64,000 bases of DNA from assembly GCA_013414765.1 (NCBI GenBank), contig CP058708.1, positions 615,553 through 679,552 of the forward strand, written 5' to 3'. The number at the start of each line of letters is the position of its first letter. Within the stretch, counting starts at the first letter, position 1. A program made the translations under genes and the position numbers. Source of the stretch: Candidatus Accumulibacter cognatus (lineage in GTDB: Bacteria; Pseudomonadota; Gammaproteobacteria; Burkholderiales; Rhodocyclaceae). This document shows, one piece after another, positions 1 through 64,000 of this stretch. Under the pieces are notes generated by a model that did no database searches, was not told where the DNA came from, and worked only from the letters and a program-made list of their open reading frames with translations.

Positions 1-791
1 AGGAGGAACAAGGGGTGCTCGGCACCGACCCACTCCGGTTCGCAAACGTCGGACTGTCCGGCGATCACGTCGTGCCACCAGATGTCTCGGCCGGCAACCA
101 TATGGCAGGCACCGCCGGTACGTTGAAAGACGATCACGTCCTTGACCGACTCGCACCCACCCAGCGCAATGCCCTCGTCGACGGCCGGCTTGAGCGGGAT
201 CTTCTTGCCGCCTCGGCATTGCTCGTCGGCGGTAATCACCGCTACGGCACCGGCGTCGTTGATCCGGTCGCGTACCGACTGTGCCGAAAAACCACCGAAA
301 ACGACCGAGTGAATGGCGCCGATGCGCGCACAGGCCTGCATCGCAACGATGCCCTCAACGCCCATTGACATGTAGATCAGCACCCGGTCGCCCTTCTTGA
401 TGCCACGCGCGCGAAGCCCGTTGGCAAACTGGCTTACCCGTGACAGCAGCTCATGGTAGGTTACCCGCTTGACTTCGCCGTCATCGGATTCGAAAACGAT
501 CGCCACCTTGTCGCCGAGACCGGCTTCGATGTTGCGATCGAGGCAGTTGTACGAAACATTCAGCGTGCCATCGGCAAACCACTTGAAGAAGGGCGCATTG
601 GAATCGTCAAGCACCTGCGTAAACGGCGTTCTCCAGGATACATGCTCGCGGGCCAGGCGGCCCCAGTAACCGGTGTAATCGCTTGCCGCCTCGGCGCACA
701 GCGCCCGGTAGGCATCCATGCCCGAAATCGTGGCCTGCTTGACAAATTCAGCAGAGGGCTCAAAAAAATTTACGGCCTCGTTCAATGACAT
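1..791 (-). CDS. acs: Acetyl-CoA synthetase, N-terminal part (cut by window edge)
   Basis: AMP-forming acetate:CoA ligase, which activates acetate to acetyl-CoA in the cytosol. About 263 N-terminal residues are visible; the 3' end lies outside the window. The start reads [16 protein letters not shown] and is preceded by a good AGGAGA ribosome site. The N-terminal ACAS domain is followed by the typical YNCLDRN and [11 protein letters not shown] stretches and the [15 protein letters not shown] segment of the acyl-adenylate superfamily; the catalytic C-terminal lysine region is not in view. A propionyl-CoA synthetase is the main alternative, but the N-terminal layout fits Acs better. It is transcribed away from the UPF0114 gene. 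Confidence 0.9.
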
Positions 792-904
792 GTCCGGTCT
801 CCTGTTTAGGTATTGGTAGAGAATTCAAGAAAGCGATGCTACAAGTCACGAAAAACTCGTTGTTCGCGCCCCCCGCCTAGCGCAAGGCAGATCTAGATCT
901 ATAT

Positions 905-944
905 CTATAAGCAGCTGCTCCTCTCTCTATAAGCGGCTGCTCCT
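905..944. repeat. Two 18-bp direct repeats upstream of acs
   Basis: CTATAAGCAGCTGCTCCT at 905-922 recurs at 927-944 with one mismatch (A to G). The start-to-start distance is 22 bp, about two helical turns, and the pair lies 114-153 bp upstream of the acs start in the acs/UPF0114 intergenic region (792-1066). An AT-rich stretch with AGATCT repeats precedes it (890-909). This arrangement is compatible with a tandem regulator-binding site, but no known operator is recognised. Nothing else is seen in 792-1066. Confidence 0.5.
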
Positions 945-1066
945 GCCTCTTGTCACGCCAAGTGGGCCAGATTAGACGCTGCCAATCTTACATACCACTT
1001 ACGGCATGGCCGCAACACAACGGAAACAGGCCTTGATGCTAGAATCTCGCTTCCTCCCTCTTCACC

Positions 1067-1633
1067 GTGAAGCAAATGGCCTCCCTGAAACCCGCTGTTG
1101 ACAAACTCGAGATGTTCATCTTCTGGAGCCGCTGGCTGCAGGCACCGCTCTATCTGGGTCTGATCATTGCTCAGGGCGCGTATGTGTATCTGTTCATGAT
1201 CGAGTTGTCACACCTGATTCATAACCTCTTTTTCAGCAGCACACGGATTAGCGAGACCGAGGTGATGCTCGTCGTCCTCGGCCTGATCGACGTGGTGATG
1301 ATCGCCAACCTGCTGATCATGGTGATCATCGGCGGCTACGAAACCTTTGTCTCCCGACTCGACCTCGAAGGCCACCCCGACCAGCCGGAATGGCTCTCGC
1401 ACGTCAATGCCGGGGTGCTCAAGATCAAACTGTCGACGGCGATCATCGGCATCTCGTCGATCCATCTGCTGAAGACCTTCATCAACGCAGCGAATTTGAG
1501 CGAGCATACGATCATGTGGCAAGTCATGATCCATGCCCTTTTTCTGTGCTCGGCGCTGGCCATGGCCTGGGTCGACCGCATCATGACCCAGACCATCCTG
1601 CTCGGAAAGTCACCGCACGCCGCGCGGCACTGA
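1067..1633 (+). CDS. UPF0114 (YqhA-type) membrane protein
   Basis: Integral inner-membrane protein of the YqhA/UPF0114 family, function unknown. At 188 aa it has the family's usual length. Hydrophobic segments are visible at about residues 20-45, 65-90 and 125-170, and the family-like stretch [19 protein letters not shown] lies near the middle. A GTG at 1067 gives the longest frame; an ATG at 1076 is an alternative start. No strong ribosome site precedes either. The gene is followed after about 55 bp by fumarase on the same strand and could be cotranscribed with it. Confidence 0.85.
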
Positions 1634-1689
1634 ACAGAGACCCGCCGCGGGGAAGGGCCCCGCGGGCCACCCACGAGAGAGAACCTGAA

Positions 1690-3210
1690 ATGACCACGAT
1701 CAAGCAGGAAGATTTCATCCAGAGCATAGCCGACGCATTCCAGTACATTAGTTACTACCATCCGCTTGACTACATCAAGGCGCTCGGCGCCGCTTACGAG
1801 CGCGAGCAGAGTCCGGCCGCCAGGGATGCGATTGCCCAGATCCTGACCAACAGTCGCATGTGTGCCGAGGGACACCGCCCGATTTGCCAGGACACGGGGA
1901 TCGCCGTGATCTTCCTCAAGGTCGGCATGGACGTCAAATGGGAAGCCACCCTGTCGGTCCAGGAAATGTGCGACGAGGGCGTGCGCCGCGCCTACAACAA
2001 TCCGGACAACAAGCTGCGGGCCTCGGTGTTGCTCGACCCGGGCGGCGCACGCAAGAACTCGCGCGACAATACGCCCGCAGTCGTGCATTATGAGATCGTT
2101 CCCGGACATCATCTCGAGATCATCTGCGCCGCCAAGGGCGGTGGTTCGGAAAACAAGTCCAAGTTCTACGCGCTCAACCCCTCGGACTCGATCGTCGACT
2201 GGGTTCTCAAGACCGTACCGACGATGGGTGCCGGCTGGTGTCCACCTGGAATCCTGGGCATCGGCATTGGCGGCACACCCGAGAAGGCCATGCTGCTGGC
2301 CAAGGAATCGCTGATGGCGCCGGTCGACATGCACGAGCTGATCGCCCGTGGCGCGCGCAATCGCGTCGAGGAACTGCGCCTGGAACTTTACGAAAAAGTC
2401 AATGCGCTGGGAATTGGCGCGCAGGGCCTCGGCGGACTGACCACCGTCCTCGATGTCAAGATCCTCGACTACCCGACGCATGCGGCCAGCCTGCCGGTGG
2501 CGATGATTCCCAACTGTGCCGCGACGCGGCACGCGCACTTCCATCTCGACGGTTCCGGGCCAGCCATTCTGATACCACCGGACCTCGGCGAATGGCCCGA
2601 GGTCAACTGGACGCCCAATACCGAGACCTCGACGCAGGTCAACCTCGATACCCTGACACCAGCCGAGGTTGCCTCCTGGAAGCCCGGTCAAACCCTGCTC
2701 CTCAACGGCAAGATGCTGACCGGCCGCGACGCCGCCCACAAACGCATTCAGGACATGTTGGCCAAAGGCGAAAAGCTGCCGGTTGACTTCACCAACCGCG
2801 TCATCTACTACGTTGGTCCGGTTGATCCGGTTCGCGACGAGGTCGTTGGCCCGGCCGGCCCAACGACCGCCACGCGGATGGACAAATTCACCGAGATGAT
2901 GCTGGCCCAGACCGGACTGATCTCGATGGTCGGCAAAGCAGAGCGTGGCCCGACCGCGATCGAAGCGATCAGGAAACACCAGTCGGCGTATCTGATGGCC
3001 GTCGGTGGGGCAGCCTACCTGGTCGCGAAAGCGATCAAGACCGCCAGGGTGGTCGCTTTCGCCGATCTCGGCATGGAAGCGATTTACGAGTTCGATGTCA
3101 GGAACATGCCGGTCACTGTCGCCGTCGATTCGACCGGGACATCGGTACACCATACGGGTCCGAAGGAATGGCAGGCCAGGATCGGCAAGATTCCGGTAGC
3201 CGTTGCCTGA
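1690..3210 (+). CDS. fumA: Fumarate hydratase, class I (4Fe-4S)
   Basis: Reversible hydration of fumarate to malate in the TCA cycle. The protein is 506 aa, the usual size of single-chain class I fumarases with the N-terminal (alpha) and C-terminal (beta) domains fused. Candidate iron-sulfur cysteines are visible at about residues 66 (RPICQDTG), 184 (GAGWCPPG) and 276 (IPNCAATRHAH). The C-terminal swivelling domain holds GPTTATRMDKFTE and ends in TGTSVHHTGPKEW. The ATG at 1690 is chosen because a GAGAGA ribosome site precedes it; the frame is open further upstream, but that part is antisense-like and unconserved in character. Confidence 0.95.
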   Translation: MTTIKQEDFIQSIADAFQYISYYHPLDYIKALGAAYEREQSPAARDAIAQILTNSRMCAEGHRPICQDTGIAVIFLKVGMDVKWEATLSVQEMCDEGVRRAYNNPDNKLRASVLLDPGGARKNSRDNTPAVVHYEIVPGHHLEIICAAKGGGSENKSKFYALNPSDSIVDWVLKTVPTMGAGWCPPGILGIGIGGTPEKAMLLAKESLMAPVDMHELIARGARNRVEELRLELYEKVNALGIGAQGLGGLTTVLDVKILDYPTHAASLPVAMIPNCAATRHAHFHLDGSGPAILIPPDLGEWPEVNWTPNTETSTQVNLDTLTPAEVASWKPGQTLLLNGKMLTGRDAAHKRIQDMLAKGEKLPVDFTNRVIYYVGPVDPVRDEVVGPAGPTTATRMDKFTEMMLAQTGLISMVGKAERGPTAIEAIRKHQSAYLMAVGGAAYLVAKAIKTARVVAFADLGMEAIYEFDVRNMPVTVAVDSTGTSVHHTGPKEWQARIGKIPVAVA

Positions 3211-3244
3211 ATTTCCGGGAGATCACGGTGTCACAGGCGGGGGG

Positions 3245-3263
3245 CCGGTTCCGGACCGGTTTT
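3245..3263 (+). terminator. Weak hairpin with T-run after fumarase
   Basis: CCGGT (3245-3249), TCCGG loop and ACCGG (3255-3259) are followed by TTTT. The stem is only 5 bp, so this is a weak intrinsic terminator candidate between fumarase and the RidA-like gene. Confidence 0.3.
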
Positions 3264-3277
3264 ACGGGGAATAAAGC

Positions 3278-3634
3278 ATGGCGATAGAGCGACCGATCGA
3301 GCGATATGGAACGACCCAGCGGTATTCAGATGTTTGCGCTCATGAGAATACCATCTATCTTGTCGAAACACCGCAGACGCTTGACAGCAACGCTGCCACG
3401 CAAACACGCGAGGTGCTGGCCGGCGTCGAAAAGCTTCTGGAACAGGCTGGGAGCGACAAGACACGCCTGCTGCTGGTCACCATTTACCTGCGCGACATCG
3501 ACGATTTGATCGCCGTCAACGCAGTCTGGGACCGCTGGATTCCGCACGGGACCGCGCCGGCGAGGGTCTGCGTCGAAGCCAGGCTGGCTCATCCCGATTT
3601 CCTCATCGAAGTTGCCGTTGTTGCCGCCCGCTAG
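3278..3634 (+). CDS. RidA/YjgF family protein
   Basis: Small cytosolic protein of the RidA (reactive intermediate deaminase) superfamily, whose studied members hydrolyse imine/enamine intermediates made by PLP enzymes. It is 118 aa. The conserved arginine in PARVCVEARLAHPDFLIEV, which binds the substrate carboxylate in RidA, is present, and the chain ends in the usual IEVAVVAAR strand. The N-terminus resembles the YjgH/RutC-like subgroup more than archetypal RidA, so the exact substrate is unknown. A GGGGA ribosome site precedes the ATG. It lies between fumarase and glutamate racemase on the same strand. Confidence 0.8.
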   Translation: MAIERPIERYGTTQRYSDVCAHENTIYLVETPQTLDSNAATQTREVLAGVEKLLEQAGSDKTRLLLVTIYLRDIDDLIAVNAVWDRWIPHGTAPARVCVEARLAHPDFLIEVAVVAAR

Positions 3635-3729
3635 CTGCCTGGCGAACCGGCTCGCCGACAGCAGCTGGACATGCGAGCCAGCGAGCCGGGGCTGCCTGAC
3701 GCCTTCCGCGCAAGTCCCGGCCTGACCCG

Positions 3730-4515
3730 ATGATTGGCATTTTCGATAGCGGCATCGGTGGACTCTCGGTGTTGGCCGCCATCGCGAGTGCGCTACCGCA
3801 CGCCGACCTGGTTTACCTCGCCGATACGGCTCATCTTCCCTATGGTGACAAGGACGACGCCTACATCCGCAGGCGTGTGCTGACGATTGGCAACCATCTG
3901 GTCGACCAGGGCTGCGGGGTCATCGTCGTGGCCTGTAATACCGCGACCGCGGCCGCAGTCGAGGCTTTTCGTGAGACCTTCCCGAATCTTCCCGTGGTCG
4001 GCGTCGAGCCCGGCGTCAAACCGGCCGCGGCCAGGTCGCGCAGTGGTCGTATCGCCGTCCTGGCGACGCTGTCGACGGCGCGCAGCGAACGTCTGGCACA
4101 GTTGATCCGGCAACACGCGGGCAGCGTCCAGGTCGAGGTCGAGGCCTGTCCCGGCTGGGCCACCCGCGTCGAAACCCTGTCCCTCGACGACCCGGATTTC
4201 GTCGAGGAAGCGCGTGGTCATCTGACACCCTTGCTGGCGACTGGCGTCGATCAGATCGTTCTCGGTTGTACCCATTACGCTTTCCTCAGCCCGGTGCTGG
4301 AACCAATCGTTGCCCACCAGGCAACGCTGGTCGATGTCGCGGACGCCGTCGCCCGCCAGTGCGTTCGCCTGGCCGGTACCAATGCACTCGGGGACGGCCG
4401 ACTGACGCTTCTGGCCACCGCGCAGCCGGAAAAACTGCAGGCTGCCCTGCCCGTTCTCGGCCTACGCTGGCTCGACGACCGCCAGCACAGCGCCGCCCGC
4501 CTGGTCATCGCCTGA
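3730..4515 (+). CDS. murI: Glutamate racemase
   Basis: Cofactor-independent racemase that makes D-glutamate for peptidoglycan. It is 261 aa, the normal length. The N-terminal FDSGIGGLSV motif carries the catalytic-region Asp and Ser. The two catalytic cysteines are visible at about residue 69 (VVACNTATAAA) and 180 (VLGCTHYAF). The ATG at 3730 is the only start that keeps the family N-terminus; no strong ribosome site is seen. A dispersed palindromic repeat lies just downstream. Confidence 0.95.
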   Translation: MIGIFDSGIGGLSVLAAIASALPHADLVYLADTAHLPYGDKDDAYIRRRVLTIGNHLVDQGCGVIVVACNTATAAAVEAFRETFPNLPVVGVEPGVKPAAARSRSGRIAVLATLSTARSERLAQLIRQHAGSVQVEVEACPGWATRVETLSLDDPDFVEEARGHLTPLLATGVDQIVLGCTHYAFLSPVLEPIVAHQATLVDVADAVARQCVRLAGTNALGDGRLTLLATAQPEKLQAALPVLGLRWLDDRQHSAARLVIA

Positions 4516-4541
4516 ACATGGCCCCGCCAGCTCACCGCCTA

Positions 4542-4588
4542 ACGGCCATGACTTTCCCAGCCCTCCCGATCATGAAAGTCATGACCGT
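4542..4588. repeat. Dispersed palindromic repeat, copy 1
   Basis: A 47-bp element with arms ACGGCCATGACTTTC (4542-4556) and GAAAGTCATGACCGT (4574-4588), pairing at 14 of 15 positions around a CCTCCCGAT-containing loop. Related copies are at 44779-44822 and 60392-60437, both in the opposite orientation. A separate hairpin, CCTCCCC/GGGGAGG at 4592-4612, lies beside it. It sits between murI and the AI-2E permease gene. Confidence 0.75.
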
Positions 4589-4658
4589 TTCCCTCCCCCG
4601 CAAGTGGGGAGGAGAGATTCGTGAGTCGCATACGAGACTCTCACATTAAACAACTCCC

Positions 4659-5672
4659 ATGGATCCACTCAAGAAATCGACCGTCAGCGAGTACGCGTCC
4701 TGGATCATGGCCTTGCTGGCGATGCTGCTGGTCATCGAGGTGCACCTGTTGCCGGCGCTGATTGCCGGCTTGCTGGTGTATGAACTGGTACATGTGCTGG
4801 CGCCGTTCTTTGCCCGCCATCTCTCGAGCACGCGCGCCAAGGCCATGGCCGTTGGTCTGGTCGTGTTGTGGGTCCTCGGCGCGGTCACTGCGGCCGTGCT
4901 CGGACTGATGGTCTTCATGAACAGCGAGGGCGGCAGTTTCGCTGCCCTGCTCGCAAAAATGGCCGAGATCATCGAGACTTCCCGCTCGACGCTGCCGAAC
5001 TGGCTCGCCGATTTGCTGCCGCGAGGCGGCGAGGCCATCCGCGAACGAGCCGGCCACTGGCTACGCGAACATTCGGCCGAATTGCAGATGATCGGCAAGG
5101 AGACCGGCCGCCTGCTCGCACACCTGCTGATTGGCATGGTCATCGGCGGCATGGTGTCCTTATGCGAGGCGGACACCGGCGAGAGCATGGGGCCGCTGGC
5201 ACGCGCGCTGGCCGAGCGGGTTTTTCGCCTCGGCGAAGCCTTCCGCCGGATTGTTTTCGCACAGGTCCGGATCTCGGCGCTCAACACCGCCTTCACCACG
5301 CTCTACCTCGTCGTTGTGCTACCGATCTTTGGCGTGCACCTGCCGCTCACCAAGACCATGATCGTCGTCACCTTCATCGCCGGCCTGCTGCCGGTCGTCG
5401 GCAACCTGATCTCCAATACCGTGATCTTCGTCGTCAGCCTGGCACATTCGCCCGGCGTCGCGATCTCGTCACTGGCTTTCCTGGTCTTCGTCCACAAGCT
5501 CGAATATTTTCTCAACGCGCGTATCGTCGGTGCCCAGATCCGGGCCAAGGCCTGGGAACTGCTGACCGCGATGCTGATCATGGAGAGCAGTTTCGGTCTC
5601 GCTGGTCTGGTGGCCGCGCCGATCTGTTACGCCTGGCTCAAGGACGAACTGTCGAGTCGGAAACTGATCTGA
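4659..5672 (+). CDS. AI-2E family transporter-like membrane protein
   Basis: Polytopic inner-membrane protein of 337 aa, of the AI-2E transporter family (TqsA/PerM/YdiK type); members export small solutes or act in Na+/H+ exchange. A hydrophobic N-terminal pair (residues about 12-35 and 65-90), a central amphipathic stretch and several C-terminal membrane segments are visible, including VTFIAGLLPVVGNLISNT, which matches the conserved GLLPxxG region of the family. The substrate cannot be read from sequence. The start follows the hairpins after murI. It converges with the permease gene at 5749. Confidence 0.8.
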   Translation: MDPLKKSTVSEYASWIMALLAMLLVIEVHLLPALIAGLLVYELVHVLAPFFARHLSSTRAKAMAVGLVVLWVLGAVTAAVLGLMVFMNSEGGSFAALLAKMAEIIETSRSTLPNWLADLLPRGGEAIRERAGHWLREHSAELQMIGKETGRLLAHLLIGMVIGGMVSLCEADTGESMGPLARALAERVFRLGEAFRRIVFAQVRISALNTAFTTLYLVVVLPIFGVHLPLTKTMIVVTFIAGLLPVVGNLISNTVIFVVSLAHSPGVAISSLAFLVFVHKLEYFLNARIVGAQIRAKAWELLTAMLIMESSFGLAGLVAAPICYAWLKDELSSRKLI

Positions 5673-5748
5673 GACGCCAGGCGAGAGGCGCTGTCCAGCA
5701 CCGCAAGGACTTTGCCATCGTCATCTCGGAAGTACAATACTGGCCCTC

Positions 5749-7083
5749 TCAGAAATACCTCCACCAGACATAAACGTTGCAGATCCCGACATGGATCAGC
5801 ATCAGCGGAAAGGCGATCCTGGTGTAGGTCATGAAGCGGAACGGAATGCCGTTGCGCTCGGCGATGCCGGCGACGGTCAGGTTGGCGCTGGCACCGATCA
5901 GCGTGCCGTTGCCGCCGAGACAGGCCCCCAGAGAAAGGCACCACCAGAGCGGCATCAGCGCGTCCGCGCCGCCGAATGCCGGCGCCATCGACTTGATCAG
6001 GGGAATCATCGTGGCCACGAAGGGGATGTTGTCGACGATTGCCGACAGGACTGCCGATGACCAGAGGATGCTGTAGCCCGTGACCTTGAAATCGCCGCCG
6101 GTCGCGGCGAGCAACTGATCGGCGAGCAGGCGCAGCAGGCCGGCATGCTCGACCCCGGCGATCACGATGAACAACCCGACGAAGAAAAAGATCGTGATCC
6201 ACTCGATCTCGTTGTACACCTTGACGACATTCTCCGACTGGTGCTCGGCCGATTTGCCGAGGTTGTCGAGCATCAACAGCAGCGCCGCCCCCGCCATGCC
6301 GATGGTGCCCGATTCCAGCCCCAGCGACCGCGCCATGACGAAGGCCACGATCACCAGGGCCAGCACCAGCGAGGCTCGTTTCAGCAGCCGCGAATCGCTG
6401 ATCGCCTCGCTTTCGTCGAAGGCCATGACTCGCGCGCGCAGTTCGGCCGTTGAGGCCATGCCGCGCCCCCAGATGAGATGAATCGAGATGACATGCACGA
6501 TCAGGATCACGGCGATCACCGGCGAAAGGTTGATCACAAAGTCGTTGAACGACAAACCGACCTGTCCGCCGATGAGGATGTTCGGTGGATCGCCGATCAG
6601 CGTCGCCGTACCCCCGATGTTCGACGCCAGGATCTGCGAGAACAGGAAAGGGTAGGGATTGACTTTCAGCGCTTCGGTGATGACCAGCGTCACCGGAACG
6701 ACGAGGAGCACGGTGGTGACGTTGTCGAGCAGCGCGGAAACGAGGGCGGTGACCACGGCCAGCATGGCGAGAATGCCGGCCGGGTTGGCTTTCACCAGTT
6801 TCGCCGACCAGATCGCCAGATACTCGAAAACACCCGACTTGCGGGTAATCGAGACGATGACCATCATCCCGACGAGCAGGCCGATGGTGTTGAAATCGAC
6901 GCCTGCGACCGCCTGCTCCTGCGTCAGCAGACCGAACATGACCATCAGCATGGCCCCGAGCAGCGCGATGATCGAGCGGTTCAGCCGCTCGCTGATGATC
7001 ACGCCATAGGTGACGATCATCACCACGGTCGCCAGCCACAGGGGATTGAGGCCCAACAGGACCCCGGAAGCAGCAGCATGCAT
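5749..7083 (-). CDS. ArsB/NhaD-superfamily (ion transporter) permease
   Basis: Secondary transporter of the ion transporter superfamily (SLC13 / ArsB / NhaD / P-protein group), 444 aa with about 11-12 membrane segments. Two internally repeated halves each carry the conserved hairpin signature: ALLDNVTTVLLVVPVTL with GGTATLIGDPPN in the N-half, and AIVDNIPFVATMIPLI with GGNGTLIGASAN in the C-half. The ion (Na+/H+, arsenite or a dicarboxylate) cannot be assigned. Its ATG overlaps the stop of the upstream CBS gene by one base (TAATG), so the two are very probably translationally coupled and the CBS protein may gate this permease. Confidence 0.85.
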   Translation of the reverse strand: MHAAASGVLLGLNPLWLATVVMIVTYGVIISERLNRSIIALLGAMLMVMFGLLTQEQAVAGVDFNTIGLLVGMMVIVSITRKSGVFEYLAIWSAKLVKANPAGILAMLAVVTALVSALLDNVTTVLLVVPVTLVITEALKVNPYPFLFSQILASNIGGTATLIGDPPNILIGGQVGLSFNDFVINLSPVIAVILIVHVISIHLIWGRGMASTAELRARVMAFDESEAISDSRLLKRASLVLALVIVAFVMARSLGLESGTIGMAGAALLLMLDNLGKSAEHQSENVVKVYNEIEWITIFFFVGLFIVIAGVEHAGLLRLLADQLLAATGGDFKVTGYSILWSSAVLSAIVDNIPFVATMIPLIKSMAPAFGGADALMPLWWCLSLGACLGGNGTLIGASANLTVAGIAERNGIPFRFMTYTRIAFPLMLIHVGICNVYVWWRYF

Positions 7084-7568
7084 TACTTGACCCTCCCGAT
7101 ACGGGCGAGAACATCCCAGACCGAAACGATGCCGAGCAGTTTCCCGTTCTCGACGACGGGCAGGACGTTGCGCTGCCGGTAGAGGAAAAGTAGGGCATTC
7201 ATCAGCGGGGTGTCCGGGGAAAGCACCGGCACCTCCCGGTCAAGGTGCTGGCTGACCGGGTCATTGGCGGCGGCCGCCATTCGTTCCTGCAGGTCGGCCA
7301 GCGAGTCCCGGATGAAGCCGACCCGCAAGAGGCGTGCCAAGGGTTGCTGGTCGGTATCGTGCGACAGAACCCGCGGCATGGCCAGTGCGACCAGCCGGCT
7401 GCGGGGCAGCATGCCGACGTAGCGGCCATCCGTATCAACCACCGGCAGCGCCGGCAAGCGCTCCCGGACCATCGTCTGCAGGGCAACCGATACCGAGTCG
7501 GTCGGCTTGAGCACGGTCGGTGGATCCGACATGATCGACCGGCACAAGGATTCTTGATCGTGTTTCAT
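7083..7568 (-). CDS. CBS-domain protein coupled to permease
   Basis: 161-aa soluble protein with a tandem CBS (Bateman) pair: CBS1 about residues 12-70 (IMSDPPTVLKPTDSVSVAL, ending YVGMLPRSRLVA) and CBS2 about 100-160 (VPVLSPDTPLMNALLFL, ending LLGIVSVWDVL). CBS pairs bind adenosine nucleotides or sense ionic strength. It has no catalytic domain. A clear AGAGGAG ribosome site precedes the ATG. The one-base overlap with the downstream permease suggests it is a regulatory subunit; this is inference. Confidence 0.85.
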   Translation of the reverse strand: MKHDQESLCRSIMSDPPTVLKPTDSVSVALQTMVRERLPALPVVDTDGRYVGMLPRSRLVALAMPRVLSHDTDQQPLARLLRVGFIRDSLADLQERMAAAANDPVSQHLDREVPVLSPDTPLMNALLFLYRQRNVLPVVENGKLLGIVSVWDVLARIGRVK

Positions 7569-8110
7569 GAAGCTCCTCTGGAGTCACCGAGAACGCCGCG
7601 AACGCTCTTCGGAGCATTCCGGAGAAGCGGAAAATTCGACGGCTGGCCGGAGTATGCCGAATCGTGCGAGCCGCTGTCAATCGCCAAGCCGCCGCCAGCA
7701 AGTCCCTGTTTTTTCTGGAGTGACGGTCCCGCGACTGAATTTTCACACTTTCTCAGGAGACCGCGGAAAGTCTCCCGTTTTGTCCATGAAAAGCGATGAA
7801 ACATGACTTTTACATGAATTGTGGAGCCAGCCCTCCAGCTTCAACCCCGTTGCGACCCCAAGACTTCCAAGGATTCCTCGGAGGGTGGTCAGGGTTTTGC
7901 TGCACGCAGCGCGCGATCGCTGCATCTGGAAGGACATCCAGAAGGAGCACACCGGAGTACCCGGGCGGTCAAGGAAGCGCTTGTCTGATCGGCCGTGAAG
8001 CCGACACTCTCCTGGAAGGGTTTCCCGGCCGCACGAACGAATTGGTCATGGAACCGGTCCAGCGTGTCGAGGGCGTGAATCAATCGCCCGTTCGACTGCC
8101 AACCGCCGAT
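7569..8110. other. Intergenic region without recognisable gene
   Basis: About 540 bp between the CBS gene at 7568 and the convergent-side end of the 8111 gene. Frames on both strands are short and have no recognisable domain or plausible ribosome site. It should hold the promoter for the CBS-permease pair near 7570-7700. No repeat or terminator stands out. Confidence 0.5.
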
Positions 8111-8551
8111 TCACTCACAAACGGTGACGGTCAGCGGAGCCATTTCCTTATAGAGAAGCCCGAGCGGCGGCTTGCGCGAGACGGCGATGATCCGGGTGCC
8201 CGGCGGGTAGATCAGATGATAGGCAAGAAACATGTGCGCCTCCTCGCTGCCGAGCAGCAGTTCGCGCAAAGCGGCATAGCCGGGATGGCCCAGAACCTCG
8301 ACTTCGTCGTAGTGGTGACGGTTGAGCCGTATGGAGCGCCGCTGGAACTCGATTTCGGGATGGTTTTCGCCAAGCAGTTCGTGCATCAAGCGATAGCGGA
8401 TCTCCGGCAGGACGATCACCCCGACGCTGTCGGCACCCACCAGCCACTCGACGGCTCTGGCTTCTCCGACCGGGTCCGGCTCGTGGTCGCCAAACGCCTG
8501 GCACCAGCGTGGAAAGTACGCCGAGTAACGACGAATGATCTTTTCCATCAC
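8111..8551 (-). CDS. Uncharacterised protein, last gene of the DUF1538-PII-CBS operon
   Basis: 146-aa soluble protein that I do not recognise. It begins MMEKIIRRYSAYFPRWCQAF and has an acidic N-terminal part (GDHEPDPVGEARAVEWL), a basic middle (RRSIRLNRHHYDEVEVLGHP) and a hydrophobic strand AHMFLAYHLIYPPGTRIIAV. No signal peptide or membrane segment is seen. It lies 9 bp after the upstream CBS gene on the same strand, so it is probably the last member of a four-gene operon with a DUF1538 permease, a PII-like protein and the CBS protein. Function unknown; a role in the same ion or signal response is inference. Confidence 0.65.
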   Translation of the reverse strand: MMEKIIRRYSAYFPRWCQAFGDHEPDPVGEARAVEWLVGADSVGVIVLPEIRYRLMHELLGENHPEIEFQRRSIRLNRHHYDEVEVLGHPGYAALRELLLGSEEAHMFLAYHLIYPPGTRIIAVSRKPPLGLLYKEMAPLTVTVCE

Positions 8552-8560
8552 CGGATGCCG

Positions 8561-8956
8561 CTAGCGGCCGCTGGTCGCGCGGTCGATCAGATGACTCACC
8601 ACGTCGGTATCCGAGACGAAGCCCTGCAACTCGTTGTTGTCGATGACCAGCACGCTCTTCACCGAGTACTGGATCATCAGGCGCGCCAGATAGCGGATTT
8701 CGAGGTGCTGCGAAACCTGCAGCGCCGGTTTCTGGGCAATGTCATAGACATTGAGCAGGTCGATGTCGCCGTCCTCGGCGATCACCGCCCGGGCAACGTC
8801 GCGGTAGGCGATCAGACCGTAGGCGTCGCCCGAATGGCGTTTTTCGACCACCAGCGACTTGACGCCCCGCTCCTTCATCATCAGCAGCGCCTCCCGGACG
8901 GTGGCCAGCGGACTGATGGTAACGATTTTCTTCTTCATGATTCCGGCAACCAGCAT
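8561..8956 (-). CDS. CBS-domain protein
   Basis: 131-aa tandem CBS protein (CBS1 about residues 1-60, from VAGIMKKKIVTISPLATV; CBS2 about 75-131, ending GFVSDTDVVSHLID). A small ligand-sensing module, probably binding adenine nucleotides. The ATG at 8956 is chosen over one seven codons upstream because a GGAGTG ribosome site sits at the right distance before it. It lies between the PII-like gene (63 bp upstream) and the unknown 146-aa gene (9 bp downstream). Confidence 0.85.
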   Translation of the reverse strand: MLVAGIMKKKIVTISPLATVREALLMMKERGVKSLVVEKRHSGDAYGLIAYRDVARAVIAEDGDIDLLNVYDIAQKPALQVSQHLEIRYLARLMIQYSVKSVLVIDNNELQGFVSDTDVVSHLIDRATSGR

Positions 8957-9019
8957 GGCAAACACTCCTTCAGTCAATGATCGTGATCAGCAAGCGGGCA
9001 GGCCCATATCCGCATGCGC

Positions 9020-9367
9020 TCACAGTTCCTCCTCGACTTCGCGCCGGAAAGCCTGCATTTGCGCCAGGCCGATGCCGACCACGCTGCCCAGCGGCAACGA
9101 AAAAGCCAATCCTCCCCCCGGCAGGTCCATCTTCATCTGCATCTTGACCGTTCTCAGAATGCGCATCGCGAGCTGCTTCTCGACCACACACAGCAGCAAC
9201 GACTCCTTGCGCTCCAGACCCAGCCCGAGGAAGGTCTTGCGCTCGTTGTGCCGCAGGCCCTTGCCCTTGAGGATGGTGATGCCGGTCGCACCGGCCTCCT
9301 TGAGAATTTCGACCGCCCGGTTCTCGTCTTCATCCGGAACGATCAGCAGCACAGCAGAGAATTTCAT
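9020..9367 (-). CDS. PII-like signalling protein
   Basis: 115-aa protein resembling the PII/GlnB-like superfamily (ferredoxin-like fold, trimeric ligand sensors). It opens MKFSAVLLIVPDEDENRAVE and shows the beta-alpha-beta rhythm with GATGITILKGKGLRH where the T-loop region would be; it lacks a recognisable GlnB uridylylation tyrosine motif, so it is not a canonical GlnB/GlnK. The start at 9367 overlaps the DUF1538 stop (ATGA), implying translational coupling. By analogy with GlnK-AmtB it could control the DUF1538 permease; that is inference. Confidence 0.75.
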   Translation of the reverse strand: MKFSAVLLIVPDEDENRAVEILKEAGATGITILKGKGLRHNERKTFLGLGLERKESLLLCVVEKQLAMRILRTVKMQMKMDLPGGGLAFSLPLGSVVGIGLAQMQAFRREVEEEL

Positions 9368-10872
9368 GGACCGATCTCCTTGACAGGTTTCCTCGATCGC
9401 AGCCACCAGTTGGCCAGCATGCCATAGGACATGACGATGATCATCGGCAGCAGCGAGGCGAAAGCAATCAGGCCGAAACCGTCGATCATCGGGTCGCGAC
9501 CCGGCGTTCGCTCGGCCAGCCCGACACCGAGTGCGGTCACCAGCGGCACGGTCACCGTCGAGGTGGTCACGCCACCGCAGTCATAGGCGATCGGCACGAT
9601 GAAGTCGGGGGCAAATCTGGTCATCGCCAGCACCAGCAAATAGCCGGGAATCAGCCAGTAGGCGATGTTCGTGCCGTCGATGATGCGTGCGCAGCCGATG
9701 ACGATGCCGATGCCCACCCCCACCGAGACCAGAAAGCGTAGCCAGAACCCCTTGAGCTGCCCGAGGCTGACCTCATCGGCCTTGATCGACAGTGCGATCA
9801 GCGCCGGCTCGGCCATGGTCGTTGCAAAACCGATCAGGAAGCCGTAGAGGTAGACCGCCCACATCGGTACGCCGTCGCGCATCAGACCACGGGTCATCTC
9901 GTCGCCCAACGGAAAGAGACCGACCTGCAGCCCCTCGTCGAACATGAACAGGCCGACAGCCACCAGCACCATGCCGACCGCCAGGCCCCTGGGATCGGCC
10001 AGCGGGCGACGCAGGATGACGAAACTCGAGAACAGCACGACGGCGATGATCGGCAGCAGGTTCCTGACCATGATCCCGAAATCGATCAGCATTTCGAGCG
10101 CCGCATACTGATGCTGATCGTCGCTCGGCATCATCACCACCGACGTGCCGGCCGCTGCGGGAACAAAGAACAGGATGCCGTAGAGCTGAATGATGATCAT
10201 CGGCGCCAGCGCACCGAAAGCGATCAGACCAAAACCGTCGAGCAGCGGATTGCGTCCGCGGATGCTGGTCGCCAGACCCACCCCAAGCGCGGTCAGCAGC
10301 GGTGCGGTGACCGTCGAGGCGACGACGCCGCCGGAATCGAAGGCCAGGCCGACCAATTGCGGCGGCGAGAAAACGGTCAGCACGATGACCAGCAGATAAC
10401 CCGGAATCAGGTAGTTGCCGATCGAGTGGCCGAGGACGATGCGCCAGACACCGACCACTACCGCGATGCCCACACCGAGCGCCGCCACCATGCGCAGCGT
10501 CAGCGCGCCCATGCTGCCTCCCGAGACCGCCTCCGCCTTGTAGGCGACGGCCATCAGCGCCGGTTCGGCGGCCACCGAGGCAAAACTGACGAAGAAGGCA
10601 AAGAAGACGAGCCAGAGAAACGAGCCGCGCCGGGCGAAATCGAAAGCCATCGTCTCGCCGGCCGGAAAGATCGCCGCGTCGAGCCCCTTGACGAAAAGCG
10701 CCAGGCCGAGAAGGACGACGGAAAAGCCACCGATCAACGCAGCCGGGTTGTCGGGCATGCGCTGGATGAAAAACACCTGGAACAGGACGACCACGATCAG
10801 TGTGGGTGCCAGGTCGCGTGCCGCCTCGTGCAGGAGCTCGTGGATGACGCGAAACAGCGAGCCGAGCCCCAT
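9364..10872 (-). CDS. DUF1538 family membrane protein (two tandem units)
   Basis: 502-aa polytopic membrane protein made of two homologous DUF1538 halves. The duplication is visible: LVIVLTVFSPPQLVGLAFDSGGVVASTVTAPLLTALGVG in the first half parallels the VLAMTRFAPDFIVPIAYDCGGVTTSTVTVPLVTALGVG region in the second, each followed by DGFGLIAFGALAPMIII or DGFGLIAFASLLPMIIV. The family is uncharacterised but looks like a secondary transporter. The ATG at 10872 is chosen for the preceding GGAG. It is first gene of an operon with the PII-like protein, the CBS protein and the unknown 146-aa protein. Confidence 0.85.
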   Translation of the reverse strand: MGLGSLFRVIHELLHEAARDLAPTLIVVVLFQVFFIQRMPDNPAALIGGFSVVLLGLALFVKGLDAAIFPAGETMAFDFARRGSFLWLVFFAFFVSFASVAAEPALMAVAYKAEAVSGGSMGALTLRMVAALGVGIAVVVGVWRIVLGHSIGNYLIPGYLLVIVLTVFSPPQLVGLAFDSGGVVASTVTAPLLTALGVGLATSIRGRNPLLDGFGLIAFGALAPMIIIQLYGILFFVPAAAGTSVVMMPSDDQHQYAALEMLIDFGIMVRNLLPIIAVVLFSSFVILRRPLADPRGLAVGMVLVAVGLFMFDEGLQVGLFPLGDEMTRGLMRDGVPMWAVYLYGFLIGFATTMAEPALIALSIKADEVSLGQLKGFWLRFLVSVGVGIGIVIGCARIIDGTNIAYWLIPGYLLVLAMTRFAPDFIVPIAYDCGGVTTSTVTVPLVTALGVGLAERTPGRDPMIDGFGLIAFASLLPMIIVMSYGMLANWWLRSRKPVKEIGP

Positions 10873-11360
10873 CCTAACTCCGGCAACCGGCACGACGAGG
10901 CGCACAAGCCGGCATGTCCGAGAGCGCCGATCGCCAAGTCATCGGTTGCGCAACATCGAGCGGATCAGTCGTTCTGGGCATGGACCCGGATGATGCCGCA
11001 AGTTCGCCGGTGCCGCAAGTCCCTGCAAAAAAATCACTCCGACATGGCGCGCGAGCACAGTTGCTCGCGCACCGCCGGTCGTCAACCGTCGCCGGAGGAC
11101 GGCAGCGCTGCCACAAGGCCGCCACAGGCATGCCATGGCGTCCCGCGCGACCGGTTCCCGATTGACGGTGGCAGACCGGAAAGGCCATACTCCTGTCCGC
11201 ATCATCAACGGTTCTCGCGCTGCAGGCGTACGGCCCCGGATCGCGGGCCTGCGGTTGTGCTGCACTTGTCGCCGACGTCGACGATCGCAGCTGGCGTTGC
11301 TGCGCTGCCGGTCCCGCAGCCGGAACCACGTTCTGTCGTTCTTCACGGCAAGGCCTGTCC
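10873..11360. other. Divergent intergenic region with a 9-bp-stem hairpin
   Basis: About 490 bp between the divergent DUF1538 and trkH genes. No convincing gene. A perfect dyad GCGCGAGCA-CAGT-TGCTCGCGC lies at 11049-11070; it has no T-run, so it reads as an operator or structured leader rather than a terminator. Promoters for both flanking genes must lie here. Confidence 0.5.
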
Positions 11361-12821
11361 ATGATCGACCGCTTCGCGCCCGTGGTCTACATTCTCGGCA
11401 TCCTGATCGTCGGCTTCGGCGTGCTGATGCTGCTCCCGCTCGGCCTGTCGTGGGTGGCCGATGACGGCGCGCACAGTGCCTACGACGAGGCCGTCCTGAT
11501 CACCATTGCCACCGGTGGCGCGCTGACCTTCGCCGTGCGCCACCGGCGACGCGAGATGCGTGTGCGCGAGAGCTTCCTGCTGGTCGCGCTGATCTGGTCG
11601 CTGCTGCCGGCTTTCGGCGCCCTGCCGCTGTACCTGCACATCCGCGAACTGTCCTGGACCGACGCCTACTTCGAAGCCGTTTCGGGATTGACGGCAACCG
11701 GCGCGACGGTTCTTTCCGGTCTCGACCACTTGCCACTGTCGATCAATTTCTGGCGTACCTTCATGCACTGGGTCGGCGGGCTCGGCGTCGTCGTTTTGGC
11801 GGTGGCGATCCTGCCGCTGCTCGGCTTCGGTGGCCGCAGCATGCTCAAGGCGGAAACGCCAGGCCCGATGAAGGAGAACAAGATCACACCGCGCCTGACC
11901 GAAACCGCCAAGGGCCTGTGGGTGGTGTATGTGATCCTGACGGTCGCCTGCGGCCTCAGCCTGTACCACGCCGGGATGATGCCGTGGGACGCGATGATGC
12001 ACGCCTTCTCGGTCATGGGCCTCGGCGGCTTCTCGACCAAGGATGCCAGCCTCGGCCACTTCGACAGTCTCAAGATCGAAGTCGTCGTCATCTTCTTCGC
12101 GCTGCTCGCCGGCATTAACTACAGCACGCACTTCCTTGCGCTGGCGAAGAGATCGCTGCGCGTGTATCGCTTCGACGTCGAAGCGCACTATTTCCTTGGC
12201 TTCCTCGCGCTCAGCAGCCTCGGGCTGACGCTTTACCTACTACCGGACGACATCTACGGCGATTTTCTGACCACTTTCCGCTATGTCGCCTTCCACTCGG
12301 TATCGCTCGCCACCTCGCTCGGCTTCGCCACCACCGATTATGCGCAGTGGCCGCTGTTCGCACAGTTGTGGATCCTCTTCCTCGGCAGCTTTGTCGCCTG
12401 CTCGGGATCGGCCGGTGGCGGCATCAAGATGATCCGCGCGGTGATTCTCTACAAACAGGTGTTCCGCGAACTGGTGCGGGCGATGCACCCGCGCAGCCTG
12501 CAAAGCGTGCGCTTTGGGACGGGCGTCGTATCCGACCATGTGCTGCACTCGATCCTTGGCTTCTTCTTCATCTACGTCGTGTCGATCGTCGTGTTGACGC
12601 TGCTGATGATCGCCACCCGGCTCGACGTCATCACCGCCTTCTCGGCCGTCGTCGCCTGCATCAACAACACCGGTCCCGGCCTCAACCTCGTCGGCCCGGC
12701 GACGACCTATGCCGTGCTCAGCGACTTCCAGACCTGGATCTGTACTTGGGCGATGCTGCTCGGCCGGCTCGAGATCTTCACGCTGCTGGTCCTGCTGATG
12801 CCGGCTTTCTGGCGGCCTTGA
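11361..12821 (+). CDS. trkH: TrkH/TrkG-family potassium uptake protein
   Basis: Membrane subunit of a Trk/Ktr-type K+ uptake system, 486 aa, about 10-12 membrane segments. Four repeated pore-loop motifs typical of the family are visible: the GLTATGATVL segment, GLGGFSTKDAS, SLATSLGFATTDYA and NNTGPGL, each with the selectivity-filter glycine. HWVGGLGVVVLAVAILPLLG is the conserved loop after pore 1. No trkA gene is adjacent, so the cytosolic NAD-binding partner must be encoded elsewhere. It is divergent from the DUF1538 operon. Confidence 0.93.
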   Translation: MIDRFAPVVYILGILIVGFGVLMLLPLGLSWVADDGAHSAYDEAVLITIATGGALTFAVRHRRREMRVRESFLLVALIWSLLPAFGALPLYLHIRELSWTDAYFEAVSGLTATGATVLSGLDHLPLSINFWRTFMHWVGGLGVVVLAVAILPLLGFGGRSMLKAETPGPMKENKITPRLTETAKGLWVVYVILTVACGLSLYHAGMMPWDAMMHAFSVMGLGGFSTKDASLGHFDSLKIEVVVIFFALLAGINYSTHFLALAKRSLRVYRFDVEAHYFLGFLALSSLGLTLYLLPDDIYGDFLTTFRYVAFHSVSLATSLGFATTDYAQWPLFAQLWILFLGSFVACSGSAGGGIKMIRAVILYKQVFRELVRAMHPRSLQSVRFGTGVVSDHVLHSILGFFFIYVVSIVVLTLLMIATRLDVITAFSAVVACINNTGPGLNLVGPATTYAVLSDFQTWICTWAMLLGRLEIFTLLVLLMPAFWRP

Positions 12822-12833
12822 GAAGGCGTGGCA

Positions 12834-12965
12834 AAGCGGCCCGGCGCTCTTGCTGGCCAGCGCGTAGCGCGTCGGGCGGATGCAGGGATCGATCGGCGCT
12901 GATTGGCCTGCGACCAATAGACCCATGCTGTTCAGCACGCCGATCACCCGGTCGATGCGTCCATT
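12834..12965 (-). pseudogene. Decayed internal fragment of a CorC/HlyC gene
   Basis: About 130 bp whose minus-strand translation reads GRIDRVIGVLNSMGLL and IRPTRYALASKSAG. It parallels GRIDRVIGVLNSMDLL and ISPTRYVPASKSAE in the intact CorC-type gene at 15964-17208. The nucleotide resemblance is clear to the corresponding part of that gene (about 16365-16500). Homology stops abruptly on both sides, so it is a fragment, probably left by a partial duplication or by deletion of a third paralogue. It sits in the gap between trkH and the SulP gene; the rest of the gap (to 13088) is featureless. Confidence 0.75.
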
Positions 12966-13088
12966 CTGGTTTCGCAGGATGCGGCCGGATGCTCCCAGGC
13001 ACGTTCCAGGTCGGCTCTCAACGTCAGGCCAGGAGCTGGACAATCCACCGGCAACAACCTGACCTTTCCCGCGAAGCGGGCGCGACCT

Positions 13089-14753
13089 TCAGCCCGCCTG
13101 TGAAGCTTCCGCCGCCAGGTGGCGAAACGCCTGCGCAGTACTCAGGAAGACCTGCCCGCTGAGTTCCTTGCCGAGAAAATCACTTTGCTGCAGGCGGTCC
13201 ATCACCGGGCCCTTGACTTCCGTCAGATGCAGTTTGGTCCCCTGCGCCCGCAGGCTGCGGCTGATCTCGGTCAGCGCATACAGGCCGGTGGTATCGATCA
13301 GGCTCACCGCCGACATGACCAGTACCACGTGGCAGGTGACCCGACCCTGCGTCGCTCGCGCCTTCAGCAAGCTCTCGAGGCGGTCGACGACCGCGTCGAC
13401 ATTGCCAAAGTACAGGTCGGCGTCGACGCGCAGCATCAACACCGCGGGCAGTGTTTCCACGTCGTGCCGTTCGACATTGCGGAAGTGCTCGCTGCCCGCG
13501 ATCCTGCCGATGACGGCAATATGCGGCCGACTGGTGCGCCAGATCAGGGTGGCGAGCGATAGCACGACGCCGAGGATCACGCCCTCTTCGACGCCAAGCA
13601 GCAACACGCCGGCGACGGTGGCCAGCAGCGCTCCGGCGTCGCCGCGGTCATAGCGCCAGGAATCCCGCAGAGTCGTCAGGTCGATCATCCCGAGCACGGC
13701 CAGGATGATGGTTGCCGCCAGCGCCGGCAACGGCAGCAGCGACACCCAGGGCGTCGGCACCACCAGGATGAGCACGACCAGGGCGGCCGAAATCATGCTC
13801 GCCAGGGGCGTGTTGGCGCCGGCCGAGTAGTTCACCGCAGACCGCGAGATGCTGCCGGTGACCGGCAAGCCCCCGGATAGCGCGCTGGCCACATTGGCGG
13901 CGCCGAGGCCCAGCAGTTCGCGGTTGGTCGTGATGCGTTCACCGCGCTTCTGCGCCAAAGATTGCGCCGCCGACTGACTCGAGAGAAAGATCATGAAAGC
14001 GACCAGCACGCCGGGCACCAGCAAGGCTCGCCAGTGTTCGGCCGACACGCTCAGGGCGATTCCGGGGATCCCAGAAGGAATCTCGCCAACCGCCTTCACC
14101 CCGCCTTGCGCCAGGCCCAGAACACCGACCACGGCCGTCGCCACGACGAGAACCGCCACCGGCGCCAGTCTGGCCAGCGTCTCGGCGACGCGCGTCGACA
14201 GTCCCAAGGCACGCAGCGCCTTGGCCAGATACTGCTTCGCCGCCCACAGGGTCAGCAGCGAACTGACGCCGATGATCGCGCTCGGCAGATGGATGGCCGC
14301 TGGTGGCCCACCGAGGAGCGGCTCCATCTGGCCGCCGGTGATCAGCAAGGCCGCGCCGGTGGTGAAACCGCTCATCACCGGCCGGCTGAGAAAGCCGGCG
14401 AGGAAACCAAGGCGGAAGACGCCGCTCAGGAACAGAACCACGCCGGCGATCAGCGCCATCTGCCCCGCCAGAACGACGCTCAGCGCCGAACCGGGCGGCG
14501 CGAAAGCCGCCAGTGAAGCGCCCGTCATCAGCGAGGTGATCGCCATCGGCCCCACCGATTGAACCATGCTGCTGCCGAAAACCGCATAGGCGATCGGTGG
14601 CAGAATGCTTGCATACAGCCCGGCGACTGGCGGCAAGCCGGCGACCATGGCATAGGCCATGCCCTGGGGAATCAGCATGAGCGCGACGATGACGCCGGCA
14701 GCGAGGTCGCCGGCCAGCAGTTCACGGCGATAATGTTTCAGCCAGAATGGCAT
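13089..14753 (-). CDS. SulP family anion permease with STAS domain
   Basis: 554-aa SLC26/SulP-type anion transporter (sulfate, bicarbonate or other anions). The N-terminal sulfate-transporter domain with the signature LIPQGMAYAMVAGLPPVAGL is followed by about 10-12 membrane segments and a C-terminal cytosolic STAS domain (about residues 435-554) with VLMLRVDADLYFGNVDAV and MSAVSLIDTTGLYAL. The ATG at 14753 fits a GGGAG ribosome site; the much longer open frame upstream overlaps a divergent gene and is rejected. Neighbouring ion-transport genes fit the general theme; the substrate is not assignable. Confidence 0.92.
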   Translation of the reverse strand: MPFWLKHYRRELLAGDLAAGVIVALMLIPQGMAYAMVAGLPPVAGLYASILPPIAYAVFGSSMVQSVGPMAITSLMTGASLAAFAPPGSALSVVLAGQMALIAGVVLFLSGVFRLGFLAGFLSRPVMSGFTTGAALLITGGQMEPLLGGPPAAIHLPSAIIGVSSLLTLWAAKQYLAKALRALGLSTRVAETLARLAPVAVLVVATAVVGVLGLAQGGVKAVGEIPSGIPGIALSVSAEHWRALLVPGVLVAFMIFLSSQSAAQSLAQKRGERITTNRELLGLGAANVASALSGGLPVTGSISRSAVNYSAGANTPLASMISAALVVLILVVPTPWVSLLPLPALAATIILAVLGMIDLTTLRDSWRYDRGDAGALLATVAGVLLLGVEEGVILGVVLSLATLIWRTSRPHIAVIGRIAGSEHFRNVERHDVETLPAVLMLRVDADLYFGNVDAVVDRLESLLKARATQGRVTCHVVLVMSAVSLIDTTGLYALTEISRSLRAQGTKLHLTEVKGPVMDRLQQSDFLGKELSGQVFLSTAQAFRHLAAEASQAG

Positions 14754-14911
14754 GACTACTGTCTCCCGATTGTTCACCAGGGGCGATGGAACGCGACGAA
14801 CATGGTACGCGTCATGCCGCTGTCGCTCTATAGGTACTGCGTACCAACGGTGGCAAATCGGCTGCCCAGCTACTCGCCGAAGCCACCACCGCTGGCGGGC
14901 AGGCGGGCCGT

Positions 14912-14934
14912 ACGCTCGGGCCTGGCCCGAGCGT
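14912..14934. promoter_or_regulatory. 23-bp perfect palindrome between sulP and DUF1223 genes
   Basis: ACGCTCGGGCC-T-GGCCCGAGCGT at 14912-14934, a perfect inverted repeat with 11-bp arms, in the 294-bp divergent intergenic region (14754-15047). No T-run follows on either strand. It could be a dimeric-regulator operator or a DNA hairpin. Nothing else is recognised in this gap. Confidence 0.5.
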
Positions 14935-15047
14935 CGTCTTCCCGGCATACCTTGCCGGCTCCGTCGGAAGCACCACCGTCTTGCGCAGAGCGTAAGTATT
15001 ACCGCCCTCGCAACGACCAAGCCCCATCGTAAGTCGTGGAGGCTTCC

Positions 15048-15854
15048 ATGTCCTGGCATTCTCTGGCAAGTCCGCTGCTCCTCGCCGTCGCTTGCGGCGC
15101 CGCCGACGCCGCTCCTGCGGCCGCCTGCCAGCGCAGCAGCCCGCCGCATACGGTGGCGCTGGTCGAACTGTTCACCTCGGAAGGCTGCAGCAGTTGCCCG
15201 CCTGCCGACCGCTGGCTGAGTACGCTGGCGACGCGCTACGGGTCCGAGCAACTCGTGCCGCTGTCGCTGCATGTCGACTATTGGAATTACCTCGGCTGGC
15301 AGGACCGCTTTGCACAGGCGCAGTTCAGCGAACGCCAGCGCCAGCTCGCACAGCGCTCGGCCAGTCCTGTGGCCTACACCCCGGAGGTGTTTGTTGGCAT
15401 GCGCGAACTGCGTAGCTGGCACGATGCAGCCAGCTTCGAGCAGCGGCTGCGCCAGATCAATCGCCAGCCGGCCCGGGCAGACATCAGCCTGGCGATGCAG
15501 GGAGGCGAAACCGGAACACTCGCCGCCGAGGCCCAGTTCCGTGCGCCAGCCACCGAAAATGGCCGGAACAGCCTGCAAGGCGTGCTGGTGCTCTACGAAG
15601 ACCGTCTCGAATCGAGCGTGCGCCGCGGCGAAAACCGCGGCGCGACGCTGCGCCACGACCATGTCGTGCGCTACTGGTCGCCGCCCTTCCCGCTGCGCCC
15701 CGACGGTACGCCGCAGACAGTCCGCCGCACGCTGGAGCTTGGCGCCGAATGGAACAGGACGAAATTGGGCCTCGCTGCCTTTGTCCATGACAGCCGCACG
15801 GGCGAAGTGTTGCAGGCGATCTCGCTGCCGGTCTGCGTCGCGGCAGCGAGGTGA
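15048..15854 (+). CDS. DUF1223 secreted thioredoxin-like protein
   Basis: 268-aa exported protein of the DUF1223 family. An N-terminal signal peptide (LASPLLLAVACGAADAAPA) precedes the family hallmark VELFTSEGCSSCPPADRWL, a CxxC thioredoxin-like site at about residue 50, and LHVDYWNYLGWQDRFA. The thioredoxin-like fold suggests a periplasmic redox role, but the family has no established function. The ATG at 15048 is chosen because GTGGAGG lies just upstream; a GTG four codons earlier is possible. Confidence 0.85.
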   Translation: MSWHSLASPLLLAVACGAADAAPAAACQRSSPPHTVALVELFTSEGCSSCPPADRWLSTLATRYGSEQLVPLSLHVDYWNYLGWQDRFAQAQFSERQRQLAQRSASPVAYTPEVFVGMRELRSWHDAASFEQRLRQINRQPARADISLAMQGGETGTLAAEAQFRAPATENGRNSLQGVLVLYEDRLESSVRRGENRGATLRHDHVVRYWSPPFPLRPDGTPQTVRRTLELGAEWNRTKLGLAAFVHDSRTGEVLQAISLPVCVAAAR

Positions 15855-15963
15855 ACGAGCAGCTTGTGGGCATGCATCACCAAGATCGCCGGTTGCTCAC
15901 CGTTCTTGATGGGCACGAAGCGCCTGTTGGGCCGCCCCCCCGCTTCGCCTCTGCCCCCCTCTG

Positions 15964-17208
15964 CTACCAGCGAATCTGGACCTCCTGGATCACTTGCGGC
16001 GTCGCACGCTGAATGGTGAACTTGATGCCCTCGACTTCGATCGTCGTGCCGGGCGCGGGAATCTCGCGCGCATACTCGAGCAGGAAGCCCGAGAGCGTGT
16101 CGTAGTCGCCCTCGCGGGGCAGCTTCAGGCCCAGTGTTTCGTTGAGCATCGCCGGGTTGGCGCGTGCGCTGACCAGGTAGTCATGGTGGCCAAGTTTCTT
16201 CAGCCATTCGGCTGGTTTTTCCTGCCGGTCGTATTCGTCCTGGATGTCCTCGACCACCTCTTCGATGATGTCCTCGATGGTGACGATCCCCTCGGCGCCG
16301 CCAAACTCGTCCATCACCACGGCCATCGCATCACCATCCTTGCGCAGTTCGACGAGCATCGCCTCGGCGCTCTTGCTGGCCGGTACATAGCGCGTCGGGC
16401 TGATGAAGGGCTCGATCGACGCGGATTCGTCGACGCCCAACAGATCCATGCTGTTCAGCACACCGATCACCCTGTCGATACGTCCATCATAGACCGGCAG
16501 GCGGACATGCGAGCACTGTACCGCCAGGCGCACCGCATCTCCGACCGTTGCGCGCTTCTCGATGGCATTCACGTCGATCAACGGCACCATCACCTTGTAG
16601 ACCGTCGTTTCGGAAAAATTGAACATGCGCCGGATCATCGTCTTTTCGATGGCCTGGATGTCGCCCCCTTCCTGTGGCGGCATCTGTACCATGCTCTGGA
16701 TCTGCTCGCGAAGGGTGAAAGGGTTATGCTCTTCTTTCGCGCCCGCGAGGCGCGAAAGGCACTTCGACAAGGTGACGAAGATGATGAGGATAGGCCAGAA
16801 GACGATCGAAAAGAAGCGCAGGAGGTAAATCACGTAAGGCGCGATCGTATCGGCGCGCTGCTGGAAGACACTTTTCGGAACGATCTCGCCAAACACCCAG
16901 ATCAGCGGTGCGACCAGGACCACCGCCAGCCAACTGCCCTGTTCCCCGAACAGATCGATCATCAGCGCGGTCGCGATCGTCGAGTTGGTCACCACCGCGA
17001 TATTGGTGCCGACCAGCGTCGTAGACAGCAACCATTCCGGCCGCTTTTCCAGCATTTCGAGCGCGAGACGCGCGCCACGGGAGCCTTTGGCGGCATCGTG
17101 ACGCAGCTTCATTCTGTCGGCGCTGACGACGCCGAGTTCTGAACCCGAGAAGAAACCTTCGGCAACCAGGCAAACGATCATCAATAGGACAGTGATCCAG
17201 ATCTCCAT
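15964..17208 (-). CDS. CorC/HlyC family transporter (CNNM-DUF21, CBS, CorC_HlyC)
   Basis: 414-aa membrane protein of the CorC/HlyC/CNNM group, implicated in Mg2+/Co2+ efflux or homeostasis. Domains in order: DUF21/CNNM membrane region (about 1-190, with GSELGVVSADRMKLRH and FGEIVPKSVFQQ), CBS pair (about 205-325, with MDEFGGAEGIVTIEDIIEE) and a C-terminal CorC_HlyC domain (about 335-414). Its start codon directly follows the stop of the upstream paralogue (TAGATG), so the two form a tightly coupled pair. A decayed copy of its CBS1 region lies at 12834-12965. Confidence 0.9.
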   Translation of the reverse strand: MEIWITVLLMIVCLVAEGFFSGSELGVVSADRMKLRHDAAKGSRGARLALEMLEKRPEWLLSTTLVGTNIAVVTNSTIATALMIDLFGEQGSWLAVVLVAPLIWVFGEIVPKSVFQQRADTIAPYVIYLLRFFSIVFWPILIIFVTLSKCLSRLAGAKEEHNPFTLREQIQSMVQMPPQEGGDIQAIEKTMIRRMFNFSETTVYKVMVPLIDVNAIEKRATVGDAVRLAVQCSHVRLPVYDGRIDRVIGVLNSMDLLGVDESASIEPFISPTRYVPASKSAEAMLVELRKDGDAMAVVMDEFGGAEGIVTIEDIIEEVVEDIQDEYDRQEKPAEWLKKLGHHDYLVSARANPAMLNETLGLKLPREGDYDTLSGFLLEYAREIPAPGTTIEVEGIKFTIQRATPQVIQEVQIRW

Positions 17209-18618
17209 CTATGCATCCTCCCGCTTGCTGAACACCGGAGCGGGCGACCCGGCACTCGCTGGACCGCCCTCGCCGGCCGGCGGCACGACTTGTGCCGACG
17301 CGCCATGTACAAACTCGTCACCTGCATCCGTTTCCGGTCGGTCGACCACGTCGGGGAGCCGTTCAACAAGGGCGTGTGTAATGCGATTATGCTCGATCCT
17401 TTCAACGGTGAACTTCAGGCCGCAGAGATCGATCACCGCGCCCACGGCCGGCAGTTCGCCAAAAGCGTCCAGCAGCACGCCAGCCAGGGTTTCAGCCTCC
17501 TCGCGCTCGATCGCGACGCCAAATTCCTGATAAAAGTCGTCGACCGACATGCTGGCATCGATCAGACGGCTGCCATCAGCCAGTTCGCGCACTGGGTGTC
17601 TACTCACCGCTTCTCTGTCGGAAGGGCTGGCAATCTCGCCGAAGACGCATTCAAGCAGGTCTTCCATCGTCACCAGCCCGGTGACGCCCCCGTACTCGTC
17701 GACGATCAAGGCAAAGGACAACTTGCGCTGGCGGAAGGTATGAAACAGTTCCACCGCCGGTTTTGATTCGGGAAAGAAGTTTGCCTGGCGCAGCAGTTTG
17801 CGAACCCCCTGCGGATCGCGCTCGAGACGGGCAAGATCGACGCCGAGGAGGTCGCGCGCGTGCAGGATGCCGACGATGCTGTCGCGGTGCCCCTTGAATA
17901 CCGGATAACGGGACTGGCGGCTGGCCTTGATCTGCGCCAGTAATTCCACCACTGGCAGATCGGCCGACAGAAAATGGATGTCCGAACGCGGACGCATGAG
18001 GTCGCGCAGGGTCTTGCTGCCGAAGTCGAAGATCTTCTCGATGTACTGCGCTTCCTGGCTGTCGAGGGCGCCTTCGCCGACGGCATCGTGCACCAGCGTG
18101 CGAATCATGTCCTCTGTGACCAGGTTGCCCTGCGAGCGCTGCCTGCCGACGATCAGGGTGATGAAGAAATCGGCGATGTAGCGGATCACCTCGCGCAGCG
18201 GCGTGATCAGGCGAGCGACGAGGGCGATCGGACGACACTCGGCGCTGGCGAAGGCGACGTTGTTGCGGATCGCCAGCACCTTCGGAGTGATCTCGCCAAA
18301 CAGCAGCAGGATCGGCACCATTACCAGCAGGTTGATCATCTCGTTCTCGGCGCCGAACAGGTGGATGATCATCGCCGCCGAGATCACCGAGGCCGAAACA
18401 TTGACGAATTCGTTGCCGATCAGTATGGTGACAATCAACCGTCGCGGTTCGCTGCGTAGGCGTTCAATCAGTTCGATGCGCGGATTCTTCGCCGCGCGCA
18501 TCTGGTCGAGCTGGAACTGGCTGAGCGAGAACAGCGACGTTTCAGTGCTCGAGAAGAAACCCGAGAAACCGAGCAGGACGACAAAGACGATCAGTTCGAT
18601 CCATAGGGCAGGATCCAT
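17209..18618 (-). CDS. CorC/HlyC family transporter, upstream paralogue
   Basis: 469-aa paralogue of the following gene with the same order: DUF21 membrane domain (about 1-190; SSTETSLFSLSQFQLDQM, LFGEITPKVLAIRNN), CBS pair (about 205-335; VDEYGGVTGLVTMEDLLE) and CorC_HlyC domain (about 350-430), plus a proline-rich acidic tail. GGAGGAAGG precedes the ATG. The pair of paralogues, zero bases apart, may assemble together; this is inference. Confidence 0.9.
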   Translation of the reverse strand: MDPALWIELIVFVVLLGFSGFFSSTETSLFSLSQFQLDQMRAAKNPRIELIERLRSEPRRLIVTILIGNEFVNVSASVISAAMIIHLFGAENEMINLLVMVPILLLFGEITPKVLAIRNNVAFASAECRPIALVARLITPLREVIRYIADFFITLIVGRQRSQGNLVTEDMIRTLVHDAVGEGALDSQEAQYIEKIFDFGSKTLRDLMRPRSDIHFLSADLPVVELLAQIKASRQSRYPVFKGHRDSIVGILHARDLLGVDLARLERDPQGVRKLLRQANFFPESKPAVELFHTFRQRKLSFALIVDEYGGVTGLVTMEDLLECVFGEIASPSDREAVSRHPVRELADGSRLIDASMSVDDFYQEFGVAIEREEAETLAGVLLDAFGELPAVGAVIDLCGLKFTVERIEHNRITHALVERLPDVVDRPETDAGDEFVHGASAQVVPPAGEGGPASAGSPAPVFSKREDA

Positions 18619-19009
18619 GGTTCACACCTTCCTCCAGTAAGAGATCACAACAAGAAAAGACATCATCCCCTTTCGGCAGAAATGGGATTGCGCAACAGGC
18701 CTGCGGCAGCCCCACTGGCACCGGTACCGGCCAACCTGGCAGTCCATGGGCAGCCCGTCGCCAGCGGACATCCATCGGCGACGGTCACAACAGAATGGAG
18801 GGGTATCTTGGCACCGGCAAATGTTCGCGCAACGACCGGTCTTCCTGCCACGAAACGGGTTTCCGCCGACAGGCGGGAGAGGAGAAACATGCCGCTGGCA
18901 GCTTCACTGCGGCGAGAGGGCAGGCGTAAAATGGGGAATTAAACCCGCAAACGACATGGGCGTCGATTTTGCGGCAGCTTGATGCCAGAGTCAAGGGCGA
19001 TTCGACTGC
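18619..19009. other. Intergenic region, nothing recognised
   Basis: About 390 bp between the CorC pair and the left end of the decayed ISNCY-type element. Reading frames are short and lack recognisable domains. It presumably contains the promoter of the CorC pair near 18620-18700. Confidence 0.45.
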
Positions 19010-20350
19010 CTGAAAGGAACAAGAAATCTGTCCGGGTTTGTAGCAAATGATCTGTCGATCTGTCCGGTTGATGTTGCTCCGAAGGAGGAGCGAGATGAGA
19101 CGGACGGAGTTGCTACAGGAGATCAGGAAGATGCGGTTTGAAGAAGCGTATGGGGGATGGGAAACGGGTCGATTGACGCAGGCGGAGGCGGCAAGTCTGC
19201 TGGGGGTATGCTAGTGGACCTGTCGACGGTATTTGTCGCGGTATGAGGAAGGCGGGATGGAGAGGTTGATAGATCGTCGAGTGGAGCAGGTTTCGCCGAG
19301 GAAGGCGCCGGTAGACGAAGTGATGCGGCTGACAGAAAGAGTACCGAGGGCGGCACGAGGGGTGGAGCGCGAAGCACTTGTGCGCGTGGTATCGGAAGGA
19401 TGGTGGCGCCTGCAGGCAACTACACGTGGGTGAAGCGTCGGCGGCAGGAAGCGGCCCTGGTTCCCCAGGCCAAGGCCCGTGGGGCGCACCGGAAGCGCCG
19501 GGAGCGTTCGCCGTGGCCGGGGTTGATGATTCACCAGGATGGCAGCAGGCACGAAGGGGTCTCTGGGCAGAAATGGGATCTGATCGTGACCATGGACGAC
19601 GCGACCAACGAACCCTATTCGATGTTCTTCGTGGAGGAAGAAGACACGATGAGCAGCCTGCAAGGTGTTCGTGAAGTGATTGAATTGCTGGGACTTTTCT
19701 CGACTTTCTACTCCGACCGGGGCAGCCACTACTGGCCTACGCCGGAAGCCGGGGGCAAGGTGGACCAGCAAAACCTGACACCATTCGGGCAGGCCATGAA
19801 GCACCTCGGAATCGAGATGATCGCCGATTGCTCGCCGGAAGCCCGCGGGCGCTCGGAGCGCATGTTTCGCACCCATCAGGACCGCCTGCCGCGAGAACTG
19901 GCGCTGGTCGGGATCACCGACAGGGCGGACGCCAATCGCGACTTGACCGAGGTCTATCGGTCGGCCTTCAACGCCGAGTTCATGCAGCCGGCGATGGAAG
20001 AAGGCAGCGACTTCGTCGACTGGATCGGTGGTCCGCTCGGCGACATCCTATGCGAGCGATTCGAGCGCACCGTCGGCAACGACCACTGCGTCAGATTCGA
20101 GGGGATGAAGTTGCAGATCCCTGCCGATCGTCATCGCTGCCACCATGTCAAGGCCAAGGTGGCGGTGCTGCGCCGTACTGACCACACACTGGCGATCCTG
20201 CATGGCCCACGCAAATTAGCCGACTATGACGAAGCCGGCAAAGTCATGCCTCCGAATTTGAAGGTGGCTGCGTATATCCGCCGCGGCCGCCCCGGTCAAA
20301 GCGGACAATTCATTTGCTACAAAACCGGACAGTTCTATTTGTTGCCAACA
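19010..20350 (+). mobile_element. ISNCY (IS1202-like) element, decayed copy A
   Basis: Insertion sequence bounded by imperfect terminal inverted repeats: TCTGTCCGGGTTTGTAGCAA near 19026 against the complement of TTGCTACAAAACCGGACAG near 20314. A second copy lies inverted at 57078-58458; relative to that copy a GC-rich stretch of nearly 50 bp near 20290 is missing here. No target duplication is visible. The transposase is broken, so the element is immobile by itself. Confidence 0.8.
19095..20272 (+). pseudogene. ISNCY-type transposase, inactivated
   Basis: Starts MRRTELLQEIRKMRFEEAYG after GGAGGAG, with a helix-turn-helix region (RLTQAEAASLLGV) that ends in an in-frame TAG at 19212. Reading resumes (RRYLSRYEEGGMERLIDRR), then a one-base insertion near 19340 and a small insertion near 19410 change frame, after which the integrase-like core is continuous (KWDLIVTMDDATNEPYSMFF, STFYSDRGSHYW). 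The stop and two frameshifts show it is dead. Copy B at 57204-58348 lacks these lesions but has its own. Confidence 0.85.
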
Positions 20351-20354
20351 CTAG

Positions 20355-20460
20355 ATTGGTCAGGCGTACGGAATGCCCCCTGTTCAGGTTGGGCAGTGGA
20401 AGAAGGTGATCCAGGAGCAAGCGAAGACGCTGTTTGAAGGCAAGCGGGGTCCGAATCCGA
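20355..20460 (+). pseudogene. IS3-family orfA scrap
   Basis: Translation IGQAYGMPPVQVGQWKKVIQ then EQAKTLFEGKRGPNP matches the HTH/leucine-zipper start of IS3-family OrfA proteins. Only about 35 codons remain, directly after the ISNCY copy. No matching OrfB is nearby. Confidence 0.75.
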
Positions 20461-20616
20461 GGGCTTCTCTCAAGAGCCGTTCAAGAGGCACGGCTTTATC
20501 CCCGCCGCCTGAGCCTCCTTTCCCTTCGAGGTACGCTTCATGGCATCCATTGCCAGAGTTTTTTTGCTCTGAGCACAGAGTTCTTTCACAGTAAGATTAA
20601 CCAGAGGATCGTTGAA

Positions 20617-21885
20617 ATGCTGACTTCGCTCGTCATCGTATTTGTCATTGCCTATGCCGCCATCGCACTGGAGCACCCGATCAAGATCAACAAATCAGCC
20701 TCTGCGCTGTTAGGCGCCGGGCTGCTCTGGACGATCTATGCGCTGGCTGGAGGCGATTCCCACAAGGTCGGGGAAGAACTGGGCGAATCCGTCATGGCAA
20801 CAGCCCAGATCGTGTTCTTCCTGATGGGTGCCATGACCATTGTGGAGGTCGTCGATGCTCACAACGGCTTTGAAGTCATCACTAAGCGTATTCGTACAAC
20901 CAAGCTGGCGTCGCTGATGTGGCTGGTCGGTTTTGTGACGTTCTTCCTCAGTTCGGTGCTGGACAACCTGACCACTACCATCGTCATGATTTCCCTCATG
21001 CGGAAGCTACTCACCAAGCATGAAGACCGTCTGTTCTTTGCAGGCATCATCGTCATTGCAGCCAATGCGGGTGGTGCATGGTCTCCGATTGGCGACGTGA
21101 CCACCACCATGCTCTGGATCGGCGGCCAGATCACGACACTGTCCATCATGAAGTCGGTCTTCATCCCCGCCACGTTAAGCATGGTGGTTCCGCTGGCAGT
21201 GACGGCTTATATCCTGCGCGGAAGGCCCGTTGAGTCGCCGCAAATACGTGCGAGTGATCATGGCCTGCATACCACCGACTTTGAACGTAATCTGATGTTC
21301 TTCATGGGCATTGGCATTCTGGTAGCCGTTCCTGCATTCAAGACCATCACCCATCTGCCACCTTTCATGGGCATCCTGTTCGGTCTGGGCATCCTCTGGC
21401 TGGTCGGCGATCTGGTCCATCGCAAGAAAGAGGACGAAAGCAAGCAGCACCTGACGCTGGTACATGCTCTCAGCCGCATCGACATGAGCTCCATCGTGTT
21501 CTTCATCGGCATCCTGCTTGCCGTCGCCACCTTGGAACATACTCATATCCTGACTTCACTAGCGCAATGGCTGGATCAGACAGTGGGACGGCAGGATGTA
21601 ATCGTCCTGATCATCGGTATCGTCAGCGCAGTGGTCGATAACGTCCCGCTAGTCGCAGCATCGATGGGAATGTATAGTCTAGAGCAATACCCGACTGACC
21701 ACTTCATCTGGAAATTCCTTGCCTACTGCGCCGGGACAGGTGGTTCGATTCTCATCATTGGTTCGGCAGCGGGCGTTGCTGCCATGGGCTTGGAGAAAAT
21801 TCACTTTTTCTGGTACGTGAAGAAGATCAGTTGGCTAGCCCTGATCGGTTATTTCGCTGGAGCGGGTGCCTACTTGCTCCAATGA
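20617..21885 (+). CDS. nhaD: NhaD-type Na+/H+ antiporter
   Basis: 422-aa polytopic membrane protein of the NhaD family, exchanging Na+ (or Li+) for H+. Conserved signatures are FFLSSVLDNLTTTIVMISL, ANAGGAWSPIGDVTTTMLW in the first half and SAVVDNVPLVAASMGMY, AGTGGSILIIGSAAGVAAMG in the second. The ATG at 20617 follows GAGG and matches the family N-terminus; the open frame upstream crosses an IS remnant and is rejected. Its base composition looks less GC-rich than the flanking core genes. The stop overlaps a 36-codon frame (ATGA) that runs into a CorC remnant. Confidence 0.92.
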   Translation: MLTSLVIVFVIAYAAIALEHPIKINKSASALLGAGLLWTIYALAGGDSHKVGEELGESVMATAQIVFFLMGAMTIVEVVDAHNGFEVITKRIRTTKLASLMWLVGFVTFFLSSVLDNLTTTIVMISLMRKLLTKHEDRLFFAGIIVIAANAGGAWSPIGDVTTTMLWIGGQITTLSIMKSVFIPATLSMVVPLAVTAYILRGRPVESPQIRASDHGLHTTDFERNLMFFMGIGILVAVPAFKTITHLPPFMGILFGLGILWLVGDLVHRKKEDESKQHLTLVHALSRIDMSSIVFFIGILLAVATLEHTHILTSLAQWLDQTVGRQDVIVLIIGIVSAVVDNVPLVAASMGMYSLEQYPTDHFIWKFLAYCAGTGGSILIIGSAAGVAAMGLEKIHFFWYVKKISWLALIGYFAGAGAYLLQ

Positions 21886-21987
21886 CGGATCAAACCCAGC
21901 GTCACGCGATCGACCGGATCAACGCGCAGATGGACCGCTTTACTCTGGCCTTCGGCGATGCCGGCGATCTGGTTTCAATGCTGATGG

Positions 21988-22194
21988 ATTGACAACACCG
22001 ACCTGATCAGCGGCAAGGCACCGATCTCCGAGCTGAACGATTCGCTGAAGCTCAATCTGCCGATCGGTGAGGCGCACACCCTGGCCGGTTTCCTGATCAA
22101 CCGCCTGCGATATATCCCGGCGGTCGGCGATACGGTGCAGGAACAGGGTCACCGCTACACGGTGACCAGGGCCGATGCGCGAACGGTGACCTAG
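21988..22194 (+). pseudogene. C-terminal CorC_HlyC domain remnant
   Basis: Sixty-eight codons reading IDNTDLISGKAPISELNDSL, then LPIGEAHTLAGFLINRLRY and IPAVGDTVQEQGHRYTVTRA: a transporter-associated CorC_HlyC domain without the membrane and CBS parts. It has no start codon of its own. Its TAG stop is part of the CTAG target site of the adjacent IS1182 element. The preceding 36-codon frame (21882-21992, MTDQTQRHAIDRINAQMDRF...) is not recognised. Confidence 0.75.
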
Positions 22195-22269
22195 CAGCCT
22201 GTCGGACTTTACCCTTGCCGCCCGCTGAATATGCTATAATCATAGCCGTTCCAGGAACGGAGGTCCGGC

Positions 22270-23628
22270 ATGTCCCATTTCATCGTCACCGATCGCAAGA
22301 CCGACTACCTGCTGCCGCCGTCACTCGACGATTGGTTGAACGAGGATCATTTGGCGCGATTCATTGTGGAGGTGATCGACTCGCTTGATTTGTCGAAGCT
22401 GACGCGGCAGTACGCTGGACGGGGATCGAAGGCGTACCATCCGGCGACGCTGCTGGCCATTCTGGTCTATGGCTACGCGACGGGTATTTTCTCCAGCCGC
22501 AGGCTGGAGCAGGCGACCTACGATTCGGTCGCCTTTCGCTACATTGCCGCCGGCAGCCATCCCGATCACGACAGCCTGGCGACGTTCCGCCGGCGTTTTC
22601 TGGAGGAACTGAGCGACTTGTTCGTGCAGGTTCTGGAGATGGCCCGGGAGATGAAGCTGCTCAAACTGGGCAATGTCTGTCTTGACGGCACGAAGATTCA
22701 GGCCAACGCCTCCCGCCACCGTGCGCTTTCGCACGGCCACATCGAAAAGCTGGAAGCGCAACTCAAGGCGGAGGTGCAGGAACTGTTCGCGCTGGCCGAA
22801 CAGGCGGATCAGGCGGAGGTTCCGGACGGCGTCAGCCTGCCGGAAGAAATCAAGCGCCGCGAAGATCGGCTGGTGGCGATGGCGGCGGCCAAGGCGAAGA
22901 TTGCGGCGCGGGCCGAGGAGCGCTATCAGCGAGAGAAGGCGCAGTACGACGAGAAGATGGCGCGGCGCAAGGCGAAAGAAGAAGAGACCGGCAGGAAGTG
23001 GGGGGGCAGAGTGCCCAAAGCCCCCGAGCCCGGCGTACGGGACAGTGACCAGATCAATCTGACCGACGAAGAATCGCGCATCATGCCGGTGGCCGGTGGC
23101 GGCTTCGAGCAGGCGTACAACGCCCAGGCGGCGGTTGATCCCGCGACCCTGCTGGTGGTGGCGGTCGGCGTGACGCAAGCCCCCAACGACAAGGAGCAGG
23201 TCGAGCCGATGCTGGCGACGCTCCAGGCGCAGGCCGATGGGCTGGGTTCCGTGCACGGGATGATCGCCGACACGGGCTTCTACAGCGAGAAGAACATCAA
23301 GGCGTGCGAGGCGGCCGGCATCGTCCCCTTGATCGCGGTGGCGCGCGACGAGCACCATCCTGGCTGGCGGGAGCGGCATAGCGAACCGGCCGCGCTACCG
23401 GAGCATGCGACACCCGTGCAGGCCATGTCGCATCGTTTGAAGACCAGAGCGGGGCGAGCGCTCTATGCGTTGCGCAAGCAGACCGTCGAGCCGGTCTTCG
23501 GCATCATCAAGTCGGTCATGGGCTTTCGCCAGTTTTCCTTGCGGGGTTGGCAGAAGGTCACCGGGGAATGGACGCTGGTCTGCCTGGCGTGGAATTTGAA
23601 GCGCATGGCCAAGTTGCGCCCGCAGTAG
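22270..23628 (+). CDS. IS1182-family transposase
   Basis: 452-aa DDE transposase. The N-terminal domain (LPPSLDDWLNEDHLARFIVE, then YHPATLLAILVYGYATGIFS) and the core with VCLDGTKIQANAS, an insertion rich in Glu/Lys/Ala (about residues 155-245), MIADTGFYSEKN and the C-terminal VEPVFGIIKSVMGFRQF helix with the catalytic Glu are all present. Full length and uninterrupted. A GGAACGGAGG ribosome site precedes the ATG. Confidence 0.93.
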   Translation: MSHFIVTDRKTDYLLPPSLDDWLNEDHLARFIVEVIDSLDLSKLTRQYAGRGSKAYHPATLLAILVYGYATGIFSSRRLEQATYDSVAFRYIAAGSHPDHDSLATFRRRFLEELSDLFVQVLEMAREMKLLKLGNVCLDGTKIQANASRHRALSHGHIEKLEAQLKAEVQELFALAEQADQAEVPDGVSLPEEIKRREDRLVAMAAAKAKIAARAEERYQREKAQYDEKMARRKAKEEETGRKWGGRVPKAPEPGVRDSDQINLTDEESRIMPVAGGGFEQAYNAQAAVDPATLLVVAVGVTQAPNDKEQVEPMLATLQAQADGLGSVHGMIADTGFYSEKNIKACEAAGIVPLIAVARDEHHPGWRERHSEPAALPEHATPVQAMSHRLKTRAGRALYALRKQTVEPVFGIIKSVMGFRQFSLRGWQKVTGEWTLVCLAWNLKRMAKLRPQ

Positions 23629-23650
23629 AGAAAAACGAGGAAAAAACCTC

Positions 23651-23686
23651 AAAAAGGCCGGAAAATCGACAAATTCCGGCCTTTTT
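23651..23686. terminator. Bidirectional terminator inside IS1182
   Basis: Perfect 13-bp stem AAAAAGGCCGGAA (23651-23663) / TTCCGGCCTTTTT (23674-23686) with a 10-nt loop, A-run on one side and T-run on the other. It ends the transposase transcript and would block read-through either way. Confidence 0.9.
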
Positions 23687-23783
23687 CATGCCGAAAAGTA
23701 AAATTTGTCGGTTTCCCGGGCTCCAAGTCCGACAGGCTGCTAGGTGCGCGTCTAGCGATCAGCTCGCGATTCTGCCCTTGCTC

Positions 23784-23826
23784 GGCACCGGCATGGTCGA
23801 TGCCGGTGCCCAGGAAAAGTTTTTTG
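23784..23826 (+). terminator. Intrinsic terminator right of IS1182
   Basis: Stem GGCACCGGCAT (23784-23794) / ATGCCGGTGCC (23800-23810), loop GGTCG, followed by AGGAAAAG and a run of six T. It probably terminated the CorC-type transcript before IS1182 entered between gene and terminator. Confidence 0.8.
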
Positions 23827-23896
23827 TTGCACTGCACCATCATCTGCTATATTGTATGCGTCCGCCACATGCATTCCGACGCCCGGCAGAAAATGT

Positions 23897-24412
23897 ATGT
23901 ACATCGTAGATGATCCCGCCCTTGCGCTGATTACCCGTTTTGTGGGGGATTCCCCGAATCAGGAACGCTCGGATGCTGAGTTTTTCCGCCAGCAGCTTTC
24001 TGCCATCGAAGCGCATGTCGAGCACTTTCCTGCCGCCGAGAGGGAGGTGCGCGCCCTGGAGTGGATTGAGGCGAATGCCAGGCAGTATCGCCAGCAGTGG
24101 CAAAAGCAGGCGGCGATCAATTCCCTGGCCAGTACGCGTTGCCCGGATTGCCCGATCGCGGGCGGCGACAGGCACACGCCTTGTACCATCCACACGCGCT
24201 GGCTGGCTCTCCTCCAACGCTACGCGGCGAACGAGCTGTCTTCAAATGCTTATGTGGAACAAAGCCTGGCGCTATTGGCCACACACAAGGACCGGCTGAA
24301 GGTCGGCCATCTTCGCGAGTCACCGCGGCACGCCGATGCATACCACAACCTTTTCATGATCCCGGCAGGCGTCCCGCAACGGGGTCCGGAAAGGGAAAGA
24401 CTGCATGACTGA
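23897..24412 (+). CDS. Uncharacterised Cys-containing protein upstream of gpsA
   Basis: 171-aa soluble protein that I do not recognise. It starts MYIVDDPALALITRFVGD and is mostly helical and Gln/Arg-rich (VRALEWIEANARQYRQQWQK). A central RCPDCPIAGGDRHTPC stretch with three cysteines and a histidine could bind a metal, followed by a helical IHTRWLALLQRYAANELSSN segment. No signal peptide. gpsA follows after about 50 bp on the same strand, so they may be cotranscribed. Betaproteobacteria often have secB upstream of gpsA, but this is not SecB. Confidence 0.65.
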   Translation: MYIVDDPALALITRFVGDSPNQERSDAEFFRQQLSAIEAHVEHFPAAEREVRALEWIEANARQYRQQWQKQAAINSLASTRCPDCPIAGGDRHTPCTIHTRWLALLQRYAANELSSNAYVEQSLALLATHKDRLKVGHLRESPRHADAYHNLFMIPAGVPQRGPERERLHD

Positions 24413-24461
24413 TCGGCAGCGTGATTGTTGACTCCACTGGATCGGAAAGGAGGGAAGTGCA

Positions 24462-25448
24462 ATGCAAATCGCGGTTCTGGGTGCCGGTGCCTGGGGTACT
24501 GCCTTGGCGATCTCCTTCGCCCACCGTCATTCCGTCAGCTTGTGGGCACGTGATCCGGAAAAGGCTGCACGCATGCAGGCGGCCGGTGAAAACAGCCGCT
24601 ACCTGCCGGGCCATCGCTTTCCTGTTTCGCTGCGGGCGACGGCTGATTTTTCGGCAGCCAGCCAGAATGCCGAGCTGATGATCATCGCTGCGCCTCTGGC
24701 TGGTTTGCGTACTGCGCTGCAGTATCTGCGCGATGCCGGGGTCGCAACGCCCTTCCTCTGGGTCTGCAAAGGTCTCGAAAAAGGGACTGGACTGCTGCCG
24801 CACCAGGTCGTTCGCGAAGTGCTCGGCGAACGCTTGTGCGGCGTACTCACGGGGCCGAGCTTTGCCGATGAACTGGCTCGCGATTTGCCGACGGTCGTGA
24901 CGATCGCGTCGACCGACGCGAACTTCGCACTGCGCTGTGCCGAAGCCTTGCGTGGGCCGCGGCTGCGCATCTATGCGAGTGACGACGTGATCGGCGCCGA
25001 AGTGGGCGGTGCCGTCAAGAATGTCATGGCCATCGCCACCGGCGTTTGTGACGGTCTCGGGCTGGGGATGAATGCCCGCGCCGCGCTGATGACGCGGGGG
25101 TTGCACGAAATCGCCCGTTTTGGCAAGGCGCTGGGGGGACACGCCGATACCTTCATGGGTTTGTCCGGAATGGGCGACCTGTTTCTGACCTGCACCGGCG
25201 ACCTCTCCCGCAACCGGCGCGTTGGCCTGTTGCTGGCCACCGGCAAGCCCCTCGATCAGATTACCCGCGAACTGGGCCAGGTTGCCGAAGGTGTGCCCGC
25301 CGCGCACGAGGTGCAGCGCCGCGCCGCTGCGCTCGGCGTCAAGATGCCGATTACCGACTGGGTCTGTACGCTGCTCGACGGCAGCGTGACGCCGATCGAA
25401 GGTGTCGCCGCGCTGATGGAACGGGACATCGGTTTCGAGGGCAAGTAG
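24462..25448 (+). CDS. gpsA: Glycerol-3-phosphate dehydrogenase [NAD(P)+]
   Basis: Reduces dihydroxyacetone phosphate to sn-glycerol-3-phosphate for phospholipid synthesis. It is 328 aa, the usual length. The N-terminal Rossmann motif IAVLGAGAWGTALAIS is intact, and the catalytic lysine region GGAVKNVMAIATGVCDGLG plus GLSGMGDLFLTCTGDLSRNR are typical of GpsA. A strong GGAGGGAAG ribosome site precedes the ATG. Convergent with trmL. Confidence 0.96.
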   Translation: MQIAVLGAGAWGTALAISFAHRHSVSLWARDPEKAARMQAAGENSRYLPGHRFPVSLRATADFSAASQNAELMIIAAPLAGLRTALQYLRDAGVATPFLWVCKGLEKGTGLLPHQVVREVLGERLCGVLTGPSFADELARDLPTVVTIASTDANFALRCAEALRGPRLRIYASDDVIGAEVGGAVKNVMAIATGVCDGLGLGMNARAALMTRGLHEIARFGKALGGHADTFMGLSGMGDLFLTCTGDLSRNRRVGLLLATGKPLDQITRELGQVAEGVPAAHEVQRRAAALGVKMPITDWVCTLLDGSVTPIEGVAALMERDIGFEGK

Positions 25449-25480
25449 CGCTCCATGCCTCGGCGCTTCGCCCGCCGGAC

Positions 25481-25957
25481 TCATACGGCGCCGGCGTAGC
25501 CGATCTGCCGCCAGGCTTCATACACCGTCACGGCGACAGCATTGGAGAGGTTGATGCTGCGATTGTTTGGCCGCATCGGCAGGCACAGGCGTTGCTCGAC
25601 GGCAAACTCTGCGAGAATTTCTGCCGGAAGTCCGCGCGTTTCGCAACCGAAGACTAGCGCATCGCCGGCCCGAAAATCCGCCATGGCAGGACGGCGGGTT
25701 CCTTTGGTGGTCAGCGCAAAACGCCGTCCTTGCGGCGAAAGTGCAGCCAGTACCGCGCAGCAGTGGGTCCAGTCGGGATGAATCTGCACGCTCGCCAATT
25801 CAGCGTAGTCCATGCCGGCGCGCCGCAGGCGAGCTTCGGTCAGCGCGAAGCCGAGCGGCTCGACGAGGTGCAGGCGCGCACCGGTATTGGCACACAGGCG
25901 GATCACGTTACCGGTATTGGGCGGGATTTCCGGGTGGATCAGGACGACCTCGAACAT
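25481..25957 (-). CDS. trmL: tRNA (cytidine(34)-2'-O)-methyltransferase
   Basis: SPOUT-class methyltransferase that 2'-O-methylates the wobble base of tRNA-Leu. 158 aa. The chain opens [20 protein letters not shown] and ends with the SAM-binding trefoil-knot signature [11 protein letters not shown] and [18 protein letters not shown]. The ATG at 25957 is preferred over a TTG six codons upstream because it matches the family N-terminus. The gpsA-trmL neighbourhood is common in betaproteobacteria. Confidence 0.93.
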
Positions 25958-25995
25958 CTCTGCCCGCACCTGCAAGCGGCTTATCGAGCGGCGAC

Positions 25996-27286
<1,291 letters not shown>

Positions 27287-27459
27287 GTTCAGGTCGGATC
27301 GTGGTGAGTGATCAATACGAGCAATGGCAAGTGACACGGCCGCGCCGGAAGTCGGGTCGTGAGGGATCCGACGGAAAGCCTTGCGGCAGTGCCGCACGGC
27401 TGCCATCGCAGGGTATATCATACCCGAATCCCTCCCTTCGTAGCCGACAAGGTAAGCCG

Positions 27460-27930
27460 ATGAGCAACTCTGACAACCTCAAGAACATGGGGCTGAAAGC
27501 CACCATTCCACGCCTCAAGATCCTCGCCCTGTTCGAGAAGACCGAGATCCGCCATCTCACTGCCGAGGATGTCTATCGGCTCTTGCTCGCCGAAGACATG
27601 GACATCGGCCTGGCCACCGTTTATCGCGTCCTGACCCAGTTCGAGCAGGCGGGTCTGCTTGAGCGCCACTACTTTGAATCAGGCAAGGCGGTTTTCGAGT
27701 TGAGTCCCGGACAGCACCATGATCACCTGGTCTGCGTAGACTGCGGTCGCGTCGAGGAATTCTACGATGCCGAGATCGAACGCCGGCAAATGAAGATTGC
27801 CAAGGAACGTGGTTTCGTCATTCGCGAGCACGCACTTTATCTTTACGCCGAATGCACCAAGACGGAATGCCCGTATCGTGGCACTTCGCTCAGGCATTCC
27901 GGCGAGAGGCACAACAAGACGCCCGCCTGA
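27460..27930 (+). CDS. fur: Ferric uptake regulator
   Basis: 156-aa iron-responsive repressor. N-terminal winged helix ([39 protein letters not shown]) and C-terminal metal-binding/dimer domain with [16 protein letters not shown] and the second CxxxxC pair in [10 protein letters not shown]. The ATG at 27460 follows AAGG; the longer open frame overlaps the bamE promoter region. Convergent with the PfkB-type kinase gene, stops 7 bp apart. Confidence 0.96.
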
Positions 27931-27937
27931 GCAGCAC

Positions 27938-28873
27938 TTACCAAGGAGCTTCGCCAAAAGCCCTGGCGAACAGATTGGCGATTTGATCCCGGCTTGGACG
28001 ATGGTTCTGGCCACCCCGGTGGGCGATCTTGAGAGCGCCCATCACCGCTGCAAGCTGACCAATCTTTTCCCAGTGCCAGCCGGCGGCAATTCCGTAGAGC
28101 AGGCCCGCGCGGTAAGCGTCACCGCATCCGGTGGGGTCAACGACGGCGTCGGCCTGGACGCAGGGAATCTCATGGCAGCGGCCGCCGGCATAAATTCGCG
28201 AACCGGCACCGCCCAGGGTAATGACCAGAGCTTCCACTTCGCCAGCAAGTTCCTCAATCGACCGGCCAGTTCGGTCACACAGCAGCTTTGCTTCGTAATC
28301 GTTGAAACAGGCGAAATTGGCCAAATGCATGAAGTTCATCAGATCGTCACCGGAGAACATCGGCAAACCCTGACCGGGGTCGAAGACAAAGGGCACAGCC
28401 GCTGCCGCAAGATCCTGCGCGTGCTGCAGCATACCGTCACGCCCATCGGGAGCGACGATGCCGAGCGTCGCCCCCTCGACATCGGCCACCCGATTGAGGT
28501 GCGAGTACATCATCGCTCCGGGGTGGAAAGCGGTGATCTGGTTGTCGTCGAGGTCGGTGGTAATGAAGGCCTGCGCGGTAAAGCTGCCGGCAATCCGGCG
28601 CACATGCGCGCGCGTCAGGCCATGGTCATCGAGTCTCACCAGATAGGGGTCGGCATCGTCGCCCACCGTGGCCATGATCAAGGGGTCGCCACCAAGCAGT
28701 TTGAGATTGTAAGCAATGTTGCCCGCGCAACCGCCAAACTCCCGTCGCATTTCGGGCACCAGAAATGCGACATTGAGAATGTGAATCTGCTCGGGCAGGA
28801 TATGATTCTTGAAACGGTCATGAAAAACCATGATATTGTCGAAGGCAATGGAGCCGCAAATGAGCGTAGGCAT
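27938..28873 (-). CDS. PfkB-family carbohydrate/adenosine kinase
   Basis: 311-aa ribokinase-fold kinase. The N-terminal PTLICGSIAFDNIMVF, the substrate-lid region FGGCAGNIAYNLKLLGGDP and the C-terminal anion-hole/catalytic motif DPTGCGDAYRAGLLYG (Asp base) are intact. The substrate is probably adenosine or a related nucleoside, judging from similarity to bacterial adenosine kinases, but it is not certain. GGAAAG precedes the ATG at 28873. It lies downstream of the DUF3426 gene on the same strand. Confidence 0.88.
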   Translation of the reverse strand: MPTLICGSIAFDNIMVFHDRFKNHILPEQIHILNVAFLVPEMRREFGGCAGNIAYNLKLLGGDPLIMATVGDDADPYLVRLDDHGLTRAHVRRIAGSFTAQAFITTDLDDNQITAFHPGAMMYSHLNRVADVEGATLGIVAPDGRDGMLQHAQDLAAAAVPFVFDPGQGLPMFSGDDLMNFMHLANFACFNDYEAKLLCDRTGRSIEELAGEVEALVITLGGAGSRIYAGGRCHEIPCVQADAVVDPTGCGDAYRAGLLYGIAAGWHWEKIGQLAAVMGALKIAHRGGQNHRPSRDQIANLFARAFGEAPW

Positions 28874-28963
28874 GGACTTTCCGGAGTATTTATTGGGTTG
28901 CAAAAGGACGGAACGGCAGCCACAGGCCTGCTCGGCCCCGGTCGCCTCCGGGAATGGGCACAA

Positions 28964-29905
28964 TCAAGGGTAGAAGACGTAAAGCCGATAACCGGCAGCA
29001 TTGATCCCGCTGGCCTCGAGCCATAGTCTGAGTTCGAGGTCGGCATTGGCCGCGAACGATTCATCCGGCGACCCCGAAGGTGGCAGATACTCATCGGGCT
29101 GCAAAACGCGGCGTGCGACCACCTTGTCATGGGTGTCAGTGAGCGTCAGTTCAAGCGCCGGGTAGGCCTGTGCATACGCCGCCCGGTTACGCAGCGTGGC
29201 TTGCAGAGCAAGCAGTTTATTGCGCCCCGGATCGGTCTGCAATTCCGATGTCTCGATGCTCACCCACTCTGAATGACGCGGCAGCGGCATGTCGGCCCCC
29301 AGGGCATCACTCAGCGCCGCCAGCGCTGGCCGCAGGCCGGGTAGAGCGAGCGCGATGGCTACACGAAAATGAAACACCCACTGGCAGGCAAGCATCACGG
29401 CAAGCAGCAGGGCGACGGTCGCGTATGGCTTGGTCATGGCCCTGTCCGCCGGCAGCCCCAACCTACCCATCACGCCTCCGAGCCACCTGCCGTAGGCCAG
29501 CGTTTCGCGAGGCCGCGCCAGGCTTGCCGCTAGCGGCTCCTCGGCGTTGGCCAGATCGGGTTCAGAAGCGTCTGGCGCAGATTCGGGCCGCCTGTCGGCA
29601 GGCTGCACATCGACCGGATCTGGAACGGGTGGCAAGGCCAGATCGGCGTCAACGGCCAGGCGATGGGTAGGCGCCTGCCAAGGTCGGATAGTGACTGCGG
29701 CAGCGTCCGTCGCCAGCTCCGCAGCAGTCGCTACAGCCGCCTGATCCGAAGCGATCGGGGTCGGCGGCGCGTCGTCGTCGAGCAGGCCGTCGATGGCATT
29801 GAATACCGTACGGCATTGCCCACAGCGGACTTTGCCGGCACGCGCCCGGATCTGCTCGGAAGTGACCCGGAAGACGGTCTGACAGCTCGGGCAGCAGGTT
29901 TTCAC
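28964..29905 (-). CDS. Zinc-ribbon (MJ0042) / DUF3426 membrane protein
   Basis: 313-aa protein: an N-terminal MJ0042-type zinc ribbon (CPSC at about residue 6, CGQC near 28), a Pro/Ala-rich linker, one membrane segment (ATVALLLAVMLACQWVFHF, about residue 145) and a C-terminal DUF3426 domain. Function unknown. The GTG at 29905 lies one base after the prmA stop (TAA-C-GTG), so it is coupled to prmA, a neighbour pair common in betaproteobacteria. Confidence 0.85.
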   Translation of the reverse strand: MKTCCPSCQTVFRVTSEQIRARAGKVRCGQCRTVFNAIDGLLDDDAPPTPIASDQAAVATAAELATDAAAVTIRPWQAPTHRLAVDADLALPPVPDPVDVQPADRRPESAPDASEPDLANAEEPLAASLARPRETLAYGRWLGGVMGRLGLPADRAMTKPYATVALLLAVMLACQWVFHFRVAIALALPGLRPALAALSDALGADMPLPRHSEWVSIETSELQTDPGRNKLLALQATLRNRAAYAQAYPALELTLTDTHDKVVARRVLQPDEYLPPSGSPDESFAANADLELRLWLEASGINAAGYRLYVFYP

Positions 29906-29906
29906 G

Positions 29907-30797
29907 TTAAGCTTTGACACCTGCCAGACATATCCAGCCGTCGCGCGTGTCGGTAATTCCCAGCGGAAGGTAAGGAGCGTAGGCGGCAATCAGATCTTCC
30001 GCCTGCGCGAAGAGAATTCCTGATAGTGCGAGGCTTCCACCCTGGCGAACGTACGCACTGATTAACGGCGCAAGGACCTTGAGCGGATTGGCGAGGATGT
30101 TGGCAACCACGATGTCGAACTGGCCATGCAACTCGTGCGCTGAATCCAGGAAGCGGGCGCTTACCCCGTTCTCCTCGGCATTGTTCCTGGCTGCGATCAC
30201 AGCCCGTGGATCAATATCGACCCCGACCACGTGGTCGGCACCCAGTCTGGCCGCTGCGATGGCCAGAATCCCAGAGCCACAGCCATAATCGAGCATCGAC
30301 ATCCCCGGCAACACCTGGCGCTCAAGCCATTCCAGGCACAGCCGGGTGGTCGGATGCGACCCCGTTCCGAACGCCATGCCGGGATCGAGCACCAGGACGA
30401 TTGCTTGCGGATCAGGGGCCTGGTGCCATGAAGGGACAATCCACAAGCGCTCCGAGACACGAATCGGCTCGAACTGGGACTGTGTCAGTCGCACCCAGTC
30501 CTGATCGGCCACATCTTCCTGCGTGAAGAACGGGATATCGTCCAGACCGGCCAGTGCCGCACAGGTCGTCAGCAGTTGCCTGGCGTCGCTATCCGGATCG
30601 AGCAGTGCAATGACCCGAGAATGCACCCAGCCTGGTTGGCTGAGCGAACCAGGTTCGCCGAACTGCGGTTGTTCGTCGACCGTGCCGGCATCCGCATCTT
30701 CGATACTGACGGCCAGCGCACCAGCACCGAGAAGTGCGTCAGCTAGCGCCTCGGCATGTTGGCAGTCGGTCTGGATGCTCAGAGATAGCCAGGCCAT
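29907..30797 (-). CDS. prmA: Ribosomal protein L11 methyltransferase
   Basis: 296-aa SAM-dependent methyltransferase that trimethylates ribosomal protein L11. Signatures: DPGMAFGTGSHPTTRLCLEW, the SAM loop LDYGCGSGILAIAAARLGA and DIVVANILANPLKVLAP (NPPY-like motif region). Length is normal. It follows accC by 16 bp on the same strand, so it belongs to the accBC operon run. Confidence 0.96.
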   Translation of the reverse strand: MAWLSLSIQTDCQHAEALADALLGAGALAVSIEDADAGTVDEQPQFGEPGSLSQPGWVHSRVIALLDPDSDARQLLTTCAALAGLDDIPFFTQEDVADQDWVRLTQSQFEPIRVSERLWIVPSWHQAPDPQAIVLVLDPGMAFGTGSHPTTRLCLEWLERQVLPGMSMLDYGCGSGILAIAAARLGADHVVGVDIDPRAVIAARNNAEENGVSARFLDSAHELHGQFDIVVANILANPLKVLAPLISAYVRQGGSLALSGILFAQAEDLIAAYAPYLPLGITDTRDGWICLAGVKA

Positions 30798-30813
30798 CGT
30801 GATTCAGCGACGA

Positions 30814-32178
30814 TCAGCCACCCTTGTTGACCTCGTCCTTGGCGGCGAGCCTTTGCTCGAGATAGTGGATGCTGGTGCCCCCCTCCATGAAGCGAGCGTC
30901 TTGCATCAGCTCCTGATGCAGCGCGATGTTGGTCGTAATGCCTTCGATACTCATTTCCGACAGTGCAATACGCATGCGGCGAATCGCCTGGTCACGGCTG
31001 TCGCCATAAGCGATCACCTTGGCGACCATCGAATCATAGTGCGAAGGAATGGTATAACCCTGATATATATGCGAGTCAACGCGAATGCCTGGCCCACCCG
31101 GCGGATGGTAGAAACTTATCTTGCCCGGCGACGGAACGAAAGTAAAGGGATCTTCGGCGTTGATCCGGCATTCGATGGCATGGCCGCGGAAGGTCATGTC
31201 GCGCTGTCTGAAGTGCAGCTTCTCACCAGCAGCAATGCGGATCTGTTCGGCAACGAGATCAACGCCAGTAATCTGTTCGGTCACCGGATGCTCGACCTGA
31301 ATGCGGGTATTCATCTCGATGAAATAGAACTCGTTATTCTCGAAAAGGAATTCGAAAGTACCCGCACCACGATAGTTGATACGCCGGCACGCTTCGGCAC
31401 AACGCTCGCCGATGCGCACGATATGCCGGCTGGGGATACCGGGAGCCGGCGCCTCCTCGATGATCTTCTGGTGACGACGCTGCATCGAGCAATCACGTTC
31501 GCCGAGGTAGACTGCATTCCTGAAGCTATCGGCAAGGACCTGGATCTCGACATGGCGCGGGTTTTCCAGATACTTTTCCAGATAGACGTTGGGATTTCCG
31601 AAAAAGCTTTGTGCCTCCGCACGAGTCATGTTCACGGCGTTGATCAGCGCGGCTTCGGTCCGGACGACACGCATCCCGCGCCCACCCCCACCACCCGCAG
31701 CCTTGATGATCACCGGGTAGCCGACTGCTTTGGCAATCAGCACGACCTCCCTGGGATCGTCGGGTAGCGCGCCTTCCGAACCGGGTACGCAGGGAACTCC
31801 CGTGATGCGCATGGCCTCCTTCGCGGAAACCTTGTCGCCCATCAGCCGGATCGTCTCCGGGCGAGGCCCAATAAAAACGAAACCGGAGGATTCCACACGC
31901 TCGGCAAAATCGGCGTTCTCGGACAGGAAACCATAGCCTGGGTGAATGGCCTGCGCGTCAGTGACCTCGGCCGCCGAGATGATTGCTGGCACATTGAGAT
32001 AGCTGTGGGCAGAAGGCGCCGGACCAATGCAGACCGATTCGTCGGCCAACCTGACGTACTTGGCCTCACGATCAGCCTCCGAATGCACAACCACGGTCTT
32101 GATCCCGAGTTCACGGCAGGCGCGCTGGATGCGAAGAGCAATCTCTCCGCGGTTGGCAATAAGGACTTTCCCGAACAT
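30814..32178 (-). CDS. accC: Acetyl-CoA carboxylase, biotin carboxylase subunit
   Basis: 454-aa ATP-grasp enzyme that carboxylates biotin on AccB, the first step of fatty-acid synthesis. N-terminal [14 protein letters not shown], the glycine-rich ATP loop [15 protein letters not shown], and the catalytic region [15 protein letters not shown] are all present. AAGGAG precedes the start. It is 15 bp downstream of accB. Confidence 0.97.
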
Positions 32179-32193
32179 GGCGAACGGATCTCC

Positions 32194-32637
32194 TTAGCCG
32201 ACAATGAACAAGGGTTCACCATATTCGACCGGTTGACCATTCTCGATCAGAATCGCCTTGATTGTTCCGCCCCGTTCGGCTTCGATCTCGTTGAGCAGTT
32301 TCATCGCTTCGATGATGCACAGCGTATCGCCAGCCTTGACCACGCTGCCCACCTCGACAAAGGGTTCAGCGCCGGGACTCGATGCACGATAGAAAGTCCC
32401 GACCATCGGCGCCTTGATGAAATCGCCTTCCGGAAGCTCCGGTTCTGCCGATTCGGCCACCGTGACGGTTGCCAACCCCGCTACCGGCAAAGGGGCCGGC
32501 GGCGCGTAAGCATGCTGTACCATGCCGCCGCCGTGCTTGACGATTCGGACCCGTTCCTCGGCGTCGTTGATCTCCAGTTCAGTAATGCTCGACTCCTCGA
32601 CAAGGTCGATAAGCTTCTTCAGTTTTCGCAGATCCAT
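32194..32637 (-). CDS. accB: Biotin carboxyl carrier protein of acetyl-CoA carboxylase
   Basis: 147-aa biotinylated carrier. It has the N-terminal [18 protein letters not shown], a Pro/Ala-rich linker and a C-terminal biotinyl domain with the biotinylated lysine in [15 protein letters not shown]. It precedes accC in the same operon; aroQ lies about 70 bp upstream. Confidence 0.96.
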
Positions 32638-32709
32638 GGATTCACTCCGGATGATTGTTATTGTTTGCGATCAAGCTTGGAACGGGTGTTGGGAAAAGCC
32701 CGCCGGCGA

Positions 32710-33204
32710 TCAAAGGTTGCGCTCGGCAGCGATCCTGCCCAGGAAATATTCCAGCGCCAGCAGATAGCCCTCGCTGCCCAAGCCACAAATGACGCCAATC
32801 GCCAGATCAGAAAAATACGAGTGCTGACGGAACGGTTCACGGGCATGCACGTTGGACAGGTGGACTTCGATGAAGGGAATGCGGGTGCCAGCGAGGGCAT
32901 CGCGCAATGCGATGCTGGTGTGCGTGTAAGCTGCCGGGTTGATGATCAGGAAACGGACTTCCTGGGCGCTCGCAGCATGGACGCGCTCGATCAACGCCCC
33001 CTCGTGATTGCTCTGGAAGGTTTCGAGATGAACTCCGGCGGCCTCGGCACGGTGGGTAAGTGCGAGATTGATCTCGGCAAGCGTGCTTGAACCGTAGTAT
33101 GCAGGCTCGCGAGCACCCAGCAAATTGAGATTGGGACCATGCAGGACAAGCAGCCTGGGGAGCTCTGACGCGGTGTCGGTTTTCGAGGCAGTTTGCTTTT
33201 TCAT
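32710..33204 (-). CDS. aroQ: 3-dehydroquinate dehydratase, type II
   Basis: 164-aa cytosolic enzyme of the shikimate pathway. Type II features: [19 protein letters not shown], with the catalytic Tyr; [29 protein letters not shown]; and the catalytic His in [16 protein letters not shown] Lys/Thr-rich 15-residue N-terminal extension precedes the domain. The aroQ-accB-accC order is widespread in proteobacteria. Confidence 0.96.
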
Positions 33205-33252
33205 GGCCGTCAGTTTGCCGTATATGGCCGCATTTTGTCCAGCAACACGTCT

Positions 33253-33792
33253 TCAGCGTGTCCCCACCTGCTGCAGGATGCGATCGAGTTCGCTCTCGGA
33301 TAAGGGACCGAGTCGGCGCAGCAGAACCTCACGCTGCGCACTGATCACCAGTGTATAGGGCAGACTCAGCGCGGTGTTCCCGAGCTGCCCGGCAAGGTCG
33401 ACGCCTGCTGCGTCACCGATCAGCAGCGGGTAGCCAACAGGATAGGTATTGGCAAAAGCGCGTATATTGTCCTTGCTATCGAGAGCAATGCCGACAAACT
33501 GCACACCTTGTGGCTGATAACGGCCCTGCAGTCGCGAAAACGCCGGCATTTCGTCCCGGCAAGGCGGGCACCAAGTAGCCCAGAAATTGACAACCAGCGT
33601 TTTTCCTTGCCAACGCGAAAATGGATAAGACTGCCCATGCACGTCTTCGAGACTGCTGTCAAACAGGCGTGTCAGCGCCGCGGTCATCGCCGCTGTCCAG
33701 GCCCGCGGCGGCGGACCGGAACGTTGCAAAGCGGCGTAGATTCCAGCCAGCAGGACCGCGGCAAATAGGCCGATCAGCGCCGCGGCTCTCAT
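33253..33792 (-). CDS. TlpA-family thiol:disulfide oxidoreductase
   Basis: 179-aa membrane-anchored periplasmic thioredoxin-like protein. A single N-terminal membrane anchor (AALIGLFAAVLLAGIYAAL) precedes a redoxin domain with the active site WATWCPPCRDEMP (CxxC near residue 77) and the cis-Pro loop LPYTLVI. Probably reduces disulfides, for example in cytochrome c maturation. Its start overlaps the stop of the upstream unknown gene (ATGA). Confidence 0.88.
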   Translation of the reverse strand: MRAAALIGLFAAVLLAGIYAALQRSGPPPRAWTAAMTAALTRLFDSSLEDVHGQSYPFSRWQGKTLVVNFWATWCPPCRDEMPAFSRLQGRYQPQGVQFVGIALDSKDNIRAFANTYPVGYPLLIGDAAGVDLAGQLGNTALSLPYTLVISAQREVLLRRLGPLSESELDRILQQVGTR

Positions 33793-34400
33793 CTGTCGGG
33801 CATGCAGTTGGCCGCCAACAGCCTATTGACGGCGTCCAGTCGAGCGCGTTCCCGAATTCTGCCGTCACGCGTCCTGAAGCAGACGCGCTCCTCATCACGC
33901 GGGTAGATGACGAGGTTGACCACTTCGTCATGACCGAGAATCGTCAGCACCGCCTCGGCACGATCGGTGCGTGGCAGACTATGGCGGAATGCCATTCCCT
34001 CGTTGAGCAGAAAGATTTCGACGTCCTTGGCACTGTCCGGGAACAACTGAATGTCGATCTCGGCATAACGGCCGGCGCTGCCATCGAGCACCGATCCGGT
34101 AAGATAGGGATTGAAGCGTTGCAAGATCGCCATCAGCCACGCAGCGGTGCGCAGCAAATGCAGACTTCTAGCCTGCTGTTCCTGGTTCTGGAACAAGCGC
34201 TGGTAGATCCGCAGCTCGGCCTCAACTTCGCTGTCGTCAGGCATGCCCACGCTCTCCGGCAAGCCAAGGCTGCGTGCCGCCTTGCGTTTCGCCAGAGAGA
34301 GATCACTGATACCGTCCTGGGCCATCAGACGGGCGGCGTGCGCAGCCACACGGCTACGCTGCTGTGAATTGCGCTGGCGATCCTGTCGGTCGCTGCTCAT
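33789..34400 (-). CDS. Uncharacterised protein with nucleotidyltransferase-like motif
   Basis: 203-aa soluble protein. The N-terminal half is helical and basic (AARLMAQDGISDLSLAKRKA, then long helices RIYQRLFQNQEQQARSLHLL). The second half carries NPYLTGSVLDGSAGRYAEID-I, which fits the minimal nucleotidyltransferase pattern hG[GS]...[DE]h[DE]h: GS followed 11 residues later by E-I-D-I. No other NTase domain can be named, so the assignment is a motif-level guess. The ATG at 34400 is inside a longer frame that would overlap mpl. It is translationally coupled to the TlpA-like gene and divergent from mpl. Confidence 0.65.
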   Translation of the reverse strand: MSSDRQDRQRNSQQRSRVAAHAARLMAQDGISDLSLAKRKAARSLGLPESVGMPDDSEVEAELRIYQRLFQNQEQQARSLHLLRTAAWLMAILQRFNPYLTGSVLDGSAGRYAEIDIQLFPDSAKDVEIFLLNEGMAFRHSLPRTDRAEAVLTILGHDEVVNLVIYPRDEERVCFRTRDGRIRERARLDAVNRLLAANCMPDR

Positions 34401-34512
34401 GGATGAATCCCGCAGTGGTCTGGAGATGGCAGGGGTCTGATCAAGGGGCGCGAAATCTCGGGCAAGGGTACAATCACATCTCCTCAGCCTGATTTTAACT
34501 TGGATTCGGGAC

Positions 34513-35931
34513 ATGCATATTCATATCCTCGGCATTGGTGGCACTTTCATGGCAGGCCTTGCGCAGTTGGCACGTGCCGCGGGACATCACGTCACGGGCT
34601 GTGACAGCGGGGTTTACCCGCCAATGAGCACACAGCTTGAGGCTGCAGAAATCGAGGTCATTGAAGGCTATGATAGCGCGCAAACTGCTTTCGAACCCGA
34701 TTGCTACGTGGTCGGCAATGCCATTACACGTGGCAACGCCCTGCTCGAGGAAATTCTTGACCGCGGCCTGCCTTACCTTTCAGGTCCGCAGTGGCTGGCC
34801 GAGAATGTTCTCAAAGGGCGCTGGGTGATGGCGGTGGCTGGAACGCACGGCAAGACGACGGCTTCCGCGATGCTGGCGTGGGTCCTTGAAGACGCGGGGC
34901 TGAGTCCAGGCTTCCTGGTCGGGGGCGTGCCGGTGAATTTCGGGGTTTCAGCGCGTCTATCCGGTAGTAACACGGACGCGCCGTTCTTCGTGATTGAAGC
35001 CGACGAGTACGATACCGCTTTCTGCGACAAGCGCTCCAAGTTCGTTCACTACCGCCCACGGACGGCCATCCTGAACAATCTCGAATTCGACCACGCCGAC
35101 ATCTTTGCTGATTTGGTGGCGATCGAGACGCAATTCCACCATTTCGTTCGTACTCTACCGCGCCATGGACTGCTGGTGTCAAACGCCGCCGACAGCAACC
35201 TTGCGCGTGTCCTGACCAAAGGCTGCTGGACGCCGGTCGAGCATTTCAACGACACCACTGGCTGGCGCGCAGAAGGGAGCGATGTCGACGGATCGCTGCA
35301 ACTGTTGCACGGCGACGAACTGGTGGGCAGTACGAACTGGAGTCTGACCGGAACGCACAACCGCAGCAACGCAGTCGCCGTCATGCTTGCGGCCAGGCAT
35401 GCCGGCGTACCTTTTGTCAGAAGCCTGGCGGCGCTGTCACGCTTCAAGAATGTCAAGCGTCGTCTGGAACTGCGGGGGGCGGCTGGAGGTGTCCACGTTT
35501 ACGACGATTTTGCCCATCACCCGACGGCAATTGCGACGACGCTGGCGGGCTTACGCAGCAAGATCGGCAGCGGCCGCATTCTGGCGGTCCTGGAGCCACG
35601 CTCGAATACCATGAAGCTCGGGGTAATGAAGGCCCTGCTGCCTGCCAGCCTTGGCGACGCCGACCTGGTCTTCTGCTACTCTGCGAATCTCGGATGGAAC
35701 GCTGCCGAAGCACTCGCTCCGCTGGGTGATAGAGTAATCACCGATGATGATCTCGGCCGTCTGGTGACACGCATCGCCAGTGCCGCATGCGCTGGCGACC
35801 AAGTGCTGGTGATGAGTAACGGAGACTTTGGCGGTATCCACGACAAACTGCTGGCAGCACTCGCCGCTAGACCTCTCAGCACAGGAAATGGTCAGCCAGA
35901 AGAGCCGCGAACAGCAGAGTCAGGTAGATGA
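34513..35931 (+). CDS. mpl: UDP-MurNAc:L-Ala-gamma-D-Glu-meso-DAP ligase
   Basis: 472-aa Mur-ligase-family enzyme that recycles the murein tripeptide onto UDP-MurNAc. The N-terminal Rossmann [20 protein letters not shown], the ATP loop [35 protein letters not shown] and the C-terminal [12 protein letters not shown] with the Mpl-type signature are visible. It ends inside the 3' end of the convergent ctaB gene, with a 56-bp tail-to-tail overlap. Confidence 0.95.
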
Positions 35932-36772
35932 TCGAATAACGAAAAGTCAGCCTCGCCAACTTGTCGCTGTAATCTCGCCATAAGGTGACGCTGTAGACCA
36001 GGAAAATCACATCGAGGACCAGTGCACTAGCCAGATACCAGGGACCGCTCATTCCCAGGGTGTAGGGCAATACCGTTGCGGCGGTAAGCATGACCACGTA
36101 CAGCAGGCTGTGCAGGCAGGTAAAGCGAATGCCATGGGTTACCGGCAGCATTGGCAGGCCCGACTTGGCGTAGTCGGCACAACGGTAACACGCGAGCGCC
36201 CAGAAATGGGGAGGCGTCCAGATGAAAATGATCAGGAAGAGGACCAGCGCCTCGGGGCCCACCTGACCGGTGATCGCCGTCCAGCCCAGGAGCGGCGGCA
36301 TGGCACCTGAAGCCCCCCCAATGACGATGTTCATCGGGGTTGCCGGCTTCAGTAGCACCGTATAAACCAGGGCGTAGCCGAGGAAGGTGGCCAGCGTCAG
36401 CCACATCGTCAGGGGATTGACAAAGCTGTGCAGGATCCACAATCCGAGACCGCCCACGAGAGTCGCCAGGGTCAGGGTTTCCGTGGACGAGACTTCTCCA
36501 CGCGCCGTCGGGCGCGCGCGCGTGCGCGCCATCAATGAATCAATATGCTTTTCGATCAGGCAGTTGATCGCTGCCGCAGCACCGGCGACCAGCGCAATCC
36601 CCACTGACGCCGTGACAAAAAGCGCGAATGGCGGAAACGATGGCGTGGCGAGAAACATCCCGATCATGGCCGTAAATACGATCAGGCTGTTGACCCGCGG
36701 CTTGCACAACTCGAAGAAAGCCCCCAGACGTTGTCCGGCCGAACGACGGGTGCTTGTGCTGATAACGGCCAT
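35876..36772 (-). CDS. ctaB: Protoheme IX farnesyltransferase (heme O synthase)
   Basis: 298-aa UbiA-superfamily prenyltransferase that makes heme O, the precursor of heme A for aa3/caa3 oxidase. The family motif in the first loop, [20 protein letters not shown], and the second Asp-rich region are present, with about 7-9 membrane segments. The start at 36772 follows GGAG; the longer frame gives an atypical N-terminus. It lies beside the oxidase genes, but heme A synthase (ctaA), its usual neighbour, is not in the window. Confidence 0.93.
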
Positions 36773-36870
36773 ACTTACTGTTTTCTCCGACCCCTGTTCT
36801 TTCGGCAGATCCCGCCAGCCTTGGCGGGTCCCCCCTTGCATGTCCGACCTGCCCGGCTAGGCATTGTGCT

Positions 36871-37230
36871 TCAGCTGGAAAAGTGGATGCCGATCAGGAT
36901 GTAGTCGATGAACAGCAATATGGCAAATGGTACCATTGCCCACAGCCACTGCACCGTTCCGGTCGGCCCCGCAAACTTTGCTGGCCGCTGGCCGGCGCTC
37001 TTGCGGTGCTCGAACATCGAGTAGATCGTGATGCCAAGCACGACGATGAACAGCACGGTGATGATGATCATGAAATAGCTGTGTATCTGGAGCGTATGAC
37101 GGCTGACCGCGCCCACGGGCATCGGAAAGTCCACACCGTACTGAGCATGGGCCAGCGATGGAAGCAGCGCCGCAAGCAGAGCGGATAGTGGAGCGTCCGC
37201 TCGTAGATTACAACGTTGAAGTGCCTTCAA
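36871..37230 (-). CDS. Cytochrome oxidase subunit II-like membrane protein lacking CuA domain
   Basis: 119-aa protein equivalent to only the membrane hairpin of subunit II. It has a signal peptide (ALLAALLPSLAHA), an N-terminal segment (AVSRHTLQIHSYFMIIITVL), a first membrane helix ending YSMFEHRKSAGQRPAKF, and a second in VQWLWAMVPFAILLFIDYIL; the chain ends where the CuA cupredoxin domain would begin. These parts align with the start of the coxB product (HTLLTWVIFAIF, FHRRSKGHKAADF, VELAWTIVPALIL). The TTG start is supported by AAGGAG six bases upstream and overlaps the DUF2244 stop (TTGA). It cannot bind CuA, so it may be a structural or assembly subunit. Confidence 0.75.
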   Translation of the reverse strand: MKALQRCNLRADAPLSALLAALLPSLAHAQYGVDFPMPVGAVSRHTLQIHSYFMIIITVLFIVVLGITIYSMFEHRKSAGQRPAKFAGPTGTVQWLWAMVPFAILLFIDYILIGIHFSS

Positions 37231-37730
37231 TTTGTCTCCTTATGATTCTTGTCGGGCCAGGCAGCCCCGAGGATTTGTCTCAGCTCTGCGGCAAGCACCC
37301 TTTTCTGCTCTTCCGTCAACATACGACCGAATTCGACCTCCCGGCCATGCGAGCGGATCAGCAAGCGATGGCCTCGTTGTCCCGGAGGCTTCACATACTG
37401 CAGTTGCGCCCAGTATGGCCGAAACTCGTGACGCTCTGCCAGCGCGCCATGGCGGGTCTCGATCGTCAGTTGCCCTGACGCCAGCGCAATTCTCTCAAAA
37501 TCTTCTGCTGTTTTCTCGCTACATCGCAACGCCCACCACAGCAGCGCAAGCTCGAAGCCGGTAAACGGCAGAACCGGCCAAGCGCCGAAATACGAAAAAA
37601 CCAGCGCAATCGTGCCCGAAAACACGGCCATGGCGACAAATACCCGCTTGCGCTCAGCCACCGAAAGTGAGTGGTTCGGGCGAACCACCCACGTCCGCCC
37701 TGCCTCTGTCCGGGTTGCAATCAGGCTCAT
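37227..37730 (-). CDS. DUF2244 membrane protein
   Basis: 167-aa protein of the DUF2244 family, often found near cytochrome oxidase genes. Two adjacent membrane segments (AMAVFSGTIALVFSYFGA and PFTGFELALLWWALR) precede a C-terminal cytosolic part (RLLIRSHGREVEFGRMLTEE). GAGGGG precedes the ATG at 37730. It is coupled to the subunit II-like gene and has a perfect FNR-type box 47-60 bp upstream of its start. Confidence 0.82.
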   Translation of the reverse strand: MSLIATRTEAGRTWVVRPNHSLSVAERKRVFVAMAVFSGTIALVFSYFGAWPVLPFTGFELALLWWALRCSEKTAEDFERIALASGQLTIETRHGALAERHEFRPYWAQLQYVKPPGQRGHRLLIRSHGREVEFGRMLTEEQKRVLAAELRQILGAAWPDKNHKETN

Positions 37731-37776
37731 CAATCCCCTCCTCAATGGCCAGCCTCCCCGAACAGCCTGGCTGGAC

Positions 37777-37790
37777 TTGATACAAATCAA
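37777..37790. promoter_or_regulatory. FNR/Anr-type box upstream of DUF2244 gene
   Basis: TTGATACAAATCAA, a perfect match to the FNR/Anr consensus TTGAT-N4-ATCAA. Its position, 47-60 bp before the DUF2244 start codon, fits promoter-proximal control by an oxygen-sensing CRP/FNR regulator. Confidence 0.75.
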
Positions 37791-37951
37791 GGTATCGGCC
37801 ACGAAATTTTAGCACGGGGTCACACATTGTTGGCAACAGGCCCTCCCAACCTCCCAACATTGTGTTTGTATTCATGTTCGCGGCTGCTCATGAAACATCG
37901 CAGCCCATGCGTCCTTTGACGCAACTTCGGGAGCAGGCGTCCCCGTCATTC

Positions 37952-37981
37952 TCTCGTCAAACTGCGTCTCGTCAAACTGCG
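37952..37981. repeat. 15-bp tandem duplication between the FNR boxes
   Basis: TCTCGTCAAACTGCG is present twice head to tail (37952-37966 and 37967-37981). It lies in the 552-bp divergent intergenic region 37731-38282, which otherwise holds two FNR boxes and a terminator-like hairpin and no gene that I can support. Confidence 0.7.
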
Positions 37982-38127
37982 AAATCTGCGCCGTGGCGCA
38001 AGACGTATTGCGTTACGAACGAGCGTGCGGAAGAACGCCCCCCTCGGCACGAGAGCACGCTTTCGATCACCGTGCCGTCATTGATCACATTGTCATTGTT
38101 GTCTTCCTTGATTTTTTTAGCGGCCAA

Positions 38128-38141
38128 TTGATCCATATCAA
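38128..38141. promoter_or_regulatory. FNR/Anr-type box upstream of coxB
   Basis: TTGATCCATATCAA, again a perfect TTGAT-N4-ATCAA site, 142-155 bp before the coxB ATG. A TATATT sequence (38144-38149) follows immediately, so bound FNR could overlap a promoter core and repress; the start of transcription is not known. Confidence 0.75.
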
Positions 38142-38183
38142 TTATATTGTGATAGCCTTTGCGGCTGGTGAAAAACTGGAACG

Positions 38184-38204
38184 GGGCTCGAACGAGCCCT
38201 TTTT
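38184..38204 (+). terminator. Terminator-like hairpin in the coxB leader
   Basis: GGGCTCG-AA-CGAGCCC (38184-38199) followed by TTTTT. It points toward coxB but has no gene before it, so it is either an attenuator in the coxB leader or the end of a short transcript that starts near the FNR box. Confidence 0.7.
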
Positions 38205-38282
38205 GGTAGATTTTTGAATGCCTCAAGGCACCCGCCGATGCGGTCCCGCGTGGCAGATGCTCTTGATGGGGAGAGGGAGAAG

Positions 38283-39449
38283 ATGGCACGAGACTCAAAC
38301 AAGAACCGCTACCTGAATCGTTTGCGACTGGCTAAGGCCGGACTGCTTGCCGGACTGCTCGGCGTGCTCAGCGGTGCCGCGCACGCTGCCTGGCAACTCA
38401 ATCTGCAAGAACCCGTGACCGCCACAGCGAAGCGCGTCTATGACCTCCACACCCTGCTAACCTGGGTGATCTTTGCCATCTTTGCCGGGGTCTTTACAGT
38501 AGTGGCCTATTCGCTGGTCTTTCACCGCCGGTCCAAGGGCCACAAGGCGGCTGACTTCCATGACAACACCACGGTCGAACTGGCCTGGACCATCGTTCCG
38601 GCGCTGATTCTGATTGGCATAGCCTTCCCAGCCACGTCTGCCCTGGTCAACATGCGCGACACCTCGCAGCCCGATCTCACAGTCAAGGTTACGGGGTACC
38701 AGTGGAAGTGGGGTTACGAATACCTCACCGGTGACGCCGCTGGCGTCAAATTCATGAGTGTGCTTTCCACTCCGCGCGATCAGATCGAAAACAAGGCCCC
38801 CAAGGGCGAGCACTATCTGCTGGAGGTCGACCACCCACTGGTGGTACCGGTCGGAAAAAAGGTGCGCATTCTCACGACGGCGACCGATGTGATTCACAAC
38901 TGGTCGGTTCCAGCCTTCGCCGTGAAGACCGACGCTGTCCCTGGTTTCCTGCGCGATACCTGGTTCCGTGCTGACAAGGAAGGCACTTACCGCGGCCAGT
39001 GTTCGGAACTCTGTGGCAAGGACCACGGCTTCATGCCGGTGGTTGTGGAAGTGGTCTCCGAGGAAAAGTACGCCGCCTGGGTTTCCGATCAGAAGCAACA
39101 GATGGCTGCGGCAGCGGATGATCCGAACAAGATCTGGAAGCTTGATGAACTGGTTGCCCGCGGCGAGAAGATATATACGGCCAACTGCTCTTCCTGCCAC
39201 CAGGCGAACGGTCAAGGATTGCCGCCCGTGTTCCCCGCCCTGGACGGATCGAAGATTGTCAAGGGCCCGAAAGAAGGTCATCTCGACATCGTCATCAACG
39301 GCAAACCGGGCACTGCAATGGCGGCCTACGGCCCACAGTTGGGTGATACGGATATCGCTGCCGTTGTCGCCTACGAGCGGAACGCATGGACCAACAAACT
39401 CGGCGAAGTCATTCAACCCGCCGAAGTCAAGGCGCGTCGCGGTAAGTGA
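38283..39449 (+). CDS. coxB: Cytochrome c oxidase subunit II with fused cytochrome c domain
   Basis: 388-aa caa3-type subunit II. A signal/anchor ends GAAHA; two membrane helices follow (WVIFAIFAGVFTVVAYS, VPALILIGIAFPATSAL). The CuA domain carries the copper ligands in HNWSVPAFAVK and CSELCGKDHGFMPVVVE. A C-terminal cytochrome c domain (about residues 295-388) has the heme site CSSCH near residue 303 and Met in PGTAMAAYG. The ATG at 38283 is chosen because GGGAGAAG directly precedes it. First gene of the cox operon, with two FNR boxes in the upstream intergenic region. Confidence 0.94.
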   Translation: MARDSNKNRYLNRLRLAKAGLLAGLLGVLSGAAHAAWQLNLQEPVTATAKRVYDLHTLLTWVIFAIFAGVFTVVAYSLVFHRRSKGHKAADFHDNTTVELAWTIVPALILIGIAFPATSALVNMRDTSQPDLTVKVTGYQWKWGYEYLTGDAAGVKFMSVLSTPRDQIENKAPKGEHYLLEVDHPLVVPVGKKVRILTTATDVIHNWSVPAFAVKTDAVPGFLRDTWFRADKEGTYRGQCSELCGKDHGFMPVVVEVVSEEKYAAWVSDQKQQMAAAADDPNKIWKLDELVARGEKIYTANCSSCHQANGQGLPPVFPALDGSKIVKGPKEGHLDIVINGKPGTAMAAYGPQLGDTDIAAVVAYERNAWTNKLGEVIQPAEVKARRGK

Positions 39450-39480
39450 TCGCGCTACCGGCCCTCAGGAGAAACTGATT

Positions 39481-41094
39481 ATGCAAGCCACGCACACTGC
39501 CGGACATGCCGGCGATCATCATCATGACGACCACGCCCACTATCCGAGCGGCTGGAAGCGCTGGGTGACCACCACCAACCATAAGGACATCGGCTCGATG
39601 TACCTGTGGTTCAGCTTCGTGATGTTCCTTGTTGGCGGTGCGATGTCACTCATCATTCGCGCCGAACTGTTCTCCCCGGGACTGCAGTACGTGTCCCCGG
39701 AGTTCTACAATCAGATGCTGACTCTGCACGCCCTGATCATGGTCTTCGGCGCAATCATGCCGGCTTTCGTCGGCTTCGCCAACTGGATGATCCCGATGAT
39801 GATCGGGGCCTCCGACATGGCATTCGCGCGGATGAACAACTGGAGTTTCTGGTTGCTGCCACCGGCCGCCATCTTGCTATCGGTATCAATATTCGTGCCT
39901 GGTGGCGCCGCTGGAACCGGCTGGACACTCTACCCCCCACTGTCGGTGCAAATGGGGATAGGGATGGACATGACCATCTTTGCGGTCCACATCCTTGGCA
40001 TGTCGTCGATCATGGGTTCGATCAACATCGTCACCACCATTCTCAACCTGCGCGCACCCGGCATGACCCTGATGAAAATGCCTTTGTTCTGCTGGACGTG
40101 GCTGGTCACGGGTTTCCTGCTAATCGCGTCCATGCCGATCCTGGCTGGTGCGGTGACCATGCTTCTGACTGATCGCCATTTCGGGACTACTTTCTTCAAT
40201 GCGGCCGGCGGTGGTGATCCGGTACTGTTTCAGCACATTTTCTGGTTTTTCGGCCACCCCGAGGTCTATATCATCGCCTTGCCCGCCTTCGGCGTCGTTT
40301 CCCATGTGATCCCGGCGTTCTCGCGCAAGCATCTGTTCGGCTATGCCTCGATGGTCTATGCAATTGCGGCAATTGGCCTGATCTCCTTCTTTGTCTGGGC
40401 GCACCACATGTATGTAACGGGCATTCCGCTCACGGGACAGCTCTACTTCATGTATGCAACAATGCTCATCGCCGTACCGACAGGGGTGAAGGTCTTCAAT
40501 TGGGTCACCACCATGTGGCGAGGGTCGCTGACCTTTGAAACCCCGATGTTATTTGCACTTGGTTTCCTTGTTCTGTTCACCATCGGCGGGCTGACCGGCC
40601 TGGTACTGGCGATCACGGCGGTGGACATCCAGTTGCAGGATACCTATTACGTCGTAGCCCACTTTCACTACGTCATGGTCGCTGGAGCGCTTTTCTCTGC
40701 CTATGCCGGCCTCTATTTCTGGTTGCCGAAGTGGACCGGTCACATGTACAACGAAGGTTTGGGAAAACTGCACTTCTGGCTGTCGATCATCTTCTTCAAC
40801 ATCGCCTTTTTCCCGCAACACTTCCTTGGTCTGGCAGGCATGCCGCGCCGGATTCCCGACTATTCGCAGCAATTCGCAGATTTCAACGTGGTCTCCAGCG
40901 TTGGCGCCTTCGGCTTCGGTGTGAGTCAGTTGCTGGTCCTGATCGTCGTCTTCCAGGCCTTGAAAGGTGGCGCCAAGGCAGAAAGCCGGCCTTGGGATGG
41001 CGCGCACGGACTGGAATGGACTGTGCCTTCACCTGCTCCTTACCATACGTTTGAAGATCCGCCAGCATTTAATGCGGCTGAGGCACATACATGA
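39481..41094 (+). CDS. coxA: Cytochrome c oxidase subunit I
   Basis: 537-aa catalytic subunit (heme a, heme a3-CuB) of the terminal oxidase, 12 membrane helices. Visible: the low-spin heme ligand region LTLHALIMVFGAIMP, the CuB/cross-linked Tyr motif FGHPEVYIIALPAFG, the HH pair in WAHHMYVTGI, and VVAHFHYVMVAGALFSA with the heme ligands. A His/Asp-rich N-terminus (GDHHHDDHAHYPSGWKRW) precedes helix I. AGGAG lies before the ATG at 39481. Its stop overlaps the next start (ATGA). Confidence 0.97.
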   Translation: MQATHTAGHAGDHHHDDHAHYPSGWKRWVTTTNHKDIGSMYLWFSFVMFLVGGAMSLIIRAELFSPGLQYVSPEFYNQMLTLHALIMVFGAIMPAFVGFANWMIPMMIGASDMAFARMNNWSFWLLPPAAILLSVSIFVPGGAAGTGWTLYPPLSVQMGIGMDMTIFAVHILGMSSIMGSINIVTTILNLRAPGMTLMKMPLFCWTWLVTGFLLIASMPILAGAVTMLLTDRHFGTTFFNAAGGGDPVLFQHIFWFFGHPEVYIIALPAFGVVSHVIPAFSRKHLFGYASMVYAIAAIGLISFFVWAHHMYVTGIPLTGQLYFMYATMLIAVPTGVKVFNWVTTMWRGSLTFETPMLFALGFLVLFTIGGLTGLVLAITAVDIQLQDTYYVVAHFHYVMVAGALFSAYAGLYFWLPKWTGHMYNEGLGKLHFWLSIIFFNIAFFPQHFLGLAGMPRRIPDYSQQFADFNVVSSVGAFGFGVSQLLVLIVVFQALKGGAKAESRPWDGAHGLEWTVPSPAPYHTFEDPPAFNAAEAHT

Positions 41095-41210
41095 CCCGCG
41101 ACCCATCGTCACGCGAACAGGTGAGCCGCCGCATCGCGATCGGTCTTGCCCTGTTTGCGACCGCCGTCTTTCTTAGCTTCATCATCCGCCAATGGATCGC
41201 CAGCAGTTGA
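41091..41210 (+). CDS. Small cytochrome oxidase assembly protein
   Basis: 39-aa single-pass membrane protein: a basic N-terminus (MTRDPSSREQVSRRIAIG) followed by one helix (LALFATAVFLSFIIRQWI). It overlaps coxA by ATGA and runs 19 bp into ctaG. Very small proteins of this kind sit between coxA and ctaG in many betaproteobacteria and are annotated as oxidase small assembly proteins; the function is inferred from position. Confidence 0.75.
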   Translation: MTRDPSSREQVSRRIAIGLALFATAVFLSFIIRQWIASS

Positions 41211-41812
41211 ATCCTGAATCCGGCCCACTTCCAGCAACCGCCGCCGACACACGGCCACGGGCAGTCAGTCACGCCCACACCGCTGCGGTCATGCTGACTG
41301 TCGTGGCTGGAAGCCTACTGTTTGTTGCCGCGCAGCCGCGTCTATACCGGGCTTTTTGCGAATGGACCGGTCTGTACGACATCGACCGTGCTGAACAGAT
41401 TGCAAAGCCACCTCTCCCGGGAAGGTCCGTGACCCTGGAGTTTGATGCCAACAGTCATGAGAACGGGCTGCTCTTCCGTCCACAAACGAACAGCCTCACG
41501 ACCAAGACTGGCGAAATCGTACACGTGGTCTATCGGGTTGAAAATACGCGCAACAGCACGGTGATCGGACAGGCGGTTCCTAGCTATGGCCCGCAGCATG
41601 CAGGCAGCTACGTGAAGAAGCTGGAGTGCTTTTGCTTCAAGCAGCAAACGTTTGCTCCGCACGAGGTCCGCGATATGAACGTCGTATTCCTGCTTGATTC
41701 AAAACTGCCAGAAGACGTTGGTACGGTCACACTTTCATATACCTTCTTCGAAGTCCCCGTGCCGGCCGGCAGCGCGAATTCATTGCCTACACGCGGGGAA
41801 AACCGGACGTGA
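41192..41812 (+). CDS. ctaG: Cytochrome c oxidase assembly protein CtaG/Cox11
   Basis: 206-aa copper chaperone that delivers Cu to the CuB site of subunit I. One N-terminal membrane anchor (AAVMLTVVAGSLLFVAAQP) and a periplasmic domain with the copper motif LECFCFKQQTF (CxC) near residue 150 and FFEVPVP near the end. It overlaps the small upstream gene and ends overlapping the DUF2970 gene. Confidence 0.95.
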   Translation: MDRQQLNPESGPLPATAADTRPRAVSHAHTAAVMLTVVAGSLLFVAAQPRLYRAFCEWTGLYDIDRAEQIAKPPLPGRSVTLEFDANSHENGLLFRPQTNSLTTKTGEIVHVVYRVENTRNSTVIGQAVPSYGPQHAGSYVKKLECFCFKQQTFAPHEVRDMNVVFLLDSKLPEDVGTVTLSYTFFEVPVPAGSANSLPTRGENRT

Positions 41813-42027
41813 ATGATGTGGTCGTGAATCCACAACCGCCGAAGGACGGATTGTTTCGTACCATTCGTACGGTTGCTTGGGCGCTGTTGGGGATACGCGG
41901 GCACAAACCGTACACGCATGATGCGCCACCGTTGTCACCGTTGAAGTTGTTGATCACAGCACTCGCGTTCATGCTGGTTTTTGTGCTTTCACTGGTCAGC
42001 GTGGCAATTTACATCAGTCGTCATTGA
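41809..42027 (+). CDS. DUF2970 membrane protein
   Basis: 72-aa protein with RTIRTVAWALLGIRGHKPYT, the DUF2970 core, and one C-terminal helix (LLITALAFMLVFVLSLVSVA). Found between ctaG and coxC in betaproteobacterial oxidase operons; function unknown, probably assembly. The GTG at 41809 overlaps the ctaG stop (GTGA). Confidence 0.82.
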   Translation: MNDVVVNPQPPKDGLFRTIRTVAWALLGIRGHKPYTHDAPPLSPLKLLITALAFMLVFVLSLVSVAIYISRH

Positions 42028-42087
42028 TGGACGCACGAGAAACAAGTAACAGGACCACAACGACAATATGATTTGGAGGGAATCAAA

Positions 42088-42942
42088 ATGAGTCACCCCG
42101 CATCAGCTAGCCGCTATTTCGTTCCCGAGCCTTCGCACTGGCCGGTGGTTGGGTCGCTTGCGTTGCTCTTGTTGGCTACCGGAGCCATTCTGACGTTTAA
42201 CTCGATTGCTTACGGCGCTTACTTTCTGTTCGGTGGGTTTGCCGTTCTGACTGTCATGCTGTTTGGCTGGTTTGGACGCGTTATTGGTGAATCGGAAGGC
42301 CAGCGCTATAACCTGCAGGTGGATCGTTCCTTCCGTTGGTCAATGGCCTGGTTTATCTTTTCGGAGGTGATGTTCTTCGCTGCCTTCTTTGGCGCCCTCT
42401 TCTATGTTCGTGTTCTATCGATTCCTGACCTGGCCAGCGCGGATCAGGCAACGCTTTGGGAGGGCTTCAAAAATCAATGGCCAACAGCTGGTCCTGCGGC
42501 CAAGGATGCCTTCACGCCGATGCATGCATGGGGCATCCCGGCGATCAATACCCTGCTACTGCTGAGCTCTGGAGCAACAGTGACCTGGGCGCACTGGGGA
42601 TTGGTTGCCAACAAGCGGCAGCAGTTGATCATCGGTCTGTTCCTGACCGTGCTGCTTGGCCTGCTCTTTCTTGGCCTGCAGGTGTACGAATACCGTGAAG
42701 CCTATAGCCACTTCAACCTCAAGCTGACCACAGGTGTGTACGGTTCAACCTTTTACATGTTGACCGGTTTCCACGGTTTTCATGTGACGCTTGGTGCGAC
42801 GATGTTGATCGTGATTCTATTGCGGGCAATGAAGGGGCATTTCACTCCCGAGCGACACTTTGCCTTTGAAGCCGTTGCCTGGTACTGGCACTTTGTGGAC
42901 GTCGTCTGGCTTGGCTTGTTCGTCGTCGTCTATTGGCTGTAA
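42088..42942 (+). CDS. coxC: Cytochrome c oxidase subunit III
   Basis: 284-aa integral membrane subunit with seven helices. Conserved stretches: MAWFIFSEVMFFAAFFGALF, TLLLLSSGATVTWAHW, TGFHGFHVTLGATMLI and the C-terminal AVAWYWHFVDVVWLGLFVVV. The ATG at 42088 is chosen because GGAGG lies 8 bases upstream. Confidence 0.96.
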   Translation: MSHPASASRYFVPEPSHWPVVGSLALLLLATGAILTFNSIAYGAYFLFGGFAVLTVMLFGWFGRVIGESEGQRYNLQVDRSFRWSMAWFIFSEVMFFAAFFGALFYVRVLSIPDLASADQATLWEGFKNQWPTAGPAAKDAFTPMHAWGIPAINTLLLLSSGATVTWAHWGLVANKRQQLIIGLFLTVLLGLLFLGLQVYEYREAYSHFNLKLTTGVYGSTFYMLTGFHGFHVTLGATMLIVILLRAMKGHFTPERHFAFEAVAWYWHFVDVVWLGLFVVVYWL

Positions 42943-42958
42943 TTTTTCCCACTGGCAC

Positions 42959-42982
42959 GTGGCGCACCAAGTGGTGCGCCAC
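42959..42982. terminator. Hairpin between convergent coxC and DUF2909 genes
   Basis: GTGGCGCAC (42959-42967) / GTGCGCCAC (42974-42982), loop CAAGTG, extendable to 11 bp. No strong T-run, but its place between convergent genes suggests a shared transcript end. Confidence 0.5.
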
Positions 42983-43005
42983 CCACCACTGCTTCTCGCC
43001 GGCCA

Positions 43006-43203
43006 TCACAGGCGCTCAACGATCCAGCCAAACCAGTGCGCAGCCATCAAGAGTAGAAACAACCCAAACGAAAGGCCGACACGCAAGGACAGAGCCTTAA
43101 CCGCTCTTTTCTTGTCTGGGCCGTGATCGCGATAGATATAGACCAGAGCGCTGCCTAGACTGGCGATGATCCCGATCAGCATCAGCACGACAAAGATGCG
43201 CAT
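43006..43203 (-). CDS. DUF2909 twin-transmembrane protein
   Basis: 65-aa protein with two membrane helices (VLMLIGIIASLGSALVYIY and GLSFGLFLLLMAAHWFGWIV) around a basic loop (RDHGPDKKRAVKALSLRV), the DUF2909 layout. Two ATGs lie at 43209 and 43203; the second is better spaced from AGGAGG. It is transcribed against the cox operon. Role in oxidase assembly is suggested only by position. Confidence 0.8.
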   Translation of the reverse strand: MRIFVVLMLIGIIASLGSALVYIYRDHGPDKKRAVKALSLRVGLSFGLFLLLMAAHWFGWIVERL

Positions 43204-43295
43204 GCGCATTCTCCTCCTGAAATACCGCAGTCTACCCTAGTCTAGGACGCGCGATCCGCATACGACAACAACTTGGGCGCACAGCCGTTCTCCCG

Positions 43296-43994
43296 ATGTC
43301 GATCTTTCCCCCCAAGCGCGCACCTCTGCGCCTGCTGCTGGTCATTCTGGTCGTTCTGACGTGCCTCGCCATGTCCCGCCTGCAACTCTGGCGTGCGGAG
43401 ACTCGGGGCGAACGCTTCGCGCGCGAGCAGACTGCCCTCGTCTCGACACCCATCTTTTTGTCGGCACAGCAGCGCGACCTCGAAAGCCTGATCGGCAGGG
43501 CGGCGACCGCACGCGGTCACTGGCTTACGGAGAAAACGATCTTTCTGGATAACAAGATCTATCGCAGCCGCCCCGGCTATCATGTGCTCACGCCTTTACA
43601 ATTGTCGGGCAGCAGCTCCGTGGTATTGGTCAACCGTGGCTGGGTTCCAGCCCCGAGACTACGCTCCGAAGTTCCATCGATTACATCACCGACAGGTGAA
43701 ATCGAGATTGTCGGCGTGGTTCACAACTTTGAAACCAGGATATTCGAATTGCAGAATACCTCGCCAGAAGGACCCGTCTGGCAACATGTACGGGAGGTGG
43801 ATTATCGCCAGATCAGTGGCCTGGACGCGTTACCGGTGATTCTGATGCAGACGGCTGCGAACGGCGATGGCCTGGTCCGTGATTGGGCAACGCCTGACAA
43901 TCCCGCGATGAAACACTATGGCTACGCAGCGATGTGGCTGGTTTTCGCTCTCATGGCTGCAGTATACGGCGTCCTTGCAAGGACAACACTATGA
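43296..43994 (+). CDS. SURF1 family oxidase assembly protein
   Basis: 232-aa protein with the SURF1 layout: N-terminal helix (LRLLLVILVVLTCLAMSRLQ), periplasmic domain with ATARGHWLTEKTIFLDN and VVLVNRGWVPAPRLR, and C-terminal helix (AAMWLVFALMAAVYGVLA). SURF1 proteins help insert heme a in subunit I. The stop overlaps the next start (ATGA). Confidence 0.9.
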   Translation: MSIFPPKRAPLRLLLVILVVLTCLAMSRLQLWRAETRGERFAREQTALVSTPIFLSAQQRDLESLIGRAATARGHWLTEKTIFLDNKIYRSRPGYHVLTPLQLSGSSSVVLVNRGWVPAPRLRSEVPSITSPTGEIEIVGVVHNFETRIFELQNTSPEGPVWQHVREVDYRQISGLDALPVILMQTAANGDGLVRDWATPDNPAMKHYGYAAMWLVFALMAAVYGVLARTTL

Positions 43995-44602
43995 CCTCAC
44001 AGAAACAGGCGGGACAGAATGCCCCTGTGAACCAATCACCGCACGCCACAGCTTCGAACCCGACCAAGGGCCGGCTGATATTGCTGGCGATCATTGCGAT
44101 AGGCGCGTTGCCGCTTCTTGCCGCGCTCTATTTTCGCTATGTCTCACCTCCGGAGGTCAAGGCAACGGTTGGTCAGCCACTTGAGCCTGTGGTACTTCCG
44201 TTTGAATTACTGCGACGCAGCGATGGGAACCAGTTGGAGCATCGACAAGTCAGCGGCAAGTGGCTGGTGATTTTTGCAGCACCCGGTGGCTGCGATGCAC
44301 GGTGCCAGCACACACTTTATCTGACGCGACAAGCGCGCACCGCACAGGGACGCAATATGGAACGGATCGACCGCCTTTGGCTGATCACCGATACCACGCC
44401 ACCGGCCGCGACGCTGTTGGCGGCTCACCCTGACCTGGTTTTGGTTCACGCGACAGACGCCAAGCTGATGGACCTTCTCGGCGGAAGTAACAGCCGCCAT
44501 ATCAATCTGGTAGACCGACGTGGCCTCGTAGTCTTTCGCTACCCTGACAATCCTGATCCAACGGCCTTCATCCGCGAACTCGGCAAACTGGTCAAGCTGT
44601 GA
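43991..44602 (+). CDS. SCO-like thioredoxin-fold membrane protein
   Basis: 203-aa protein with a 27-residue polar N-terminus, one helix (LILLAIIAIGALPLLAALYF) and a thioredoxin-like periplasmic domain. KWLVIFAAPGGCDARCQHTL carries a CxxxC pair like the copper site of SCO proteins, and VDRRGLVVFRYPDNPDP resembles the SCO C-terminus; a typical SCO His ligand is not obvious. Translationally coupled to SURF1. In related operons ctaA follows here, but not in this window. Confidence 0.78.
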   Translation: MTSQKQAGQNAPVNQSPHATASNPTKGRLILLAIIAIGALPLLAALYFRYVSPPEVKATVGQPLEPVVLPFELLRRSDGNQLEHRQVSGKWLVIFAAPGGCDARCQHTLYLTRQARTAQGRNMERIDRLWLITDTTPPAATLLAAHPDLVLVHATDAKLMDLLGGSNSRHINLVDRRGLVVFRYPDNPDPTAFIRELGKLVKL

Positions 44603-44778
44603 CTACCAGAATGGCGTACCACTAGCTACATCTCGGGTGACTCAGAGCCAATATTCAGGTGGATCCTGGCAAGCACACGCCACCGTTTCGATTGGGTGTG
44701 GAGAAATCCCCAAAAACTCTCCATTGGTGAACGTCGGTTAGTCGCAGATCCGCGCGTCAACGGAGGATAAATCCTGGG

Positions 44779-44822
44779 ACATGACTTTCATGCTCGGAGG
44801 TTTCTGGAAAAGTCATGACCGT
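44779..44822. repeat. Dispersed palindromic repeat, copy 2
   Basis: Minus-strand reading ACGGTCATGACTTTTCC, a CCTCCGAGC centre, then ATGAAAGTCATG. It matches copy 1 (4542-4588) and copy 3 (60392-60437). On the minus strand it begins exactly at the rpoH stop codon, and it fills part of the 219-bp gap between the convergent SCO-like gene and rpoH. Confidence 0.75.
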
Positions 44823-45682
44823 TAGGTTTGTTCCGCCAGGGAGGTCAGATTCACCCGCATCTTCTGCATTGCCTTAACTTCGATCTGGCGAATTCGCTCG
44901 GCGGAGACACCGAATTCCGCCGCCAGTTCGTGCAAGGTGGCCGAATGCTCATCGGTCAGCCAACGTGCCTCGACAATGCGACGGCTGCGTGGATCGAGAG
45001 CGGCCAGCGCACTTTGCAGTCCATCATTCTGCAAGTACGTACGCGCACGGGATTCAAGCACACGGAGCGGTTCACTCGAATGGTCGGAGAGATAGGCAAT
45101 CGGAGCAAACGCATCCTCATCGTCATTGTCGCCTTCCAGCGCCAGATCATGACCCGATAATCGAGTGTCCATCTCGATCACCTCGTCCGGTTTGACGGAC
45201 AAGCGATGCGCAATATCCGCCACCTGCAACGAACTGAGGCCCTCGCTATTCGCTTTCATGCCGCGCAGATTGAAGAACAGCTTCCGCTGCGCTTTGGTCG
45301 TTGCCACTTTGACCATCCGCCAGTTCTTCAGGACGTACTCATGAATCTCCGCCTTGATCCACTGGATGGCGAACGAAACCAGGCGCACTCCGCGCTTCGG
45401 GTCGAAACGCTTCACCGCTTTCATCAGGCCGATATTACCCTCCTGAATCAGGTCGGCGTGGGACAGACCGTACCCGAGATACCCGCGCGCGATGGCAATC
45501 ACCAAACGCAGATGCGACAGTATCAATTGCCGTGCCGCATCGAGATCTTCCTCCTCGCGAAAGCGGGTAGCCAGACAAAACTCCTCTTCCTCGCTGAGCA
45601 GCGGAAATTGCCTGACCGCCTGGATATAAGCGTCAATGCTGCCGACAGCAGAAACCGTGGGAAAAGCCAAGGCTTGCGTCAT
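44822..45682 (-). CDS. rpoH: RNA polymerase heat-shock sigma factor (sigma-32)
   Basis: 286-aa sigma-70-family factor. Region 2 (HLRLVIAIARGYLGYGLSHA, DLIQEGNIGLMKAVKRFDP) is followed by the RpoH box QRKLFFNLR and region 4 (LHELAAEFGVSAERIRQIEV). AAGGAGG precedes the ATG. A perfect CIRCE operator overlaps the probable -10 (TAAAAT on the minus strand, 45721-45726), so HrcA probably represses rpoH. Confidence 0.96.
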   Translation of the reverse strand: MTQALAFPTVSAVGSIDAYIQAVRQFPLLSEEEEFCLATRFREEEDLDAARQLILSHLRLVIAIARGYLGYGLSHADLIQEGNIGLMKAVKRFDPKRGVRLVSFAIQWIKAEIHEYVLKNWRMVKVATTKAQRKLFFNLRGMKANSEGLSSLQVADIAHRLSVKPDEVIEMDTRLSGHDLALEGDNDDEDAFAPIAYLSDHSSEPLRVLESRARTYLQNDGLQSALAALDPRSRRIVEARWLTDEHSATLHELAAEFGVSAERIRQIEVKAMQKMRVNLTSLAEQT

Positions 45683-45723
45683 GGAATCATTCCTCCTTCA
45701 CATTACCGATTATGAGCCCTATT

Positions 45724-45750
45724 TTAGCACTCGCCGCATGAGAGTGCTAA
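45724..45750. promoter_or_regulatory. CIRCE element (HrcA operator)
   Basis: TTAGCACTC (45724-45732), nine-base spacer, GAGTGCTAA (45742-45750): a perfect CIRCE inverted repeat, consensus TTAGCACTC-N9-GAGTGCTAA. It lies 42 bp upstream of the rpoH start and covers the putative -10/-35 region of that gene, while it is 168 bp from the divergent bufferin operon. Confidence 0.92.
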
Positions 45751-45793
45751 TTGACAGAAAAGTTCGTCCGGCCCAAATTCCACACCAGAACCC

Positions 45794-45821
45794 CAGCAAA
45801 GAAATATTTTTTCCTTTGCTG
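45794..45821. promoter_or_regulatory. Inverted repeat upstream of the bufferin operon
   Basis: CAGCAAAG (45794-45801) / CTTTGCTG (45814-45821) around a 12-bp AT-rich spacer, 97-124 bp before the bufferin precursor start. Could be an operator or a leader hairpin; no known regulator motif is recognised. Confidence 0.45.
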
Positions 45822-45917
45822 TAAGTAATTCTGCAATGCCAGCGTCTAAGGGATGTCAGAGAACTGGTTATAGAACGGCCAGCTTTGACTCAACCCATCC
45901 AATGAGAGGAGAATCAA

Positions 45918-46178
45918 ATGTCAAATCAACTGTCTGGTGTCGCTATCGCCGCTGCCGCGGCGGCCCTTTTTGCTACTGGCAGCATCATGCTCCCCAGCGT
46001 TCACGCCGCGGAAGGAGGCTCGGTACACTGTGCCGGCATCAATTCGTGCAAGGGCCATTCCGAATGCAAGACGGCCAAGAGCGAGTGCAAAGGAACGAAC
46101 GCCTGCAAGGGCCAGGGCTGGGTAACCAAAGCCAGCGCCAAGGAATGCACCGATGCGGGTGGCAAGGTCGTCAAGTAA
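45918..46178 (+). CDS. bufA2: Bufferin-type Cys-rich precursor (BufA2-like metallophore)
   Basis: 86-aa exported Cys-rich peptide. A Sec signal (AIAAAAAALFATGSIMLPSVHA) is followed by a repetitive core with six cysteines: VHCAGINSCKGHSECK, TAKSECKGTNACKGQG and AKECTDAGG. This matches the periplasmic bufferin type of copper-binding ribosomally made peptides, whose Cys residues are modified by a DUF692 iron enzyme. The two following genes encode exactly that enzyme and its partner. GAGAGGAG precedes the ATG at 45918. Confidence 0.85.
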   Translation: MSNQLSGVAIAAAAAALFATGSIMLPSVHAAEGGSVHCAGINSCKGHSECKTAKSECKGTNACKGQGWVTKASAKECTDAGGKVVK

Positions 46179-46253
46179 GCTTGCTGCCATGCGGCGTGAC
46201 CGGGCTGCCCATAGGCCAACGGTCACGCCCGAGGCCAACCTGCAGGAGAGGCG

Positions 46254-47087
46254 ATGCGCAACACCCTGAACGGCTTCGGCCTGGGCCTTCGTACTGAACA
46301 TTACCGGGATTTTGTCGAGTCTCCATGGCACGTGGACTGGCTTGAAATCATCTCCGAAAACTATCTCGTCGCGGGGGGCAAACCCCTTTACTATCTTGAT
46401 CGCATCCGCCGTGACTATCCTATGGTGATGCATGGTGTTTCGCTCTCGATTGGCAGCTGCGATGCACCTGATTCTGCGTACTTGCGGCAGTTGCGAGCAC
46501 TGGTCGACCGCGTTGAGCCGGCCTGGGTTTCGGACCATCTGTGCTGGACCGGAACCGGATCGTTGAACCTCCACGATCTGCTGCCACTGCCTTACACCGA
46601 GGCGGCCCTGCGGCAACTCGAGGCCCGCGTGGCCCAGGTACAGGAGGCTCTCGGCCAACCGCTATTGCTGGAGAACGTTTCCAGCTATGTGCGCTACCGC
46701 GCCGACGAGATGAGCGAATGGGAGTTCATCGACGAATTGGTCAGGCGTACCGGCTGTGAGTTGCTGCTCGACGTGAATAATGTCTACGTGAGCAGTGTCA
46801 ATCACCATTTCAATCCGCATACCTTCATTGATGCCATGCCGCTTACTGCAGTTCGCCAGATTCATCTCGCTGGACACGAGAAGCATGGCGGTTACCTCAT
46901 CGATACCCACGATCAACCAATTTGTGAAGCCGTCTGGGATCTGTACGCCTATACCGTTGGACGACTTGGTTCGATACCAACGATGATCGAACGCGATGAC
47001 AACATTCCGCCGCTCGCGGAACTCATCGCCGAACTCGACTGCGTTCGTGCGCTGGCACAGCGCATCCAGGCCAAACAGGCAGCATGA
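46254..47087 (+). CDS. bufB: DUF692 multinuclear iron-dependent oxidative enzyme
   Basis: 277-aa TIM-barrel enzyme of the DUF692/MNIO family (MbnB relatives) that modifies cysteines of the precursor peptide. Likely metal ligands are seen in [65 protein letters not shown] and [17 protein letters not shown] precedes the ATG. It overlaps the DUF2063 gene by ATGA. Confidence 0.9.
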
Positions 47088-47848
47088 GCACCCTGGCCGA
47101 TTTGCAGCAGCGCTTCCAACAGAGCATTCTGCTTGACCATCCGACTCCGGGTTTATTTGCTGCGGAGGGGGCGGTGCTGGCAGGAGGAATGAGCGTTTAC
47201 CTGCAAGCTTATCGTGCCCGCCTGACGGCGGCTCTGGCAGACAATTTCCTGGTTCTGCAGCGGGCGCTCGGTGATGACGCCTTTGCTGTTCTGGCGCATG
47301 CGTATATCGACGCGCACCCATCGCATTTCCGTTCGATTCGCTGGTACGGCCACAGGCTGGTGGAGTTTCTTGCTGCTGCCCCAGAGCGCTTGCCACATCC
47401 GGCGCTGCTCGACCTGGCACGGATGGACTGGGCAATGCGTACGGCCTTTGATGCTGCAGACGCCACCACCCTCACTGCCGACGATCTCGCTGCGTTGCAG
47501 CTTCAGGACTGGCCCCAACGGCGATTCACCCCCCTTCCCTCCTTGCAGATGATCGATCTGACGTGGTGTGTCGAGCCAATCTGGAAAGCACTCGATGCGG
47601 ACGCCGCAGCCACTAGCGAGGAACCACAACCATCGGTACATGTACTGCTGATCTGGCGGCCCACTCTCGATTGCTGCTGGCGGTCTTCCGATACCTGCGA
47701 AGCAGCGGCTCTGCGAGCCTTGACCCTGGGGGCCAGTTTCGCCGACTGTTGCACGGTGATTGCCGAATCCGGAGTACCGGAACCGGCGCAGACGGCTGCC
47801 GGTTTTCTTCAGCGTTGGATCGCCGAAGGTCTTCTCGCTAAGGATTGA
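47084..47848 (+). CDS. bufC: DUF2063 partner protein (MbnC-like)
   Basis: 254-aa protein: an N-terminal DUF2063 DNA-binding-like helical domain ([40 protein letters not shown]) and a C-terminal beta-rich part. In MNIO systems this partner binds the precursor leader and presents it to the DUF692 enzyme. Translationally coupled to it here. Confidence 0.87.
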
Positions 47849-47855
47849 GAGGAAC

Positions 47856-48065
47856 ATGCCAATACTCCCAGGAAACCCCATGACGACGAGGTGTACGGAC
47901 TGCGGCACGGCCTTTGTCTGCGGGGCGGTGGCCGGTCTCCCCAGTTGCTGGTGTATGAAAAAGCCGACCCTGTCCCTTGAAGCGAGTGCGGCGGCCACCG
48001 GCTGTTACTGCCCGGCCTGTCTGGAGCAGCGGCTCAGTGCTCAGACATCCGCTCAGGAAGCATGA
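47856..48065 (+). CDS. Cys-rich CWC-type small protein
   Basis: 69-aa protein with eight cysteines: RCTDCGTAFVCGAVAG, PSCWCMKKP and GCYCPACLEQRL. The SCWC core matches the cysteine-rich CWC family and probably binds zinc or copper. GAGAGGAAC precedes the ATG, 7 bp after the DUF2063 gene, so it is the fourth gene of the bufferin operon. The usual DoxX-like member is absent. Its 3' end overlaps nudB by 32 bp tail to tail. Confidence 0.75.
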   Translation: MPILPGNPMTTRCTDCGTAFVCGAVAGLPSCWCMKKPTLSLEASAAATGCYCPACLEQRLSAQTSAQEA

Positions 48066-48483
48066 GAATTGCGTCGCGGTTGCTCCACGAAAAACATTTC
48101 GCAGCCGCTTCCCGCCACGGCAGCCAGCAGTAACGCAAGTGCTCTTCGGCAGCAATGGTGACCGGCTGTGCTGCCGGAAGTAGCAAAGAGAAGACATGCT
48201 CGGTATTGTGCAGGACACCCGGAGCGTAACGATGTCGCCATTCGGCAAAAATCTCGTAGCGATTGCTGAGTTGCCAATCCACAAGACCCTCGGCGAGCAC
48301 CTTGATCCCGGTTTCCTCCCCGACTTCACGGATGGCAGTTGTCAGCAATGGCTCGCCCTCTTCCTGGCTGCCAGTCACGGACTGCCAGTAACCTGCATGA
48401 GTAGCGCGTTCGAGCAACAACACCTGCAAGTCCCGAGTATGGATCACGACCAGCACCGACACCGGCCGCTTGTATTGCTTCAT
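48034..48483 (-). CDS. nudB: Dihydroneopterin triphosphate diphosphatase (Nudix)
   Basis: 149-aa Nudix hydrolase of folate synthesis. It shows KRPVSVLVVIHTRDLQVLLL, the Nudix box with REVGEETGIK, and the family-type GYWQSVTGSQEEGE. The order aspS...nudB is common in betaproteobacteria. Its start overlaps the barstar stop (ATGA), making it the last gene of the aspS run. Confidence 0.9.
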   Translation of the reverse strand: MKQYKRPVSVLVVIHTRDLQVLLLERATHAGYWQSVTGSQEEGEPLLTTAIREVGEETGIKVLAEGLVDWQLSNRYEIFAEWRHRYAPGVLHNTEHVFSLLLPAAQPVTIAAEEHLRYCWLPWREAAAKCFSWSNRDAILMLPERMSEH

Positions 48484-48923
48484 GCCAGAGTCGGGAGAGC
48501 CGCCAGTCCGTCAGCACGGAGATCGTAAAATACCCACATCGGTAAGTCCTGCAAGCGCCATTCGGCAATGGCCGCGGCAAACACCTCGTTTACCGCGTGA
48601 AAAGATACCGGATCCTGGGCTTGCAGAATTTCAGCCCGGGTGATGATCAGGACATAACCAGCGGCTTCAAACCACGAAAAATCGGTCAGACAATCCTTGA
48701 GGGCATCAAGGTTGTGTCCGTACCACTCGGGCAAATCGAGATCCCGTCCGAGTGTCGAAAGGACGCTGTCGATGCAGTCAGAGTCGTCAAAACTGACGTC
48801 AAAACAGGCGAGGCCGGCCGCTTCCGCAGCCGCTTTGACAACCCTGTGAGCAGTCACAGGCAGATGGTAAATACCGGCCTGTGTTGCATCCACAAGCAAG
48901 TTCTGCAAGTCGTTCTGGCTCAT
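48480..48923 (-). CDS. Barstar family ribonuclease inhibitor
   Basis: 147-aa cytosolic protein. The barstar signature is clear at DLPEWYGHNLDALKDCLTDF, including the two Asp residues that contact the barnase active site in barstar. The chain is longer than Bacillus barstar (about 90 aa) with an N-terminal extension. It begins two bases after the RNase gene, so toxin and inhibitor are made together. Confidence 0.87.
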   Translation of the reverse strand: MSQNDLQNLLVDATQAGIYHLPVTAHRVVKAAAEAAGLACFDVSFDDSDCIDSVLSTLGRDLDLPEWYGHNLDALKDCLTDFSWFEAAGYVLIITRAEILQAQDPVSFHAVNEVFAAAIAEWRLQDLPMWVFYDLRADGLAALPTLA

Positions 48924-48925
48924 GG

Positions 48926-49327
48926 TTATTCGCGTATACGGCGGAAACTACGGTAATGATCATCAGTGTAATAGTACTCGCCGGAGTTGGCGACATCACC
49001 GTCGCGTCCCTCGCCGGCGATGATTCGTCGCGCGCCACGGTCGCGACTAGCCGGCGTCGGCACCGTATACTCTCGATAGTAGCCGCGCGGCTGCAATGGT
49101 AAGCGCTTCTCGAAATTTCCAAAAATGCTGCCATCCTTGCGCGGGTAAGGAAAGGGTCCGCCCTGCCGGATCAGACGCAGGGTCTGCAATGCCTCCGGTG
49201 GCAAATCGGCCAACGCGACGCTCGCCAGTGGCCTGGGTTCACGTGCCTGAGCCACGCCAAGCAGAGCACCGAGCAGTGCAGCCAGCAGCAATAGCCGCAG
49301 AAGAGTCACGATTTTCAGCACCTGCAA
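48926..49327 (-). CDS. Secreted barnase-like ribonuclease (N1/T1 family)
   Basis: 133-aa protein with a signal peptide (LLLLAALLGALLGVAQA) and a microbial guanyl-specific RNase domain. Compared with barnase, the catalytic residues are all present: Glu in GYYREYTVP, Arg in GARRIIAGE, and His in YYTDDHYRSFRRI; GNFEKRLP matches the guanine-binding loop. It follows the aspS stop directly. TTG at 49327 or GTG at 49321 may be the start; AAAGGG lies just upstream. Confidence 0.87.
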   Translation of the reverse strand: MQVLKIVTLLRLLLLAALLGALLGVAQAREPRPLASVALADLPPEALQTLRLIRQGGPFPYPRKDGSIFGNFEKRLPLQPRGYYREYTVPTPASRDRGARRIIAGEGRDGDVANSGEYYYTDDHYRSFRRIRE

Positions 49328-51130
<1,803 letters not shown>

Positions 51131-51157
51131 GCTGTTTTCCGAGTGACTTGTTTGAGG

Positions 51158-51796
51158 TTATGGTCGGCTGGAAGCGTTCGCGGTCTGCGGTCGTAACGGC
51201 GGAGCCACAACGCCCATCGAGATCACATATTTCAGTGCGGTGTCCACGCTCATGTCGAGTTCGATGACCTCCGTTCTCGGCAGCATCAGAAAGAAGCCCG
51301 AAGTCGGATTCGGTGTCGTGGGAATGTAAACACTGACATGCTCGCCATCGAGATGCCGAAGCATTTCACCACCCGGCTGACCGGTGAGAAAAGCGATTGT
51401 CCAGGAGCCACGCCGCGGATATTCGATCAGCAATGCTTTGCGAAAAGCGTTTCCGGATGATGAAAAGAGCGTGTCTGAAACCTGTTTGACACTGTGATAG
51501 ATCGAATTAACGACCGGAATGCGTGCCAGCAACAACTCCCACCAGGCGACCAGCCGCTGCCCGATGAAATTGGCAGCGAGGAGCCCGGTGAGAAAGATGA
51601 TCAGCAAGGTCAAGACCGCCCCGACACCCGGGATGTCGAAACCCAGCACCGTGCGCGGGTGTATCGCTTCCGGCAACAGGCGCAAGGACTGATCCATGGC
51701 TCCAACGATCAGCACCAGTACCCAGGCGGTGATTGCCAGCGGAACCCAGATCAGCAGGCCGGTGATGAAATAGCGCTTGATCAGTGGTCGGCGCAC
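51158..51796 (-). CDS. DUF502 membrane protein
   Basis: 212-aa inner-membrane protein of the DUF502 family with two N-terminal helices (FITGLLIWVPLAITAWVLVL and VGAVLTLLIIFLTGLLAANF) and a soluble C-terminal domain (PNPTSGFFLMLPRTEVIELD). Function unknown. The GTG at 51796 follows GGAG and overlaps the FmdB-type gene by 16 bp. The FmdB-DUF502-aspS order is conserved in betaproteobacteria. Confidence 0.87.
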   Translation of the reverse strand: MRRPLIKRYFITGLLIWVPLAITAWVLVLIVGAMDQSLRLLPEAIHPRTVLGFDIPGVGAVLTLLIIFLTGLLAANFIGQRLVAWWELLLARIPVVNSIYHSVKQVSDTLFSSSGNAFRKALLIEYPRRGSWTIAFLTGQPGGEMLRHLDGEHVSVYIPTTPNPTSGFFLMLPRTEVIELDMSVDTALKYVISMGVVAPPLRPQTANASSRP

Positions 51797-52086
51797 GCCG
51801 TGGCTCCGGTCACGCAGGCAGGCCCTTTTTCCTGGGATGTCTTGGTACTTGTTTCGTTGGGTTTTTCGTTTCCTTCCGTTATTTCGGTCGACGCAGGCGA
51901 TCTACCACCCTTGAAGTCGGTTGCATACCAGCCACTGCCTTTCAACTGGAAACCGGCAGCGGTCAGTTGCTTGGTATAGGTGGCCTGACCGCATTGGGGA
52001 CAGATATGCAATGCCGCGTCGCTCAGTTTTTGCAAATGATCTTTCTCGAAGCCACAGGAACCGCAACGATAGGCGTAGATCGGCAT
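51781..52086 (-). CDS. FmdB family zinc-ribbon protein
   Basis: 101-aa protein: an FmdB-type zinc ribbon (YAYRCGSCGFEKDHLQKLSD, then HICPQCGQATYTKQLTAAGF) and the common GSGWYATDF stretch, followed by a low-complexity polar tail (about residues 65-101). Regulator-like family of unknown role. First gene of the DUF502-aspS cluster; ISAs1 lies about 80 bp upstream of its start. Confidence 0.88.
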   Translation of the reverse strand: MPIYAYRCGSCGFEKDHLQKLSDAALHICPQCGQATYTKQLTAAGFQLKGSGWYATDFKGGRSPASTEITEGNEKPNETSTKTSQEKGPACVTGATACADH

Positions 52087-52168
52087 GAGTAACCCTCAGA
52101 AAACGCTTGAAAACCTATAATTATACGCGAACTGACGACAGGTCAGGCTGCTACGTCGCCAACGGCGC

Positions 52169-53440
52169 CAGGGCAATCGCATGAATCTTATACAAGACCC
52201 AGGAGTTGGGCCCGGAAGCTGTCAGAAGTTGCGGCGATGAGGCGCTGCACCTGGAGGCCGCCCTTGCGTTTCACGGGCGCGGTGCGCAGGAGGTTGAGGA
52301 CCCACTGGCGCAGGACCGCAAGGTTGTGGGCAGCATGATCGGTACGCGTGCGCGCCTGATCATCGCGGAAGACGACATCCATGCACCAGTGCAGACTGTT
52401 CTCGACACGCCAGTGCTGGCGAACGACGCGGTTCATTCGTTCAGCGTCCGGAGCGAGGCTGCTGAGATAAAAGCGACGTTCGACGGAGGTCTTGCCACCG
52501 ATCGTCCGCTCGCTGGTGATCATCGCGAAGGATTTCAGGTCTGGCCAGCGTTCCGGCGCATGCAGGCAGTCGAGCTGGTCGAAGACGTGGCAGCGCCGCA
52601 CCTCCAGACGGCCATGGTCTTTCTCGACGACTTGGTGAAACCGGTGCGGGGTCCGCTCCGGCGCGGCGTCGAAGGCGCTGACGAAATCCCGGATCGACCC
52701 GGCCAGGGTGGGCTGATTGTCCTTGACCGCCAGCACATAGTCGGCTCCGCGATCACGAATGGCCTGTGCGATGTTGGGCTGCGTCCCCATCGCGTCAATC
52801 GTGACGAGGCAGCCTTCCAGTGCCAGGGTGGTCAGCAGTTCCGGAATGGCGGTCTTCTCGTTCGATTTCGCAGCCGTCGCACGCTGTCCCAGGACCACGC
52901 CGGCTTGGGCGGCGAAAGCGCTCACCAGATGCAATGGCGTGGCGCCCGCTTTCCCCGAACGACGACTCGTCTTGCCATCGATCGCCACGACTTCCTCCCG
53001 GCTCAACGCCGGCACGACTTGGCCGACCCAGCGCAGGAAAGCCGCACCGAACTCGCCGGGATCGATCGCCGCGAACACCCGCCCGAACGTGTCATGGCAC
53101 GGAATGCCACGCTCCAGTTTGAGATAACGGCGCAGCCAGTCCAGCTTTTCCTTCGCCCAGGCTTCGATCTCCACGAAGCCATCCGCACCCGAGAGCACCG
53201 CACACACCGCCACCACCAGCATCTCCACCAAGTCGTGCTCGACCTTCTTCGCCTGCCGCGGATCTCGCACGCCAACCCACACGTCCATCAACCGGACCCT
53301 GCCTCCTGCCTCCATGGAAAACCCCAAAAAGACAGAAAACTACACAAATCAATGAGCTGTGAACAGCCCATTCGTAACTCCTTGAGCGTAAAACATTATT
53401 TCCGAAGGTTCACGACAATGGCATTCATGCGATTGCCCTG
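52169..53440 (-). mobile_element. ISAs1-family insertion sequence, copy A (complete)
   Basis: 1272-bp element with terminal inverted repeats CAGGGCAATCGCATGAAT (52169) and its complement ending at 53440. One intact transposase. No target duplication is seen: the right side is inside an IS1595 gene, but the left side is the FmdB upstream region, so a deletion probably followed insertion. A nearly identical inverted copy starts at 63495. Confidence 0.9.
52188..53315 (-). CDS. ISAs1-family transposase
   Basis: 375-aa DDE transposase with the N-terminal DDE_Tnp_1-associated domain (DPRQAKKVEHDLVEMLVVAV) and catalytic motifs VVAIDGKTSRRS, TIDAMGTQPNIAQAI and HWRVENSLHWCMDVVF. The ATG at 53315 is chosen; an upstream TTG would add four residues. 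Intact. Confidence 0.92.
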   Translation of the reverse strand: MEAGGRVRLMDVWVGVRDPRQAKKVEHDLVEMLVVAVCAVLSGADGFVEIEAWAKEKLDWLRRYLKLERGIPCHDTFGRVFAAIDPGEFGAAFLRWVGQVVPALSREEVVAIDGKTSRRSGKAGATPLHLVSAFAAQAGVVLGQRATAAKSNEKTAIPELLTTLALEGCLVTIDAMGTQPNIAQAIRDRGADYVLAVKDNQPTLAGSIRDFVSAFDAAPERTPHRFHQVVEKDHGRLEVRRCHVFDQLDCLHAPERWPDLKSFAMITSERTIGGKTSVERRFYLSSLAPDAERMNRVVRQHWRVENSLHWCMDVVFRDDQARTRTDHAAHNLAVLRQWVLNLLRTAPVKRKGGLQVQRLIAATSDSFRAQLLGLV

Positions 53441-54238
53441 GCTATCGTAAGCGTTTACGTTCTGGATATGGAAAGCGTGATCCACAACCCGAATCCCGGC
53501 GCTGAGGTTAACGGGTTGATGGGCGATGTGAAGTGGCTTGGCCAAGGCCACATAGACGGCGCTGCCGTCGGAGCAAAGTACCGTATCGGGGTCCAGGACC
53601 GGCTCCAGGACGGCGCGTACCTCTTGGGTATTGGCGCTCTCCAAGACCGCATCGGTGGTCGCCGTGGTACGGTCGCGGGCGATCAACACCGGGATCTGTT
53701 CGTCCGACAGCCCTCACTTGGCAGCCTTGCCGCCCCGCTTGCGCGCCGGGCGCGGCAGGTCGCGGCTGCCTTTGAACGATTCGAGGAAGGAGGTCTCGTC
53801 CGCTTCCACGATGCCATGCAGATGCGATGGCTTAGCCTCGGACAGCTTGTTCAGGAACCGGTGCCGCCAGCGGAATGAGGTGTTCTTGTGAACCCCACAG
53901 TGCCGCGCCGCCGCACGAACCGTTTCACCGGCGATCATTGACCGCGCATACTCCGCCCAGTGATCCCGGCCCCGCAGCCGGGCTAGCGGTGTCTTGGTGA
54001 GCGCATTGAAAGTTTTGCCGCAAGCGCCGCAGCGATACCGGGGCAACCCATGCGCATTGCCCCAGCGACTACAGGGGGCATGATGGCAATGCGGGCACGG
54101 CGGGTTCGGACCTACGATGGCCCCAATCATCTCGTCCGGTTCCTGCTTCTGGCTCAAATGATCAATCGTTTGCTGGCGCTGCGAGGGTGTAAGTTCGCTG
54201 GCTTTGGATAGCCAGTCGTGGAAGTCTTCGGTACGCAT
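53441..54238 (-). pseudogene. IS1595-family transposase, truncated and with internal stop
   Basis: Starts MRTEDFHDWLSKASELTPSQ after GGAGG. The zinc ribbon (CPHCHHAPCSRWGNAHGLPR) and the start of the ISXO2-like domain (HGIVEADETSFLESFKGSR) are clear. An in-frame TGA at 53714-53716 is followed by continued homology (GLSDEQIPVLIARDRTT), and the gene ends at AYDS where ISAs1 copy A begins. The missing C-terminal part is not found on the other side of ISAs1. Confidence 0.87.
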
Positions 54239-54312
54239 GGCGGTTCCTCCGAAATTTCCCTGCCTGTCTATAAGAATAGTCCAGACCAACACTTAACGCA
54301 GACATAGCCTAA

Positions 54313-54841
54313 AAAAAACACCTCGAACCGCGCCTGGCTCAAGCGCAAGCGGGCCAACGTGCCGTGTTCTTCGTAGACGCGGCACACTTTGTCTTGGCAG
54401 CCTTCCTGTCGATGGTGTGGTGCCTTACGCGGGTCTGGATCAAGGCGCCCTCGGGCCGGCAGCGCTTCAACGTACTGGGTGCGCTCGACGCCGTCACCAA
54501 AGAGGTCGTCACCGTCGTCAATTCCACCTACATCAATTCGCTCAGCGTCTGTGCTTTGCTGGAGAAACTGGTTACCCTACGGCCCACGCTGCCTATGACG
54601 GTCGTCCTGGACAACGCCCGCTATCAGCGTTGTGCGTTGGTGAAAACCTGCGCCGAGAAACTGAAGATCGAGTTGCTCTTTTTACCCACCTACTCCCCAA
54701 ATTTGAACCTCATCGAGCGTTTGTGGAAGTTCGTCAAAAAGCAGTGCCTCTACGCCAAGTACTACCCCGACTTCCATTCCTTCACGACGGCCATCGAACG
54801 CTGCTTGCAAGATACCCACACCATCCACGCCAAGGCGCTAC
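54313..54841 (+). pseudogene. IS630-family transposase fragment, 5' part of split gene
   Basis: Reads HLEPRLAQAQAGQRAVFFVD, then AAHFVLAAFLSMVWCLTRVW, VVLDNARYQRC and FLPTYSPNLNLIERLWKFVK: the DDE core of an IS630-family transposase without its N-terminal HTH. It is interrupted at HAKAL by the IS4-type element, and its last codons reappear at 56040-56089. The left truncation abuts the IS1595 remnant. Confidence 0.87.
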
Positions 54842-56029
54842 CTTACCACCTATCAGGTTTCGGCCCCCTGGAAGAACTTGGGCAGAGGCAGTGCGCTGAC
54901 AGCGCGCCTCAACAGGAGACGGAGGCCGCGTTTGAACCAGGATAGCGCGCTGCGATAGGCTTTGCGGACGCTCCAGTGGTTTGGATCGGTCTGCTCACGG
55001 GCTTTCTTTTCAGTGGCAGTGGGGTTGCATCGGGCGTCCTCTTGGCCGGATTGAACACACCAGTACATGGCCAGCGCCATGATCAAAATCAGGCAATCGA
55101 GACGCTTGGGTGCTTCGAGCTTGGTATCCTCCAAACGAAAGCCGCGGCTCTTGAAGTCCGAGAACATGGGTTCGATGGCCCAGCGCGAGCCGTAGTCCCG
55201 GACCGCAGCCCGGTTGGGCGGACAATCCATGGCGATTATCCAGGGCTCGGGGTGTTCAGGCTCATGCAGCACCCCAATGGCCGTTGGGATACCCGCTTCG
55301 AACAGACGCGCATTCCCCTCATAGCGCTCTCGCACACCGGCGGCTAGCTCGCCGGTGGTCCCGATGTCAGCGCAACCGATATCGACCAACAGGTTCCCCT
55401 TCAGGCGCAGCCGATACTGCCAGCCCGCCGCGATGAGCCACTCGAACAGGGCCACAGAGGGGTAAAATCGATCCGCCAGCAGCATCACCGCCACGCCTTC
55501 CGACAACCCGGCCCGTACCTGCTCCAGCAGCACCTGCTGCCCGGCAAAGCCAATATTGGCCTCGCCTTCCTCGATCCGCCACACCAACGGCAGAGAGCGA
55601 TCACCGCAGCGCACACTGATCGTCAGCACCGCGAAACGATCGCCCAAGTCGGTCTGATCCATCGACAGCAGAATCGTCTGCCCTCCCGCCGCCGCTTGCT
55701 CAAGCACTCGACGACCGAAGGGTTCGAGCACCTCACTACTGTCGATCAGCCGGTTCGTCAGCAACCTACGCAGCCACTGCTCGCGCATGTCCGCACGTTC
55801 CGTCTCGAGCGGCAGCAGCGTCGACAACTCCATCGTGTTCGGCGTGCGCGCCTCGATCATCGCAGCCACCGCCAACGGCAACTTTTTCAGGATCGTCTTG
55901 CGCATCCCAGGGAGGGCCTCTTCCAGACCAAGCCGTACCTCGTCCGCTAATTTGTTCGTCTTGCCCATCGTCTCTCAATGTGTTGGCCCATAGTAGTCAG
56001 AGATTACATTAAAAGTGATGGGTGGTAAG
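54842..56029 (-). mobile_element. IS4-family insertion sequence, complete, inside IS630 gene
   Basis: 1188-bp element with terminal repeats CTTACCACCTATCA (54842) and the complement of CTTACCACCCATCA ending at 56029. It is flanked by a 10-bp direct repeat AAGGCGCTAC (54832-54841 and 56030-56039). Removing it and one repeat rejoins the IS630 reading frame (HAKAL-QSLLTLNFQ), which proves the insertion. Confidence 0.93.
54853..55968 (-). CDS. IS4-family transposase
   Basis: 371-aa DDE transposase. Catalytic Asp regions SMDQTDLGDRFAVLTIS and MLLADRFYPSVALFEWL, and the IS4 YREK signature in YGSRWAIEPMFSDFK (Y-2-R-3-E-6-K). The frame is complete and uninterrupted, so the element could be active. 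Confidence 0.92.
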   Translation of the reverse strand: MGKTNKLADEVRLGLEEALPGMRKTILKKLPLAVAAMIEARTPNTMELSTLLPLETERADMREQWLRRLLTNRLIDSSEVLEPFGRRVLEQAAAGGQTILLSMDQTDLGDRFAVLTISVRCGDRSLPLVWRIEEGEANIGFAGQQVLLEQVRAGLSEGVAVMLLADRFYPSVALFEWLIAAGWQYRLRLKGNLLVDIGCADIGTTGELAAGVRERYEGNARLFEAGIPTAIGVLHEPEHPEPWIIAMDCPPNRAAVRDYGSRWAIEPMFSDFKSRGFRLEDTKLEAPKRLDCLILIMALAMYWCVQSGQEDARCNPTATEKKAREQTDPNHWSVRKAYRSALSWFKRGLRLLLRRAVSALPLPKFFQGAET

Positions 56030-56039
56030 AAGGCGCTAC

Positions 56040-56089
56040 AGTCCCTATTGACCCTGAACTTCCAAACCTTCCAGAAGATTCAATCGTGA
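56040..56089 (+). pseudogene. IS630 transposase, displaced C-terminal tail
   Basis: Reads QSLLTLNFQTFQKIQS then TGA. It is the natural C-terminus of the IS630 gene broken at 54841 by the IS4-type element. Confidence 0.85.
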
Positions 56090-56094
56090 CCGCG

Positions 56095-57039
56095 CACGGT
56101 ATATTCCACATGGCTGCAGAGGGCCCTCACCGATTTGGGTGCTGACGTTCCGTTTGCCCAGGTTCGGGAGAAGATTCGCGAGCATGACGGGATCGGGATT
56201 GCGAATGGAGCTGCGGCAACGATCACAGAAGATCACGCCCGCAGGATAAGCATTACGGACAGGACAGGACGCCCGAAGCTCGCCCGACGAAGGAGGCGCT
56301 GACGTGGATCGCCGAAATCGACGGCAGCCTGATTCCGATGGTAGAAACGGGAAAGGCAGGCGATGAGGGTCCGCGGGATCGACGCAAGACCCGCCACTTG
56401 TTCTGGAAAGAAGGCAAGCTGTCGATGATCCGCCGTGCTGGCGAAGTAGCGCCCACCTTCGCGGTTACCTTGGGCGATGCCGCAGCCGCAGGAGCCGACA
56501 TCCTGCGGCTGGCGATAGCGGCCGGCTTCAACGAGCGCAGCCCTATCCATGGATGGGGTGACGGCGCCGTTTGGATTGAAGATCAGAGGGAGCGTCCGTT
56601 CGGTGCGCGATGCAAGGACCCTGTCGACTTCTTTCACGTGTGTGATTACTTTGAGGCGGCTAAGGTTTGCGCTGCCCACGATCCGAACTGGATTGAACGG
56701 CAGAAAGACTGCCTGAAAACGGACAGGCTTTCCGCGGTCCTGACGGCCCTTGCGCCTTTCCAGGAACCGGACTCCGTGCCGTCAGAACAGGCCCCGGTCC
56801 GTGGGGGTTACCGTGATCTGATCAACCGCCCAGGGCAATTCGACTATCCGGCCGCCATTCAAGCCGGCTTGCCTATCGGCTCCGGCGAGGTCGAGAGCGC
56901 ACATCGCTATGTGATTCAGAAACGCCTCAAACTACCAGGCGCCTGGTGGACACCAGAAAATGCCCAAGCCATGCTGAACCTCTGCGTCACCCGTGCAAAC
57001 GGCGGCCGGGATCGGTATTGGGACGCCTTGGCTGCTTGA
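56095..57039 (+). pseudogene. ISKra4-family transposase, truncated and frameshifted
   Basis: The first part reads WLQRALTDLGADVPFAQVRE and IREHDGIGIANGAAA up to a TGA near 56300. A frameshift near 56250-56300 leads to the second part, ALTWIAEIDGSLIPMVETGK, then RKTRHLFWKEGKLSMIRRAG, HGWGDGAVWIEDQ and LPIGSGEVESAHRYVIQKRL, the C-terminal ISKra4 core. The N-terminal third is missing. Confidence 0.8.
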
Positions 57040-57077
57040 GGTCTTTGCAACCGTCACTTTCGATCACACCCCGCAAT

Positions 57078-58458
57078 CTGTTGGCAACAAATAAAACTGT
57101 CCGGTTTTGTAGCACATGAATTGTTCGCTTTGACCGGGGCGGGGAAAGCGGTGGAGGGCGTAGCCCGGAACCGATTTCCCCGCCCCGAGCGGCCGCGGCG
57201 GATCTACGCAGCCACCTTCAAATTCGGAGGCATGACTTTGCCGGCTTCGTCATAGTCGGCTAATTTGCGCGGGCCATGCAGGATCGCCAGTGTGTGGTCA
57301 GTACGGCGCAGCACCGCCACCTTGGCCTTGACATGGTGGCAGCGATGACGATCGTTGGGAGTCTGCAAATTCATCCTCCCCTCGAAGCTGACGCAGTGGT
57401 CGTTGCCGACGGTGCGCTCGAACCGCTCGCATAGGATGTCGCCGAGCGGACCACCGATCCAGTCGACGAAGGCGCTGCCTTCTTCCATCGCCGGCTGCAT
57501 GAACTCGGCGTTGAACACCGGCCGATAGATTCCGGTCAGGTAGCGGTTGGCATCCGCCCTGTCGGTGATCCCGGCCAGCGCCAGTTCTCGCGGCAGGCGG
57601 TCCTGATGGGTGCGAAACATGCGCTCCGAGCGCCCGCGGGCTTCCGGCGAGCAATCGGCGATCATCTCGATTCCGAGGTGCTTCATGGCCTGCCCGAATG
57701 GTGTCAGGTTTTGCTGGTCCACCTTGCCCCCGGCTTCCGGCGTAGGCCAGTAGTGGCTGCCTCGGTCGGAGTAGAAGGTCGAGAAAAGTCCCAGCAATTC
57801 AATCACTTCACGAATACCTTGCAGGCTGCTCATCGTGTCTTCTTCCTCCACGAAGAACATCGAATAGGGTTCGTTGGTCGCGTCGTCCATGGTCACGATC
57901 AGATCCCATTTCTGCCCAGCGACCCCTTCGTGCCTGCTGCCATCCTGGTGAATCATCAACTCCGGCCACGGCGAACGCTCCCGGCGCTTCCGGTGCGCCC
58001 CACGGGCCTTGGCCTGGGGAACCAGGGCCGCTTCCTGCCGCCGACTCTTCACCCAGGTGTAGCTGCGTGCGCCACCGTCTTTTCGATACCACGCGCACAA
58101 GTGCTTCGCGCTCCACTCCTCGTGCCGCCCTCGGTACTTTTCTGTCAGCCGCATCACTTCATCATCTACCGGCACCCTCCTGTACGAAACATGCATCAGT
58201 CGCCGATCTATCAACCCCTCCATCCCGCCTTGCTCATACCGCGACAGATACCGTCGGAATGTCCGCCCGCAGACCCCCAGCCGACTCGCCGCCTCCGCTT
58301 GCGTCAGCCGACCCGCTTCCCATCCTCCATAGCTTCTTCAAATCGCATCTTCCTGATCTCCTGTAGCAACTCCGTCCGCCTCTTCTCGCTCCTCCTTCGG
58401 AGCAACATCAAACGGACAGATCATTTTCTACAAACCCGGACGATTACTTGTTCCCTAC
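57078..58458 (-). mobile_element. ISNCY (IS1202-like) element, copy B
   Basis: Same element as 19010-20350, inverted. It is flanked by a perfect 15-bp direct repeat ATCACACCCCGCAAT (57063-57077 and 58459-58473), the target duplication. Terminal repeats include ACTGTCCGGTTTTGTAG on the left and the complement of CTACAAACCCGGACG on the right. Its right end is 77 bp from the rppH start. Confidence 0.85.
57204..58348 (-). pseudogene. ISNCY-type transposase, frameshifted near the start
   Basis: The core from MEGLIDRRLMHVSYRRVPVD (58223) through KWDLIVTMDDATNEPYSMFF and STFYSDRGSHYWPTPEAGG is intact to 57204. The helix-turn-helix part (from ATG at 58348) is in another frame because one base is missing near 58335 relative to copy A, and copy A's first ATG is mutated here. 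It is therefore probably inactive, by lesions different from those of copy A. Confidence 0.82.
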
Positions 58459-58535
58459 ATCACACCCCGCAATGCTTTGCAAGGACAACAAAATGTGGAA
58501 GAATGCGGTAACTAATCGATTTGCAGGTTCTAGAA

Positions 58536-59081
58536 ATGCTTGACCGTGAAGGCTATCGCCCGAACGTCGGCATCATTCTTTGTAACGCCAGAAATGAGGT
58601 CTTCTGGGGCAAGCGTATCCGAGAGCATTCATGGCAGTTTCCGCAGGGTGGCATCAAACGTGGCGAAACGCCCGAGCAGGCGATGTACCGGGAGTTGCAT
58701 GAAGAAATCGGCTTGCTGCCCGAGCACGTGTACATTCTCGGTCGGACCAAAGACTGGTTGCGTTACGAAGTGCCGACGCACTGGATAAGACGCGAATGGC
58801 GTGGCAGTTACCGAGGGCAAAAACAGATCTGGTTTTTGCTGCGTCTAATTGGCCGCGACTGCGACGTCTCCCTGCGTTCATGCGACCATCCCGAATTTGA
58901 TGCTTGGCGGTGGAACACCTACTGGGTTTCACTTGACGCGGTAATCGAGTTCAAGCGCCGGGTCTATGAGCAGGCCCTGAATGAACTCGCCCGTTTCCTC
59001 AATTCGGATCACCGTCGTGGACGCCCTGCTTCCCCGCATGACCAAAGTCCTGCACCTGCTGAAATTCCAGGCAAGGAATGA
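58536..59081 (+). CDS. rppH: RNA 5'-pyrophosphohydrolase
   Basis: 181-aa Nudix enzyme that removes pyrophosphate from 5'-triphosphate mRNAs and so starts their decay. [20 protein letters not shown] is the family N-terminus, the Nudix box contains RELHEEIG, and [20 protein letters not shown] matches RppH. The start at 58536 is chosen for that N-terminus. The ISNCY element B lies close upstream and may have replaced its promoter. The stop overlaps the CNP1-like start (ATGA). Confidence 0.95.
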
Positions 59082-59653
59082 ATCGCTCCCTGCAGCTCCA
59101 GAGTCATCACAAGCGAACCCGCCAACACCTGTCGGTCGGAACATTGGTCGGCTGGCTTTGGTTGACAATGGCGGTACTTCCTTCGGCAAGCTGGTCGGCC
59201 ACTGCCAGCCGCGAAGTCGAAGAAAAGCGCGAGATGCAGGGCGAGGTGCTATTGCCCGCATTTCCACAACCCGACAAGCTGATCCCTTTTGTGGTCAGTG
59301 CGATGACCGATAACAGATTCATGATTGACAGCGAATCGCTGAGCATCGGCAGTGACGGTATATTCCGCTACACCCTGGTGATCGTCAGCCCTTCTGGCGC
59401 ACAGAATGTGAGTTATGAGGCAATGGACTGTTCGACCGCCGAACGTCGGATTTACGCTCTTGGCCGCGCAGATAAGACCTGGTCGAGAGCGCGTAGCGAT
59501 CAGTGGATGAAAATTGTGGACAACTCGCTCAATCGACACCACGCCGAACTTTATACCGATTATTTCTGCCCCATCGGCATATCAATACGCAACGCCGACG
59601 AAGTTCGTGAAGCGTTACGGCGTGGTGGCCACCCTTCAATGATGCGCCGCTAG
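59078..59653 (+). CDS. CNP1-like family exported protein
   Basis: 191-aa protein of the CNP1-like family, function unknown. Signal/anchor region [19 protein letters not shown] after a basic, Gln/His-rich N-terminus. The domain shows [40 protein letters not shown] and [16 protein letters not shown]. Coupled to rppH, the usual betaproteobacterial arrangement. Confidence 0.82.
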
Positions 59654-59697
59654 TATCGATCATCGATGCACTTGAACAGCGACAGCAAAGACCACTG

Positions 59698-60321
59698 ATG
59701 ATTCCAGACCGATTCGTCATCGAATTTGACAAAGCCCTGCGCACCCTTTTCGCACCGGCACAGACCATTCGTGAAGTGCCGGGAAGCAAGGAGCCAGAAA
59801 CGGAATTGTCTGATCGGGAGCGTGCGCATGCCAGTTCCCTGATGCGCATTAATCACGTTGGTGAGGTCTGCGCACAGGCCCTTTACCAAGGGCAGGCACT
59901 GAGCTGTCGTGATCAGGCCCTTCGGCAAGCACTGGTGAAGGCCGCTGACGAAGAAACCGAACATCTGGCCTGGACCGAATACCGTATTGTTGAACTCGGC
60001 GGACGCCCGAGCCTGTTAAACCCGGTCTGGTACCTTGGCGCGCTGAGCATCGGGATTGCCGCGGGAAAGCTGGGCGACCCCTGGAGCCTGGGATTTCTCG
60101 CCGAAACCGAAAGGCAGGTCGAGGCTCACCTCGACCATCATCTTAGCGAGTTGCCGAACCAGGATACCAAATCACGAGCGATCGTGGCGCAGATGCGGCT
60201 CGACGAGATTGCGCACGCCGAAACCGCCGTGCGTCTTGGCGCACGTGAATTGCCGTCGCCAGCCAGCATGCTCATGAAACTTGCGGCGCGAACGATGACT
60301 CGTATTGCTTACTACATTTAA
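59698..60321 (+). CDS. coq7: 3-demethoxyubiquinol 3-hydroxylase
   Basis: 207-aa di-iron membrane-associated hydroxylase of ubiquinone synthesis. Two E...ExxH helical repeats carry the iron ligands: MRINHVGEVCAQALYQGQAL, DEETEHLAWTEYRI, and the C-terminal AQMRLDEIAHAETAVRLGA. Normal length. Convergent with the OsmC-type gene; a palindromic repeat fills the end. Confidence 0.94.
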   Translation: MIPDRFVIEFDKALRTLFAPAQTIREVPGSKEPETELSDRERAHASSLMRINHVGEVCAQALYQGQALSCRDQALRQALVKAADEETEHLAWTEYRIVELGGRPSLLNPVWYLGALSIGIAAGKLGDPWSLGFLAETERQVEAHLDHHLSELPNQDTKSRAIVAQMRLDEIAHAETAVRLGARELPSPASMLMKLAARTMTRIAYYI

Positions 60322-60391
60322 TGAAAGTCTCGCGTCAGCGCTTACGATCTCCTCTCCCACTCGTGTAGGAGAGGTCGGGGAAGCAAGAAAA

Positions 60392-60437
60392 GATCATGGC
60401 TTCCATGATCGGAGGTGCCTGAAAAAATAATGGCCGT
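60392..60437. repeat. Dispersed palindromic repeat, copy 3 (diverged)
   Basis: Minus-strand reading ACGGCCATTATTTTTTCAGG, then CACCTCCGATCATGG and AAGCCATGAT. It follows the same plan as copies 1 and 2 but with a decayed palindrome. On the minus strand it begins at the stop codon of the OsmC-type gene. A CTCTCC/GGAGAG hairpin lies beside it near 60350-60373. Confidence 0.65.
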
Positions 60438-60856
60438 CAGGCATCAACGATCTCGAAGTCATGCGTGATCTCGGCAGTTTTGCCGAGCATGATCGAGGCA
60501 GAGCAGTACTTGTCTTTCGATAACTCGATGGCACGCGCAACCGCTTCCGGTTTGAGTTGCTTCCCGCTCACGCGAAAGTGAAAATGTATGTGGGTAAAGA
60601 CTCTTGGCTCGGCCTCGGCACGCTCGGCCTGCAGGCTGACTTCACATCCGGTCACGGCATGACGCCCCTTTCTCAGAATCAAAACAACGTCGAACGCGGT
60701 ACACCCTCCCGTTCCGGCAAGCAGTAATTCCATCGGCCGCGGCGCCAGATTCCGTCCGCCAGCCTCGGGAGCTCCATCCATCACCACGGCGTGATTGCTC
60801 CCCGTTTCAGCGACAAAAGACATCCCGTCGCCAGTCCACTTTACCTTGCATTCCAT
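60437..60856 (-). CDS. OsmC family protein
   Basis: 139-aa OsmC/Ohr-like protein of the YhfA type, probably a peroxide- or thiol-active cytosolic protein. The conserved Cys pair is at LLLAGTGGCTAFDVVLIL (first) and KDKYCSASIM (second). AAGGAG precedes the ATG. Stands alone, convergent with coq7. Confidence 0.88.
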   Translation of the reverse strand: MECKVKWTGDGMSFVAETGSNHAVVMDGAPEAGGRNLAPRPMELLLAGTGGCTAFDVVLILRKGRHAVTGCEVSLQAERAEAEPRVFTHIHFHFRVSGKQLKPEAVARAIELSKDKYCSASIMLGKTAEITHDFEIVDA

Positions 60857-61100
60857 GCGCTGCTCCTTTTTCAGACAGTCATGAGACCCAGGCCTCGATA
60901 AACATGACCTTTAGTCGTTGGAAACGAATTGACGAACTTCGCGCAGCGTGTGCCGAACCAGCACTGCAACGAACGCCGAACGTTTGCCCGGACATTGATT
61001 GTAGCCGGAAGCGTTGCCCAGGTCCTGCCAAGCAGGATGCTGCATCGCAGCATATCTTCAGCGCTTAGCGCTTAAATGACGGTTTCAAACATTATGTATT
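60857..61100. other. Intergenic region upstream of OsmC-type gene
   Basis: Divergent spacer of the OsmC-type gene (minus) and the rplM side. No gene recognised. GC content drops near 61080-61150. It presumably contains the osmC-type promoter. The following part (61100-61368) is treated as a possible small RNA. Confidence 0.4.
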
Positions 61101-61368
61101 ATAAAACGGATGTTGATAATTTTACACTAACGCATTGAACATAAATTATTTCTATTTATAGGAAATCGAACCAGGCTATCCTTGCAAAAAAAATGGCGCA
61201 ACGCACAAAAAATACTTGAATTCCAGCCTAGGATGATCCATAATTCTTTCAACGCGATGACTTTGCAGTCAAGTTGGTCAAGCACCTCCAACCTGCTTCC
61301 CATGTCTCCTCCACCCTCCTCCTTTGGTGTGGATTTAGCGCGGCTCCATTGAGCCGCGCTTTTTTTTG
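61100..61368 (+). ncRNA. Candidate small RNA ending in a strong terminator
   Basis: About 240 bp without any coding frame precedes a near-perfect intrinsic terminator (61339-61368), so some transcript other than an mRNA should end there. An AT-rich stretch with TTGATA at 61113-61118 may hold a promoter. Just before the terminator lie two CTCCTCC-type anti-Shine-Dalgarno motifs (about 61304-61323). Exact 5' end unknown. An alternative is a long rplM leader with attenuation. Confidence 0.4.
61339..61368 (+). terminator. Strong intrinsic terminator upstream of rplM
   Basis: GCGCGGCTC (61339-61347), loop CATT, GAGCCGCGC (61352-61360), then eight T. It lies 160 bp before rplM and has no gene in front of it on the plus strand. 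Confidence 0.9.
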
Positions 61369-61527
61369 CCACATGAACATGGCTTGACGGGATCGGGCAA
61401 GCATATGCCCACAGCGGGGACGAGCAGTCCGGCTCTGAACCTTGCGAAACAGCGATTGACACCGGTCGCCGACTTACCATACCATGTTGGGCTTTCCGTT
61501 ATCAGGCAAATAAGGACGGCGTTCTTG

Positions 61528-61956
61528 ATGAAGACTTTCTCTGCCAAACCGCACGAAGTGTCACGCGAATGGCTTCTGGTTGATGCCACCGACAAGGTGC
61601 TGGGTCGCCTTGCCACAGAAATTGCTCGCCGCCTGCGCGGCAAGCACAAACCCGAATTCACTCCGCACGTGGATACGGGCGACTACATTGTCGTCACCAA
61701 TGTCGAAAAGTTGCGCGTCACCGGCAACAAGGCTGAGGACAAGAAATACTATCGCCACTCGGGCTATCCCGGAGGCATCTACGAAACGAATTTCACCAAG
61801 ATGCAGCAGCGCTTTCCAGGCCGCGTCCTTGAACAGGCCGTGAAGGGCATGCTCCCCAAGGGACCGCTCGGTTACGCAATGCTCAAGAAGATGAAGTGCT
61901 ACGCCGGCGCCACTCATCCGCATGCTGCCCAGCAGCCGAAAGTTCTGGAACTCTAA
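61528..61956 (+). CDS. rplM: 50S ribosomal protein L13
   Basis: 142-aa ribosomal protein with [40 protein letters not shown] and the conserved [26 protein letters not shown] precedes the ATG at 61528. Paired with rpsI as in most bacteria. Confidence 0.97.
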
Positions 61957-61965
61957 GGGATCACC

Positions 61966-62358
61966 ATGGCTGAAAATTACTTCTATGGCACGGGACGGCG
62001 GAAATGCGCCGTCGCGCGCGTCTTCATGAAGCCGGGAAGCGGCAAGTTTATTGTCAATGGCAAACCGGTCGATGAATTCTTCTCGCGAGTTACGGGGCGC
62101 ATGATTGTTCGACAGCCGCTGCAGCTAGTCGAGCAAACGGCTGGCTTCGACATTCTCGTCAATGTTGCTGGCGGCGGCGAGTCCGGTCAGGCAGGCGCGG
62201 TTCGGCATGGCATTACGCGGGCGCTGATTGCCTACGACATGTCGCTCAAGCCAGCGCTTTCGAAAGCGGGCTTTGTCACTCGTGACGCCCGTGAAGTTGA
62301 ACGCAAGAAAGTTGGTTTCCACAAGGCACGTCGGCGCAAGCAGTTCTCGAAGCGCTGA
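61966..62358 (+). CDS. rpsI: 30S ribosomal protein S9
   Basis: 130-aa ribosomal protein: [51 protein letters not shown] and the basic C-terminal FSKR tail that reaches the P-site. AAGGGA precedes the ATG, 9 bp after rplM. A terminator follows. Confidence 0.97.
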
Positions 62359-62378
62359 CCGCACCCTCTTGTACCGCG

Positions 62379-62401
62379 AAGCCGCCTATGGGCGGCTTTT
62401 G
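62379..62401 (+). terminator. Intrinsic terminator after rpsI
   Basis: AAGCCGCC, loop TATG, GGCGGCTT followed by TT. Ends the rplM-rpsI transcript. Confidence 0.85.
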
Positions 62402-62451
62402 TGTTCTCGTGGCTCGGGCACTTTCATTGCCAGTTATCGCGGAGACTGTTT

Positions 62452-63486
62452 ATGATCAAGGTTGGAATCGTCGGAGGCACCGGCTACACCGGCGTCGAAT
62501 TGCTGCGGCTTCTAGCGCAGCATCCAGCAGTGCAGCTTGTTGCCATCACCTCCCGAGGAGATGCCGGCACCGCGGTCTCCAGCATGTTTCCGAGTTTGCG
62601 CCGACGACTGAACCTGCAGTTCGAGGATCCAGCAAGCGCCAATCTGCAAGCCTGCGATGTGGTTTTTTTTGCCACACCGAACGGTGTCGCGATGCAACAG
62701 GCTCCGACTCTGCTCGACGTCGGCGTGCGCGTGATCGACCTCGCCGCTGATTTTCGCCTCAGCAACGTGGCCGAGTGGAACCAGTGGTACGGGACGCAGC
62801 ACTGCAGTCCGGAATGGGTCGCCCAGGCAGTCTATGGTTTGCCGGAATACCATCGAGCCGACATCCGCAACGCTCGCCTGGTCGCCAATCCGGGCTGTTA
62901 CCCGACGGCAGTGCAACTGGGCTTCATGCCGCTCCTCGAGGCCGGTGTGGTGGAACTGGATCATCTGGTTGCGGACGCGAAATCGGGCGTATCCGGGGCT
63001 GGGCGCAAGGCTGAGATCTCCTCCCTGTTCTCGGAAGCCGCCGACAATTTCAAGGCCTATGGCGTCCCCGGACACCGCCATCTGCCGGAGATTCGGCAGG
63101 GTCTGTCGAGAATGGCTGGCAACCCGGTCGGACTGACCTTTGTTCCCCACCTGACCCCTTTGATCCGAGGCATTCACGCCACTCTCTACGCGCGCATCAA
63201 CACCAAGAGTACAGTGGACTTTCAGGCGATCTTTGAAAAGCGCTACCAGAACGAGCCTTTTGTCGATGTCCTGCCGCCCGGTTCACATCCTGATACGCGC
63301 TCGGTACGAGCCGCCAACACCTGCCGTATCGCGGTGCATCGTCCCCAGGAAGGCAACGTTCTGGTTGTGCTCTCGGTCATCGACAACTTGGTCAAGGGCG
63401 CCGCAGGACAGGCTGTGCAAAACATGAACATCATGTTCGGCCTGCCGGAAACCGAAGGTCTCCGGCAACTGGCAGTGTTTCCCTGA
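62452..63486 (+). CDS. argC: N-acetyl-gamma-glutamyl-phosphate reductase
   Basis: 344-aa NADPH-dependent enzyme of arginine synthesis. N-terminal [20 protein letters not shown], the catalytic Cys in [20 protein letters not shown] and the C-terminal [20 protein letters not shown] are intact. CGGAG precedes the ATG at 62452. ISAs1 copy B is inserted 8 bp after the stop, without damaging the gene. Confidence 0.96.
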
Positions 63487-63494
63487 GACTGTAC

Positions 63495-64000
63495 CAGGGC
63501 AATCGCATGAATGCCATTGTCGTGAACCTTCGGAAATAATGGTTTACGCTCAAGGAGTTACGAATGGGCTGTTCACAGCTCATTGATTTGTGTAGTTTTC
63601 TGTCTTTTTGGGGTTTTCCATGGAGGCAGGAGGCAGGGTCCGGTTGATGGACGTGTGGGTTGGCGTGCGAGATCCGCGGCAGGCGAAGAAGGTCGAGCAC
63701 GACTTGGTGGAGATGCTGGTGGTGGCGGTGTGTGCGGTGCTCTCGGGTGCGGATGGCTTCGTGGAGATCGAAGCCTGGGCGAAGGAAAAGCTGGACTGGC
63801 TGCGCCGTTATCTCAAACTGGAGCGTGGCATTCCGTGCCATGACACGTTCGGGCGGGTGTTCGCGGCGATCGATCCCGGCGAGTTCGGTGCGGCTTTCCT
63901 GCGCTGGGTCGGCCAAGTCGTGCCGGCGTTGAGCCGGGAGGAAGTCGTGGCGATCGATGGCAAGACGAGTCGTCGTTCGGGGAAAGCGGGCGCCACGCCA
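63495..64000 (+). mobile_element. ISAs1-family insertion sequence, copy B (cut by window edge)
   Basis: Begins with the same terminal repeat CAGGGCAATCGCATGAAT and is nearly identical to copy A over the visible 506 bp; one difference is seen in the leader (AATGGTTTAC against AATGTTTTAC). It is in the opposite orientation to copy A. The right end lies beyond the window. Confidence 0.9.
63620..64000 (+). CDS. ISAs1-family transposase, N-terminal part
   Basis: First 127 codons of the same transposase as at 52188-53315, including DPRQAKKVEHDLVEMLVVAV and the start of the catalytic core VVAIDGKTSRRS. No lesion is visible; the rest is beyond the window. Confidence 0.9.
   Translation, partial: MEAGGRVRLMDVWVGVRDPRQAKKVEHDLVEMLVVAVCAVLSGADGFVEIEAWAKEKLDWLRRYLKLERGIPCHDTFGRVFAAIDPGEFGAAFLRWVGQVVPALSREEVVAIDGKTSRRSGKAGATP

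Follow-up and report, generated by a model that had tools for sequence, protein, structure and literature searches.

Gene content of the bufferin-2 operon

Does a small eight-cysteine protein encoded directly behind a bufferin operon of Candidatus Accumulibacter cognatus belong to the bufferin pathway, or is it a neighbour of independent origin? The window, i.e., the whole 64,000-nt stretch of DNA that was analysed (contig CP058708.1, positions 615,553 to 679,552), contains four ORFs on the same strand between 45918 and 48065, and the four-gene arrangement described in the initial annotation is real, all four being present in the window's ORF list where it had placed them. The set is flanked by rpoH upstream and, beyond the fourth gene, by nudB downstream. 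Judged by matches to family models, the first three genes are a standard bufferin-2 operon in the order bufA2-bufB-bufC. The claim of a complete bufferin-type module, consisting of a BufA2 precursor, BufB, and a DUF2063 partner, likewise holds, as each family model is matched above its cut-off.

The bufA2 gene (45918–46178, + strand) encodes an 86-aa precursor with six cysteines, four Cys-Lys motifs, and a signal-peptide-like N-terminus, which is hydrophobic and shows a VHA-AE site when inspected by eye. It scores 93.7 bits against the NCBIfam BufA2 model NF050166 (cut-off 60), and six cysteines are present in all of the 17 genus relatives printed as well. The bufB gene (46254–47087, + strand) encodes the MNIO (DUF692) bufferin maturase, with 375.3 bits to PF05114 and 387.4 bits to the NCBIfam model NF050167 (cut-off 310). 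BufB can be aligned across most of its length with the solved DUF692 protein 3bww_A (E 1.7e-51), and the alignment takes in the HG, SDHL, EN, LDVNN, H(L/I)AGH, DTH, and ERD blocks, in which the metal ligands are presumably located. The bufC gene (47084–47848, + strand) overlaps bufB by 4 nt and encodes the DUF2063 partner protein (PF09836, 71.3 bits, cut-off 27.2); it reaches only 31.2 bits against the HvfC model NF050145 (cut-off 142), and its best match by sequence among solved structures has an E value of 0.55.

Bufferin 2 precursors have six or 12 conserved cysteines as a rule (PMC12452194), and the window shares with the Bufferin 2 cluster the six-Cys signal-like precursor, the MNIO, the DUF2063 partner, and the gene order, while it differs by having no DoxX gene at the locus and a CWC gene after bufC. 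According to the MNIO survey, the enzyme and its partner make Cys-derived thiooxazoles that sequester periplasmic copper, the direct evidence quoted there being for Buf1 of Caulobacter (PMC12452194). By family analogy, BufB and BufC would oxidise cysteines of the BufA2 precursor to thiooxazoles, probably those in the Cys-Lys motifs, and the modified peptide would be exported via Sec and chelate excess copper in the periplasm. The product of the operon is probably a chemically modified, copper-binding peptide. The related enzyme FonBC is reported to have failed to process an NACKG variant (PMC12668002), which indicates that differences between enzyme families matter for Cys-Lys motifs.

The CWC gene and its linkage to bufferin genes

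An eight-Cys CWC gene does lie directly downstream of bufC (47856–48065, + strand), as initially annotated. It encodes a protein of 69 aa without an evident signal peptide that scores 33.6 bits against PF14375 (Cys_rich_CWC, cut-off 24). The mechanically called ORF begins at a TTG at 47760, within bufC; the start is likely the ATG at 47856, which has GAGAGGAAC ahead of it and lies 7 nt past the bufC stop. The protein is 96% identical to the CWC of Candidatus Accumulibacter vicinus (DIME01000185.1). It shares the eight-Cys pattern with the PF14375 proteins above the curated cut-off and differs from them in nothing found except its position. A comparison with solved structures gave no convincing match (best E 0.25), and the AlphaFold2 model is weak (mean pLDDT 67.8, pTM 0.51). 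A literature text search found no mention of PF14375 and nothing on Accumulibacter together with DUF692. The MNIO survey does not use the terms "CWC", "PF14375", or "cysteine-rich" in its main text, and it describes extra conserved genes as occurring in extremely low proportions (PMC12452194). Expression tables for Sulfurospirillum list a CWC gene together with those for cobalamin synthesis (PMC7755780), so the CWC family has other contexts.

For the search of 57 CWC loci outside the genus, 32 MNIO sequences were combined into a profile, which matched every known MNIO locus used as a control (L071–L087). The 57 loci comprised 13 from family and order relatives, 35 from a class sample, and nine of 14 named loci, the other five being in the genus or duplicates. 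The profile found an MNIO gene in none of the 57 loci, several of which are cut by contig ends (the shortest is 3.3 kb). The class sample consisted of 274 genomes, 34 of which, including that of the window, carry CWC, and the 35 loci were drawn from the other 33. MNIO genes are common in this sample, being found in 170 of its 274 genomes, and of the 33 CWC genomes besides that of the window, 19 carry one somewhere; the missing linkage does not therefore result from a scarcity of MNIO. A crude screen for a conserved partner of CWC started from 48 loci outside the family, of which 11 were dropped since they gave no ORF by the CWC profile at E 1e-4. When ORFs within 5 kb were clustered in the remaining 37 loci, no conserved partner was found, the largest cluster spanning six loci and being ABC-ATPase-like by eye.

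Within Candidatus Accumulibacter, 28 genomes were compared, i.e., the window's own and 27 others. CWC occurs in 26 and bufferin-2 genes at the locus in 18; both are found in 17 genomes, CWC only in nine, buf only in one, and neither in one (G017), which corresponds to no association (Fisher test, p = 1). Of the 26 CWC-bearing genomes, 17 have an MNIO gene no more than 2 kb from CWC, and none is found nearby in G001, G007, G009, G010, G011, G014, G016, G018, and G022. Among these, the contig of G011 starts at CWC, and no MNIO was found anywhere in this 88% complete genome. The one genome with buf at the locus and no CWC, G027, has no PF14375 match anywhere, and a decayed CWC-like stretch can be seen by eye between its bufC and nudB. 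A conserved linkage of CWC with bufBC, which had been set in advance as the test of the initial annotation, was therefore not observed: in the genus it is limited to 17 of 26 CWC genomes, with no association. That CWC might mark MNIO clusters was rejected on the same grounds, MNIO being present in 0 of 57 loci outside the genus.

The spacing of the two genes is nevertheless tight. Wherever the genus has both genes (17 loci), an ATG, GTG, or TTG that could plausibly start CWC lies within about −8 to +11 nt of the bufC stop, the spacing of L050 and L057 being read directly from the sequence. The two genes overlap as ATGA in four loci (L034, L035, L036, L040), and the start is GTG in L037 and L047 and TTG in L051. 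Such a junction makes co-expression of CWC with buf likely in these 17 genomes. It is closer than mere neighbourhood requires and allows for a lineage-specific function, to which a small probability is given; no other observation favours the initial proposal more strongly. CWC could be a genus-specific bufferin accessory, for example, a cytosolic metal handler supplying iron to BufB or protecting the precursor, with translational coupling to bufC as the means of its recruitment. The close or overlapping junction in 17 of 17 loci and the eight cysteines, invariant across 45 aligned CWC rows, would fit such a role, which is nonetheless considered improbable given that nine genus genomes retain CWC without buf at the locus, one has buf without CWC, and no MNIO accompanies CWC in the 57 loci outside the genus. 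The same counts speak against the initial proposal of CWC as a new bufferin accessory or metal handler, and CWC does not appear to be a general component of bufferin systems. Tight operon spacing in one genus is by itself no evidence for a new pathway part.

Synteny and history of the locus

CWC has a more consistent neighbourhood on its other side. It is convergent with nudB (48034–48483, − strand), overlapping it by 32 nt; nudB encodes a dihydroneopterin triphosphate diphosphatase and matches NF006961 with 222.1 bits (cut-off 103). A barstar-like gene and an adjoining PF00545 ribonuclease gene (48480–49327, − strand) lie between nudB and aspS. The window and 25 other genus CWC loci all have nudB convergent with CWC and then barstar, ribonuclease, and aspS, and this order beside CWC holds with or without buf across the 26 loci, with the exception of L036, where the ribonuclease query gave no match. 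Outside the genus, the CWC-nudB-barstar-ribonuclease arrangement is found in eight loci (L058, L061, L089, L091, L093, L097, L098, L099), including records titled Azoarcus (L089) and Sulfuritalea (L091). Buf genes were not seen in these eight, although L061 and L097 give just ~0.5–0.6 kb upstream of CWC, which is where bufC would be expected. Several other Rhodocyclaceae-like loci share the barstar and PF00545 ribonuclease pair with the CWC loci of the genus.

Where genus loci lack buf, CWC is preceded by other genes or has rpoH only ~0.5 kb away (L046). Five of them (L033, L041, L048, L049, L053) have the rpoH-CWC interval filled with other genes, one of which carries several CxxCH motifs and looks like a multihaem cytochrome by eye.

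Taken together, it is very probable that in this genus the bufferin-2 operon sits between rpoH and an older CWC-nudB-barstar-ribonuclease-aspS locus, and that CWC, inherited vertically as a neighbour, does not serve bufferin specifically. CWC is now probably transcribed and translated behind bufC, and the bufferin pathway can probably do without it. Some loci give little sequence upstream of CWC, which slightly reduces the confidence in this reading. The gene families, their spacing, the synteny, and the absence of an exclusive CWC-buf linkage are established here; the co-transcription of CWC with bufABC is inferred, as are the modification, export, and copper role of the peptide. The result is mainly a correction: what looks temptingly like a four-gene operon consists of the usual three bufferin genes and a neighbour conserved by synteny.

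How the two parts came together is a separate question. In a genome of the same family, G029 (L077), bufABC adjoins nudB and CWC is absent, so buf may have been inserted, or an old block may have suffered losses. The two genes were followed on a quick AspS tree with 34 rows, in which 11 of 31 inner branches are weak; it left out G017, L091, L096, and L098, and L043 was counted among the buf-less loci although its contig is cut at CWC. On this tree, buf changes at least four times and CWC two times, and eight genus members with CWC and without buf form one clade (SH-aLRT 98). It has to be considered that the family inherited bufABC-CWC-nudB as an ancestral block and repeatedly lost either buf or CWC from it, leaving an old but eroded linkage. 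The G029 arrangement and the four or more changes of buf on the AspS tree would agree with such a history, but G029 has no CWC, buf was not seen in the eight CWC-nudB loci outside the genus, and the tree shows fewer changes for CWC than for buf; an ancestral block is accordingly regarded as unlikely. It concerns the history of the locus and can hold alongside the functional reading of CWC as a neighbour.

Promoter-like element upstream of bufA2

In the alignment of 18 bufA2 upstream regions of the genus, TGTAAGTAATT and GCGTCTAA stand out. They belong to an ECF-sigma-like element, TGTAAG-N17-CGTCTAA (45820–45849, + strand), located 68 nt before bufA2, which can also be read as GTAAGT-N16-CGTC. 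TGTAAG-N17-CGTCTA is present in 17 of the 18 bufA2 loci, i.e., the window and 16 of 17 others, and L034 lacks its first part. The element was found in none of the nine buf-less genus CWC loci, one of which is cut off at CWC. The exact pattern has one match in the genome and its reversed control none; a longer pattern with up to three mismatches has one match each for pattern and control, and a shorter variant has one match against four for the control. As the reversed controls match as often or more with the looser patterns, the case for the element is one of conservation rather than rarity. Two sigma-70 scan sites on the bufA2 strand were set aside together with the other sites of that scan, one of the two covering the ribosome-binding region.

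In a narrower form of the accessory proposal, a pre-existing cytosolic eight-Cys protein was captured in this genus only, by translational coupling, and donates metal to BufB or BufA2 or guards their thiols, under a dedicated ECF-type promoter that was found just once in the genome. The probability of such a capture is considered very low, and the reading of CWC as an inherited neighbour is preferred here as well.

A sigma factor presumably reads the element at 45820–45849. The format of GTAAGT-N16-CGTC resembles the sigmaF sites of Caulobacter crescentus, GTAACC-N16-CGAA, which precede the sigmaF-dependent DUF2282-DUF692-DUF2063(-DoxX) genes of that species (PMC3511200). The same enzyme and partner families are thus involved, whereas the sigmaF-dependent precursor is a DUF2282 protein (Buf1) (PMC3511200) and that of the window is BufA2. 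The two systems further differ in that no NrsF anti-sigma factor was found in the genome of the window. In the MNIO survey, sigma-factor genes were found in Buf1 clusters and not in those of Buf2 (PMC12452194). In the genome, Sigma70_r4_2 has 13 matches, 12 of them over the cut-off; GTAAG-N17-CGTC is absent from their ~3.1-kb loci, and one loose GTAAC-type match occurs in L139. The conserved promoter-like element offers a concrete handle on how bufferin-2 operons are switched on.

DoxX and other MNIO loci

The initial annotation also reported that the usual DoxX-like gene is missing, which proved correct: bufC is followed by CWC and then nudB, rpoH lies upstream, and DoxX was not found at the window's bufferin-2 locus. 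DoxX is listed in the survey as a core gene, but in varying combinations (PMC12452194), and is not strictly defining for Bufferin 2 on that account. The genome holds a second, separate MNIO locus of the Buf1 type (L072, 7070–9845; C1, ~3.961–3.964 Mb), which consists of an MNIO gene, a DUF2063 gene, a DUF2282 precursor gene, and DoxX. At this locus, the precursor gene comes after the enzyme genes instead of before them.

In G029, two MNIO genes lie ~1.6 kb apart beside nudB (L077, ~6.6–10.8 kb), one of them within the bufABC set. By eye, the stretch upstream of its bufA2 resembles the last part of a DoxX gene, and the locus possibly contains a Buf1 and a Buf2 set in tandem.
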